A stretch of DNA of 39,935 bases from an uncultured Oscillospiraceae bacterium (lineage in GTDB: Bacteria; Bacillota; Clostridia; Oscillospirales; Oscillospiraceae), in contig CANROC010000023.1 in assembly GCA_947632175.1 (NCBI GenBank), forward strand, positions 1 through 39,935, given 5' to 3'. The notes below the pieces were generated by a model. The model saw nothing but the letters and a program-made list of their open reading frames with translations. It searched no databases and was not told the DNA's origin. The position numbers and the translations under genes were made by a program. Every line of letters starts with the position of its first letter. Within the stretch, counting starts at the first letter, position 1. Below are positions 1 to 39,935 of this stretch, one piece after another.

Positions 1-2
1 TC

Positions 3-830
3 CCCAGGGATTTTCCCACCGTCCCGCTCCACTGGCACAGGAGCATGGAGATCGTCTACATCAAAAAGGGCCTGGGCGCGGTGCAGTACGGGCTTGAAAG
101 CCGCAGGGCCGCCGCGGGGGATATCCTCATCGTGCCGCCGGGGACCCTCCACGCGCTCTTTGAGATCCCGGGCTCCAGTATGGAATACGAGAACATCATC
201 TTTGACGTGGACCTTCTGGGCGGCGGGCCAACGGACGTGTGCGATCAGGAGTACCTGGTCCCGCTGACAGCGGGGCGGCTCCTGGGCCCGGTCTACCTGA
301 GGTCGGAGGATGAGGCGTACACGGACATACGCGCCTGCCTTCAGGACGCGGAGTCGCTGTGCCGTTTTCGCCGCCGCGGGTACGAGCTGGGGGTGAAGGC
401 GGCGATGATGAGGCTCTTGTACCTGCTTATGCTCCATTACCCCCAGCCGCCGGAGGTGGAGACGCCGGACACGGAGCGTTTGAAAAAGGTGGTCGCCCTC
501 ATCGAGGAGAGATACGCCGAGCCGCTGACGGTGGCCTCCGTGGCGCAGGAATGCGGTTACAGCTCCAGCCATTTCATGCGCTGGTTCAAGCAGATGACAG
601 GTTCGAGCTTCGCCGCGTACCTCATCGGCCGCCGCCTGACCTTCGCGGCGGAGGCGCTGTGCGAGTCGGACGGCAAGATCCTCTCCATCGCCCAAAGCGT
701 GGGTTTTAACAACCTGTCCAACTTCAACAGGCAGTTCAAGGCCATGTACCGTATGACGCCCAGGGAGTACCGCGCGGCCTCCAAGCGGCGCGGCGGCGGG
801 AACGGGGAGGCAGGCGCCTCGCCGCCGTAG
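3..830 (+). CDS. AraC-family transcriptional regulator, 5' end missing
   Basis: The reading frame is open to the left edge of the window. Upstream of the first in-frame ATG (position 45) it reads DFPTVPLHWHRSMEIVY, a typical AraC cupin strand (HWH...E), so the true start lies outside the window. The N-terminal part is a cupin-type ligand-sensing domain. The C-terminal ~100 residues hold two helix-turn-helix units (VASVAQECGYSSSHFMRWFK and ILSIAQSVGFNNLSNFNRQF) ending in the family signature MTPREYR. Proteins of this class bind sugars or related metabolites and activate nearby genes. The target here is unknown. The gene is followed by an intrinsic terminator at 966-1016, so it is probably not co-transcribed with the surface-protein gene. 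Confidence 0.9.
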   Translation, partial: PRDFPTVPLHWHRSMEIVYIKKGLGAVQYGLESRRAAAGDILIVPPGTLHALFEIPGSSMEYENIIFDVDLLGGGPTDVCDQEYLVPLTAGRLLGPVYLRSEDEAYTDIRACLQDAESLCRFRRRGYELGVKAAMMRLLYLLMLHYPQPPEVETPDTERLKKVVALIEERYAEPLTVASVAQECGYSSSHFMRWFKQMTGSSFAAYLIGRRLTFAAEALCESDGKILSIAQSVGFNNLSNFNRQFKAMYRMTPREYRAASKRRGGGNGEAGASPP

Positions 831-965
831 TCCGCCAGGGGCCTTGCGACACGCCGCAGGACCCGGAATCTGTCCGGCGGCATGGTGAAGGGGGTGACGC
901 TGCGGAGGATGTTTTTCGCTTTTCACCGCTCCTCTCCACTAGGCATGTCTGTCAAAAAAGTTGAC

Positions 966-1016
966 CCGCCGGATTTGCGTCCCTCGTCCGAAGGCGCGCA
1001 AAATCCGGCGGTTTTT
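966..1016 (+). terminator. Intrinsic terminator after the AraC-type gene
   Basis: A stem of CCGCCGGATTTGCG (966-979) pairs with the complementary arm at 997-1011, with one bulged A, and is followed by TTTTT at 1012-1016. It separates the regulator gene from the promoter of the large surface protein. The 831-965 stretch before it holds nothing I recognise. Confidence 0.75.
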
Positions 1017-1028
1017 GCGGTTTTGGGA

Positions 1029-1058
1029 TTGCCAGGAGGGGCGGAAATGGTGTATAAT
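1029..1058 (+). promoter_or_regulatory. Sigma-A-type promoter of the surface-protein gene
   Basis: TTGCCA (1029-1034), an 18-bp spacer and a perfect TATAAT (1053-1058) lie about 57 bp before the start codon at 1115. A ribosome site GGGAGG is at 1101-1106, 8 nt before the ATG. Confidence 0.65.
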
Positions 1059-1114
1059 GAAAAAAACTATGTGCGCGCGGGCTTGAACGGCCGGCGCGGT
1101 GGGAGGATGCCGGG

Positions 1115-4100
1115 ATGAAAAAGTCGTGCAGGAGGCTGGTGAGCGCCCTTGTGGTGCTCCTTCTGGCGTTGCAGACGGCGCCGCTGCCGGCGGTGTCGGG
1201 CCGCGCCCAGGCGGCGAACGCCGGGATCATGCCCATCGCGGCCACGGAGACGGCGGTGTCGAGCACGGAGCTCAGCGAGTTCAACCAATACTGGACGCTG
1301 GGCGGAAGCGTGGTCATCCATGAGACGGTGGCGAGCAGCGGAGGGCTGGGCTCCGAGGTGTCGGCGCTGCCGCTGTACATAAACGGCAGCAGCTCCTACC
1401 GTACGCCCGTGGAAAACCCCATCAAAGGCAATTACGGCATACAGAACAAGACGACGGGCCTGTACTGGCTGGCGTATCAGTACAGCCGGCAGGACAGCAA
1501 TCCCCATTTGTGCTCCAGCAAAGTCTCGGACAACCACCTGTCCATGGACTATTATCAGGGCTTCAAAAACGGCGACCACGTCACCATGTCCTACGCCGCG
1601 CAAGGGGTGAACCTCTACAAGGACGAGTATGGCCGTATATTTTTCAAGGTCTACTGTTACATGGCCGACGGCGGCTTCCCGATACAGCTGTACCGGGCAT
1701 ACTTTACCAAGACCGACATTCAAGTACTTTATACGAGCAGTATGAGCTCCTATCCCGACAATGATAGTTATATCCACGCCAAGAACCCCTCGGTGAACGC
1801 TGCGGCGGAGGCGCTCGTAACTGCCTACGCAGGAAAGACGCATACCGTGGAATACAACGGCCAGACGCAGAACCACCCGGTTTACGCGGCGCTGGCGATG
1901 TCTAATGGGACCGTCAAACTGAACCTGGGCAGCTGCGGCGGCAAGGACGTGGGCGAATATCCTTTTTATGTCAGCCCGAATACCGGCTTCACCTGGAGCG
2001 ACGGCACGACCACGCCGAAATTCATGAAGCTGGTCATCACCAAGGCCGACCCCACGGGCACGCTTCCGGACCTCACCGTCAACCCTTACAGCGAGACGCC
2101 CTACGCCCTCACCGGCGGGGCGCTGACGCCCACGTCCGGCGTCACCTACACCTCCTCCGACCCGGACGTGGGGACCTTTGAAAACTGCAGCTTTGTCTCC
2201 AAAGGCAAGCTGGGCAAGACCACCGTCACCGCCGCCTTCCCGGGGGACAAGAATCTGAACGCCGGGACCTGGACCGGTACCGTTGTCGTGGCCCTCTCCG
2301 GCGGACTCTATGTGGAGAACGCCGCCGGCGAGAAGACCGTTTACACCTCCCTCCAGGAGGCGTATGACGCCCTGCCGGCGGAGGGCGGGACCATCCACGT
2401 CCTGGGGAACGTCACCGTGGACGCGGGCCTTGTTACCACCTCCGGCAAAAACGTGACGGTGGTGGGAGAAGCCGGCGGAGACAACGGCGAGGTCGCGCCC
2501 ACCCTGAACCGGGCCGGGGACTTCACCACCTTCACCGTCGAGAACGCCACGCTGACGCTTGAAAATCTCACCGTCACCGCCGCCTCCGGCGAGGCTGTAA
2601 ACGGCGGCGCGGTGTACGTGGGGACCGGCGGTTCCCTGGAGCTCGGAAACGGCGTACAGCTCACCGGCAACAACGCCAGCAACAAGGGCGGCGCGGTGTA
2701 CGTGTCCGCCGGCGCCGGCACGGTCACCGTCAACGGCGTCACCGTGCAGAATAACGAGGCCTCTTTCGGCAACGGCATCTACCTGGAGGACGGCGCGACG
2801 GTGACGGTCGCCGGCAGCGTCAGGAACCTGGGCGACGGCATCGCCATCGGGTATGACGAGAGCAAGACCGGAACAACCAATCGCGGCGCCGTGGACGTGA
2901 CGACGGCCAGCGCGCTGGACGCCAAGCTGACGGTGGAGTTTGAAAACCCGGCGGCGCAGCTGGGCGGAAACAACATACTGTACGTGAAGAGCGAGACGCT
3001 TACGGCGGCACAGCTCAAGAGCAATTTGCTGGTCCGCAATCCCGGCTATACCTTCGGCCAGGAAACGGACGGCCTTTCCCTGACGCGCGCGGATACCATC
3101 GCGGCGGCGCTTCAGCTTTCGGACGGCACGTGGAAGGACTACGCCGACCCCCAGGAGGCAATTGACGCCGCATCAAGCGAGGATACGGTATATTTTGCCA
3201 TCTATGAAAATCTGGGGAATACGTCACTGAACACCGAGGAGGTTTTACTTTCCAAGACTCTGAACATTCCGGAGGGGAAAAAGATAACCTTCTCCAGCGT
3301 TCAAAAAACCGTTCCCGCCAGCGGTGACCTCACACCGCAGTACGATACCGTCGGCCCCGTCACCCTCAAGCGCGCCGATGGGAACACGGAGGCGCTGGTG
3401 AAGGTGTCCGAGGGGGCGGCGCTCACCCTGGGGAACATCACCCTGGACGGCGGGGCCGTGTGGGACGGCGGCATGACCGTAAAAGACGACGGTTTCGGCG
3501 GCGCGGGGTCGGTCACCACGGGCAACACCGGCATCACCGCCCACGCCCCGGTGATCGTCAACGCCGGGACGCTGAACATCACGGACGGCGCGACCGTTGA
3601 GAATAACGACAATAACTACGCCTCCCCCGGCGCGGGCTTCGGCTCCCAGAACTACGGCGGCGGCGTGCGCAACGAGGCCGGCGGCGTCCTCACCATGACC
3701 GGCGGGACCATTCGAAACTGCTACTCCCGCGAGGGCGGCGGCATCATGAACGTCCGCAAGCCCGACGAGAGCGGCGCCTACGCCGGCGCGCAAGCCCCCT
3801 CCGTCACCGTCTCCGGCGGTGAAATCACCGGCTGCGTGTCCCAGCAAAAGGGTGCGGCCATCCAGACCATCTACGGCGGCGCGCAGACCGCCGTCACTAC
3901 GGGCGCGAACATCACCGGCTGCGCCTCCCTCCATGACCTGGGCGTCCTCTCCGTGGAGGAGGGCGGGACGCTGACCGTCTCCGGCGGCACGGTCACCGCC
4001 GATACCGGCAAAAACGCCCTCTACCTCTATAATAAGTACAGCGCCGAGGACTACGCAAGCGCCGTCACCAAGCCCTTCATCGAGGGCGTTGCCGTTGGCG

Positions 4101-7100
4101 CGCTGAAAGTCACCGGCACGCCTGAAATCACCGGCAGCGTCCACATCGACGACTCCTGCGTTGTGTACGAAAAAGGGACGAGCTTCCAGGCCTGCGCGGA
4201 CCTGACGGGGTATACCGGCACGCAGAAGCTGACGCTGGATTTCACCGGCGGGGAGAAGTCCTTCGGCCCGGTGGCCAAGTGGGGGACCGTCGCGCCCGAC
4301 TACACCGCGCCCGGGCCGAGCGGCGGGACCAATGTCTTTTACCGTGAGACGGCGGAGGGCGCCACGACCACCCTCTCCCGCAGCGGCTACGCGCTGGAGT
4401 TTACGCAGACCAAGGCCAACGAACTGGACATTACAGGCGCCTGCGACCCCTCCGTCACCGCCTTCACCGTGGAGGCCGGCGGGAAAACGGCGACGCTTAC
4501 ACTGACAGACGGCGTTGTCAGCGGGACGATCGAGTTTGACAGCACGGGGACGCAAACGTCCTTTGCGAGCACGCTCAAGCCCACGCTCAACGGCGCTGAG
4601 CAGGACTTTGCCGGTCCCACGCTCAACGTCCTCCTCTATGACAGCACGACCAAGACCGTCACCGCCCCGGCGGACGCTGAATACCTCACCGAGGCCGGGA
4701 CTTACGCGCCTTTCTCCGGCAATAATCTTCCCGACGACGCCGCCCTGGACGCGGGCGACGCCGCCTTCAAGGTGGGCGAAAACGTCATCACCGTCCACAT
4801 GGGCGAGCCGGAGGATGCCCCGGCGTTTGACGGGGAGGCCGTCACCCTGGCGGACGTGACGGACACGAGCCTCACGCTCGACGTCCTCGCCGCGTACCAA
4901 ACTCTTGCGTTCCGCCTGTCCTATGTGGACAGCGCCGGGACCACGGCGTATACCCTCTGGCAGACGCCAACGGGCGGCAAGCTCGCCTTTGCCGGCCTGA
5001 CCGCCGCCACCGAGTACACGGTCCTGGCCCGCACGCCGGCGAAGACGGACACCATGCCCAGCGTGGCGGTGCCCTGCCCCAACGGGCTGTTCGTGACGCT
5101 GACGGCGGCGCAGAACACGGCGAAAGCGGCCTTTGAGGCGGCTTACAATACGTGGAAAGACGGCACCGCCGCCAACCCCGCCGCCGCCCTCGCGCAGTAC
5201 GACGCGTTGACGGAAACCCTGTCCGACACCACGCCCAAGGAGCAGATGGCCCTGGACGAGGTGACGACGCTGGAGAGCGAGAGGCTGGCGGAGCTCCAGG
5301 CGGCGCGGGACAAGCAGGCCGCCGATCAGTGGCTTGCTGACCACCTTTCCACCATGGAGGCTTCCGTTGCCAATACCGTCCCGGCGGGCACGAAGGACGC
5401 TGCCGGACGGGCACTGGATGCCTACAATGCCCTCCTTGACGGTGCGAAGGCGCTGGTGGACGAGGCCCTGGCCAACCACCAGTCCGGCGGGGCAAGCGCG
5501 CCCCTGCCGGACCCCCTCGCCGCCTACCGGAGCCTGACGGCGGCGGAGATCCGGGCGGCGGCGGAACCGGGCCTGGAGGACTTCTGCGAGACCTACGCCA
5601 ACGCCGTCCAGGGCGCGGCGGACAAGGCCGCCGTGGACGCTGCCAAGGATCATTTCAATGACGCCATCGGGCCGGCGAAGGCCGCGCAGACGGCCTACAA
5701 CAGCTTTATGGCCGCCGATGACCTCACCCCCCGCGCCCAGACCCTGGCCCAGCAGGCACTGGAACAGACCTACGACGCTATCGCCGCCGCGGAGAATGTC
5801 GCCGCGATGAACGATGCCGTCGCGGCCCTCGATGATGCGCTGGACCACGCCAAAAACGCCGGGGACGCTTTCCGGGACTACCTGGACAGCCGCGAGGCCC
5901 TCACCGGCCAGACCGTCCCCGTGGACGCCCAGACGGGCCTGCCCACCGGCGCCGACGACGCCGCCCGGGAGGCCCTGGACACGGCCTTCGCCCTGGCGGA
6001 AGCGGCGGATCCCGCCGCGATGAACGGGCTTTTGCAGGAGAAGGTGGACGCGCTTCTCGACGAGGCCGGACAAAACGGCTCCTCCGCCGTCACAAAGCTT
6101 GTGGAGGACGCCAAGGCCGCCGTACAGGAGGCCGTCACCGCCGCTGACAACAACGGGACGCTGGCCGACCTCTCCACCCTGGCCCAGGAGACCAAGAGCA
6201 AGATCAACGCCCAGAAGGCCGCGGAGCAGGCCGCCGCCAACGCCGCCGCCCTAAACGCCTACAAGGCCGCCGCCGAGAAGCAGATCGAGGAGCTGGCGGC
6301 CCAGTATGACGGTACCGACATGTACGAAGGCGCCCGGGAGGAGCTGGCGGCGCTGGAGGCCTCCATGCTGGAGAAGGTCCAAGACGTGACCCTCTCCGGC
6401 GGCCTCGCCGCCGCGCGGCAGGCGCTGGACGACCTGGTGGCCGAGGCGGAGACCGCTTTCGCCCAAAAGGCCGCCCAGGGCCAGGCCCAGCAGGAGTATC
6501 TGGACGGCGCGGAAAACCTCACCGGCGCCGCCCCCGACCCCGCCGCCTCCCCCGCCAAGGAGGCCCTGGCGGCCATCGGGGAGGCCCAGGACACGGCGGC
6601 CATGAACGACGCCCTCCTGAATGCCCTGGCGGACGCGGCGGAGGGGCTGGTGGACCGGGAAAACGACTCCGACGCGGCCCGGGCTCTGGTGGACGCGGTT
6701 CTGGAGGCTATGAACGAGGCGGCAGCCTCCGCCGGGGAGGGGGAGATCGCTGTACTGGCCCCGCTCACCGAGACGCTGAGGGACGACCTCACGGCCCAGC
6801 GCCGGAGCGAGGTCGCCCAGGCCCAGGCCGAGTACCTGGCCGCCTACAACGCCCTGACGGGCGAGAGCGTCACGGACCTTTCCGACCCCGCCGTGAAGGC
6901 CGCGGCGGACGCCATCGGCGCGGCGCAAAACTGCGCCCAGGCCAATGAGGCCCTGGCGAAGGCCGTGGACGCGGCGCTGGAGGCCCTGAAACAGCCCGGC
7001 GACAGCGCCGAGACCACCAAGGCCATCGACGACCTCCGGCAGAGCGTGGCCGCCAAGGCCGCCGGCAGCGGCGGACAGATCGCCTCCCTTGCCGGTCTCC

Positions 7101-7915
7101 TGGGGGACATCCGGTCCCAACTGGAGGACCTGCGTACCCCCGCGCCCACCGACCCCACCCCCACGGACCCGGAACCCACCGACCCCGCACCTACCGCTCC
7201 CACACCCACGGATCCGGAACCGACCGGTCCGGACCTCTCTGAACCACCCCCCTCGGACCCCCCTGACACGGGTCCCGGACCCACCGACCCCACCCCTACG
7301 GACCCCCTCCCAACGGGTCCCGACACCCCTCCGGACCCCCCTTCCACGGGCCCTCAAAACGGCCCCGGCGGGGACGATGCCGGCAGGGCGGCCTTCGATG
7401 AACTGAAGGCCCGGCTCCTCGCCGAGGCGGAAAAGCTCCTGCGGGAGCACGACGGCGAGCACGTCCGCGACATCCTGGACCGGGGCGCGGACCTGTTGGG
7501 CGCCATGGAGTTTGAGGATTCCGCCTCCGGTAAGAGCCTCGACGCCCTCCGGGCGGCCTTCGAGAACGTGGAGCGGGAGACCCGCCAGGCCCAGCGCCTC
7601 CAGCGCTTTGAAAACAGCGTGAAGGCCGCGATCGCGAAAGCGAAAGCGACCGGCCGGTACGACGGCGAGGCCCTGGACGGGCTCTGCGGCAAATATACGG
7701 CCCTGGCGGCCGGGGTTTCCGCCGAGGGGGACGACCCCCAGGGCGACATGGACGCCCTTTACGGGCAATTTACGGCGGAGCTGGAGGACCTGCGCGGGCC
7801 GTCGCCGTGCCTTTGGTGGATCCTTATCGGCCTTGCGGCCCTCTTCGCGGCCTGCGTCGCCGTCCAGCTTCTCTACAGGCGGAAAAGCGGCCGGCATGAA
7901 AAAACCGGGAGGTGA
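1115..7915 (+). CDS. Giant secreted, membrane-anchored surface protein (beta-helix, FN3-like and long helical repeats)
   Basis: 2266 residues, with start ATG chosen by GGAGG spacing. Layout by eye: signal peptide (1-34, KKSCRR then a hydrophobic core); an N-terminal domain of unknown type (about 45-300); two Gly/Asn/Thr-rich stretches (about 390-640 and 690-1000) with the short-strand periodicity of a parallel beta-helix (GGAVYV, LTVSGG and similar); an FN3-like domain (about 1235-1325); a long Ala-rich helical region (1330-2000) made of repeated ~70-residue units of FIVAR/coiled-coil character; a Pro-rich spacer of T-D-P-x-P repeats (about 2006-2083); a last helical domain; a membrane helix (WWILIGLAALFAACVAVQLL) and a basic tail. 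There is no LPxTG motif, so anchoring is by the membrane helix. It is likely an adhesin or cell-surface stalk; ligand unknown. It is followed directly by a small membrane protein gene. Confidence 0.85.
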   Translation: MKKSCRRLVSALVVLLLALQTAPLPAVSGRAQAANAGIMPIAATETAVSSTELSEFNQYWTLGGSVVIHETVASSGGLGSEVSALPLYINGSSSYRTPVENPIKGNYGIQNKTTGLYWLAYQYSRQDSNPHLCSSKVSDNHLSMDYYQGFKNGDHVTMSYAAQGVNLYKDEYGRIFFKVYCYMADGGFPIQLYRAYFTKTDIQVLYTSSMSSYPDNDSYIHAKNPSVNAAAEALVTAYAGKTHTVEYNGQTQNHPVYAALAMSNGTVKLNLGSCGGKDVGEYPFYVSPNTGFTWSDGTTTPKFMKLVITKADPTGTLPDLTVNPYSETPYALTGGALTPTSGVTYTSSDPDVGTFENCSFVSKGKLGKTTVTAAFPGDKNLNAGTWTGTVVVALSGGLYVENAAGEKTVYTSLQEAYDALPAEGGTIHVLGNVTVDAGLVTTSGKNVTVVGEAGGDNGEVAPTLNRAGDFTTFTVENATLTLENLTVTAASGEAVNGGAVYVGTGGSLELGNGVQLTGNNASNKGGAVYVSAGAGTVTVNGVTVQNNEASFGNGIYLEDGATVTVAGSVRNLGDGIAIGYDESKTGTTNRGAVDVTTASALDAKLTVEFENPAAQLGGNNILYVKSETLTAAQLKSNLLVRNPGYTFGQETDGLSLTRADTIAAALQLSDGTWKDYADPQEAIDAASSEDTVYFAIYENLGNTSLNTEEVLLSKTLNIPEGKKITFSSVQKTVPASGDLTPQYDTVGPVTLKRADGNTEALVKVSEGAALTLGNITLDGGAVWDGGMTVKDDGFGGAGSVTTGNTGITAHAPVIVNAGTLNITDGATVENNDNNYASPGAGFGSQNYGGGVRNEAGGVLTMTGGTIRNCYSREGGGIMNVRKPDESGAYAGAQAPSVTVSGGEITGCVSQQKGAAIQTIYGGAQTAVTTGANITGCASLHDLGVLSVEEGGTLTVSGGTVTADTGKNALYLYNKYSAEDYASAVTKPFIEGVAVGALKVTGTPEITGSVHIDDSCVVYEKGTSFQACADLTGYTGTQKLTLDFTGGEKSFGPVAKWGTVAPDYTAPGPSGGTNVFYRETAEGATTTLSRSGYALEFTQTKANELDITGACDPSVTAFTVEAGGKTATLTLTDGVVSGTIEFDSTGTQTSFASTLKPTLNGAEQDFAGPTLNVLLYDSTTKTVTAPADAEYLTEAGTYAPFSGNNLPDDAALDAGDAAFKVGENVITVHMGEPEDAPAFDGEAVTLADVTDTSLTLDVLAAYQTLAFRLSYVDSAGTTAYTLWQTPTGGKLAFAGLTAATEYTVLARTPAKTDTMPSVAVPCPNGLFVTLTAAQNTAKAAFEAAYNTWKDGTAANPAAALAQYDALTETLSDTTPKEQMALDEVTTLESERLAELQAARDKQAADQWLADHLSTMEASVANTVPAGTKDAAGRALDAYNALLDGAKALVDEALANHQSGGASAPLPDPLAAYRSLTAAEIRAAAEPGLEDFCETYANAVQGAADKAAVDAAKDHFNDAIGPAKAAQTAYNSFMAADDLTPRAQTLAQQALEQTYDAIAAAENVAAMNDAVAALDDALDHAKNAGDAFRDYLDSREALTGQTVPVDAQTGLPTGADDAAREALDTAFALAEAADPAAMNGLLQEKVDALLDEAGQNGSSAVTKLVEDAKAAVQEAVTAADNNGTLADLSTLAQETKSKINAQKAAEQAAANAAALNAYKAAAEKQIEELAAQYDGTDMYEGAREELAALEASMLEKVQDVTLSGGLAAARQALDDLVAEAETAFAQKAAQGQAQQEYLDGAENLTGAAPDPAASPAKEALAAIGEAQDTAAMNDALLNALADAAEGLVDRENDSDAARALVDAVLEAMNEAAASAGEGEIAVLAPLTETLRDDLTAQRRSEVAQAQAEYLAAYNALTGESVTDLSDPAVKAAADAIGAAQNCAQANEALAKAVDAALEALKQPGDSAETTKAIDDLRQSVAAKAAGSGGQIASLAGLLGDIRSQLEDLRTPAPTDPTPTDPEPTDPAPTAPTPTDPEPTGPDLSEPPPSDPPDTGPGPTDPTPTDPLPTGPDTPPDPPSTGPQNGPGGDDAGRAAFDELKARLLAEAEKLLREHDGEHVRDILDRGADLLGAMEFEDSASGKSLDALRAAFENVERETRQAQRLQRFENSVKAAIAKAKATGRYDGEALDGLCGKYTALAAGVSAEGDDPQGDMDALYGQFTAELEDLRGPSPCLWWILIGLAALFAACVAVQLLYRRKSGRHEKTGR

Positions 7916-7920
7916 ACGAC

Positions 7921-8736
7921 GTGGAGGAATTTAACCGCAACGTAAGCGAATACGCCCGGACGCCGGAGGAATCCGGCTCCCGCCCGGAAAATCCCGCGCC
8001 GCCGGAGGAGCAAAGCGTCCCGGAGTGGCAGGCGTCCGAGGAATTTCCCCGCGGAAAGCCCCGGAAAAAGAAAAAGCTTAGCCGCGCCCTCCCGTCTGCC
8101 GCGGCCGTGGTGGCGGTGGCGGCGGTGCTGGTCATGGCGGCGGCGGGGGGCCTTCTGCCCCCGCGGGCGCGGGCGTCCATCGTCTCCGCCTCCGGCACGG
8201 ACACCGCCATCACCGTGGATGTGGACGTGACGAAAGCGTCCGACGACCTTGCCTGCGTGGTCTACAACGACTTTACCCGCCGCTCCTTCCCCCTGGCGGA
8301 GGGGGCGAACACCCTCACCGCCGGCGACCTCACACCGGGGATGCGCTACACCGTGGCGGTGGTCATGCCCTCGGCCCTGGGGGACGTTACCCTGGACGAG
8401 CAGACCGTCACCACCAGCCGCTTACCGCCGGTGACGCGCTTCCTCGGCATCGAGCACGAGTGTACCTGCAACGTGGACGGATATTTCCACTTCACCATGT
8501 CCTTCCTGGATGAAAACGGCTGGTGGACCCATTTCCGCGCCACGCTGACGGACGAGGCCGGCAACGTCTCCGAGTGCGTCTTCACCGACGACCTCCTGGG
8601 CGACCAGCGCATCGACGTGGCCCTCCGGGCCGGCCTTTTGGGCCGGACGGCGACCTTCACCGTCACCTGCGAGACCTCCGATCCCGACGCGCCCCAAAAG
8701 GAACTGGTCCTCTATACCGCTGAGGTCAAAATATAA
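7921..8736 (+). CDS. Single-pass membrane protein with FN3-like extracellular domains
   Basis: 271 residues from GTG 7921. An earlier GTG at 7912 overlaps the upstream stop, but the ribosome site GGGAGG (7907-7912) lies 8 nt before 7921, so the later start is preferred. The cytoplasmic head (1-50) is acidic then Lys-rich (PRKKKKLSR). A membrane helix at about 55-75 (AAAVVAVAAVLVMAAAGGLL) is followed by an extracellular part of two beta-rich repeats; the segment LTPGMRYTVAVVMPS is typical of the FN3 F-strand region. The gene sits 5 nt after the giant surface-protein gene and is probably translated by reinitiation, so the two may act together at the envelope. Exact family not recognised. Confidence 0.8.
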   Translation: MEEFNRNVSEYARTPEESGSRPENPAPPEEQSVPEWQASEEFPRGKPRKKKKLSRALPSAAAVVAVAAVLVMAAAGGLLPPRARASIVSASGTDTAITVDVDVTKASDDLACVVYNDFTRRSFPLAEGANTLTAGDLTPGMRYTVAVVMPSALGDVTLDEQTVTTSRLPPVTRFLGIEHECTCNVDGYFHFTMSFLDENGWWTHFRATLTDEAGNVSECVFTDDLLGDQRIDVALRAGLLGRTATFTVTCETSDPDAPQKELVLYTAEVKI

Positions 8737-8754
8737 ATAAGGAGAGCAAAGGCT

Positions 8755-9765
8755 ATGAAAAAGAAACCTTCCATCGGCAAGATCCTCCTCGTCGCGCTGT
8801 TTGTGACCGTCACCGTGGCGGCGTTCGTGCTGACGCCGTACATCTACGGGGAGGAGTCCGTCTTCAACCGGTCCGTCAGTGAAAACTACGTGGTCCAGGC
8901 GGTCTGGCAGAAGATCCCCGCCCTCATCAAGAGCATCCAGATCATCACCGTGGCCTTTGTCCTGTCCGCCTTGATCCGCTGGCTCCTCACGCGCCTCTTC
9001 CGGGGCAGCAACCGGGGCGTCACCATCGCCAAGCTCGTCAACAGCTTTCTCCGGTGGATCATCCTCATCGCCGGGGCCCTCATGGTCCTGGGCGCCTGGG
9101 GCGTCAACACCTCCACGCTCATCGCCAGCGCCGGGATCCTGTCTCTTGTCATCGGCCTCGGCGCCCAGAGCCTGGTGGCCGACATCATCGCCGGCCTCTT
9201 CATCGTCCTGGAGGGCGAATACCAGGTGGGCGACATCGTGGTCATCGACGACTGGCGCGGCACCGTCCAGGAGATCGGCATCCGCACCACCAAGATCGTG
9301 GACGCCGGCGGCAACGTGAAGATCATCAACAACAGCGCCATCAGCACCATCGTCAACCAGACCCAGGAGCTCTCCGTGGCCAAGGCGTACATCGGCATCG
9401 AGTACGGCGAGTCCATCCCCCACGTGGAGCAGGTCATCAGCGAGAACCTGAAGGGCATCCGGGAGCGCATCCCCTCCATTGTGGACGGGCCCTTCTACAA
9501 GGGCGTCAACGAGCTGGCGGCCTCCAGCGTGGACCTTTTGTTCGTGGCCAAGTGCCGCGAGGAGGACGTCTACCAGGTCCAGCGGGACCTAAACCGCGAG
9601 CTCAAGCTCATGTTCGACCAGAACAACATCAACGTCCCGTTCCCCCAGATCGTCCTCAACCAGCCCGCCGCCTTCGAAAACCAGCCCGAGACCGCCAGCG
9701 ACACAAGGTCGTTTGTGGACGACCAGAGGCGTAGGTCGAAGGGGATCGAGGAGAAGTCGAACTGA
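8755..9765 (+). CDS. MscS-family mechanosensitive channel
   Basis: 336 residues; ribosome site AAGGAGA at 8739-8745. Three membrane helices: about 10-32, 60-82 and a long TM3 (about 100-150) that contains the Gly/Ala-packed pore helix (GILSLVIGLGAQSLVADIIAG). Next comes the conserved beta domain EYQVGDIVVIDDWRGTVQEI and the T-x-I-x-x-x-x-G-N-x-x-x-I-x-N-x motif of MscS. The C-terminal alpha/beta cytoplasmic cage domain ends around residue 300, with a hydrophilic tail. The usual role is release of osmolytes on hypo-osmotic shock. It lies 18 bp after the FN3-like gene and may be in the same transcript. Confidence 0.93.
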   Translation: MKKKPSIGKILLVALFVTVTVAAFVLTPYIYGEESVFNRSVSENYVVQAVWQKIPALIKSIQIITVAFVLSALIRWLLTRLFRGSNRGVTIAKLVNSFLRWIILIAGALMVLGAWGVNTSTLIASAGILSLVIGLGAQSLVADIIAGLFIVLEGEYQVGDIVVIDDWRGTVQEIGIRTTKIVDAGGNVKIINNSAISTIVNQTQELSVAKAYIGIEYGESIPHVEQVISENLKGIRERIPSIVDGPFYKGVNELAASSVDLLFVAKCREEDVYQVQRDLNRELKLMFDQNNINVPFPQIVLNQPAAFENQPETASDTRSFVDDQRRRSKGIEEKSN

Positions 9766-9849
9766 TCTTGCGAAAAATGGCTCAATGAGCGCTTTTGCAC
9801 CTACCCGCCAAAGCCCCTCCCTTGGGGAGGGGGCAGGGGGTGGGTGCGA

Positions 9850-10665
9850 TTGATCGGAACGGTTCTGTCATCCAACGTTTGCTGCCCCCCTGCCCCCCCT
9901 CCTACGAGGAGGGGGCTTTTAAAAGGTTTGCGGCTTGCGCCGCAGCTTTTGATTTGCCCGCGCGGCGGGGACGGGGGCTCGAATCCCCCCTACCCCCCTT
10001 TCCCGGAAAGGGGGTCAAAAAGGTTTGCGCCGCTTTGCGGCGCATTCTTTATAAAGGCGGCGCGAAGCGCCGCATCCTTGTTCCCCTACCCCTTTTTCGG
10101 AAAAAGGGGTGGCCCCGCAGGGGCGGGGTATTCGAGCCCGTGGGACGTAACTGGGGCTTTCGAGAAACCGGATGTGTTGCGTGCGGGCCGCCAAGAGTGG
10201 CGGCCCCTACAAGGTGTGTTGTCCGAACGGTTCCGGAAATTCGCGCCCGCCTCCGTCCCAGGGCCCCCTCCTCGTAGGAGGGGGGCAGGGGGGCAGCGAA
10301 CGTTGGATGACAGAGCGGTTCCGATAAAACAAATCCGCCCCAATTCTGCCGTAGGGGCCGCCACTCCTGGCGGCCCGCGTTGTTGTTTCGGATTGCCCCC
10401 GATGAACGCCGTAGGGGTCGCCGTCCCCGGCGACCCGCGTTCCGACAACATCCAATTCGGTTAAATGGGATAACATTCCACATCCACCGTAGGGGCGGAC
10501 CCATGTGTCCGCCCGGGGCACGTGGCGGCGCGGGAACGGGTCCGATAAAACGGTACATGTTGGTCAACGGAAAGGGCCGCCGTGGGCGGCGGCCCGTACG
10601 GCGTGTACGAACGTGTCAATTATCGATAGGCGGGTCGCCGGGGACGGCGACCCCTACAGCGGATA
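9850..10665. repeat. Palindromic repeat island A
   Basis: A gene-free block built from GC-rich inverted-repeat modules: a TCATCCAACG/CCCCTCCT module (9850-9921, inverted copy at 10262-10327), CCCCTTTCCCGGAAAGGGGG, GCGCCGCTTTGCGGCGC and CCCCTTTTTCGGAAAAAGGGG hairpins, then 26-30-bp palindromes of the kinds GTAGGGGCCGCC...GGCGGCCCGC (10183-10210 reversed, 10351-10378), GTAGGGGTCGCC...GGCGACCCGC (10411-10438; reversed near 10632-10660) and GTAGGGGCGGACCCATGTGT (around 10490-10516). The block is an inverted, colinear copy of island B. The stretch 10666-10850 after it looks like a decayed continuation. ORFs here are by-products of GC bias. Confidence 0.85.
10183..10379. repeat. Invertible-looking core between palindromic arms (island A)
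   Basis: Two 28-bp palindromic arms (10183-10210 and 10351-10378) face each other around a 140-bp core. The core carries TTGTCCGAACGGTTCCG at its left and AAATCCGCCCCAATT at its right, with an inserted inverted copy of the 9850-9921 module between them. Relative to the flanking arms, the core lies opposite to the matching core in island B (21068-21119). Confidence 0.7.
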
Positions 10666-10862
10666 TCGCAGGTGTGGTGATGCGGCGGCGGGGGCGGGCG
10701 GGTGGGGATATAAAGAATGCGGCGTCAGCCGCAAACCTTTCCCCGCCGCCGCGCGGCGACCCTTTCGACGCTGCGCGCAAGCTTCACCGGGGGGGAGGGT
10801 AGGAGATGGGTCACTTTGGGGGAAGCGTATCGGGGATTTTAGCGCTTGAGTTTGTTAAAGGG

Positions 10863-10876
10863 TGAAAACGTTTTCA
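10863..10876. promoter_or_regulatory. LacI/cre-type operator, upstream site
   Basis: TGAAAACGTTTTCA is a perfect 14-bp palindrome with the central CG typical of LacI-family operators, and it also fits the CcpA cre pattern. It lies 103 bp before the -35 box of the sugar-transport operon. Candidate binders are the LacI-type protein encoded at 15846-16859 or CcpA; the sequence alone cannot separate them. Confidence 0.7.
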
Positions 10877-10978
10877 AGGATTGGGGGGCGGAATGGATTT
10901 TTGTGGGGCAGAATGCACAAAAAATGGTGGTTTTATTTGAGTAGTTTTACAAAAATGTGAACGCGGATTAAAAAACTA

Positions 10979-11007
10979 TTGCAATTTCCTGATTTTTGCC
11001 GTATTCT
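10979..11007 (+). promoter_or_regulatory. Promoter of the sugar-transport operon
   Basis: TTGCAA (10979-10984), a 17-bp spacer and TATTCT (11002-11007), in an AT-rich stretch just before the binding-protein gene. Both boxes are 4/6 matches. The expected start of transcription (about 11013-11015) falls just before the second operator-like palindrome. Confidence 0.5.
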
Positions 11008-11020
11008 TGTGGTGGCGGGA

Positions 11021-11034
11021 ACAAAACGTTTCCA
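11021..11034. promoter_or_regulatory. LacI/cre-type operator, downstream site
   Basis: ACAAAACGTTTCCA shares the AAAACGTTT core with the 10863 operator and would cover the start of transcription, a position where a repressor blocks initiation or elongation. Its centre is 158 bp from that of the upstream operator. Confidence 0.5.
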
Positions 11035-11062
11035 CAAGATTTTATTAATGGAGGAAAACGCA

Positions 11063-12337
11063 ATGAAAAAGAGATTTCTGGCAATTGCTCTTTGCCTTGT
11101 GCTGGCGGTGGGCCTTCTGGCCGGCTGCTCCAAGGACGAAGGGTCCGTCTACTGGCTGAACTTCAAGCCTGAGTCCGACGAGGTCCTGAAGCAGGTGGCC
11201 GAGATGTACACCAAGGAGACGGGCGTGGAGGTCAAGATCCTCACCGCCGCTTCCGGTACATACAGCCAAACCCTCACCAGCGAGATGGACAAATCCGCGC
11301 CCCCCACGCTCTTCGTCATCGGCAACTCCGCCGGCGTGAAGACCTGGAAGGACTACGCCCTGGACCTGAAGGGCACCAAGATCGCCAATGAGCTCAGCAC
11401 CGACGCTTACAACCTCTATGACGACACCGGCAAGCTGGTCTCCATCGGCTACTGCTATGAGTGCTACGGCATCATCGTCAACCCCACCCTTCTGGAGCAG
11501 GCCGGCTACAAGCTGGACGACATCAAGAACTTCGCCTCCCTGAAGGCCGCCGCTGAGGACATCCACGCCCGCGCCGCGCAGCTGGGCTTTGACGCCTTCA
11601 CCTCCAACGACATGGACTCCAGCTCCTCCTGGCGTTACACCGGCCACATGATCAACCTCGACTACTACTACGAGGAGAAGGCCGCCGGCAAGACCTGGAC
11701 CGAGTGCCCCGACACCATCACCGGCGCCTATGTGGACAACTTCCGTCAGCTCTATGACCTGTGCGTCAACAACTCCACCGTCGCCCGCGGCGACCTGGCC
11801 ACCGGCGGCCACGACGCCCAGAACGAGTTCAAGACCGGCAAGGCCGTCTTCTATGTCCAGGGCTCCTGGGAGTACTCCGCCGTCGCCGACTCCGTCCCCA
11901 ACGCCACCATGATCCCCTACTACTGCGGCGTGGACGGCGAGGAGAAGGCCGGCCTCAACTGCGGCACCGAGAACTGCTGGGCCGTCAACTCCAAGGCCAG
12001 CAAGGCCGATCAGGAGGCCACCCTTGACTTCATGTACTGGTGCGTCACCGATCCCGAGGCCAGCAAGCTCCTCGTGGAGTCCTTCGGCGTCATGCCCTAT
12101 AAGAACGCCGCCGCCTCCACCAACGGCTTCCTGAAGGCCTCCGAGGACTATTCCAAGGCCGGCTGCTACGTCATGGACTGGGCCACCAACTATCAGCCCA
12201 ACGTGGATGACTACCGCGCCGCTTTCGTCTCCGCCCTCAACGCCTACAACGCCAACCCCACCGATGACACCTGGGCCGCTGTCCGCACCGCCATCGTGGA
12301 GGGCTGGGCTACCCAGGCCGCCAAGGCCAAGGGCTGA
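11063..12337 (+). CDS. Sugar ABC transporter, extracellular solute-binding lipoprotein (family 1)
   Basis: 424 residues from ATG 11063, with GGAGG at 11050-11054; an upstream in-frame ATG lacks a ribosome site and would break the signal peptide. The N-terminus is KKR plus a hydrophobic core ending in the lipobox LLAGC (Cys22), so the protein is lipid-anchored on the outer face of the membrane. The mature part has the family-1 binding-protein pattern (EMYTKETGVEVKI, later a hinge region and GSWEYSAVAD), as in carbohydrate uptake systems. Sugar not predictable. First gene of the operon, preceded by a promoter and two LacI-type operators. A terminator-like hairpin follows, so it may be made in excess of the permeases. 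No ATPase gene is nearby; a shared MsmK/UgpC-type ATPase elsewhere would be needed. Confidence 0.92.
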   Translation: MKKRFLAIALCLVLAVGLLAGCSKDEGSVYWLNFKPESDEVLKQVAEMYTKETGVEVKILTAASGTYSQTLTSEMDKSAPPTLFVIGNSAGVKTWKDYALDLKGTKIANELSTDAYNLYDDTGKLVSIGYCYECYGIIVNPTLLEQAGYKLDDIKNFASLKAAAEDIHARAAQLGFDAFTSNDMDSSSSWRYTGHMINLDYYYEEKAAGKTWTECPDTITGAYVDNFRQLYDLCVNNSTVARGDLATGGHDAQNEFKTGKAVFYVQGSWEYSAVADSVPNATMIPYYCGVDGEEKAGLNCGTENCWAVNSKASKADQEATLDFMYWCVTDPEASKLLVESFGVMPYKNAAASTNGFLKASEDYSKAGCYVMDWATNYQPNVDDYRAAFVSALNAYNANPTDDTWAAVRTAIVEGWATQAAKAKG

Positions 12338-12370
12338 TCCCCACACGGAATCGACTACAATACCCTAAAG

Positions 12371-12397
12371 AAAGGGCGGGCTTCACGCCCGCCCTTT
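12371..12397 (+). terminator. Hairpin after the solute-binding gene
   Basis: AAAGGGCGGGC (12371-12381) pairs perfectly with GCCCGCCCTTT (12387-12397) around a TTCAC loop. The T-run after it is only the three Ts of the stem, so termination may be partial, leaving readthrough to the permease genes. Confidence 0.6.
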
Positions 12398-12471
12398 CGC
12401 CATTAGAAGATAGAAATGCGAACTGGAATATATATAATATTTTCATTCCATCTGTATGAAAGGAGTCTATT

Positions 12472-13479
12472 TTGAAAAAGAAGCTTTTATCTTTCCTGGT
12501 AATAATGTGTTTGGCTGTATCAACTTATAGCCCGGCCCTTGCAGTTTTAGAAGACATAGATGGGACAGATGGCGAGTACATTACCGTTGATGAAATGGAT
12601 CGGCGCTATGATAGAATAGCTGAACTACAAAGTCAAAGAAGCATATTGCTCATGGAGGAATATGCCAAGCGTGAAACTGGAAAATCCGAACTCTGCTCAA
12701 ATGCTTCAAATTATGAGCAAATTGCAAGAATTAATTCGGAGTTGATGCAGTTGGGGGTACAGCAAATCCAACCCTCTGTTTCCACACAATCATATAATAC
12801 TAATGACATTGAAATACCTAACACACCCAATGAGAGGTGGGAACTGAAAGAATTTCACGTTACATATGAAAACCATCTTTATGATGTTTACGTTTTAAGT
12901 GCAACGTCAAAAAACGAAAACTCTAAACTCTTTTCAAGGGGCACAAAGGTCATTCGTTCAAAAGCACTGGGCGTTGCGGCCGGAACGGCAGATTATATAA
13001 GAATGGTTTTGGCGGCTGCGAGCGGAACGGTTGGTTCTTATGCTGAAACAATCTATGATTTGCTGAAGCTTACAATTAACAATTTACAGAAAGACACAAT
13101 CATTAACGATGTTGAATCTACCTACTCTTGGCAATGTGATACATTGATGCACTATGTATTTGTGAAGTTGGCAGGTACAACCCAAACCCCTCTACATAGT
13201 TACACCTATAACGAAATAAATGTATTAGTAAACGGCACTCTTAGTAAAATAAATTTTGAAAATAGCGGATTAGATAAGCTGGGTTTCGAAAATAAGGAGT
13301 ACTCTTTAGAACGAATTATGGTAACACGCGAGAATAATCTGTCAAATGCGGTTGATTGCTATTTGCACTATGGGTTTATGCATTCTATGGTGCAAAGTGT
13401 AACAATAACTGGTGTTGCCGGAGAAAAAGTTGCGAAGCCCAGTATATGGATAAGGCCAGAAATTGGCTTTTTGGTGTGA
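12472..13479 (+). CDS. Secreted protein of unknown function, AT-rich
   Basis: 335 residues from TTG 12472, with AAAGGAG at 12459-12465. There is a clear signal peptide (1-24, KKK then a hydrophobic core, cleavage after ALA). The mature protein starts with an acidic and helical stretch, followed by a mixed alpha/beta part with no motif I recognise. Cysteines are few and there is no cell-wall anchor. Base composition is far more AT-rich than both neighbours, and a TATAAT box (12433-12438) precedes it, so it probably has its own promoter. It interrupts an otherwise standard binding protein-permease-permease order, which suggests a late insertion. It resembles the AT-rich secreted genes near the right end of the window in style, not in visible sequence. 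Confidence 0.75.
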   Translation: MKKKLLSFLVIMCLAVSTYSPALAVLEDIDGTDGEYITVDEMDRRYDRIAELQSQRSILLMEEYAKRETGKSELCSNASNYEQIARINSELMQLGVQQIQPSVSTQSYNTNDIEIPNTPNERWELKEFHVTYENHLYDVYVLSATSKNENSKLFSRGTKVIRSKALGVAAGTADYIRMVLAAASGTVGSYAETIYDLLKLTINNLQKDTIINDVESTYSWQCDTLMHYVFVKLAGTTQTPLHSYTYNEINVLVNGTLSKINFENSGLDKLGFENKEYSLERIMVTRENNLSNAVDCYLHYGFMHSMVQSVTITGVAGEKVAKPSIWIRPEIGFLV

Positions 13480-13483
13480 TAGA

Positions 13484-14044
13484 ATGGATCGTAAAAAGCT
13501 GTCGATTTTAATCATCGCGGGCCTCTTGATCCTGTGCGTGATCGGGACGCTGTTGTGGTTCCTCCTCCCGGTCCGGGAGAACGTCAAGCGGGAACTGCCG
13601 GCGATGGTCTTCGCCGTAGACGGCGACAACAAGCTGGATCTGGCGTCGGCCAAAAAGACGTCCCTCACACTTGACGGCCGGTGGTCCTGTCGCAGGGCCT
13701 CCCCGGATAAGCCCGTCCTCGAGGGGCGGGTGGGCGCCGCCTCTGTCGCCGGGATGCGCGACGGAGAGACAACGTCCTTTGCCTTTTCTGAGCTTGAGGG
13801 GGAACTTGAGGGACATTATCTTGGCTATGGCACCTTTTTTGACGACGACAACGCGGTCTGGACCGTGACCATTTATGTCGATCCGGACCTGGAGCGCTTT
13901 CAAGTGGACTTCAGCCTGTTCCGCGCGCCAGATAACGTCTACGGCTCCGGCGTCAGATACCGTGTGATCGCGCCGGCATCCAGCGTGGAGGAGGCCGAGG
14001 CCGTCGCGCAGGAGTTGAACGCCGTGTTCGCGGCCTCCGAGTAA
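13484..14044 (+). CDS. Small membrane-anchored protein of unknown function
   Basis: 186 residues from ATG 13484, 4 nt after the previous stop; an in-frame TTG at 13463 is possible but lies inside the upstream gene. No strong ribosome site is visible, so translation may be coupled. The N-terminus DRKK is followed by one membrane helix (LSILIIAGLLILCVIGTLLWFLL, about 5-27). The rest is a soluble extracellular domain with beta-strand character and a C-terminal helix (SSVEEAEAVAQELNAVF). Base composition is host-like (GC-rich), unlike the gene before it. Function not recognised. Confidence 0.7.
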   Translation: MDRKKLSILIIAGLLILCVIGTLLWFLLPVRENVKRELPAMVFAVDGDNKLDLASAKKTSLTLDGRWSCRRASPDKPVLEGRVGAASVAGMRDGETTSFAFSELEGELEGHYLGYGTFFDDDNAVWTVTIYVDPDLERFQVDFSLFRAPDNVYGSGVRYRVIAPASSVEEAEAVAQELNAVFAASE

Positions 14045-14075
14045 AGAAGAAATCCGAAAAAGGAGTTGATACAGC

Positions 14076-14963
14076 GTGAATAACAAACGCCGCAGGGCTA
14101 TGGCCCGGTGGGGGTGGCTCTTTTTGGGTCCCGTGGCCGTGGCCTTTACCATCGGCTTTATCTGGCCGTTCCTCCAGGGCATCTACCTGTCCCTGTGCAA
14201 ATTCGTCCTGACCAGAGACGCGGAATTTGTGGGGTTCTCCAATTACCTGGACGCCTTCAAGGACCAGAGCTTCATGCATTCCTTCTGGTACACGGGCCTC
14301 TTCGCCATTGTGAGTCTGGTGCTCATCAACGTCCTGGCCTTCACGGTGGCCTACTTCCTCACACAGAAGATCAAGGGCTCCAACCTCTTCCGCACCGTCT
14401 TCTTCATGCCCAACCTCATCGGCGGTATCGTCCTGGGGTACGTCTGGTCCATGATCTTTGACGGCATCCTCTCCCACTGGGGCACCAGCATCCTGCTGGA
14501 GACGAAATACGGCTTCTGGGGCCTTATCATCCTCATGCTGTGGCAGCAGATCGGCTATATGATGATCATCTACATCGCCGGCCTCCAGGCCGTGCCGGAG
14601 GATATGATCGAGGCCGCCCGCATCGACGGGGCCAGCCGCACACAGACGCTCTTCAAGGTCACCATCCCCAACGTGATGCCCTCCATCACCATCTGCACCT
14701 TCCTGTCGCTGACCAACGGCTTTAAGCTCTTTGACCAGAACCTGGCTCTCAACGGCGGAGGCCAGCCCTTCATCCAGAACGCCGACGGGTCCGTCATCAA
14801 GACCACGGAGATGATGGCCCTCAACATCTACAACACCTTCTACGGACAGAACTCCACCAGCCGCGGTCTGGGACAGGCCAAGGCCGTGATCTTCTTCGTG
14901 CTTGTGGCGGGCCTTGGCATCGCGCAGCTGGCGTTCACCAGGAAAAAGGAGGTACAGCAATGA
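14076..14963 (+). CDS. Sugar ABC transporter permease, MalF/UgpA type
   Basis: 295 residues from GTG 14076, with AAAAAGGAG at 14057-14065. Six membrane helices are seen (about 15-38, 75-98, 108-130, 155-175, 205-225, 265-285). The cytoplasmic EAA loop is EAARIDGASRTQTLFKVTIP (about 184-203), the contact site for the ATPase. Standard length for the class. Its stop overlaps the next permease start (ATGA at 14960-14963), so the two are translationally coupled and form the membrane channel together. Confidence 0.95.
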   Translation: MNNKRRRAMARWGWLFLGPVAVAFTIGFIWPFLQGIYLSLCKFVLTRDAEFVGFSNYLDAFKDQSFMHSFWYTGLFAIVSLVLINVLAFTVAYFLTQKIKGSNLFRTVFFMPNLIGGIVLGYVWSMIFDGILSHWGTSILLETKYGFWGLIILMLWQQIGYMMIIYIAGLQAVPEDMIEAARIDGASRTQTLFKVTIPNVMPSITICTFLSLTNGFKLFDQNLALNGGGQPFIQNADGSVIKTTEMMALNIYNTFYGQNSTSRGLGQAKAVIFFVLVAGLGIAQLAFTRKKEVQQ

Positions 14964-15826
14964 CGAACAAGCGTCAACGGACCCTGGCCGACGAGCGGCG
15001 CTTCCGGACGTTCATCAGCGTCGTTCTGGCCATTATCTGCGTCATCTACGTGCTCCCGGTGGTCTCCGTGGCGGTGAACTCCTTTAAGAAGAACACCTAC
15101 GTGAAGACCGAGACCTTCGCCCTCCCCGATGAGGAGTCCTTCGCCGGCTTTGACAACTACGTCAAGGGCATGACCTTCGGCGACTACCCGTTCTGGAAGT
15201 GCGTGGCGTACAGCGCCTTTATCACGCTGGCCTCCACGGGGCTCATCATCCTCTTCTGCTCCATGGCCGCCTGGTACATCGCCAGGGTCAACAACCTCAT
15301 CTGTAAGATCATCTACTACCTGTGCGTCTTCTCCATGGTGGTGCCTTTCCAGATGGTCATGTTTACCCTGTCCAAGACGGCGGATACCCTGAAGCTCAAC
15401 ACGCCCTGGACCATCCCCATCGTGTATCTTGGCTTCGGCGCGGGGCTGGCGATCTTCATGTTCGTGGGCTTCGTCAAGGGCATCCCCCTGGAGATCGAGG
15501 AGGCCGCCGCCATCGACGGCTGCGGGCCCGTGGCCACCTTCTTCAAGGTGGTGCTCCCCATGCTCAAGCCCACCATCATCTCCGTGGGCATCCTGGAGAT
15601 CATGTGGGTGTGGAACGACTTCCTCCTGCCGTACCTGGTGCTGGACCTCACCAAGTACAAGACCATCCCCATCCAGATCCAGTATCTGAAGGGCAGCTAC
15701 GGCACCGTGGACCTGGGCGCGACCACGGCCCTTATCTTCCTGAGCATCATCCCCGTCATCATCTTCTACCTGTGCTGCCAGAAGTACATCATCAAGGGCG
15801 TCGCCGCCGGCGCCGTGAAGGGATAA
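14960..15826 (+). CDS. Sugar ABC transporter permease, MalG/UgpE type
   Basis: 288 residues; ATG overlaps the stop of the previous permease by 4 nt, with a ribosome site AAGGAGG at about 14945-14951. There are six predicted membrane helices and an EAA motif EIEEAAAIDGCGPVATFFKV, followed by VLPMLKPTI. It pairs with the MalF-type partner. No glycoside hydrolase or ATPase gene follows; the next gene is the LacI-type regulator. Confidence 0.95.
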   Translation: MTNKRQRTLADERRFRTFISVVLAIICVIYVLPVVSVAVNSFKKNTYVKTETFALPDEESFAGFDNYVKGMTFGDYPFWKCVAYSAFITLASTGLIILFCSMAAWYIARVNNLICKIIYYLCVFSMVVPFQMVMFTLSKTADTLKLNTPWTIPIVYLGFGAGLAIFMFVGFVKGIPLEIEEAAAIDGCGPVATFFKVVLPMLKPTIISVGILEIMWVWNDFLLPYLVLDLTKYKTIPIQIQYLKGSYGTVDLGATTALIFLSIIPVIIFYLCCQKYIIKGVAAGAVKG

Positions 15827-15845
15827 CGGACCGGGAGGCGATCAA

Positions 15846-16859
15846 GTGACCATCAAGGACATAGCCCGCGAGGCCGGCTATGGCGTGACGACGGTGTCCC
15901 GGGTCCTGAACGGGTCGCCAAACGTTTCCGAGAAAGCCCGGCAGGAGATCATGGATGTGGTGAGCCGCAACAACTTCCGGCTCAACAACAACGCGAAAAT
16001 GTTGAAGCAGCGGGCCACGCTGGGCGTGGCCGTGGTGGTCAAGGGCGCGCAGAATATGCTCTTTGCCTCCATCCTGGAGCGCCTCCAGAAGCTTCTGGAG
16101 GCCGCCGGGCGCAGCCTTGTCATCAGCTACCTGGACGAATCCGCCAATGAGGTGGCGGAGGCCGTCCGGCTCTCCCGGGATTTTCGAACGGAGGGGGTCA
16201 TGTTCCTGGGCGGGGACCTTGACCACTTCCGGGAGGGCTTTGCGCAGCTCACCCTCCCCTGCGTGCTGATCACGAGCTCGGCGGAAGGGCTGGGCTTTGC
16301 CAACCTCTCCAGCATCACCACCGACGACAGCTTTGCCGCCGAGTGCGCCATCGAGCACCTCATGAGCCTGGGGCACAGGAGCATCGGCGTTCTGGGCGGG
16401 AGCGCCGCCGGGTCCTACCCGGCTGCCCGGCGACTCCACGGCTGCCGGCGGGCTTTCGCCCGCCACGGGGTGGCTTTCGATGAGGGACGGGGGCTGGCGA
16501 CCTCCAAATTCTCCGTCGCCGCCGGGTACGAGGCCATGGGCAGGCTTCTGGATTCCATGCCGGAGCTGACGGCGGTGTTCGCCATGTCGGACGCCACGGC
16601 CATCGGCGCTATCCGCGCCATCCGGGACCGGGGCCTGCGGGTCCCGGAGGATATCTCCGTCATGGGCTTCGACGGCATCGCCCTGGGCGGGTACCTGACG
16701 CCGCGCCTCACCACCATCGTCCAGGACAGCGAGTGCCTTGCCGAAGGCAGCGTGCGCCTGCTCCTGGCCGCCATTTCCGGCGCTCCCTCTACCCACCAGA
16801 TCGTTCCGTTCGCGCTCAGCCACGGGGAAAGCGCGAGGAAAACGGCTTTGGAGCCCTGA
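15846..16859 (+). CDS. LacI-family transcriptional repressor
   Basis: 337 residues from GTG 15846, with GGGAGG at 15833-15838. The N-terminal HTH (TIKDIAREAGYGVTTVSRVLNG) is the classic LacI/GalR DNA-reading module. The hinge region is around 48-58. The remaining ~270 residues form a periplasmic-binding-protein-like sugar-sensing domain (FAMSDATAIGAIRAIRDRGLRVPEDISVMGFDGI is in the usual place). Last gene of the transport operon, 19 bp after the second permease, so it likely regulates its own operon through the AAAACGTTT operators at 10863 and 11021. A very strong terminator follows. Confidence 0.93.
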   Translation: MTIKDIAREAGYGVTTVSRVLNGSPNVSEKARQEIMDVVSRNNFRLNNNAKMLKQRATLGVAVVVKGAQNMLFASILERLQKLLEAAGRSLVISYLDESANEVAEAVRLSRDFRTEGVMFLGGDLDHFREGFAQLTLPCVLITSSAEGLGFANLSSITTDDSFAAECAIEHLMSLGHRSIGVLGGSAAGSYPAARRLHGCRRAFARHGVAFDEGRGLATSKFSVAAGYEAMGRLLDSMPELTAVFAMSDATAIGAIRAIRDRGLRVPEDISVMGFDGIALGGYLTPRLTTIVQDSECLAEGSVRLLLAAISGAPSTHQIVPFALSHGESARKTALEP

Positions 16860-16894
16860 CGGGGCTCAAGGCAAAGATCAACATACGTGCGGAA

Positions 16895-16940
16895 AGCCCT
16901 CCCCGCAAGGTCCGCGGACCTTGCGGGGAGGGCTCTTTTT
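16895..16940. terminator. Strong intrinsic terminator with 40-bp perfect palindrome
   Basis: AGCCCTCCCCGCAAGGTCCG (16895-16914) is followed at once by its exact reverse complement (16915-16934), then C and TTTTT (16936-16940). It ends the sugar-transport/LacI transcript. The central bases must open as a loop in RNA. Confidence 0.85.
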
Positions 16941-16978
16941 GCCGTGCGCGTGCCCCTGGCGTTGGGCTTTCAATCAGA

Positions 16979-17166
16979 CCCGTGGGGCGAGGGGCGGGCC
17001 CATTTATAACCTGCACAGTATATGCAGGTGGGTTGCTCCCTGGCATCGTTACTGCTTCCAACTTCCAACCGCAAACGGCGGTCGGGAGGCCTGCAAACAG
17101 AGGCCAGAGGGTGGCATCCCTTATAAGAGATGTGGGTTTAAACAGACCCGCCCCTCACCCCACGGG
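16979..17166. repeat. Gene-free block bounded by inverted 20-bp repeats
   Basis: CCCGTGGGGCGAGGGGCGGG (16979-16998) is repeated inverted at 17147-17166 with one mismatch; TTATAA lies inside each arm. The interior has a small hairpin CCTGCACAGTATATGCAGG. It could be a small palindromic mobile element remnant. No gene is seen from 16860 to 17204. Confidence 0.5.
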
Positions 17167-17204
17167 TGAGGATGACTATTCAGTTTTTGTCCGGCAGGGA
17201 GACC

Positions 17205-17483
17205 TTACTCGTCCTCGTCCTCGAAGAGCTCGCGCATGAAGGCCTCGTAGGCGCGGTCGGTCTCCTCGTCGGTGGGGATGACCAGGTAATCGTCGCCGTC
17301 GTCGCCCTTTTCGCTCTTGAGGATGACCATGCCCAGGTCCTCGTCGCCCTTGCCGTCGGTGACGGGGAGGAAAGCGAGGTAGAAGACGCCGTCAAGCTCG
17401 ATGGTGTCCAGGTGCTCCAGCTCGTAGGAGTTGCCGTCCTCATCGCTGATGGTGATGATGTCTCCGCCGTAGTCCTCGCTCAT
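17205..17483 (-). CDS. DUF1292 family protein
   Basis: 92 residues, very acidic (ends FEDEDE). The pattern DIITISDEDGNSYELEHLDTIELDGVFYLAFLPV, then MVILKSE and DEETDRAYEAFMRELF, is that of the small DUF1292 proteins common in Firmicutes. Those are often next to holliday-junction resolvase genes, but not here. A near-consensus promoter (17515-17543) precedes it. Molecular role unknown. Confidence 0.85.
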   Translation of the reverse strand: MSEDYGGDIITISDEDGNSYELEHLDTIELDGVFYLAFLPVTDGKGDEDLGMVILKSEKGDDGDDYLVIPTDEETDRAYEAFMRELFEDEDE

Positions 17484-17514
17484 GGGTCACCGGGCCTTTC
17501 CTGTTGATGGACCT

Positions 17515-17543
17515 ATTATACCGCATAGCGCTGAGGAAATCAA
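17515..17543 (-). promoter_or_regulatory. Promoter of the DUF1292 gene
   Basis: Read on the minus strand: TTGATT (17543-17538), a 17-bp spacer and TATAAT (17520-17515), about 30 bp before the start codon. Confidence 0.7.
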
Positions 17544-17550
17544 GAGAAAC

Positions 17551-17859
17551 TTACGCGCCAAAATCCTCTAGGAGCATCAGCGCCTCCTCAAAGGTCTCCA
17601 GCCGGATCCCCGCCTCCACCTGGACGCGGTCAGTTTCCCGTAGACCGGCCAGGGGGACGTCGGTGCGCAGGATGAGCTCCCCGTCCCGATATAGGCCGAT
17701 CGTGCCCTCCGCCGCGGTGAGGATATAGCCGCCGGCCTCCGCCGCCGGGGGCTCCTCCTCCGGGACCCGGTCCTGGGCGGTACAGACCGCCGCCGCGGTG
17801 GCGGCGGCCAGGAGCGAGAGCGCGAGGAGCGCCGCCAGGATCCAAAACCGTTTTTTCAT
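17551..17859 (-). CDS. Exported protein with BofC C-terminal-like domain
   Basis: 102 residues. An N-terminal membrane or signal segment (KKRFWILAALLALSLLAAATAAAVC) and a Pro/Glu-rich spacer precede a ~60-residue domain: YILTAAEGTIGLYRDGELI, VPLAGLRETDRVQVEAGI, EALMLLEDF. This is the pattern of the BofC C-terminal domain (a strand pair, then ...L...D...v..GI, then a helix ending LEDF), seen in many short clostridial exported proteins. In Bacillus, BofC controls sporulation signalling; here only the fold is inferred. It could also be an unrelated small exported protein. Confidence 0.65.
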   Translation of the reverse strand: MKKRFWILAALLALSLLAAATAAAVCTAQDRVPEEEPPAAEAGGYILTAAEGTIGLYRDGELILRTDVPLAGLRETDRVQVEAGIRLETFEEALMLLEDFGA

Positions 17860-18082
17860 AGACGCCTCCCAAGTGCTTTTGACCGGATTATCCCCCTCCT
17901 TTCGCGGTTCTATACCTGGGCCAGCGGGCCCCGCGGCAAAAAAGCCGCTTTTCTTTTCAGAAAAAATTCATATAATAGCTACAAATCCGGGTCCGTTTGT
18001 GATACAATGAGATGACTTGGAGTGCGCGGTTTTTCGGACGGCGGCTTTTTCCGCCGGCGCGCACCGGATCGTGAGGTGCCAA

Positions 18083-20467
18083 GTGACCTACAAAACCAAG
18101 AAAAATCTGAAGAAGGCGGCGAAGACCGGGGCGCATGCGGTGGCGGACGTGCTGAGACTGGCGCTGAAGACGCTGGGCATTTTCCTGCTCATCTTCATCA
18201 CCACCGGCGCCATGTTCGCCTGCATCTTCGTCATCTACATCAAGACCAACCTCGTCTCCGACGACCCCGGTGTGACCTTTGAGGAGTACCGGCTCAACGA
18301 GACAAGCGTCATCTACTACTACGACAAGACGGCTCAGGATTGGGTGGAGTCCACGTCCATCAAGAGCTCCGAGGGATACATGTACTGGGTGCCCTACGAG
18401 AAGATCCCCAAGGACATGGAGCACGCCCTGGTGGCCATCGAGGACAAGCGCTTTTACGACCACCACGGCGTGGACTGGATCCGCACCGCCAGCGCCTTCG
18501 TCCACATGTTCGCCGGGATGGAGAACACTTTCGGCGGCTCCACCATTACCCAGCAGCTCCGCAAGAACCTGACCATGGAGAACGAGGCCACCATCAGCCG
18601 GAAGCTGACGGAGATTTTCGCCGCCCTGGAGCTGGAGAAGAAGTACGAGAAGTGGGAGATCATCGAGTGGTATCTCAACATCGTCAACTTCGGCCACGGC
18701 AGATCCAGGGGCATCGGCGACGCGGCGCGGTACTACTTCGACAAGGACGTGGAGAACCTGTCCCTGGCGGAGATGTGCTCCATCATCGGCATCACCAACA
18801 ACCCCTCCATGTATAACCCCTACTACCACCCGGAGGCCAACAAGAGGCGCCAGGAGACCATTCTCTACCAGATGTACGACCAGGGCTACATCAGCAAGGA
18901 CGAGTATGAAGCGGCCAAGGCCGAGGAGCTCCACTTCGTCTACGCCTCCACCAGCGGCGGCTCCGAACAGGTCTATTCCTGGTTCGATGAGGCGGTGCGC
19001 CAGGACGCGGCCCGGTTTTTGGCGGAACAGCGCGGCATCACCTACGAGACGGCGCTGGGGCTTCTCGCCACCGGCGGATTCAAGATCTACTGCACCATGG
19101 ACCCGGATATCCAGGCGGACGTGGATGAGATATACACCTCCCGGGAGTTCTTCGACAGCCTGAACGTCACGGGCAAGACCGAACAGGAGCTCCAGTCCGC
19201 CATCGTCGTCATGGACCCCTACACCGGGGACATCGTGGCTCTGGCCGGCGCGGTGGGGGAGAAGAGCGGGGATCTGATCCTGAACATGGCCACCCAGACC
19301 CGCCGCCCCGCCGGCTCCTCCTTCAAGCCCCTCTCCACCTACGGCCCGGCCATGGAGCTGGGGCTCATCACGCCGGATACCTGCTATGAGGACGCCCCCA
19401 ACATCCAGCTGCGGGGCACGGACTGGCTGCCAACCAACAGCGACAACAACTACCACGGCATCGTCACCATCCGGAAGGCCATCGAGCAGTCCTACAACGT
19501 CATCGCCGCCCAGGTGCTGGACGACCTGACCACGGACGTGTCCTATCAGTTCGTCACCGAGAAGCTCCACTTCGGCCTTGTCCCGGAGGACAACGGCTAC
19601 GCCGCCCTGGCGCTGGGCCAGCAAAACTACGGCGTCACCGTCCGGGAAATGGCCAACGCCTTCTCCATCTTCCCCACCGGCGGGCTCTACACTCCCTCCC
19701 GGACTTTCACCAGGATCTACGACTCGGAGTGGAACCTGCTCTATGAGAACAAGAGCGACGCCGAGGCGGTCATCTCCGACGTGACGGCCTACTGGATGAC
19801 GGACATGCTCCACAACGCCGCCGTCAACGGCACCGGCAAGCGGGCCAACCTGGGGAGCATGCCTACCGCCGGCAAGACCGGCTCCTCCAGCCAGTATAAG
19901 GACCGCTGGTTCGTGGGCTTCACCCCCTACTATGTGGCGGCGGTGTGGACGGGCTTCCCCTATCCAGTGTCCATCAACGACCACAGCAACAACGTCTCCT
20001 GCCGCATCTGGAACGCGGTGATGAGCAGGGTCCACGAGGGGCTGGCCTACCGGGACTTCACCGTCCCCGCCAACACCTATCAGGAGCCGGTCCCCGGCAT
20101 CCAGACGGTGGAGTATACCGCCCGGTGCATGGCCCGGGACGGCTTCGGCGGCTACACCTTCGTCAGTGAGGAGGAGGGCCGGGGCATCATCGGCCGCACC
20201 GTCACCGTCAATGCCCCGAATCTGGAGGGCTACGTCCTCCAAAGCGCCCCCACCCAGGACATCGTCCTCTCCGAGGAGCCCGGCGACAACGTGGTCATCT
20301 TCTACTACGCCCCCGAAACCCCGCCCACAGAGCCGCCGACTACGGAACCGCCGACTACGGAACCGCCGACGACGGAGCCGCCGACGACGGAGCCGCCGAC
20401 GACGGAACCACTTGTTACGGAGCCGCCTGTTACGGAACCGCCGGCAGACACGCCGCAGGAAGAATAA
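18083..20467 (+). CDS. Class A penicillin-binding protein (bifunctional peptidoglycan synthase)
   Basis: 794 residues from GTG 18083, chosen because GAGGTG (18073-18078) is just upstream; GTG 18071 is a possible alternative. A short basic cytoplasmic head is followed by one membrane helix (about 28-50). The glycosyltransferase-51 domain has EDKRFYDHHGVD (catalytic Glu120), GGSTITQQLRKN, RKLTEIFAALELEKKY and GIGDAARYYF. The transpeptidase domain has SSFK (Ser412, Lys415), SYN (470-472) and KTGS (598-601). A C-terminal extension ends in about ten T-E-P-P-x repeats (15-bp DNA repeats), a likely cell-wall spacer. It builds and cross-links peptidoglycan at the outer membrane face. A TATAAT at 17971-17976 may be part of its promoter. 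Confidence 0.95.
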   Translation: MTYKTKKNLKKAAKTGAHAVADVLRLALKTLGIFLLIFITTGAMFACIFVIYIKTNLVSDDPGVTFEEYRLNETSVIYYYDKTAQDWVESTSIKSSEGYMYWVPYEKIPKDMEHALVAIEDKRFYDHHGVDWIRTASAFVHMFAGMENTFGGSTITQQLRKNLTMENEATISRKLTEIFAALELEKKYEKWEIIEWYLNIVNFGHGRSRGIGDAARYYFDKDVENLSLAEMCSIIGITNNPSMYNPYYHPEANKRRQETILYQMYDQGYISKDEYEAAKAEELHFVYASTSGGSEQVYSWFDEAVRQDAARFLAEQRGITYETALGLLATGGFKIYCTMDPDIQADVDEIYTSREFFDSLNVTGKTEQELQSAIVVMDPYTGDIVALAGAVGEKSGDLILNMATQTRRPAGSSFKPLSTYGPAMELGLITPDTCYEDAPNIQLRGTDWLPTNSDNNYHGIVTIRKAIEQSYNVIAAQVLDDLTTDVSYQFVTEKLHFGLVPEDNGYAALALGQQNYGVTVREMANAFSIFPTGGLYTPSRTFTRIYDSEWNLLYENKSDAEAVISDVTAYWMTDMLHNAAVNGTGKRANLGSMPTAGKTGSSSQYKDRWFVGFTPYYVAAVWTGFPYPVSINDHSNNVSCRIWNAVMSRVHEGLAYRDFTVPANTYQEPVPGIQTVEYTARCMARDGFGGYTFVSEEEGRGIIGRTVTVNAPNLEGYVLQSAPTQDIVLSEEPGDNVVIFYYAPETPPTEPPTTEPPTTEPPTTEPPTTEPPTTEPLVTEPPVTEPPADTPQEE

Positions 20468-20468
20468 A

Positions 20469-20500
20469 CGCGCGGGCCGCCGGCAATGGCGGCCCGCGCG
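20469..20500 (+). terminator. Hairpin directly after the PBP stop codon
   Basis: CGCGCGGGCCGCC (20469-20481) pairs perfectly with the arm at 20488-20500 around GGCAAT. It lacks a T-run, so it is either a weak terminator or one of the GC-rich repeat hairpins of this genome. Confidence 0.5.
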
Positions 20501-20554
20501 AGCCTGTCGAAAAAGCCCTGCGGCCTTTTCCGACAAAGGGGAACGTGCGAAAAA

Positions 20555-20588
20555 GATTTCGGAAATGTCCGCGGACATTTCCGAAATC
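20555..20588. repeat. 34-bp perfect palindrome
   Basis: GATTTCGGAAATGTCCG followed directly by its exact reverse complement, in the gene-free stretch between the PBP gene and island B. A second, looser inverted pair (CCTTTTCCGACAAAGGGG / TTTTTTCCGACG) surrounds it. It could be a dyad binding site or a repeat-family member. 20589-20697 shows no gene. Confidence 0.7.
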
Positions 20589-20697
20589 CTTTTCTGCCGT
20601 TTTGCTCCGCGCACTCGCTGCGCTCGCACACTCCGCAAAACAAAAGGAATTTTTTCCGACGTACATGCCGCCGGAAAAAATGGCTCGATGGGGGTGT

Positions 20698-21475
20698 AGG
20701 GGTCGCCGTCCTCGGCGACCCGCCCATCGACAATTGACCCGCTTCAATCCACGCCGTAGGGGTTGCCGTCCTCGGCGACCCGCCTATCGATAATTGACAC
20801 GTTCGTACACCGCCGTACGGGCCGCTGCCCACAGCGGCCCATGCTTCCGATAACTGGGATGTACCGTCTCATCGGAACCGTCCCCGTCACGCAACGTGCC
20901 ACGGGCGGACACATGGGTCCGCCCCTACGGGGAATATGGAATGTTATCCCATTCAACCGACATCGGAGGTCATCGCAACGCGGGTCGCCGGGGACGGCGA
21001 CCCCTACGGCGGTGAACGGGGCAGGTTCGAAACAACAACGCGGGCCGCCAGGAGTGGCGGCCCCTACAGGGCGCGTTGTCCGAACGGTTCCGATAAAACG
21101 AATCCGCCCCAATTATGTCGTAGGGGCCGCCACTCTTGGCGGCCCGCACGTAGTAAGTCCCGTCCACCGGAAACATCCATTACGCTCCACGGGCTCGAAT
21201 ATCCCGCCGCTGCGGCGGCACCCCTTTTTCCGAAAAAGGGGTAGGGAATAAGGATGCGGCGCTTCGCGCCGCCTTTATAAAAAATTGCGCCGCAAAGCGG
21301 CGCAAACCTTTTTGCCCCCCTTTCCGGGAAAGGGGGGTAGGGGGGATTCGAGCTCCCGTCCCCCGTCCTTCGTCCCCGCCGCGCGGGCAAATCAAAACAG
21401 CGGCGAAGCCGCAACCTTTTTCGCCCCCTCCTCGCAGGGCGGGGCAGGGGGGAAGCGAAGGTGGGATGACAGGGC
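20698..21475. repeat. Palindromic repeat island B (inverted copy of island A)
   Basis: Read on the minus strand from 21475 it repeats island A module by module: TCATCCCACC, CCCCTCCT-type hairpin, TTTGATTTGCCCGCGCGGCG, CCCCTTTCCCGGAAAGGGG, GCGCCGCTTTGCGGCGC, GGCGGCGCGAAGCGCCGC, CCCTTTTTCGGAAAAAGGGG, TATTCGAGCCCGTGG, then the GGCCGCC, GGTCGCC, GGCGGACCCATGTGT and GCGGCCCGTACGGC palindromes, ending CGTGTCAATTATCGATAGGC. One extra GTAGGGGTCGCC-type module is at the 20698 end. No credible gene from 20468 to 21486. Confidence 0.85.
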
Positions 21476-21486
21476 GGCTTGATGTA

Positions 21487-21990
21487 TTATTCCCTTTCCG
21501 CCCTCTCCCACGTTTGGAACGCGTACCGGATCCCCTCGTGCTCCCGCACCTCGCCGGGGTCGGTGAGGCGCCAGGACGGGTTGGCGGAGAGGGCGGGGAA
21601 GAAGGCGTCGTTGTCGGCGTCGGCGAAGAGGCGGGTGACGTGGGCCCGGGCGCAGTAGGGGAGGAGGGCGCGGTAGACGCTCTCGCCGCCGATGACGAAG
21701 ACCTCCGGGTCCTGCGCGCACAGCGCCAGGGCCTCCTCCACGCTGTGGGCGATATCCGCGCCCTCCACCAAGAGGCCCGGGTCCCGGGTGAGCACGATGT
21801 TGCGGCGGTTTTTGAGGGGGCGGCCGCCGGGGAAGTCCTGGAGGGTCTTCCTCCCCACGATGACGGTCCCGCCGCCGGTGACGAGGCGAAAATGCCGCCG
21901 GTCCTCGGGGACCACCAGCGTTTGGGTGCCGCGAAGGCCGATGCCCCAGCTGTTGTCCACGGCCACCACGGCCTGAAGATCGTGTCTCAT
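21487..21990 (-). CDS. folA: Dihydrofolate reductase
   Basis: 167 residues, normal length for bacterial DHFR. The N-terminal strand LQAVVAVDNSWGIGLRG has the substrate-loop WGIG. The acidic active-site residue sits in PEDRRHF, and GGGTVIVGRKTLQDFPGGRPLKNRRNIVLTR covers the NADPH-binding strands. FVIGGESVYRALLP is the second Gly-Gly motif. It makes tetrahydrofolate from dihydrofolate, regenerating the cofactor used by thymidylate synthase, whose gene overlaps its start by 4 bp. The two therefore form a coupled thyA-folA unit for dTMP synthesis. Confidence 0.95.
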   Translation of the reverse strand: MRHDLQAVVAVDNSWGIGLRGTQTLVVPEDRRHFRLVTGGGTVIVGRKTLQDFPGGRPLKNRRNIVLTRDPGLLVEGADIAHSVEEALALCAQDPEVFVIGGESVYRALLPYCARAHVTRLFADADNDAFFPALSANPSWRLTDPGEVREHEGIRYAFQTWERAERE

Positions 21991-22817
21991 ATGGCCACCG
22001 GGATCTTCTCGTCGAAGTCGCTGTACTCGTAGCCCTCCAGCCTAAAGCTGTCCCGGGTGAAGGCGTAAAAGTCGGTGACGGACTTGTCGATGATGAATTT
22101 GGGGGCGGGCTTGGGCTCCCGCGTCAGGAGCTTCTTCACCAGGGCCACGTGGCGGTCGTAAATGTGGGCGTCGGCGATGACGTGGACCAGCTCCCCGGCC
22201 TCCAGGCCCGAGACCTGGGCGATCATGTGGACCAGCACCGCGTACTGCACAACGTTCCAGTTGGAGGCGGTGAGCATGTCCTGACTGCGCTGGTTGAGGA
22301 TGGCGTTGAGCCTGTTGCCGGAGACGTTGAAGGTCATGGAGTAGGCGCAGGGGTAGAGGCCCATCTCGTGGAGGTCGGCGTGGTTATAGATGTTGGTCAT
22401 GATCCGGCGGCTGGCCGGGTCGTGCTTTAAGTCGTAGAGCACCCGGTCCACCTGGTCGAACTCCCCCTCGGGGTACTGGTGCTTGATGCCCAGCTGGTAG
22501 CCGTAGGCCTTGCCGATGGAGCCCGTCTCGTCGGCCCAGCTGTCCCAGATGTGGCCCCGCAGGTCCTTGATGTTGTTGGATTTTTTCTGCCAGATCCACA
22601 GAAGCTCGTCCACGGCGGACTTCCAATACGTGCGCCGGAGGGTCATGATGGGGAACTCCCGGCTCAGGTCGTAGCGGTTCACCAGGCCGAATTTCTTGAT
22701 GGTGTGCGCCGGCTGGCCGTCCTGCCACCGGGGCCGCACGTTCAGATTCGTGTCCCACACGCCGGTGCTGAGGATGTCCCTGCAATTGGAAATAAAAATG
22801 TTGTCCGCTCTACTCAT
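21987..22817 (-). CDS. thyA: Thymidylate synthase
   Basis: 276 residues starting MSRADN (22817); a more upstream ATG would add 20 residues lying inside the promoter. Key motifs: TLRRTYWKSAVDELLWIW, GKAYGYQLG, active-site Cys in LYPCAYSMTFNV, RSQDMLTASNWNVVQYAVL (dUMP binding) and HVIADAHIYDRH. It methylates dUMP to dTMP with methylene-tetrahydrofolate. The PCAY active-site context differs from the usual PPCH, as in the shorter clostridial branch. It is first of the thyA-folA operon. Its promoter overlaps the divergent promoter that points at the tRNA-Ser region. Confidence 0.95.
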   Translation of the reverse strand: MSRADNIFISNCRDILSTGVWDTNLNVRPRWQDGQPAHTIKKFGLVNRYDLSREFPIMTLRRTYWKSAVDELLWIWQKKSNNIKDLRGHIWDSWADETGSIGKAYGYQLGIKHQYPEGEFDQVDRVLYDLKHDPASRRIMTNIYNHADLHEMGLYPCAYSMTFNVSGNRLNAILNQRSQDMLTASNWNVVQYAVLVHMIAQVSGLEAGELVHVIADAHIYDRHVALVKKLLTREPKPAPKFIIDKSVTDFYAFTRDSFRLEGYEYSDFDEKIPVAI

Positions 22818-22837
22818 CCGTTCGCCCCCTAAAGTTA

Positions 22838-22866
22838 TTGACAAATCCATTATAATCGTGTATCTT
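22838..22866 (+). promoter_or_regulatory. Promoter toward the tRNA-Ser region
   Basis: Perfect TTGACA (22838-22843), a 17-bp spacer and TATCTT (22861-22866). It interlocks with the thyA promoter on the other strand and would start RNA about 30 bp before the first tRNA-Ser 5' half. Confidence 0.55.
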
Positions 22867-22877
22867 AATATTTGCAA
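22849..22877 (-). promoter_or_regulatory. Promoter of thyA-folA
   Basis: Minus strand: TTGCAA (22877-22872), a 17-bp spacer and TATAAT (22854-22849), about 32 bp before the thyA start. Confidence 0.75.
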
Positions 22878-22901
22878 CAGGAATTTCCCTGCCGCGCCTG
22901 T

Positions 22902-22943
22902 GGAGAGGTATCGAAGTGGTCATAACGGGGCTGACTCGAAATC
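22902..22943 (+). pseudogene. tRNA-Ser 5' half, copy 1
   Basis: The first 42 bases of a tRNA-Ser: acceptor GGAGAGG, D-arm and anticodon loop CTCGAAA, then the sequence leaves the tRNA at TTGTCG. It differs from the full gene at three positions, including the acceptor stem (GGAGAGG versus GGAGATG), so it would need a different 3' half ending CCTCTCC. It begins a 169-bp unit ending at 23070. Confidence 0.8.
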
Positions 22944-23070
22944 TTGTCGTCCGTTTTCCGGGTCTGCCCTGTTTTCCCTTGCCGCCGTAAGGCTTTCTGG
23001 TTTGGCGCTTCCTTTTCTACGCCTGTTTTCTACGCTTTTTCTAACGCTTTTTCGCAACCCCGTTTCATGT

Positions 23071-23112
23071 GGAGATGTATCGAAGTGGTCGTAACGAGGC
23101 TGACTCGAAATC
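23071..23112 (+). pseudogene. tRNA-Ser 5' half, copy 2
   Basis: Same 42 bases as the 5' part of the complete tRNA at 23240, identical to it, then leaving the tRNA at the same point just after the anticodon loop. Confidence 0.8.
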
Positions 23113-23239
23113 TTGTCGTCCGTTTTCCGGGTCTGCCCTGTTTTCCCTTGCCGCCGTAAGGCTTTCTGGTTTGGCGCTTCCTTTTCTACGCCTGTTTTCT
23201 ACGCTTTTTCTAACGCTTTTTCGCAACCCCGTTTCATGT

Positions 23240-23328
23240 GGAGATGTATCGAAGTGGTCGTAACGAGGCTGACTCGAAATCAGTTGACGGGCAACCGTCC
23301 GGGGGTTCGAATCCCTCCATCTCCGCCA
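23240..23328 (+). tRNA. tRNA-Ser (anticodon CGA)
   Basis: Class II tRNA with a complete cloverleaf: acceptor GGAGATG/CATCTCC, D-stem TCG/CGA, anticodon stem GCTGA/TCAGT with loop CTCGAAA (anticodon CGA, reading UCG), long variable arm ACGG-GCAA-CCGT, T-arm GGGGG-TTCGAAT-CCCTC, discriminator G and encoded CCA (23326-23328). It stands at the left edge of the integrated element, with the integrase gene ending 13 bp away. Confidence 0.93.
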
Positions 23329-23332
23329 CGTC

Positions 23333-23364
23333 GCCGCAGGTCACTGACCTGCGGCGGCTTTTTT
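23333..23364 (+). terminator. Terminator of the tRNA transcript
   Basis: GCCGCAGGTCA (23333-23343) and its exact complement (23345-23355) are followed by TTTTTT (23359-23364). The integrase stop codon lies inside this stem, so the two converging units share the site. Confidence 0.8.
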
Positions 23365-24570
23365 ATCTGCGGACCTGTCCTTCTTGAACAGGCTCCCCAT
23401 GGTTGCCGCTGACTCCTCCTGGGCCGTGTAGTCCAGATGTGCGTAGATGTCCGCCGTGGTGGAGAAGGTGCTGTGACCGAGCCAGATCTGTATCTGCTTC
23501 ATGGAGATGCCGTTTTGGAGCAGGAGACTGGCGCAGCTATGGCGAAGGTCATGGAAGCGTATTTTCCGAAGCCCGTATTTTTCCAAGAGCCATGCAAAGT
23601 GCTCCGTTAAGTAATTGGGACGCAGAATCTTCCCCAGTTGGTCCACGCACACATAGTCGATGTAATCCGGGCAGTAGCTCTTTTTAAAGAGCGCCTTGTA
23701 CATCTCCTGCTTCTCCTTTACATTCAGAAGGAGCTCCTCGACTGCAGGGATCAGTGGAAGGGTACGGAAGCTCGACTTGGTTTTCAGCACATCCTCTCCC
23801 ACCGTTACAGACTTGCCGTCCACCTGCAGTTCAACGACCTTGTGACGAATGGAGACGGTCTTCTTATCGAAGTCTATCGCATCCCACTTGAGTCCAAGTA
23901 CCTCGCTGCGGCGGAGTCCGTAATAGGCCGCGATTTTGATTGGCACCTCCAGAGGGTCGCCATCGGCCACGTCAAAGAGGGTCATCATTTCCTCCTCACT
24001 ATAGAAGGAGCCAAGGAACACGTTCTTCTTGGGCTTATTAGCCTGGTCTGCCGGGTTTTTGGAGATGACATCCCGCCGCACGGCGTTTTGCAGGGCTTTT
24101 CGGATAATGGCATGGTAGTGGATGACTGTATTGGTGGTACAGTTGTCAGCCAGAATACTGTCGTAGAAGTTGTTGATGTCCTCCGCCGTCAGCTCCCTGA
24201 CCAGGACCGGGTGGGCGGTGAACCAGGTGGTTATTCTGGATTGGACCATGTCGTTATAGCTTGTGTATGTGGTGGCCGCAATGGTGGAGCGGGATGATTT
24301 CAGCCACTTGGCCATGTAGTCCTGGAACATGAGTTCCGCATCGGGGTTGATCCGCCGCTGCGTCTCCAGCGCTGAGCGGACGAGTTGTTCCTCCTCCAGC
24401 TTCTCATAGGCCGCTCTGATTTGGTCCAGAGCCTTTTGCGCCTTTCTGATGCTTGTACCCTCCACGGGCAGGCCAGTGGCGATCCATTTGACTTTTCTTT
24501 TGCCATCGACCCTTAGATTTAATGCCGCATAGTACGATCCGTTTTTCTTTTGCAGGCTGCCTGTAATCAT
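23341..24570 (-). CDS. Tyrosine-type site-specific integrase
   Basis: 409 residues; ribosome site AAGGAGGTC just upstream of ATG 24570. There is an arm-binding N-terminal domain (GSLQKKNGSYYAALNL), a SAM-like core-binding domain (about 80-170) and a catalytic domain with Arg in YYGLRRSEVLGLKW, HDLRH (His340, Arg343), LGHS (His366) and Tyr376 in ADIYAHLD. All catalytic residues are present. It lies head-on to the tRNA-Ser gene, the normal place for an integrase acting at that tRNA. It is the end of a minus-strand group with an excisionase-like gene upstream; together they drive integration and excision. Confidence 0.95.
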   Translation of the reverse strand: MITGSLQKKNGSYYAALNLRVDGKRKVKWIATGLPVEGTSIRKAQKALDQIRAAYEKLEEEQLVRSALETQRRINPDAELMFQDYMAKWLKSSRSTIAATTYTSYNDMVQSRITTWFTAHPVLVRELTAEDINNFYDSILADNCTTNTVIHYHAIIRKALQNAVRRDVISKNPADQANKPKKNVFLGSFYSEEEMMTLFDVADGDPLEVPIKIAAYYGLRRSEVLGLKWDAIDFDKKTVSIRHKVVELQVDGKSVTVGEDVLKTKSSFRTLPLIPAVEELLLNVKEKQEMYKALFKKSYCPDYIDYVCVDQLGKILRPNYLTEHFAWLLEKYGLRKIRFHDLRHSCASLLLQNGISMKQIQIWLGHSTFSTTADIYAHLDYTAQEESAATMGSLFKKDRSADKKAAAGQ

Positions 24571-24678
24571 TTTTTGACCTCCTTTTTAGGCCGTTTCCCT
24601 GCCATTGACAGCACAAGCATACCACACCTTGTGCGGAATAGCTATCGCAACAACTGGAAAACGCAAAGTTTTTTGACC

Positions 24679-24864
24679 TCATCTTTCCGTGAGATAATCG
24701 ATAACGGCAGCTTTAGGGATTCTGAAAATTCGACCTACCCTGACGCTCCTGATCTCTTGACTGTCGAGCAAGCGGTAGGCCAACTTCTTACTGATGTCCA
24801 ACATTTCGCATAGTTCACTTACAGTGATCACATCGGGGTAGTTTTCAAACATACGTTTTTTCAT
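24679..24864 (-). CDS. Excisionase-type DNA-binding protein
   Basis: 61 residues: ITVSELCEMLDISKKLAYRLLDSQEIRSVRVGRIFRIPKAAV is the compact winged-helix (MerR/excisionase) fold of proteins that direct excision of mobile elements. Its ATG overlaps the stop of the upstream small membrane-protein gene (24861-24864). It lies 108 bp before the integrase gene. Likely partner of that integrase. Confidence 0.88.
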   Translation of the reverse strand: MKKRMFENYPDVITVSELCEMLDISKKLAYRLLDSQEIRSVRVGRIFRIPKAAVIDYLTER

Positions 24865-25085
24865 GCCCTGTCACTTTCCCGAAGTCCTTGTGCGGGGTTC
24901 ATGGCTTTTGCCGCCCTATTGCCTTCCGCATGAGCATCCTCAACTGAGATGATATGCGATTCCTCTGAAAATCTGCGTGCCTCGTATTCCTCATACCTGT
25001 CGCTGTCCTTGCCCACGGTCAGCAGACAGAAAGCAAAAAAGCCGACAATGCCGCCGACCATCATTCCTATGATAAATGTAAGCAT
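24861..25085 (-). CDS. Small membrane protein, DUF3789-like
   Basis: 74 residues from ATG 25085, with ribosome site AAGGAGG just before it; an upstream in-frame TTG has none. One N-terminal membrane helix with Gly-zipper character (LTFIIGMMVGGIVGFFAFCLL) is followed by a charged cytoplasmic tail. Similar short proteins are common in clostridial integrative elements. Function unknown. Confidence 0.7.
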   Translation of the reverse strand: MLTFIIGMMVGGIVGFFAFCLLTVGKDSDRYEEYEARRFSEESHIISVEDAHAEGNRAAKAMNPAQGLRESDRA

Positions 25086-25102
25086 ATTCTCCTCCTTAAA
25101 CG

Positions 25103-25471
25103 TCAATCGCCGCCGACGCTGATGGCGAGGGCGGCATCCACTTTGTTCATGATTTCCGGGCTTGCCGCGCAGATGCGGTCAAGCAGACGGCTTTTATCTA
25201 TCGTCCTGATTTGCTCCAACAGCACCATGGAGTGCCTCCGTATTCCGGGCAATCCGGCCAGCGACACATGGGTGGGTAACCGTGACTTTGTTCGGCTGGT
25301 AGTGATGGCCGCCGCTATGACCGTGTGGCTGTGCTTGTTACCAGTGTTGTTTTGAAGGATCAGCACGGGACGGACGCCGCCCTGCTCACAGCCACGGACG
25401 GGGCGCAGGTCGGCGTAGAAGATGTCCCCGCGTCTGATCTGCCGTCCTCCATTTTGTTGGTCCTGCTCCAT
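25103..25471 (-). CDS. PemK/MazF-family endoribonuclease toxin
   Basis: 122 residues. RRGDIFYADLRPVRGCEQGGVRPVLILQNN and SHTVIAAAITTS are hallmark MazF segments, followed by LEQIRTIDKSRL. MazF proteins cut mRNA at short motifs and are held by a cognate antitoxin. The start codon is 3 bp after the stop of the upstream gene, so translation is coupled. I see no MazE-type antitoxin next to it; the upstream DUF6075-like gene or an unlinked protein would have to fill that role, or the protein acts alone. Confidence 0.9.
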   Translation of the reverse strand: MEQDQQNGGRQIRRGDIFYADLRPVRGCEQGGVRPVLILQNNTGNKHSHTVIAAAITTSRTKSRLPTHVSLAGLPGIRRHSMVLLEQIRTIDKSRLLDRICAASPEIMNKVDAALAISVGGD

Positions 25472-25474
25472 ATG

Positions 25475-26065
25475 TCAAGGAGCGAGACTGAGGACGGCGG
25501 GGCCGTATTGGGACACCATCAGCGCCGTCAGGATGAGCTGGAAGGCCGCGTCACCGATTGTGCCCCTGTTACCGAGCTCGCCAATGAGCTTCTGTTCGTT
25601 TCCACTGTAAATCTCACAAGCGGCGTTGAACAGCGCCTTATTGTGGGGCGAAATATCCAGAACTCTGGCTCGATTCAACCAGAGGCCGTCCTCGCTGAAA
25701 CAGCCGAGGATGCGGGCGAACAAATCAAAGCTCGACGTCAGCAGATACATGACCGCGTGGTAGCGCGAAGTGTCCTTTTCGGTGAAGCACCGGGTCATTT
25801 TTCTCGCCGTCTGCATCCGCGGTATGTGGCCCATATTTGTCCACGGCCCCTCGTACTTCTTGACAGCCTGATTGACGCGGGGGCGAAGCTCCTTATAGCG
25901 GAAGAAGTGCTTTGTGATTGCCTCGCTGTAAGTGACGCTCCCCATCGGGATCTGGCTTTCAAGCCAGGGACATCCGTCCTTGGAGCATCCTCCATAGTAC
26001 CGGCGGTCAGCACAAGCCTCGCAGTCGGTTTTGATGAGGGGCTGTTCTTTTTTCTTTCTGCTCAT
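25475..26065 (-). CDS. DUF6075-like protein with N-terminal Cys cluster
   Basis: 196 residues from ATG 26065, with AAAGGAG just upstream. Near the N-terminus, four cysteines (CEAC...CSKDGC) could bind zinc or a cluster. The C-terminal ~100 residues (DTSRYHAVMYLLTSSFDLFARILGCF, ALFNAACEIYSGNE, LGNRGTIGDAAFQLILTALMVSQYG) match my memory of the DUF6075 pattern found in clostridial mobile elements. Function unknown. It is first in the group that contains the MazF-type gene, with a bidirectional terminator on its upstream side. Confidence 0.7.
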   Translation of the reverse strand: MSRKKKEQPLIKTDCEACADRRYYGGCSKDGCPWLESQIPMGSVTYSEAITKHFFRYKELRPRVNQAVKKYEGPWTNMGHIPRMQTARKMTRCFTEKDTSRYHAVMYLLTSSFDLFARILGCFSEDGLWLNRARVLDISPHNKALFNAACEIYSGNEQKLIGELGNRGTIGDAAFQLILTALMVSQYGPAVLSLAP

Positions 26066-26084
26066 GCTTTCTCCTTTCCGAGGC

Positions 26085-26129
26085 AAAAAAGGGACAAGGG
26101 ACGGAAGCTCCGCCCCTTGTCCCTTTTTT
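26085..26129. terminator. Bidirectional intrinsic terminator
   Basis: AAAAAAGGGACAAGGG pairs with CCCTTGTCCCTTTTTT around a GC-rich loop. It sits between the end of the metallophosphoesterase gene (26141) and the start of the next gene (26065), so it ends the former. Confidence 0.8.
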
Positions 26130-26140
26130 GTATTTGTATG

Positions 26141-26887
26141 TCATATGACCTGCACAATGTTCTTGTACAGGACTGTGAATTTGCTGTTGATCTCCTTGTT
26201 CATATGGTAATGCCCGCAGTACCAATGGCGGAACCTGACCGTATGATAGACCCCCTCCAAGAAGTCCGTCAGGCGGTCGTGTATGTATGTGGATTTGCCG
26301 ATGATGTCCTCGATACTCGACGGAGCGCAATGGGTGATGATGAAGTCCACCTGATGATTGGCCTTCGCTAAGTTTTCTCTTGCCTCGGCGTACTCCTCAT
26401 CGGACGGGAGCTCCTCCTTCCACCAGCTCTCGTGATTTATGCGGAAACGGGCGTGTTCGCGGCAAAGGTAGTAGTACTTGAGGTCAAATTCAGGGTCGTC
26501 CCTGTCCAATATCCCGTCCTGCACATCGTGGGAGCTGGCGCCGCCCATGGTGAAGAAGGTGCGGCCGGCAATGTTGAAGACCTGTCCGCGCATGAGGTGG
26601 AGCACATGGGGCCGGAGCCGATGGACCTTGCCTCCGTTCCAATGCTCCACAGGGAGCTTATATAGGAGGTCATAATTCTCGTGGTTCCCGTCCACAAACA
26701 GTGTGGTGAAGGGCAGCGCCTCCAGCCAGTCGAGGGCCATGCCGTCCAGTACCGTGCCGGACCACAGACCGCCGAAGTCACCGCAGATGAGGACATGGTC
26801 GCTGCGGTCCATGGTTTCCCGCTCTGGGAAGAACCGCAGCTTGAAACGGTCAAAATCTCCGTGGGTATCTCCTGTGCAAAATAGCAT
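26141..26887 (-). CDS. Metallophosphoesterase
   Basis: 248 residues from MLFCTGDTHGD (26887), with GGAGGG about 7 nt upstream; the longer frame upstream lacks a start signal. Calcineurin-type metal-binding motifs appear in order: GDTHGD, GDFGG, GNHE, a late THC and GHYH. All needed Asp, Asn and His residues are there. Such proteins hydrolyse phosphate esters; mobile-element members sometimes act on nucleotides or RNA ends. A long gene-free leader (26888-27444) separates it from the sigma-like gene, and a terminator follows. Confidence 0.9.
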   Translation of the reverse strand: MLFCTGDTHGDFDRFKLRFFPERETMDRSDHVLICGDFGGLWSGTVLDGMALDWLEALPFTTLFVDGNHENYDLLYKLPVEHWNGGKVHRLRPHVLHLMRGQVFNIAGRTFFTMGGASSHDVQDGILDRDDPEFDLKYYYLCREHARFRINHESWWKEELPSDEEYAEARENLAKANHQVDFIITHCAPSSIEDIIGKSTYIHDRLTDFLEGVYHTVRFRHWYCGHYHMNKEINSKFTVLYKNIVQVI

Positions 26888-27444
26888 TTTTCTCCCTCCG
26901 TTCGTGCCTTTTGACAGCAACACACAATACCACAGTTTCTTCGGAATTGCTATCAAAAGATTTGCGGAGAGGAAAATTTTTTGATAGGGGCCGTTCAGAC
27001 AGAGCGGCCCCTTGGTTGTGTTTAGATGCTTTCTTCTTACGGCTTCCATTCGACACTACTTCCCGAAGCCAAGGGCGTACAACTGGACTGCGACTGGCGT
27101 CACACTCCGGGAATCTCACCCCTCCGAGGATCTCTCCGAGCTGCCCCCATTGCTTGAGTCTGTGGCTGGGCAGGGGTATCATTGTAGGCGGACGGGGTCG
27201 TGGCGCGGCTTGCCAAAGCCGTTGCGGTTCGGATGGGTACACGCTCGCTTCCTTAAAGGCCGTCTTTTTATGCAGAAGTCTGCACAGGAAGGTCTTGGCG
27301 CATCCGCCCGCCGCTGTCCCTTTCGGGGACCGTCCGCTAAAGTTATCCAGTTGCCGGATATTCAGTTTTCAAAGAGCAACAGGGAAGTCCGAATCAACTC
27401 CCTTTCACTTTACAACGGACAAAAAAAGGGCAAACCACAACCCC
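26888..27444 (-). other. Gene-free leader region with structured elements and a boxA-like motif
   Basis: No convincing gene on either strand. On the minus strand from 27379 it reads TTGCTCTTTGAAAACTGAAT, the wording of boxA-type leader sequences of Firmicutes rRNA operons. Then follow a GTCCC/GGGAC hairpin (27316-27331) and a GGGGCCG/CGGCCCC hairpin (26987-26993 with 27005-27011) shortly before the metallophosphoesterase. It may be a long 5' untranslated leader. Confidence 0.45.
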
Positions 27445-27927
27445 CTAATCAAAAAATTTTTTTGCTTTTTCCTGGAGTTTGGTTGCGATATTCTGTATGG
27501 CCTGATAGCGAACGCCATGAGACACCGCATATTCCGCAAAGCTCATGGTGCCAAGTAAACATTTTTCAAAGATATCCTGCTGATAGGGCGTTAGAGTCTT
27601 GGTGAAGGCATCTGTGTCCACTTGCGTGGCAATAGAGTCCTCCATGTTCACGGGGTCAATAAGCCATGAGGCTTGCATATCGTCGTCGGAGCTGTCGAGG
27701 CTTATGTAGTCCGTGGAGAGCAAAGCGTTTCGCTCGGACGGGTGCTCCTGGGCTGTGATTCCGCCTTTGGATCGGCGCAGGCGTTTTTCCTCATTTCTGA
27801 GTAGGCGGAATGTCTGCTCGTCTACGCTGCATTCCTCACCGGTCAGCTTCACACGAACCATGCATATGCCATCCTCTGTTTTCCAGAGGTCATAATCAAA
27901 CTCAATGGGTGTTTTCGGAGGTTTCAT
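27445..27927 (-). CDS. Sigma-factor-like (region 4 HTH) protein
   Basis: 160 residues; AAAGGAG lies 9 nt before the ATG. The N-terminal half (beta-rich, EFDYDLWKTEDGICMVRVKLTGEECSVDEQTFRLLRNEEKRLRR) resembles the start of small sigma-like proteins of Tn916-type elements. The C-terminal segment LTPYQQDIFEKCLLGTMSFAEYAVSHGVRYQAIQNIATKLQEKAKKFF is a sigma region-4 helix-turn-helix. No region 2 is present, so it is more likely an accessory regulator than a full sigma factor. It is preceded by the structured region 28014-28140. Confidence 0.7.
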   Translation of the reverse strand: MKPPKTPIEFDYDLWKTEDGICMVRVKLTGEECSVDEQTFRLLRNEEKRLRRSKGGITAQEHPSERNALLSTDYISLDSSDDDMQASWLIDPVNMEDSIATQVDTDAFTKTLTPYQQDIFEKCLLGTMSFAEYAVSHGVRYQAIQNIATKLQEKAKKFFD

Positions 27928-28013
27928 CTCCGTGATCTCCTTTCTCGTTTTCGGGTAGGGGGAAAACGAGGGAAATCACGGGTATTTCGCTATATAAGCA
28001 AGCCAGATGAACA

Positions 28014-28140
28014 TTTACGTCCTTTCCGCCTCGGAGCGGGAAGGACGTAAAAAGAGCCGCATGAGGGTAGACAGTCCTGTACCGATAACTCAAGGAATCT
28101 GATAAGATTCCTCAACTCATGCGGCACATAGGATGTCTAC
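28014..28140 (-). ncRNA. Structured leader or attenuator candidate with pseudoknot
   Basis: Four helices can be drawn. On the minus strand: GTAGACA (28140-28134) with TGTCTAC (28073-28067), and GCCGCATGAG (28125-28116) with CTCATGCGGC (28065-28056), interleaved as an H-type pseudoknot. Inside is the hairpin GGAATCT-TATC-AGATTCC (28111-28094). The GCCGC helix is followed by TCTTTTT, like a terminator. A 16-bp stem with one G-T pair (28051-28036 with 28029-28014) comes next. It lies between the zinc-ribbon gene and the sigma-like gene. Identity unknown. Confidence 0.5.
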
Positions 28141-28188
28141 ACCATCAGGCGGCTCCAGGGCTCTGCTCATTCAGTTTTCAGAAAAAGA

Positions 28189-28467
28189 TCATACTTGCGG
28201 GTATGTGTAAACGGGTGATGGGCGCGGCTGGGGACCGGCTCTGCGCATACTCGCCGCGTCAAAAATCGTGACACGCCCACATTTGGAACATTTATTGCTG
28301 AAATGTCCTTTGGCGTCAGAGTACGCCATCATCACCGGGTGCTTGCAATAGGGGCATAACATATATTGGGAGGACAGCTCCTGGGTATCCTCAATGGCGT
28401 GTATCATTTTCTGCTTCAAGGGCTCAGGGATGTCTGCCGGTCGAATTTTCTTGCGTTTTGCGCTCAT
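28189..28467 (-). CDS. Zinc-ribbon protein
   Basis: 92 residues. CPYC (about 38-41) and CSKCGR (about 60-65) form a treble-clef or ribbon zinc site in the middle, with a basic N-terminus (SAKRKKIR) and a Pro-rich tail. Its ATG overlaps the stop of the ImmA-type gene (28464-28467), so it is coupled to it. Probable nucleic-acid or protein-binding adapter; family not recognised. Confidence 0.75.
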   Translation of the reverse strand: MSAKRKKIRPADIPEPLKQKMIHAIEDTQELSSQYMLCPYCKHPVMMAYSDAKGHFSNKCSKCGRVTIFDAASMRRAGPQPRPSPVYTYPQV

Positions 28468-29195
28468 GCCATCACCTCTAATGGGTCGTAAAATTCATGG
28501 GCGGGGCAGTCAATGAGATACCCAAGCTCTCTGAGCCGAATGACCATCGCCTGATGGGAGACGACGAAGGAACGGCAGAGAGTGTCGAGCGTGTATCTGT
28601 CCATCGCTCTGAACATACCGCCAAAACAAACGAGCGGCTTGGGGTAGTTGCCAAGCACACGGACGATCTCGCTGTTGGGCATGAGAAGGGCAGAGGCAAG
28701 GGCGTTGGCCTGCCACTCGTTCCAGTCCTCACGGGTCTTGAGGTCCCGCATGGAGAAGGGCTGGCCCATGGTGTACATCCTACAGCAGATGTCTTTATTC
28801 TCACAGCTCTCCATACGGAAGAGGATTTGGTGGGCGCACTCATGGGCAATAGTAAACCTGCGTCGGCATCTATTGGAATCACGGAGCTTGTTGGGGGCGA
28901 GGCGGGTATCCAAGAGCACCTGATTTTTTAGAAGAGGAACAGTTTTCAGGCTCCCACCCTCCACAAACTGATACGCTGTGTCGGCGTAGGCGGTGACACC
29001 CAGGACATTTCCCACATTGGACAGTTTCGTGTAGATGAGTTCTAATCCGAGATACTGAGTCGCAAACTGTTCGATGGGCGTCGCCCTGGCGTACTTTCGC
29101 TTGTTGGGGTCGGCCTCCTCCAAGTGGCAGCGGCGAGAAAAGGAATCCAGAAAGCAAATCGCATAGGCTTCAATCATGTCATGAGATAAGACCAT
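28464..29195 (-). CDS. ImmA/IrrE-family metallo-endopeptidase
   Basis: 243 residues. The zinc site HECAH (118-122) sits in RRFTIAHECAHQILF, and the third-ligand helix is EWQANALASALLMP, both diagnostic of ImmA/IrrE. The C-terminal part has another helix-rich segment used for substrate contact. In ICEBs1, ImmA cuts the element repressor to start excision; IrrE does the like with DdrO after DNA damage. Here the divergent gene at 30900 encodes a repressor that also has its own S24 self-cleavage domain, so the substrate may be that protein or the smaller Cro-like one at 31774. Confidence 0.92.
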   Translation of the reverse strand: MVLSHDMIEAYAICFLDSFSRRCHLEEADPNKRKYARATPIEQFATQYLGLELIYTKLSNVGNVLGVTAYADTAYQFVEGGSLKTVPLLKNQVLLDTRLAPNKLRDSNRCRRRFTIAHECAHQILFRMESCENKDICCRMYTMGQPFSMRDLKTREDWNEWQANALASALLMPNSEIVRVLGNYPKPLVCFGGMFRAMDRYTLDTLCRSFVVSHQAMVIRLRELGYLIDCPAHEFYDPLEVMA

Positions 29196-29227
29196 TTCGA
29201 TTCCCTCCAGAAAAATATATTAGACTG

Positions 29228-29497
29228 TTATCCGTGAAGGATGATTTCCTCCACGAACCAGCGGTCATCGTTCTCAAAGAGCTTTCGCTCTTTTCCGCGT
29301 ATCCAGATGGTGTACCGTATTCCGGTGCCTCCGACCTTTGTGGCGGCGGCACGGCGGCGCTCAGTGACCTTGTCGATGTCGAACCTGCGTCCGTCATCAA
29401 AGCGAATCTGCTTTGGGGTCTTCCTCCCGTCAGACTGATGCTCCACAACTACGTTGACAAATGTTCTGGCGTAGGTGACCTTTTCGCCTGCATTCAC
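29228..29497 (-). CDS. Small protein after the Y-family polymerase gene, unknown function
   Basis: 89 residues from GTG 29497; a GTG at 29506 lies too close to the ribosome site GGGAGGTG, which fits 29497. The sequence is beta-rich (RTFVNVVVEHQSDG, KQIRFDDGRRFDIDKV, GIRYTIWIRGKERKLF, RWFVEEIILHG), suggesting a small SH3- or Tudor-like barrel. It follows the polymerase gene by 15 bp, the place often taken by YolD-type proteins in Firmicutes, but I cannot claim homology. Confidence 0.7.
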   Translation of the reverse strand: MNAGEKVTYARTFVNVVVEHQSDGRKTPKQIRFDDGRRFDIDKVTERRRAAATKVGGTGIRYTIWIRGKERKLFENDDRWFVEEIILHG

Positions 29498-29512
29498 AGC
29501 CTCCACCTCCCA

Positions 29513-30751
29513 TTACTGATACATCATCCCCGGCATACGGACAAGGTCACGTCCGTCCTCCGGCATTTTCTTGTCGCCCATCAGGATGGCATTGTATATG
29601 GCCTTTCTACCAAAGCGCCGGCGGATGTCCTCAATCGCCAGCTGGAGTTGTCCGCGCCTGTCGTGCAGGGCGTAATCCGAATAAAGTGAGAGCTGCTCCG
29701 GCTGGCTCTGCGGTACGAGATTAATGGCCCGGATAGTCACCGCCCGGACATTGTTGCTCCATCTGTACCGCCTTTTGAAAAGTTCAAACCCGGCGTTGGC
29801 AATCTCCATGGACACCTGGGCCTTATACGGAAGCCTACATTGAAATTGTTCCCCCGAAAGGTCATTGGCCCGGACCCACAACTGCACTCCGGTGGCCGCC
29901 AGTTGGTGGACATGGAGCCGGTGGCCCACGTCCTGGCTCAGCTCCAAAATGACCTTATAGACCTCCTCCTCGTTTTCCAAATCCGCGACGCAGGTGATGC
30001 CGTGGCCGATGGACTTTATGGGGGAGGTGTAGTCTTGGGGCATGACGCGGCTGGTATCCAGTCCGTTGGCGTAGCTCCAGAGGGCGAGGCCATTGACTCC
30101 GAGGAGCCTTTTTAAAAATGCCGGGTCGCTTTTCGCAAGCTCCCCGATGGTGTGGATGCCGTATTTGGCGAGCTTGGCTGTCGTTGACGGCCCGCAATAG
30201 AGGATGTCGCTTGCCGGGAGCGACCAGACCTTATCTTCGTATTCGTCCCTTGCTATGGTCGTGATGGCGTCCGGCTTTTTCATGTCGGAGCCTAACTTGG
30301 CGAAGGTTTTCGTAAAGGAAACACCGATACTGACGGTGAGGCCCAGCTCGTCTTTCGTGGCTTGCCTTATCTTCTCCGCTATCTCCATGCCGCTCCCCAT
30401 GGCGCGGCTGAAGGAAATATCCAGCCAACACTCGTCCATGCCATAAGGCTCAACGAGGTTCGTGTACCGGCAGTATATCTCCTTTGCCAGCTTGGAGTAT
30501 TTCAGGTATTGCTCATACTGAGGGGGAACAACAATCAGGCTGGGACAACATCTTCTCGCCTCCCAGTTGACCATGCCGGTCTTGACGCCGGCTTTCTTGG
30601 CAAGCTCGGATTTAGCCAGCACGATCCCGTGCCGTTCCTCGGTGGAGCCGCAAACGGCCACGGCCTTGCCGCGCAAAGCCGGGTTTAACATCATCTCTAC
30701 GGAGGCGTAAAAGCTGTTCAAGTCCACATGGAGAATCGTTCGGTCAGCCAT
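29513..30751 (-). CDS. Y-family DNA polymerase (DinB/UmuC/UvrX type)
   Basis: 412 residues starting MADRTILHVDLNSFYASVEMML (GGGAG upstream of ATG 30751). The catalytic acids are in HVDLNSFYASVE and YGMDECWLDIS. SIGVSFTKTFAKLGSDMKKPDA and the HhH-like segment LAKYGIHTIGELAKSDPAFLKRLLG follow, then the little-finger domain (about 240-350). It copies damaged DNA with low fidelity. The promoter at 30782-30810 is perfect consensus, and the gene is divergent from a self-cleaving repressor, so induction by DNA damage is likely. First of an operon with the small protein, ImmA-type protease and zinc-ribbon genes. Confidence 0.93.
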   Translation of the reverse strand: MADRTILHVDLNSFYASVEMMLNPALRGKAVAVCGSTEERHGIVLAKSELAKKAGVKTGMVNWEARRCCPSLIVVPPQYEQYLKYSKLAKEIYCRYTNLVEPYGMDECWLDISFSRAMGSGMEIAEKIRQATKDELGLTVSIGVSFTKTFAKLGSDMKKPDAITTIARDEYEDKVWSLPASDILYCGPSTTAKLAKYGIHTIGELAKSDPAFLKRLLGVNGLALWSYANGLDTSRVMPQDYTSPIKSIGHGITCVADLENEEEVYKVILELSQDVGHRLHVHQLAATGVQLWVRANDLSGEQFQCRLPYKAQVSMEIANAGFELFKRRYRWSNNVRAVTIRAINLVPQSQPEQLSLYSDYALHDRRGQLQLAIEDIRRRFGRKAIYNAILMGDKKMPEDGRDLVRMPGMMYQ

Positions 30752-30781
30752 TGCACTCTCCCATTTCCTGTCTTTGAACGC

Positions 30782-30810
30782 ATTATAGCGCACATATATA
30801 TTGCTGTCAA
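30782..30810 (-). promoter_or_regulatory. Perfect consensus promoter of the polymerase operon
   Basis: Minus strand: TTGACA (30810-30805), a 17-bp spacer, TATAAT (30787-30782). The -35 box is inside ATTGACAG, also found at the divergent promoter. Such a strong promoter needs a repressor to be off. Confidence 0.85.
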
Positions 30811-30844
30811 TGTCGCAGTTGTAGCATAGTCTTAACATTTACTA

Positions 30845-30873
30845 TTGACAGACGGTATTCTCGGTAGTATAAT
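30845..30873 (+). promoter_or_regulatory. Perfect consensus promoter of the repressor gene
   Basis: TTGACA (30845-30850), a 17-bp spacer and TATAAT (30868-30873), with GGGAGG at 30888-30893 before ATG 30900. It shares ATTGACAG with the divergent promoter. Confidence 0.85.
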
Positions 30874-30899
30874 TCTGACATAAAGAGGGAGGCGAATCT

Positions 30900-31733
30900 A
30901 TGGTCAAGAATAATAACACGGTATCAATTATCCCGTTCCCGCGCATTGGCGCGTATAACGCGGAGAGGCAAGCCCAGGCAAATATCATCGGGGAGCGTAT
31001 TCGTGAGGCAAGGAAGGCAAAAAAGCTTAGTGGACCGAAGTTTACGGAGTTGCTTTCGCATTTTGGAGTGAAAATCACAAGGCAGTCCGCGGCCAGGTGG
31101 GAAACCGGGCAATGTACGCCCAATGCCTATCAGCTGCTTGCCATATGCCACGCTCTGGAAATTAGGGAGGGACTCAAGTACTTTGATGAGAGCTTCGAAT
31201 GGCCCGCAGACGAACTCAACGAGGAAGGCCGGCGAAAGGTCGAGGAATATAAAGCAGATCTCATTGCCACCGGTTTATATAAGCCGAGAGAGGCTGTGAG
31301 CAGACCAAGGATACATTATATCGAGGTCGATATAAGCACTCTGGCTGCTTCAGCCGGTACAGGAGATTTTCTGGATGCCGGAACCTTTGAGAAGGTGTCT
31401 TTTCCGGAGAAGGCAGTTCCGGCCAACGCGGATTTTGGCATTCGGGTCAACGGCGACAGCATGGAGCCGGTCTATCATGACGGGCAGATCGTATGGGTCC
31501 AGCGTTGCGAGACGCTGGAGCCGGGGGAAGTAGGAATATTTGAATATGACGGGAACGGGTATTTGAAGGAGTACGACGAGCGGGAGCCAGACGCCGGGTG
31601 TGCAGAGGACTTCACCGGCAGCGACGGAACTGTCCATATGCAACCGGTGCTTGTGTCTTATAACGAGGCATACGCGCCGATCATGGTATCTCCCAACGCG
31701 CCTTTCCGCATAGCCGGACGTGTTGTTACCTGA
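30900..31733 (+). CDS. Self-cleaving XRE/S24 (CI- or LexA-like) repressor
   Basis: 277 residues. The N-terminal XRE helix-turn-helix (IGERIREARKAKKLSGPKFTELL, then ITRQSAARWETG) is at about 30-85. After a linker, the S24 domain has a cleavage site Ala152-Gly153 in LAASAGTGDF, catalytic Ser187 in NGDSMEP and Lys223 in YLKEYD, the LexA/CI arrangement. Proteins of this kind repress mobile-element and DNA-repair genes until RecA filaments trigger self-cleavage. It lies divergent from the Y-family polymerase operon with interlocked regulatory DNA between, and just before a Cro-like gene. Confidence 0.92.
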   Translation: MVKNNNTVSIIPFPRIGAYNAERQAQANIIGERIREARKAKKLSGPKFTELLSHFGVKITRQSAARWETGQCTPNAYQLLAICHALEIREGLKYFDESFEWPADELNEEGRRKVEEYKADLIATGLYKPREAVSRPRIHYIEVDISTLAASAGTGDFLDAGTFEKVSFPEKAVPANADFGIRVNGDSMEPVYHDGQIVWVQRCETLEPGEVGIFEYDGNGYLKEYDEREPDAGCAEDFTGSDGTVHMQPVLVSYNEAYAPIMVSPNAPFRIAGRVVT

Positions 31734-31773
31734 GACAAGATCCGCTCCTTCAAGGTTTTTGAAAGGGGCACCT

Positions 31774-31986
31774 ATGGACACAGTATCACGGGTTTACGCA
31801 TTACTTAATGAGCGCAATATGTCCCTCTACCAGCTGGCGAGACTCAGTGGAGTATCTCACTCCACGATAAAGACAACAGAAAAACGGGGCGGTCAGCTCA
31901 CGGTAGAAACTATTGAAAGGCTTTGTGACGGCCTTGGGATTACACTATGCGATTTTTTTAGGGAGAATAAGGAAAAGGAAGTATAG
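31774..31986 (+). CDS. Cro/XRE-type small regulator
   Basis: 70 residues from ATG 31774, with GAAAGGGG upstream; the longer frame has no ribosome site. The whole protein is one helix-turn-helix domain: YALLNERNMSLYQLARLSGVSHSTIKTTEKRGG, then TVETIERLCDGLGITLCDFF. It follows the S24 repressor by 40 bp. It is likely a second regulator in the element switch, though it is also similar to small Xre proteins of unknown targets. Confidence 0.88.
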   Translation: MDTVSRVYALLNERNMSLYQLARLSGVSHSTIKTTEKRGGQLTVETIERLCDGLGITLCDFFRENKEKEV

Positions 31987-32050
31987 AAAGCAATAAAATA
32001 GCTGGCAGTCCGCCTTTGCAAGGTTGCCAGACAACATCAAACACATAAAA

Positions 32051-32094
32051 ATCGAAGCCCCGTACCATCCGGTCTAATGGTACGGGGCTTCGAT
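32051..32094. terminator. Terminator between the Cro-like gene and the kinase gene
   Basis: A perfect 18-bp stem (ATCGAAGCCCCGTACCAT, 32051-32068, with 32077-32094) has an 8-base loop. On the minus strand it runs into TTTTTATG, so it suits the agr kinase transcript; it may also stop the converging unit. Confidence 0.8.
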
Positions 32095-32147
32095 ATTGGT
32101 GCATTTTTGCGACGAAGTGGAGAAAACAAAATGCCTATGTTATTTGA

Positions 32148-33395
32148 TTATACGTTCATCTGTATGCTTACTACGAACATATTTCCTTCTGACGATATTT
32201 CCATAGACCCCTTATCCTTCTCCACACACGATTTAACATTTTTGAGTCCATAGCCATGGAGGCGTCCAGGTTTTGGAAACTCAGCTGGTAAATATGGGTT
32301 TGTGAGCTCATAGTAAAGAAGATTATTACTTTGTCGCAGAATAAGGTTCACAGTTCTTTTCCCTTTTGGCAAGTTCCTGCAAGCATCAAAGGCATTGTCC
32401 AAGGTGTTACCAATGATAATGTATAGGTCTGCCGGGGGGATGTCCAGTTCCGGGGCCACCCAAACATCAAGTTGCAAATCAACGTCGGCATCCCTGGCAC
32501 GGCGCAGAGCGTCGCTCAATATGCTGTCGATGACGTTATTTCCCACATCGACGCTATTGCTGACACGCTCATATTTTTCCCGAATTTCCGCAAAACATTT
32601 TTCCGCATCCGCCGTTTTGTCTGCATTTACCATTGCTTCCATAGCGGAGACGTATTTTTTTATGTCATGCCAAAGAGCGCGAGTCTCGTCCTGACGGGCA
32701 ATCATGCTTTGAAAATACTGCCGCTGGAGCACCGACAGCTTTTCGGCGGCAAGGTCGGCGCTTTTTCGTTGATAGTAGCTCTCCAGTAGCTTCACATAGA
32801 AACAAATCACAATGTTGATGACCATAAGGCATAGCGTGGTGAGTAGAATCGTCCCCGATCCAGCCTCGCCCGTAAGGGCAAAAAAACTTCGGTAACAGGC
32901 AAATAGGCTTAGCAAATGGCACGCCAGCAACGGGAGAGAAATAATAGAAAATGAGCTAGGTTTGTCGTGCTTGAAAATCAGAAGGACGATTTGAACGAGG
33001 AAAAGATTGAGAAGCTTCCCTAAGGCAAGATAGACAAGTCGCTCCGACTCACCCATGGCCAAATCCGCCCCGCGTCCCACCACCGTAAGAGCCGCAGCGC
33101 ATAAGACATCGGACAGGAAGATTGTCACATAATAAAGCCCCGTAAAATAAAAACACGGCATTGGTTTTGTCCTGTATGTGATGTAGTTTCCGATCAAGGA
33201 TATGAGGAATAAGAGTATTACCCGAAGCCACGGGAGCGGCACGAAAAAAGTCCCCAGTACTCCCGCTGCGAAAAAAACAGTGTAATATACAATCGCAATA
33301 TAGCGGTAACGATGTCCAAAAAACAGCCCCTCGTACAAATACAAGGCTAAAAGGATCTCCACCAACACCGTCACCAATTCAATTACAATAGACAT
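32148..33395 (-). CDS. GHKL sensor histidine kinase, AgrC-like
   Basis: 415 residues. Six or seven membrane helices fill the N-terminal ~205 residues, the peptide-sensing module of the AgrC class. A coiled linker leads to the phospho-acceptor His243 in RALWHDIKKY. The GHKL ATP-binding domain has its N-box GNTLDNAFDA (329 on) and G-box GYGLKNV (381-387). It lies 7 bp after the LytTR regulator gene on the same strand, and its transcript is divergent from agrD-agrB. It is expected to bind the cyclic peptide made by AgrD/AgrB outside the cell and phosphorylate the neighbouring regulator. Confidence 0.93.
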   Translation of the reverse strand: MSIVIELVTVLVEILLALYLYEGLFFGHRYRYIAIVYYTVFFAAGVLGTFFVPLPWLRVILLFLISLIGNYITYRTKPMPCFYFTGLYYVTIFLSDVLCAAALTVVGRGADLAMGESERLVYLALGKLLNLFLVQIVLLIFKHDKPSSFSIISLPLLACHLLSLFACYRSFFALTGEAGSGTILLTTLCLMVINIVICFYVKLLESYYQRKSADLAAEKLSVLQRQYFQSMIARQDETRALWHDIKKYVSAMEAMVNADKTADAEKCFAEIREKYERVSNSVDVGNNVIDSILSDALRRARDADVDLQLDVWVAPELDIPPADLYIIIGNTLDNAFDACRNLPKGKRTVNLILRQSNNLLYYELTNPYLPAEFPKPGRLHGYGLKNVKSCVEKDKGSMEISSEGNMFVVSIQMNV

Positions 33396-33402
33396 TAGCT
33401 AA

Positions 33403-34086
33403 TTATCCTTTCAGATAGTTTTTCAAATCTTCACGAAATGATTTGCTGTAGCTTCGTCCGACAGGAATTGCATCTCCATTTGTAAGAAAAACTTGATCCT
33501 GATCCACCCTTGCTACATATCTAAGATTGACACAGTAACTTTTATGTACCTGCGAAAATGTATACCCACTAAGTTGCTTCAAGACAGAAGAAAATGTGCA
33601 ACGAAGTCGCACATCTGGACAATTATGCAGGTGGAAACACACATCGTGCTGAAAAACCTCAAAATAGACAATTTCAGATATTGTCAAAACCTCCGTGCCG
33701 CGTTCCCCGCAAACACATACTTTTTCTGGCAAGGTTCTCTCTAGTGCCAACTTCAATACAGGCGCAAACATTTCAAAGCTTATAGGTTTTGGAAGATATC
33801 TGAGTGCGAGGCCATATCCTCTAACGGCGTAATTAAGGGTTTGAGTTGTAAAAATAATCACGGGAGGATTTTCTTGAGAACAAAGTTTTACTGCCGCATC
33901 AAAGCCATTCGGGGGTTCCATTTCAATGTCCATAAAAATAATGTTGGGTTTATCCTTGTCAGTAGCGTCAAGCAAAGCCTTTGCCGAAGAATATCTACGC
34001 ACAGGAAGCTTCGCATTATAGCGCAAGCAAAAGCCCATGAGAAGGTCGAGATCATTGGCATCATCGTCACATATTGCAATTATCAT
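33403..34086 (-). CDS. LytTR-family response regulator, AgrA-like
   Basis: 227 residues. The receiver domain has acidic pocket residues (CDDD, 6-9), phospho-acceptor Asp53 in IIFMDIEM, and late Thr and Lys (FTTQ, PKP). The LytTR DNA-binding domain (about 125-225) reads EIVYFEVFQHDVCFHL, SGYTFSQVHKSYCVNLRYV, ending NGDAIPVGRSYSKSFREDL. LytTR proteins bind pairs of ~9-bp direct repeats spaced ~21 bp, as seen at 34514 and 35379. Partner of the GHKL kinase. Middle gene of a three-gene unit. Confidence 0.94.
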   Translation of the reverse strand: MIIAICDDDANDLDLLMGFCLRYNAKLPVRRYSSAKALLDATDKDKPNIIFMDIEMEPPNGFDAAVKLCSQENPPVIIFTTQTLNYAVRGYGLALRYLPKPISFEMFAPVLKLALERTLPEKVCVCGERGTEVLTISEIVYFEVFQHDVCFHLHNCPDVRLRCTFSSVLKQLSGYTFSQVHKSYCVNLRYVARVDQDQVFLTNGDAIPVGRSYSKSFREDLKNYLKG

Positions 34087-34087
34087 G

Positions 34088-34411
34088 TTAATTGTCCTTT
34101 TTAAAATAGCGTTCCATAAGGGAAATCATATCAAGAATGTAATTCTGCTTTTCAGGAGATAGGCGTTGGGCGCGTATAGATATTTCTCTCGCAACGACAG
34201 AGCTTTCATCAATATCAAAGAAAAGCGTGTTAGCGTCAATCCCCAGAACCTCAATGATTTTTGCTAGTACGGGAGAGGAGGGGTAAGTCTCTGCTCGCTC
34301 TATTTGACCGATAAAACCAGCTGACTTATCAATAAGCTCAGCTAACTGCTCCTGCGTCATACCCTTTTGCATACGTTTTTGCCTAATCACTCTTGCAATT
34401 CTGTTTTCCAT
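34088..34411 (-). CDS. XRE-family regulator in the agr locus
   Basis: 107 residues. The N-terminal helix-turn-helix (VIRQKRMQKGMTQEQLAELIDKSAGFIGQIERAE) is followed by a short C-terminal helical part. Its stop is 1 bp before the response-regulator ATG, so it leads the regulator-kinase operon. A GTATATA/TATATAC inverted repeat (34423-34429 with 34444-34450) lies just before it and could be its own operator. Such an extra regulator is not part of the classic four-gene agr locus. Confidence 0.9.
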   Translation of the reverse strand: MENRIARVIRQKRMQKGMTQEQLAELIDKSAGFIGQIERAETYPSSPVLAKIIEVLGIDANTLFFDIDESSVVAREISIRAQRLSPEKQNYILDMISLMERYFKKDN

Positions 34412-34513
34412 AGAATCATCCCGTATATATAAGATGTAAGAATTATATACAGGAAAACTTCAAGAATACATATAGTGCAACTATTATTATACAATAGTCT
34501 TTCTTCAATTTCA

Positions 34514-34582
34514 ACGCTTCATTTCGCAAAAACTGCGCTTCGTGCCTGACCCCTTGTATTGCAAAAAATGGCGTATTATTAT
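34514..34582 (+). promoter_or_regulatory. agrD promoter with LytTR direct repeats
   Basis: ACGCTTCAT (34514-34522) and GCGCTTCGT (34535-34543) are 21 bp apart, the spacing of AgrA sites. CTGCGCTTCGTGCC ends at 34546; 7 bp later comes TTGTAT (34554-34559), a 17-bp spacer and TATTAT (34577-34582). The ribosome site AAAGGAG (34601-34607) follows. Confidence 0.7.
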
Positions 34583-34616
34583 TGGTTTATCAATTTAAAG
34601 AAAGGAGCTTATTCCA

Positions 34617-34781
34617 ATGGATAAGCTGAAAAGAACAATCCAAAAAGCATCCGGCATCATTGCTCCACTTGCGCATTCTTTGGCGGTCACGACAATGAAC
34701 TCCACCTGTTTTTTGTTCACAAATCAACCCACTCCCCCGAAGCAGATGGACAAGTATAGAAAGTTCAGTAAACATGATTAA
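34617..34781 (+). CDS. agrD: AgrD autoinducing-peptide precursor
   Basis: 54 residues, AAAGGAG 9 nt upstream of ATG 34617. An amphipathic N-terminal leader (MDKLKRTIQKASGIIAPLAH) is followed by the peptide core NSTCFLFT, then the recognition tail QPTPPKQMDKYRKF. The Cys31-to-Thr35 ring (C-F-L-F-T) mirrors clostridial AgrD (C-L-W-F-T followed by HQPEEPK in C. perfringens, from memory). The end overlaps agrB by 8 bp (34774-34781), as usual for pairs translated together. AgrB cuts and cyclises it into a thiolactone signal sensed by the GHKL kinase on the opposite strand. The exact N-terminal end of the peptide cannot be read from the sequence. Confidence 0.9.
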   Translation: MDKLKRTIQKASGIIAPLAHSLAVTTMNSTCFLFTNQPTPPKQMDKYRKFSKHD

Positions 34782-35370
34782 AAATCTGTGTGTCCGAATA
34801 ACGGAAATATGGTGTGATTCCAATGTGATAACGGAATCAGACAAAGAAGAGTACATGTACGGTTTGGAGCTACTCATCTCAACCACTATAAATTTGTTCT
34901 GCTTGATCCTGATTTCCTTTTTGTTTGGCAAGCAACAACTTTTGATTCCGTACTTACTGAGCTTCATTCCTGTGAGACTTTTTGCCGGCGGATTCCATGC
35001 CAAGACGCATTGGGGGTGTGTTACTTTCACATCTGTTCTATACTCGCTGACGCTGTTGTTTGTTCACATCATACCAACAAGAGCTTCTTTTCAAGTAGGT
35101 TATATCATTGCACTTTTTTCTTTGGTAGTGATACACTCGTTGGCCCCCGTCGCGGCCGTCAATAAGCCGCTCACCACGGAAGAACACAAAGTCTTTCGAA
35201 AGGTCTCTCAGACCATATCGCTCTGTATTTTAATGCTTGCCTTGGTAGCTGACCTTTGCAAGCTTAATATACACAATGACATTGTTTTGACTTATTTGTG
35301 TGGAGAAGGAGCAGCGGCAGTATCAATGGTTGTTCAGGAAGTAGTGGCGAAAAGTCGGGAGAACCGATGA
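34774..35370 (+). CDS. agrB: AgrB peptide-processing membrane protease
   Basis: 198 residues. RLFAGGFHAKTHWGC holds catalytic His75 and Cys82, the same 7-residue spacing as His77/Cys84 of S. aureus AgrB. About five or six membrane helices (38-52, 55-70, 84-100, 105-125, 150-170) and a basic tail follow. It removes the AgrD tail and forms the thiolactone. It starts inside agrD. Order here is D then B, the reverse of S. aureus (B-D-C-A), and the sensing genes are on the other strand. Confidence 0.95.
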   Translation: MIKNLCVRITEIWCDSNVITESDKEEYMYGLELLISTTINLFCLILISFLFGKQQLLIPYLLSFIPVRLFAGGFHAKTHWGCVTFTSVLYSLTLLFVHIIPTRASFQVGYIIALFSLVVIHSLAPVAAVNKPLTTEEHKVFRKVSQTISLCILMLALVADLCKLNIHNDIVLTYLCGEGAAAVSMVVQEVVAKSRENR

Positions 35371-35378
35371 CAAATATG

Positions 35379-35446
35379 TTGTTCGTGTTCGATTTTCTGC
35401 GGTTCGTGCCAAGCACATTGACTTCTTGCATTAGACATTCAATAAT
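35379..35446 (+). promoter_or_regulatory. Second LytTR-type promoter, just after agrB
   Basis: GTTCGTG repeats at 35381-35387 and 35402-35408 are exactly 21 bp apart. CTGCGGTTCGTGCC (35397-35410) differs from the agrD-side site in 1 of 14 bases. Seven bp later come TTGACT (35418-35423), a 17-bp spacer and AATAAT (35441-35446). It starts right after the agrB stop. The 35447-35708 stretch that follows shows no clear gene; a GGAGG at 35464 precedes a 20-codon TTG-started frame (35475-35537) of low credibility. Confidence 0.7.
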
Positions 35447-35708
35447 GAGAAGCGTAACAAGCTGGAGGTGAGTATTGTCCTATCCCCTTTTTGCGGTTCG
35501 AAAAAATCTCTTTTATTGCATACTACATATAACATAACAATGTTTACTCGATGAAAAAGCATGATGCTGCCTGATCAACAGTTCATGAATAGCTCTGTGG
35601 AAATTGGCTGGTGCACACCAATTGACTCGATATTCATTCCATAGACTGTCAGTGGAATAGAGCAAGGGTTGACAGTAAGAAACAATATAACAATTGGAGG
35701 TATATTAT

Positions 35709-35780
35709 ATGAAAACCAGATCACGTTTTGTAACGTTTGCTATGGTCTTTGTTATGATGTTGTCCATTTTCACCAAATAA
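35709..35780 (+). CDS. 23-residue hydrophobic peptide
   Basis: ATG 35709 has a perfect GGAGG at 35696-35700, 8 nt upstream. The peptide is MKTRSRFV... then a hydrophobic, Met-rich stretch and ends SIFTK: a basic head plus one membrane-length segment. It stands about 260 nt into the transcript from the LytTR-type promoter at 35379-35446 and 23 bp before the FemAB-like gene. It might be a short secreted or membrane-active peptide (compare delta-haemolysin in RNAIII), a leader peptide, or a leftover signal peptide of a lost gene. Confidence 0.55.
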   Translation: MKTRSRFVTFAMVFVMMLSIFTK

Positions 35781-35803
35781 AATCTTTATGTAGGGTAAAA
35801 TAG

Positions 35804-36871
35804 ATGCGATTAGTTGGAAACAAAGCGGATTTGGATCTGGCGGAGCGATTCTGTGAGAACCACCCCATGGGGCACTTCATGCAATCGACAAGATGGGCGG
35901 GTGTGAAGTCGAACTGGAAGAATGAGATTATTATCGTCGAGGGAATCGACGGACAAATCACCGGCGTGCTCAGTGTCTTTATACGAAAAATACCGGTGTT
36001 TGGGAATCTGATGTATTGCCCAAGGGGTCCGGTGTGCGACGTACACGACACTGACTCCCTCCGGCAGCTCACCGAGGGGGCCAAGTTTTTGGGCCGCTGG
36101 TACAAGTCAATGGCCCTGCGAATGGAGCCGGACGTGTCGGCGGGCGACGACACGTTCAGGGAGATTATGGAATCCCTTGGGTATCAGATCCGAGATAATG
36201 TCAAAAGTAGCCGTAACCTCATTCAGCCCCAAAGCGTTTTTCGGCTTGACCTCCGGGGCAAAACGGAGAAGGAGATATTCGCCAGATTCCACAAAGATCT
36301 TCAGTACAGTATACGCCTCAATCAAAGGCAGGGCGTGGAGATACGGGAGGGAACGAAAGAGGAACTCCCCGTATTCTACAAGCTTATGGAGGAAACGACT
36401 AGCCGGGACGGTTTTCCTATACTGCCCATGGAATATTATCAGCATGTCTGGGACTCCATGGGGCAAGAACATATGAAACTGATGTTGGCGTATCTTGACG
36501 GTAGGGCGGTGGCAGCGGCAATGTTCGTCCACTACGCCCGTCGCACCTGGTACTTATACGGGGCTAGCACTACAATTGGCCGCTCCTCCATGCCGTGTCC
36601 CCTGCTTCAGTGGGAGACGATATGCGACGCCATACACCGTGGCGACGAGGTCTACGACCTACGGGGATTCTTTGAGATTACCGACGAGAACGACCCCCGT
36701 TCCGACATCTACCGTTTCAAAAAGCAGTTTGGTGGGGAGCTTGTGCGTCTTGTGGGGGAGGTTACGCTACCCTTCAGGCCGATTGTTTACAAGTTCTATC
36801 GCATTGTGGAAAAGATTAATTTTACATGGCGACATCTTATTTATGGCGTTGAGAAAAAGCGTACTCGGTAA
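35804..36871 (+). CDS. FemAB/FemX-family aminoacyltransferase
   Basis: 355 residues. FARFHKDLQYSIRLNQRQGVEIREG (the Fem R-N-I-R-x-A-x-K-x-G-V-x-V region), YKLMEETTSRDGF, YLDGRAVAAAMFVHYARRTWYLYGAS and YDLRGFFEITDENDPRSDIYRFKKQFGGELVRLVGEVTLPFRP are the order and pattern of the double-GNAT Fem fold, including the closing Y-x-F-K-x-x-F-G motif. Fem proteins add amino acids from tRNA to the peptidoglycan stem peptide. The gene is downstream of the LytTR-type promoter and the 23-residue peptide, so it may be under agr control. Its ribosome site is weak. Confidence 0.9.
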   Translation: MRLVGNKADLDLAERFCENHPMGHFMQSTRWAGVKSNWKNEIIIVEGIDGQITGVLSVFIRKIPVFGNLMYCPRGPVCDVHDTDSLRQLTEGAKFLGRWYKSMALRMEPDVSAGDDTFREIMESLGYQIRDNVKSSRNLIQPQSVFRLDLRGKTEKEIFARFHKDLQYSIRLNQRQGVEIREGTKEELPVFYKLMEETTSRDGFPILPMEYYQHVWDSMGQEHMKLMLAYLDGRAVAAAMFVHYARRTWYLYGASTTIGRSSMPCPLLQWETICDAIHRGDEVYDLRGFFEITDENDPRSDIYRFKKQFGGELVRLVGEVTLPFRPIVYKFYRIVEKINFTWRHLIYGVEKKRTR

Positions 36872-37049
36872 TCCAATCAAGACGTATCCCACAAAATAAA
36901 GCGTTTATACTTCATATAGCTAAAGCAACGGTTTTTGAACAGGAAACTATTTTGTGAGTTACTGCGGAAGCTTGTTCTGGGTGTAATATTACAACCGCAG
37001 TTACGTATGAGAAGAGTATTGTTAAATCCAATAAAAAGAGGTGTTTTTC

Positions 37050-37526
37050 GTGAATACAAAAATGAGATTTATATTTGTGTTGCTGCTATGCGCATTGCTG
37101 GTTATTCCAACAGATGCATCTGCAAGTGAAAGTGATTTTGTCGTTGATATACCAAGTGCGTCTATGCGATCTTACGATTCAAGCTTTACCTTGGATTTCA
37201 TCAGTTCTTCTGCGTGGTACTTGAATATTGACAACGACGCATTTGCTTTTTTGAACCATCGTTATGTGAAGGTTAGCTATGATTCATGCACCCCGAGTAA
37301 CGAAAAAGCAAGCGTTAAAATTGAACTCCATATTGATGACGATGAAGATGGCACTTATGAAATCTATGATTCCGCCGGAAGCTATACATACCAACTTGTA
37401 GTGGGAGAAAGTGTAAAGATAAAGTTGCCCCTCGGCAACACTGTTGCAAAATATCGTCTATTCTTTGTTAATCAAACTGCTTCTGTAAAATCAGGTAAAT
37501 TTACCGTGACAACAAGCCGTAGCTAA
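37050..37526 (+). CDS. Small secreted protein of unknown function
   Basis: 158 residues from GTG 37050 (AGAGGTG 37037-37043). The signal peptide is at 1-25 (ends DASA). The mature ~130 residues are acidic and beta-rich (FVVDIPSAS, FTLDFISSS, VKIELHIDDDEDGTYEIYDSAGSYTYQLVVGESVKIKLPLG, KYRLFFVNQ), giving the impression of an Ig- or C2-like sandwich. No cysteine pair or anchor. AT-rich, followed by the lipase-like gene 54 bp later. Function unknown. Confidence 0.75.
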   Translation: MNTKMRFIFVLLLCALLVIPTDASASESDFVVDIPSASMRSYDSSFTLDFISSSAWYLNIDNDAFAFLNHRYVKVSYDSCTPSNEKASVKIELHIDDDEDGTYEIYDSAGSYTYQLVVGESVKIKLPLGNTVAKYRLFFVNQTASVKSGKFTVTTSRS

Positions 37527-37580
37527 CCGCAACAAATTCTGTGCTCATACAACAAAATTAAATGACTAAGGAGAATACCT

Positions 37581-39227
37581 ATGAAACATTTAAAGAAGAT
37601 ATTGACTTTAGCTCTTGCCTTTATATTGGTCATGTCATTATCTACATCGGTTTTTGCGGACAATCTTGATGATGAGATTCAGACCGCTACATCCGCGAAG
37701 AAAAAAGCCATCGTTATCATCCCCGGAATATTAGGCTCATCTCTTGAAACTACGTCTGGGCAGGAAGTATGGTTGCACCTAACTAACTTTGGAAAGATGG
37801 CTTTGAATGAGGAGGGTGAATCTGTATACGATATTCGTTCTGCAAATTATGACAACTATGGTGCTAATAATACATATAAGACACTTTATAACTCACTGAA
37901 TAACGCTTTTGGAGACAACTTTGATGTTATCTTTTTTGATTATGACTTCAGATTGCCAAATGCGAGGTCTGCAACAAAACTGCAAACGGAGTTATCTGGA
38001 TATAGTGAGGTCGTATTGGTTGCACACAGCATGGGAGGGCTGGTCGCAGGATATTTCTTAGCAAGCAGCGCAGTAAATCGCCAAAAAACGACGGCGTTGA
38101 TTACTTTAGGCACCCCTTTTGTTGGGGCTGCAAAATGTATTAATGTGATGGAAACTGGTGAGATGATTACCTTCAATCTACTTGGCCTCAATTTTAATCT
38201 TTTTAAGGACACAATTAAGGATATGAGTAAGAATTGTTGTGCAGCCTATCAACTTTTGCCGACTTCAAATTATTATAGCATTACGGGATTGTATCCTCTT
38301 TCTGTAAATGGAACAAATTATGCTTCAGTTAGAAACCAGTTGGAAAAAACAGCTTGGGGCAAAAGGAGTAATGGAACAACAAAACCAATGTTCCTTACGG
38401 CAACTGTTTTCCATTCGTCTCTCTTTAATGGTACGACACACATAACTGATTATAACGATGTCAACGTATATACTATTGCAGAAAACGGTGAAGATACAAT
38501 TTCGAAGGTCAGCATGGATTCGAATTATAAAATAACAGCGTTAACTTATTCCAATTCTGGTGATGGAACCGTATTATATAAGAGCGCAGGATATGGAACG
38601 CCCGACTACACATACACGGGTACAAACCATACGGGGATGGTATCTGATTCTAAAGTTATTTCTCGAATTAAGTCCATCATCACATCAGAAACCGGTGTAG
38701 CTGCAACAAGTGTACCCTTTGCGGAAATGTCTGCTGATGAGAATAATATTGTGTATACATCCGAATCGACTGAGATAGTTGCCGACAATCTTACGATAAA
38801 TGAGCGAGGCTGGATCGACGGCTTTGACAATAGACGCATCAATATCTACGCAGATAATGATAGTGTATTATTGGTGAACGGCCTCGCTGCCATCGAAGAC
38901 AATGAGAGAGTATTTGATCAAAATGGCGTTAGAATTGGAAGTGTGTGGGAGATTGGTTCCACTGGCAGGAAAATGTATGCGCTATATAATGGTGAGTATG
39001 AGCTTTCTGGTACTGGATTTTTGAAAATTGAGTACATGGACAGCGGATACTTTGACAGTATTGAAGAATATAATCTTGGCGTAAATACCCAGTCGGTTAG
39101 TATCGGAGATTATACGACTCAGTTAGTCACTTGTAGATTAGGTGATGGACAGATGGCATCAGAAGTTGAAATACAACCGATTCATACCTACTCTGCAGCA
39201 GAATTGATGGAGTTAAACCGGGACTGA
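37581..39227 (+). CDS. Secreted LCAT-like lipase/acyltransferase
   Basis: 548 residues; signal peptide 1-26 (FILVMSLSTSVFA). The alpha/beta-hydrolase core has IPGILGSSLE (47-56), DYDFRLPN, nucleophile Ser150 in VLVAHSMGG, GTPFVGAAKC, Asp328 in SGDGTVLYKS and His350 in TNHTGM. The GDGTV and IPGILGS patterns point to the lecithin-cholesterol acyltransferase branch rather than to simple lipases. The last ~180 residues are beta-rich and unlike the catalytic part. It would act outside the cell on phospholipids or other esters. AT-rich cargo of the element. Confidence 0.88.
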   Translation: MKHLKKILTLALAFILVMSLSTSVFADNLDDEIQTATSAKKKAIVIIPGILGSSLETTSGQEVWLHLTNFGKMALNEEGESVYDIRSANYDNYGANNTYKTLYNSLNNAFGDNFDVIFFDYDFRLPNARSATKLQTELSGYSEVVLVAHSMGGLVAGYFLASSAVNRQKTTALITLGTPFVGAAKCINVMETGEMITFNLLGLNFNLFKDTIKDMSKNCCAAYQLLPTSNYYSITGLYPLSVNGTNYASVRNQLEKTAWGKRSNGTTKPMFLTATVFHSSLFNGTTHITDYNDVNVYTIAENGEDTISKVSMDSNYKITALTYSNSGDGTVLYKSAGYGTPDYTYTGTNHTGMVSDSKVISRIKSIITSETGVAATSVPFAEMSADENNIVYTSESTEIVADNLTINERGWIDGFDNRRINIYADNDSVLLVNGLAAIEDNERVFDQNGVRIGSVWEIGSTGRKMYALYNGEYELSGTGFLKIEYMDSGYFDSIEEYNLGVNTQSVSIGDYTTQLVTCRLGDGQMASEVEIQPIHTYSAAELMELNRD

Positions 39228-39254
39228 TTTAGACGAACAGGAGGGCGGTTCCAT

Positions 39255-39569
39255 ATGAATATTTTTGAAAATCCTATTAACGCATTCTTGCTTGGGGGTG
39301 TTCTGCTCGTTGTGTTATTTGTATTTCAATTATTCCTTTGCAAAAAAGCAAGAAGAACATCTGTTAAGCTAATTCCTTTGTACGGTTTACTTCTTATGGT
39401 GGGAGTTGTTCTGCTTACTTGCCTGGGCGTTTTTGGGACAGGTAATGGTTTTATAGGAAATATAAACATATTAGTTGCGGAAATTCTCGCGATACCAGCT
39501 GTTTTCTATTTAGTGGGAATTGTAGCCGCTTGGATAGTTTATTACTGTCAATTGAAGCGAAGAAAATAA
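39255..39569 (+). CDS. Three-helix membrane protein of unknown function
   Basis: 104 residues; GGAGGG about 9 nt before ATG 39255. Three membrane helices are seen (about 10-28, 40-60, 70-96) with Lys/Arg-rich loops (CKKARRTSVK) and tail (QLKRRK). No motif is recognised. It is 27 bp after the lipase-like gene and probably in the same transcript, so it may assist or protect against that enzyme, but this is only a guess. Confidence 0.75.
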   Translation: MNIFENPINAFLLGGVLLVVLFVFQLFLCKKARRTSVKLIPLYGLLLMVGVVLLTCLGVFGTGNGFIGNINILVAEILAIPAVFYLVGIVAAWIVYYCQLKRRK

Positions 39570-39890
39570 CCCCGCTCGTTCATTCTCACACGAACTGTTT
39601 GAAGTTATAGCGCGTTTTCTTGTGAGTACTATACCCCCGGTATTTATTTTGCCTGCTATGTTTGCTTGCTATATGAGTAAGGCAAGCCGACGAGCCTCCT
39701 TCCTCCACGTCTTTTTTCCGGCGGGAAGAACCAAAATAGTCTACTTGTTGAACGGCTGATGCACGGAGCAACAAGTAGTGCTAACAGTTGGAATGGGTAA
39801 GGATTCCTTTCTCCCTCTGTATTAAGTTCTCCGTTAAAGGGGGTCCTTCCAGGCGGGTCATGGTGAACAGGGCCCCTGTTCAGGAGAAGG
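39570..39890. other. Gene-free stretch with a perfect hairpin
   Basis: No gene seen. CTACTTGTTG (39741-39750) pairs with CAACAAGTAG (39769-39778) around 18 bases. The base composition shifts from AT-rich to GC-rich near 39830, which may be the right end of the accessory region. No copy of the tRNA-Ser 3' end is seen. Confidence 0.5.
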
Positions 39891-39926
39891 GCGCAGTCTC
39901 CCCTTGGCGGGAGACTGCGCTTTTTT
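39891..39926 (+). terminator. Strong intrinsic terminator at the right edge
   Basis: GCGCAGTCTCCC (39891-39902) pairs with GGGAGACTGCGC (39909-39920), loop CTTGGC, then TTTTTT (39921-39926). It is GC-rich and host-like. A smaller dyad TGAACAGG/CCTGTTCA lies just before it (about 39864-39882). The transcript it ends is not clear. Confidence 0.8.
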
Positions 39927-39935
39927 ACGGTGGCC

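Follow-up and report, generated by a model that had tools for sequence, protein, structure and literature searches.

P2 and P3, the two promoters of the Staphylococcus aureus agr locus, are divergent promoters. According to the available part of one published account, they occupy a shared intergenic region, with the proximal repeat centred near −60 and spacers of 18 and 20 bp (PMC4227749). LytTR regulatory systems of the HdrR/BrsR type, which consist of a LytTR regulator and a membrane protein without a kinase or agr genes, are described in the accessible text of another study as having direct repeats of 9 bp, 12 bp, and 9 bp, mostly 10 bp before the −35 element, with boxes such as ACCACTTAC (PMC6193735). 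In C. difficile, RgaR has VirR-like direct repeats with G−51 and G−72, 21 bp apart, and activates agrB1D1 and a few other promoters; changing those G residues lowered one RgaR promoter, as far as the portion of the report at hand goes (PMC10602386). Our searches of an open-access library for clostridial AgrA binding sites with direct repeats returned only work on S. aureus AgrA, and agrD linked with femAB and LytTR genes was not found there.

Here, we analyze an agr locus of an uncultured Oscillospiraceae bacterium in a stretch of 39,935 nucleotides (contig CANROC010000023.1; hereafter the window). Like S. aureus agr, the locus combines a LytTR regulator with agrBD and a kinase, and it has two putative regulated promoters, one of them before the autoinducer genes, with paired direct repeats upstream. 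Unlike P2 and P3, as far as these are described in the source available, the window promoters are in tandem on the forward strand on either side of agrDB rather than in one shared region; both have 17-bp spacers instead of 18 and 20 bp, the repeat lies nearer to the −35 element, and the box is a different one. The kinase and regulator genes are also divergent from agrDB, there is an extra XRE gene, and FemX, not RNAIII, is the proposed second output. Judged by the accessible parts of the sources, the geometry is identical to that of the HdrR/BrsR-type systems (PMC6193735), and it is closer to these systems and to RgaR of C. difficile than to P2/P3 of S. aureus. This geometry is already known, both from LytTR systems of streptococci and from RgaR of C. 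difficile (PMC6193735, PMC2766830, PMC10602386, each in the part available); the box is lineage-specific.

Genes of the agr locus

A full agr set is present, comprising AgrB, an AgrD with a Cys-containing core, a GHKL kinase, and a LytTR regulator. The kinase, regulator, and XRE genes, identified with Pfam, are on the reverse strand, and agrD and agrB, identified with NCBIfam and Pfam, are on the forward strand. The AgrC-like sensor histidine kinase of 415 amino acids (32148..33395, reverse strand) has a HATPase_c_5/GHKL domain (Pfam PF14501, E 4e-13), and the AgrA-like response regulator of 227 amino acids (33403..34086, reverse strand) matches LytTR (E 9e-16) and Response_reg (E 8e-11). Upstream of the regulator gene, and probably in one transcript with it, is a gene for an XRE-type HTH regulator (34088..34411, reverse strand; HTH_3, E 9e-14). 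A promoter-like site for these three genes, TTGAAA-17-TATAAT, was listed by the promoter scan with 11 of 12 matches at 34486..34514 on the reverse strand.

On the forward strand, agrD (34617..34781) encodes a predicted cyclic-lactone autoinducer precursor of 54 amino acids that scores 19.3 bits against NCBIfam TIGR04223 (quorum_AgrD), barely above the cut-off of 19 bits; by eye, its core STCFLFT precedes NQPTPPKQ. The end of agrD is overlapped by agrB (34774..35370, forward strand), which encodes 198 amino acids (Pfam AgrB, E 1.2e-33). The next sizeable gene, at 35804..36871 on the same strand, encodes a FemAB-family transferase (FemX-like, hereafter FemX; Pfam FemAB, E 1e-55). Directly before it, the sequence alone suggests a 23-codon ORF (35709..35780, forward strand) with a ribosome-binding site and a signal-peptide-like start; an NCBIfam search with it gave no match, and it is possibly a decayed lipoprotein gene or remnant, or a small peptide.

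Further out in the window, a tyrosine-recombinase-like ORF was recognized by eye at 23341-24570, about 7.6 kb from the kinase gene, and the region may be mobile. An ORF of 104 amino acids at 39255-39569 has a 74.5% identical relative in G019 (L050:11109-11426), where the LytTR two-component genes are about 3 kb away, and beside that relative lies a 25-amino-acid match to the end of the acyltransferase-like gene at 37581-39227.

Two composite sites with one layout

Site 1 lies within the 205 bp that separate the XRE gene from agrD, and site 2 begins 7 bp past the agrB stop codon. The order of elements at both is 9-mer, 12 bp, 9-mer, 10 bp, −35, 17 bp, −10, in the same register. In site 1, the candidate distal LytTR half-site ACGCTTCAT (34514..34522, forward strand), found by sequence and layout scan, is followed at a distance of 21 bp by the proximal half-site GCGCTTCGT (34535..34543, forward strand), which lies inside CTGCGCTTCGTGCC (34533-34546); the two halves agree at 7 of 9 positions. 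The predicted promoter 1 before agrD (34554..34582, forward strand) has the −35 element TTGTAT (34554-34559), 17 bp, and the −10 element TATTAT (34577-34582). In site 2, the distal half-site GTTGTTCGT (35378..35386, forward strand; sequence and layout scan) and the proximal half-site GCGGTTCGT (35399..35407, forward strand), inside CTGCGGTTCGTGCC (35397-35410), likewise agree at 7 of 9 positions. The gap between the latter 14-mer and the −35 element is 7 bp, and promoter 2 (35418..35446, forward strand) has TTGACT (35418-35423), 17 bp, and AATAAT (35441-35446). With a consensus match of 3 of 6 in the −35 element of site 1, the promoter scanner missed this site and listed site 2 (10 of 12). The sequence-only reading of this DNA had already given repeats at a 21-bp distance (CGCTTC at 34515/34536, GTTCGTG at 35381/35402) and a 13 of 14 match between the second repeats followed by 7 bp, −35, 17 bp, and −10, all of which proved right when we rechecked the sequence.

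The fourth base of both 9-mers is C in site 1 and G in site 2. The broad consensus of LytTR half-sites is GTTN[AG][TG]; both halves of site 2 (GTTCGT) fit it, and those of site 1 (CTTCAT and CTTCGT) carry C for G. Transcription starts are predicted near 34589 and 35453, the latter 7 bases after the −10 element. Counted from 35453, the two halves of site 2 each contribute a G, at −51 and −72, as in C. difficile RgaR sites according to the accessible text (PMC10602386), and site 1 has C there, which is why site 1 may be weaker or differently tuned. The −35 element of the divergent promoter-like site of the XRE, regulator, and kinase genes touches the distal repeat of site 1.

Rarity of the sites in the genome

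CTGCGSTTCGTGCC occurs twice in the 3.54-Mb genome, both times at these sites. The pattern GSTTCGTGCC-N7-TTG has two zero-mismatch places genome-wide, again only these, and 11 one-mismatch places. The 21-bp double-box pattern was found at nine places, seven of them in stop-free frames of 203–696 amino acids; the two sites described here are not in such frames. In dinucleotide shuffles, the strict layout arose 5 (stretch 1) and 13 (stretch 2) times per 20,000, and with relaxed spacings it arose in 44 and 61 of 8,000 shuffles of the intergenic stretches; joint occurrence was 0 in both cases, the layout criteria having been fixed after the sites had been seen. The promoter scan of the region listed four promoter-like sites against 5.7 expected from shuffles, so that nothing can be concluded from the promoter boxes by themselves.

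Searches for further targets in this genome gave nothing beyond chance, with 124 forward and 101 reverse places at no more than two mismatches, compared with 103 and 99 for a reversed-pattern control. A third site of exactly this kind was not found in the genome (97.7% complete), which suggests that the regulon is small and local.

The sites recur beside orthologous regulators of the genus

Orthologues of the response regulator, 55–59% identical over their full length, are present in 8 of 33 congeners, and in all eight an orthologue of the kinase (61–66% identical) adjoins them. Each of the eight has a composite site upstream of the regulator gene and directed away from it, roughly G[TC]CGTTCGTGCCGCGAAAA-N6-[GT]TCGTGCC, 7 bp, TTGA, in register with the window sites. 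In G012, G002, and G001, the operator likewise has a divergent promoter-like site listed next to it. As read from these sequences, CTGCGSTTCGTGCC is the local form of a putative genus-wide box, roughly [GC][GT]TCGTGCC. In G002 and G024, a second kinase-regulator pair (L042:9398-11866 and L038:5117-7792) has a copy of the site on either side, much as the window sites lie around agrDB.

We built a profile, R1, only from the 11 sites beside the regulator orthologues of these eight congeners, leaving the window out. Within the window, sites 1 and 2 ranked first and second of 40 matches (12.8 bits, E 0.0041, and 11.5 bits, E 0.011), and the third match scored 4.6 bits. These scores are far below the 51–62 bits of the training sites. 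Genome-wide at E≤1, the window sites ranked first and third of three, with a GC-rich match of 12.0 bits on contig C9 between them. At this threshold, 28 of 34 genomes have some match (150 of 3396 first-look candidates were scored), so that the R1 scores of the window sites are at noise level at genome scale. Matches of at least 45 bits in the 34 genomes were the 11 training sites and one site each in G013 (C31) and G024 (C19); among the matches listed, all others, including the window's two, scored below 20 bits. G013 is the only one of the 25 congeners without a regulator orthologue that has a strong R1 match; no match to the regulator was found in its assembly (84% complete, 7% contamination), and the site is followed by a lipoprotein-like gene and a gene for an ABC transporter. 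In G006, the best of three R1 matches, a weak one of 14.2 bits, is about 70 bp before the only AgrB match of that genome.

A tblastn search with the window AgrB over 12–18 kb around each of the eight congener regulators found no AgrB. Six of these eight congeners have no match to the AgrB family anywhere in their genomes, the assemblies being incomplete (G018 the least complete of them, at 76%); the AgrB matches of G002 and G030 are on another contig than the regulator orthologue.

Loci beyond the genus and the 21-bp period

In G415, which belongs to another genus of the same family, locus L142 has the gene order of the window, with identities of 53% (XRE), 44% (regulator), 37% (kinase), and 37% (AgrB). 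As in the window, the XRE, regulator, and kinase genes are divergent from agrD-agrB, and a composite site precedes agrD: ACGGTTTGT and GCAGTTGGT lie 21 bp apart and agree at 6 of 9 positions, followed by 10 bp and TTGCGC-17-TAGTAT. Unlike the window, the G415 cassette, whose proteins are only 37–53% identical to ours, has no clear second site or FemX in the 369 bp after agrB. G630, with a 40% identical regulator, has ACCGTTCGT and GCTGTTCGT with the spacing of the window sites, much like site 2. With different boxes, ACCACTTAC and TCATTTCGT among them, this layout was found by script in more distant agr loci of G015, G035 (agrD), G013 (C72), and G520, and by eye in those of G002 (C54) and G035 (agrB). 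An XRE gene adjoining the LytTR regulator recurs in agr loci of five genomes; its relatives are 53% identical at the same position in G415 (L142) and 39–43% identical in G002 (L047), G015 (L046), G686 (L145), and G634 (L147).

A period of 21 bp gave matches in 24 of 31 upstream stretches, compared with 0–7 for the 13 other periods from 15 to 28 and a shuffle expectation of 3.2; the stretches were chosen by hand, mostly after the site had been seen, and include the window's two, so that the fair element of the test is the control with other periods. Seven of the 31 failed the criteria (G024 TCS1, G030 TCS, G018, G011, G035 agrB, G006 agr, and G001 FemX), and some best matches are another site, out of register in G010 and the divergent promoter in G012, G002 a, and G002 agr. 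The matches in the G686 and G634 agr loci (6 of 9) are near the shuffle rate, those in the G160 and G030 agr stretches are chance-like, and the layout is not in every agr locus.

An order-wide test covered 29 of the 30 AgrB loci L097–L126, the window's own L120 being left out (AgrB matches were present in 38 of 295 genomes). With at least 9 of 12 promoter matches, the 21-bp period was found at seven promoters in 5 of 29 loci and other periods at 0–4; with at least 8 of 12, it was not favoured (10 against 2–11). In two control sets, 24 loci with weak model matches and 17 other LytTR loci, the period of 21 was not prominent among the few promoter-like sites (36 and 46). No AgrB was confirmed in viral contigs, and the locus had no match in plasmids. 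Among other genome contigs, AgrB matched at two distant loci, both of Lachnospiraceae (best segments 31 and 38%); searched with the two site patterns, these loci gave nothing except one three-mismatch word in L052.

The gene behind promoter 2

FemX orthologues of 71–79% identity are present in 7 of 33 congeners, that of G018 being a piece; further relatives of 43–52% look like a second gene. FemX (at least 70% identity) goes with the regulator orthologue, being present in 6 of 8 congeners with it and 1 of 25 without it (Fisher p 0.00017, ignoring shared descent). The orthologues of G002 and G012, 74–75% identical, follow a strong site of the same strand at distances of about 1 and 3 kb. The promoter 2 −10 element with its following bases, CAATAATGAGAAGCGTA, is identical at 17 of 17 positions (E 0.006) to a place behind G002 site b, which leads to the FemX orthologue of that genome; no other remnant of the congeners' operon was found between site 2 and FemX. 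Because FemX is the next sizeable gene, has orthologues behind such sites, and co-occurs with the regulator, and because promoter 2 has this match in G002, FemX is most likely the target of promoter 2.

Elsewhere in the genus, the FemX orthologue of G006 comes after agrB-agrD, and that of G001 directly follows a gene for an AgrC-like kinase, with no intervening agrB. The G001 site before FemX, which is of the G006 type, and the G006 agr site are both degenerate and were seen by eye only. In G011 and G030, FemX lies behind an operator-like TTATACA/TGTATAA palindrome that may be BlaI-like, with a 123-amino-acid ORF downstream (L157, L158). No LytTR site was seen before FemX in these two genomes, and the G018 piece shows none. 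With this different palindrome in front of it, FemX may be inducible, an effector that several regulators control.

Discussion

Since sites 1 and 2 are the top two window matches of the congener-derived profile and the 21-bp spacing recurs in other loci, both very probably serve the adjacent AgrA-like regulator as operator-promoters. With good though incomplete confidence, we read them as tandem LytTR operator-promoters driving agrD-agrB and the FemX transcript, respectively. The LytTR assignment of the sequence-only reading is thereby supported by sites beside orthologous regulators and the 21-bp layout; conservation of the paired repeats in relatives, which that reading had named as a check, was found in 8 of 8 congeners and before agrD in G415, and the difference that it had seen from the S. 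aureus box reflects a lineage-specific one. Its comparison with P2/P3 held for promoter 1 before agrD-agrB but not for the geometry, nor was there a sign of an RNAIII-like RNA.

In mechanistic terms, the 9-bp repeats on a 21-bp period would lie on the same helix face, where the phosphorylated regulator may bind each repeat pair as a dimer and recruit RNA polymerase. At promoter 1, it would raise agrD-agrB; should the AgrD-derived peptide be what the adjacent kinase senses, as gene neighbourhood suggests, the loop would be a positive one. At promoter 2, it would raise a transcript whose first sizeable gene encodes the FemAB-family enzyme at 35804, and peptidoglycan cross-bridge modification would then follow population density. 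The contact of site 1 with the divergent promoter suggests that the regulator may also act on its own gene.

A chance resemblance of two AT-rich promoter regions would be in keeping with the short boxes, the post hoc criteria, the low profile scores, and the promoter boxes that do not exceed shuffles. We consider it very improbable, as had been claimed for the equal layout at the outset, given that a profile from congeners alone puts sites 1 and 2 on top, that the layout never arose in both stretches of one shuffle, that the period control singles out 21 bp, that GSTTCGTGCC-N7-TTG is unique to the two sites in the genome, and that the syntenic G415 locus has such a site. It is also improbable, if less so, that the sites are bound by the neighbouring XRE regulator, whether in place of the LytTR regulator or competing with it. 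In five other agr loci, an XRE gene does separate the regulator from the agr genes, but there is no XRE relative between regulator and site in the eight congeners (HTH matches in L041 and L042 are other ORFs elsewhere), and direct repeats at 21 bp are a LytTR pattern in the accessible parts of the sources (PMC6193735, PMC2766830). Somewhat more credible, though still unlikely, is that the product of promoter 2 is not FemX mRNA but, as with S. aureus P3, a regulatory RNA of the RNAIII kind or a small peptide: about 350 bp without a long ORF follow it, and the 23-codon ORF at 35709 has a ribosome-binding site. Against this, the 351-nt stretch after site 2 folds no better than shuffles (z +0.96), the sole Rfam match is to a snoRNA family inside the FemX gene (14.7 bits against a cut-off of 41), blastn of 35371-35803 against 20 related loci at E≤1 returned only the 17 bp of the promoter, and no terminator-like site was found on the forward strand in 34400-37100.

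The strongest competitor to an autoinducing loop, one to which we give a sizeable minority chance, is a feed-forward arrangement in which the two-component system answers another signal, as its orthologues without AgrB presumably do, and switches on agrDB and FemX, the AgrD peptide being sensed elsewhere. The lack of an AgrB match in six of the eight congeners that have the orthologous kinase and regulator (G018 being 76% complete) argues for it, as does C. difficile RgaSR, which activates agrB1D1 and does not sense AgrD1; the available portion of that report does not name a FemX target (PMC10602386). Arguing for sensing by the adjacent kinase, the agr genes adjoin it in both the window and G415, and its sensor half has diverged more from the congeners (53–59% identity) than its kinase half (66–73%), compared with means of 82 and 83% among congeners. 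This excess fits a changed ligand, but weakly, because sensors diverge faster in other agr pairs as well (29 against 42% for window and G415, 23 against 51% for the G002 and G015 agr kinases).

The congener regulators are closer to that of the window than the G415 regulator is (55–59 against 44%), yet have no agrBD beside them, and the full order of the cassette is common to the window and G415. Both loss of agrBD in the congeners and its gain in the window lineage are possible. The UmuC-like polymerase and LexA-like repressor genes of the window (29513-31733) are 93–96% identical to a pair in G002 C54 (L047) that adjoins another agr cassette, only 29–39% identical to that of the window; a near-identical pair beside a dissimilar cassette speaks for a possible exchange of agr cassettes at this place. 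In a scenario that we hold to be less likely than not, a LytTR circuit and operator of nine species of the genus would have been joined to, or stripped of, agrBD, with operator and regulator still recognizable; in the window, the operator would stand before both agrDB and an inducible FemX, bringing a cross-bridge enzyme under quorum control with a changed sensor ligand.

Taken together, these loci point to one layout, a 21-bp period, 10 bp, −35, 17 bp, and −10, in which the box varies by regulator lineage, and by this layout agr-type regulons could be read directly from genomes of uncultured bacteria. In this genus, one regulator and its operator occur both with an autoinducer cassette and without one, which makes a natural comparison possible, and the window provides a candidate connection from agr signalling to enzymes of the cell-wall cross-bridge.
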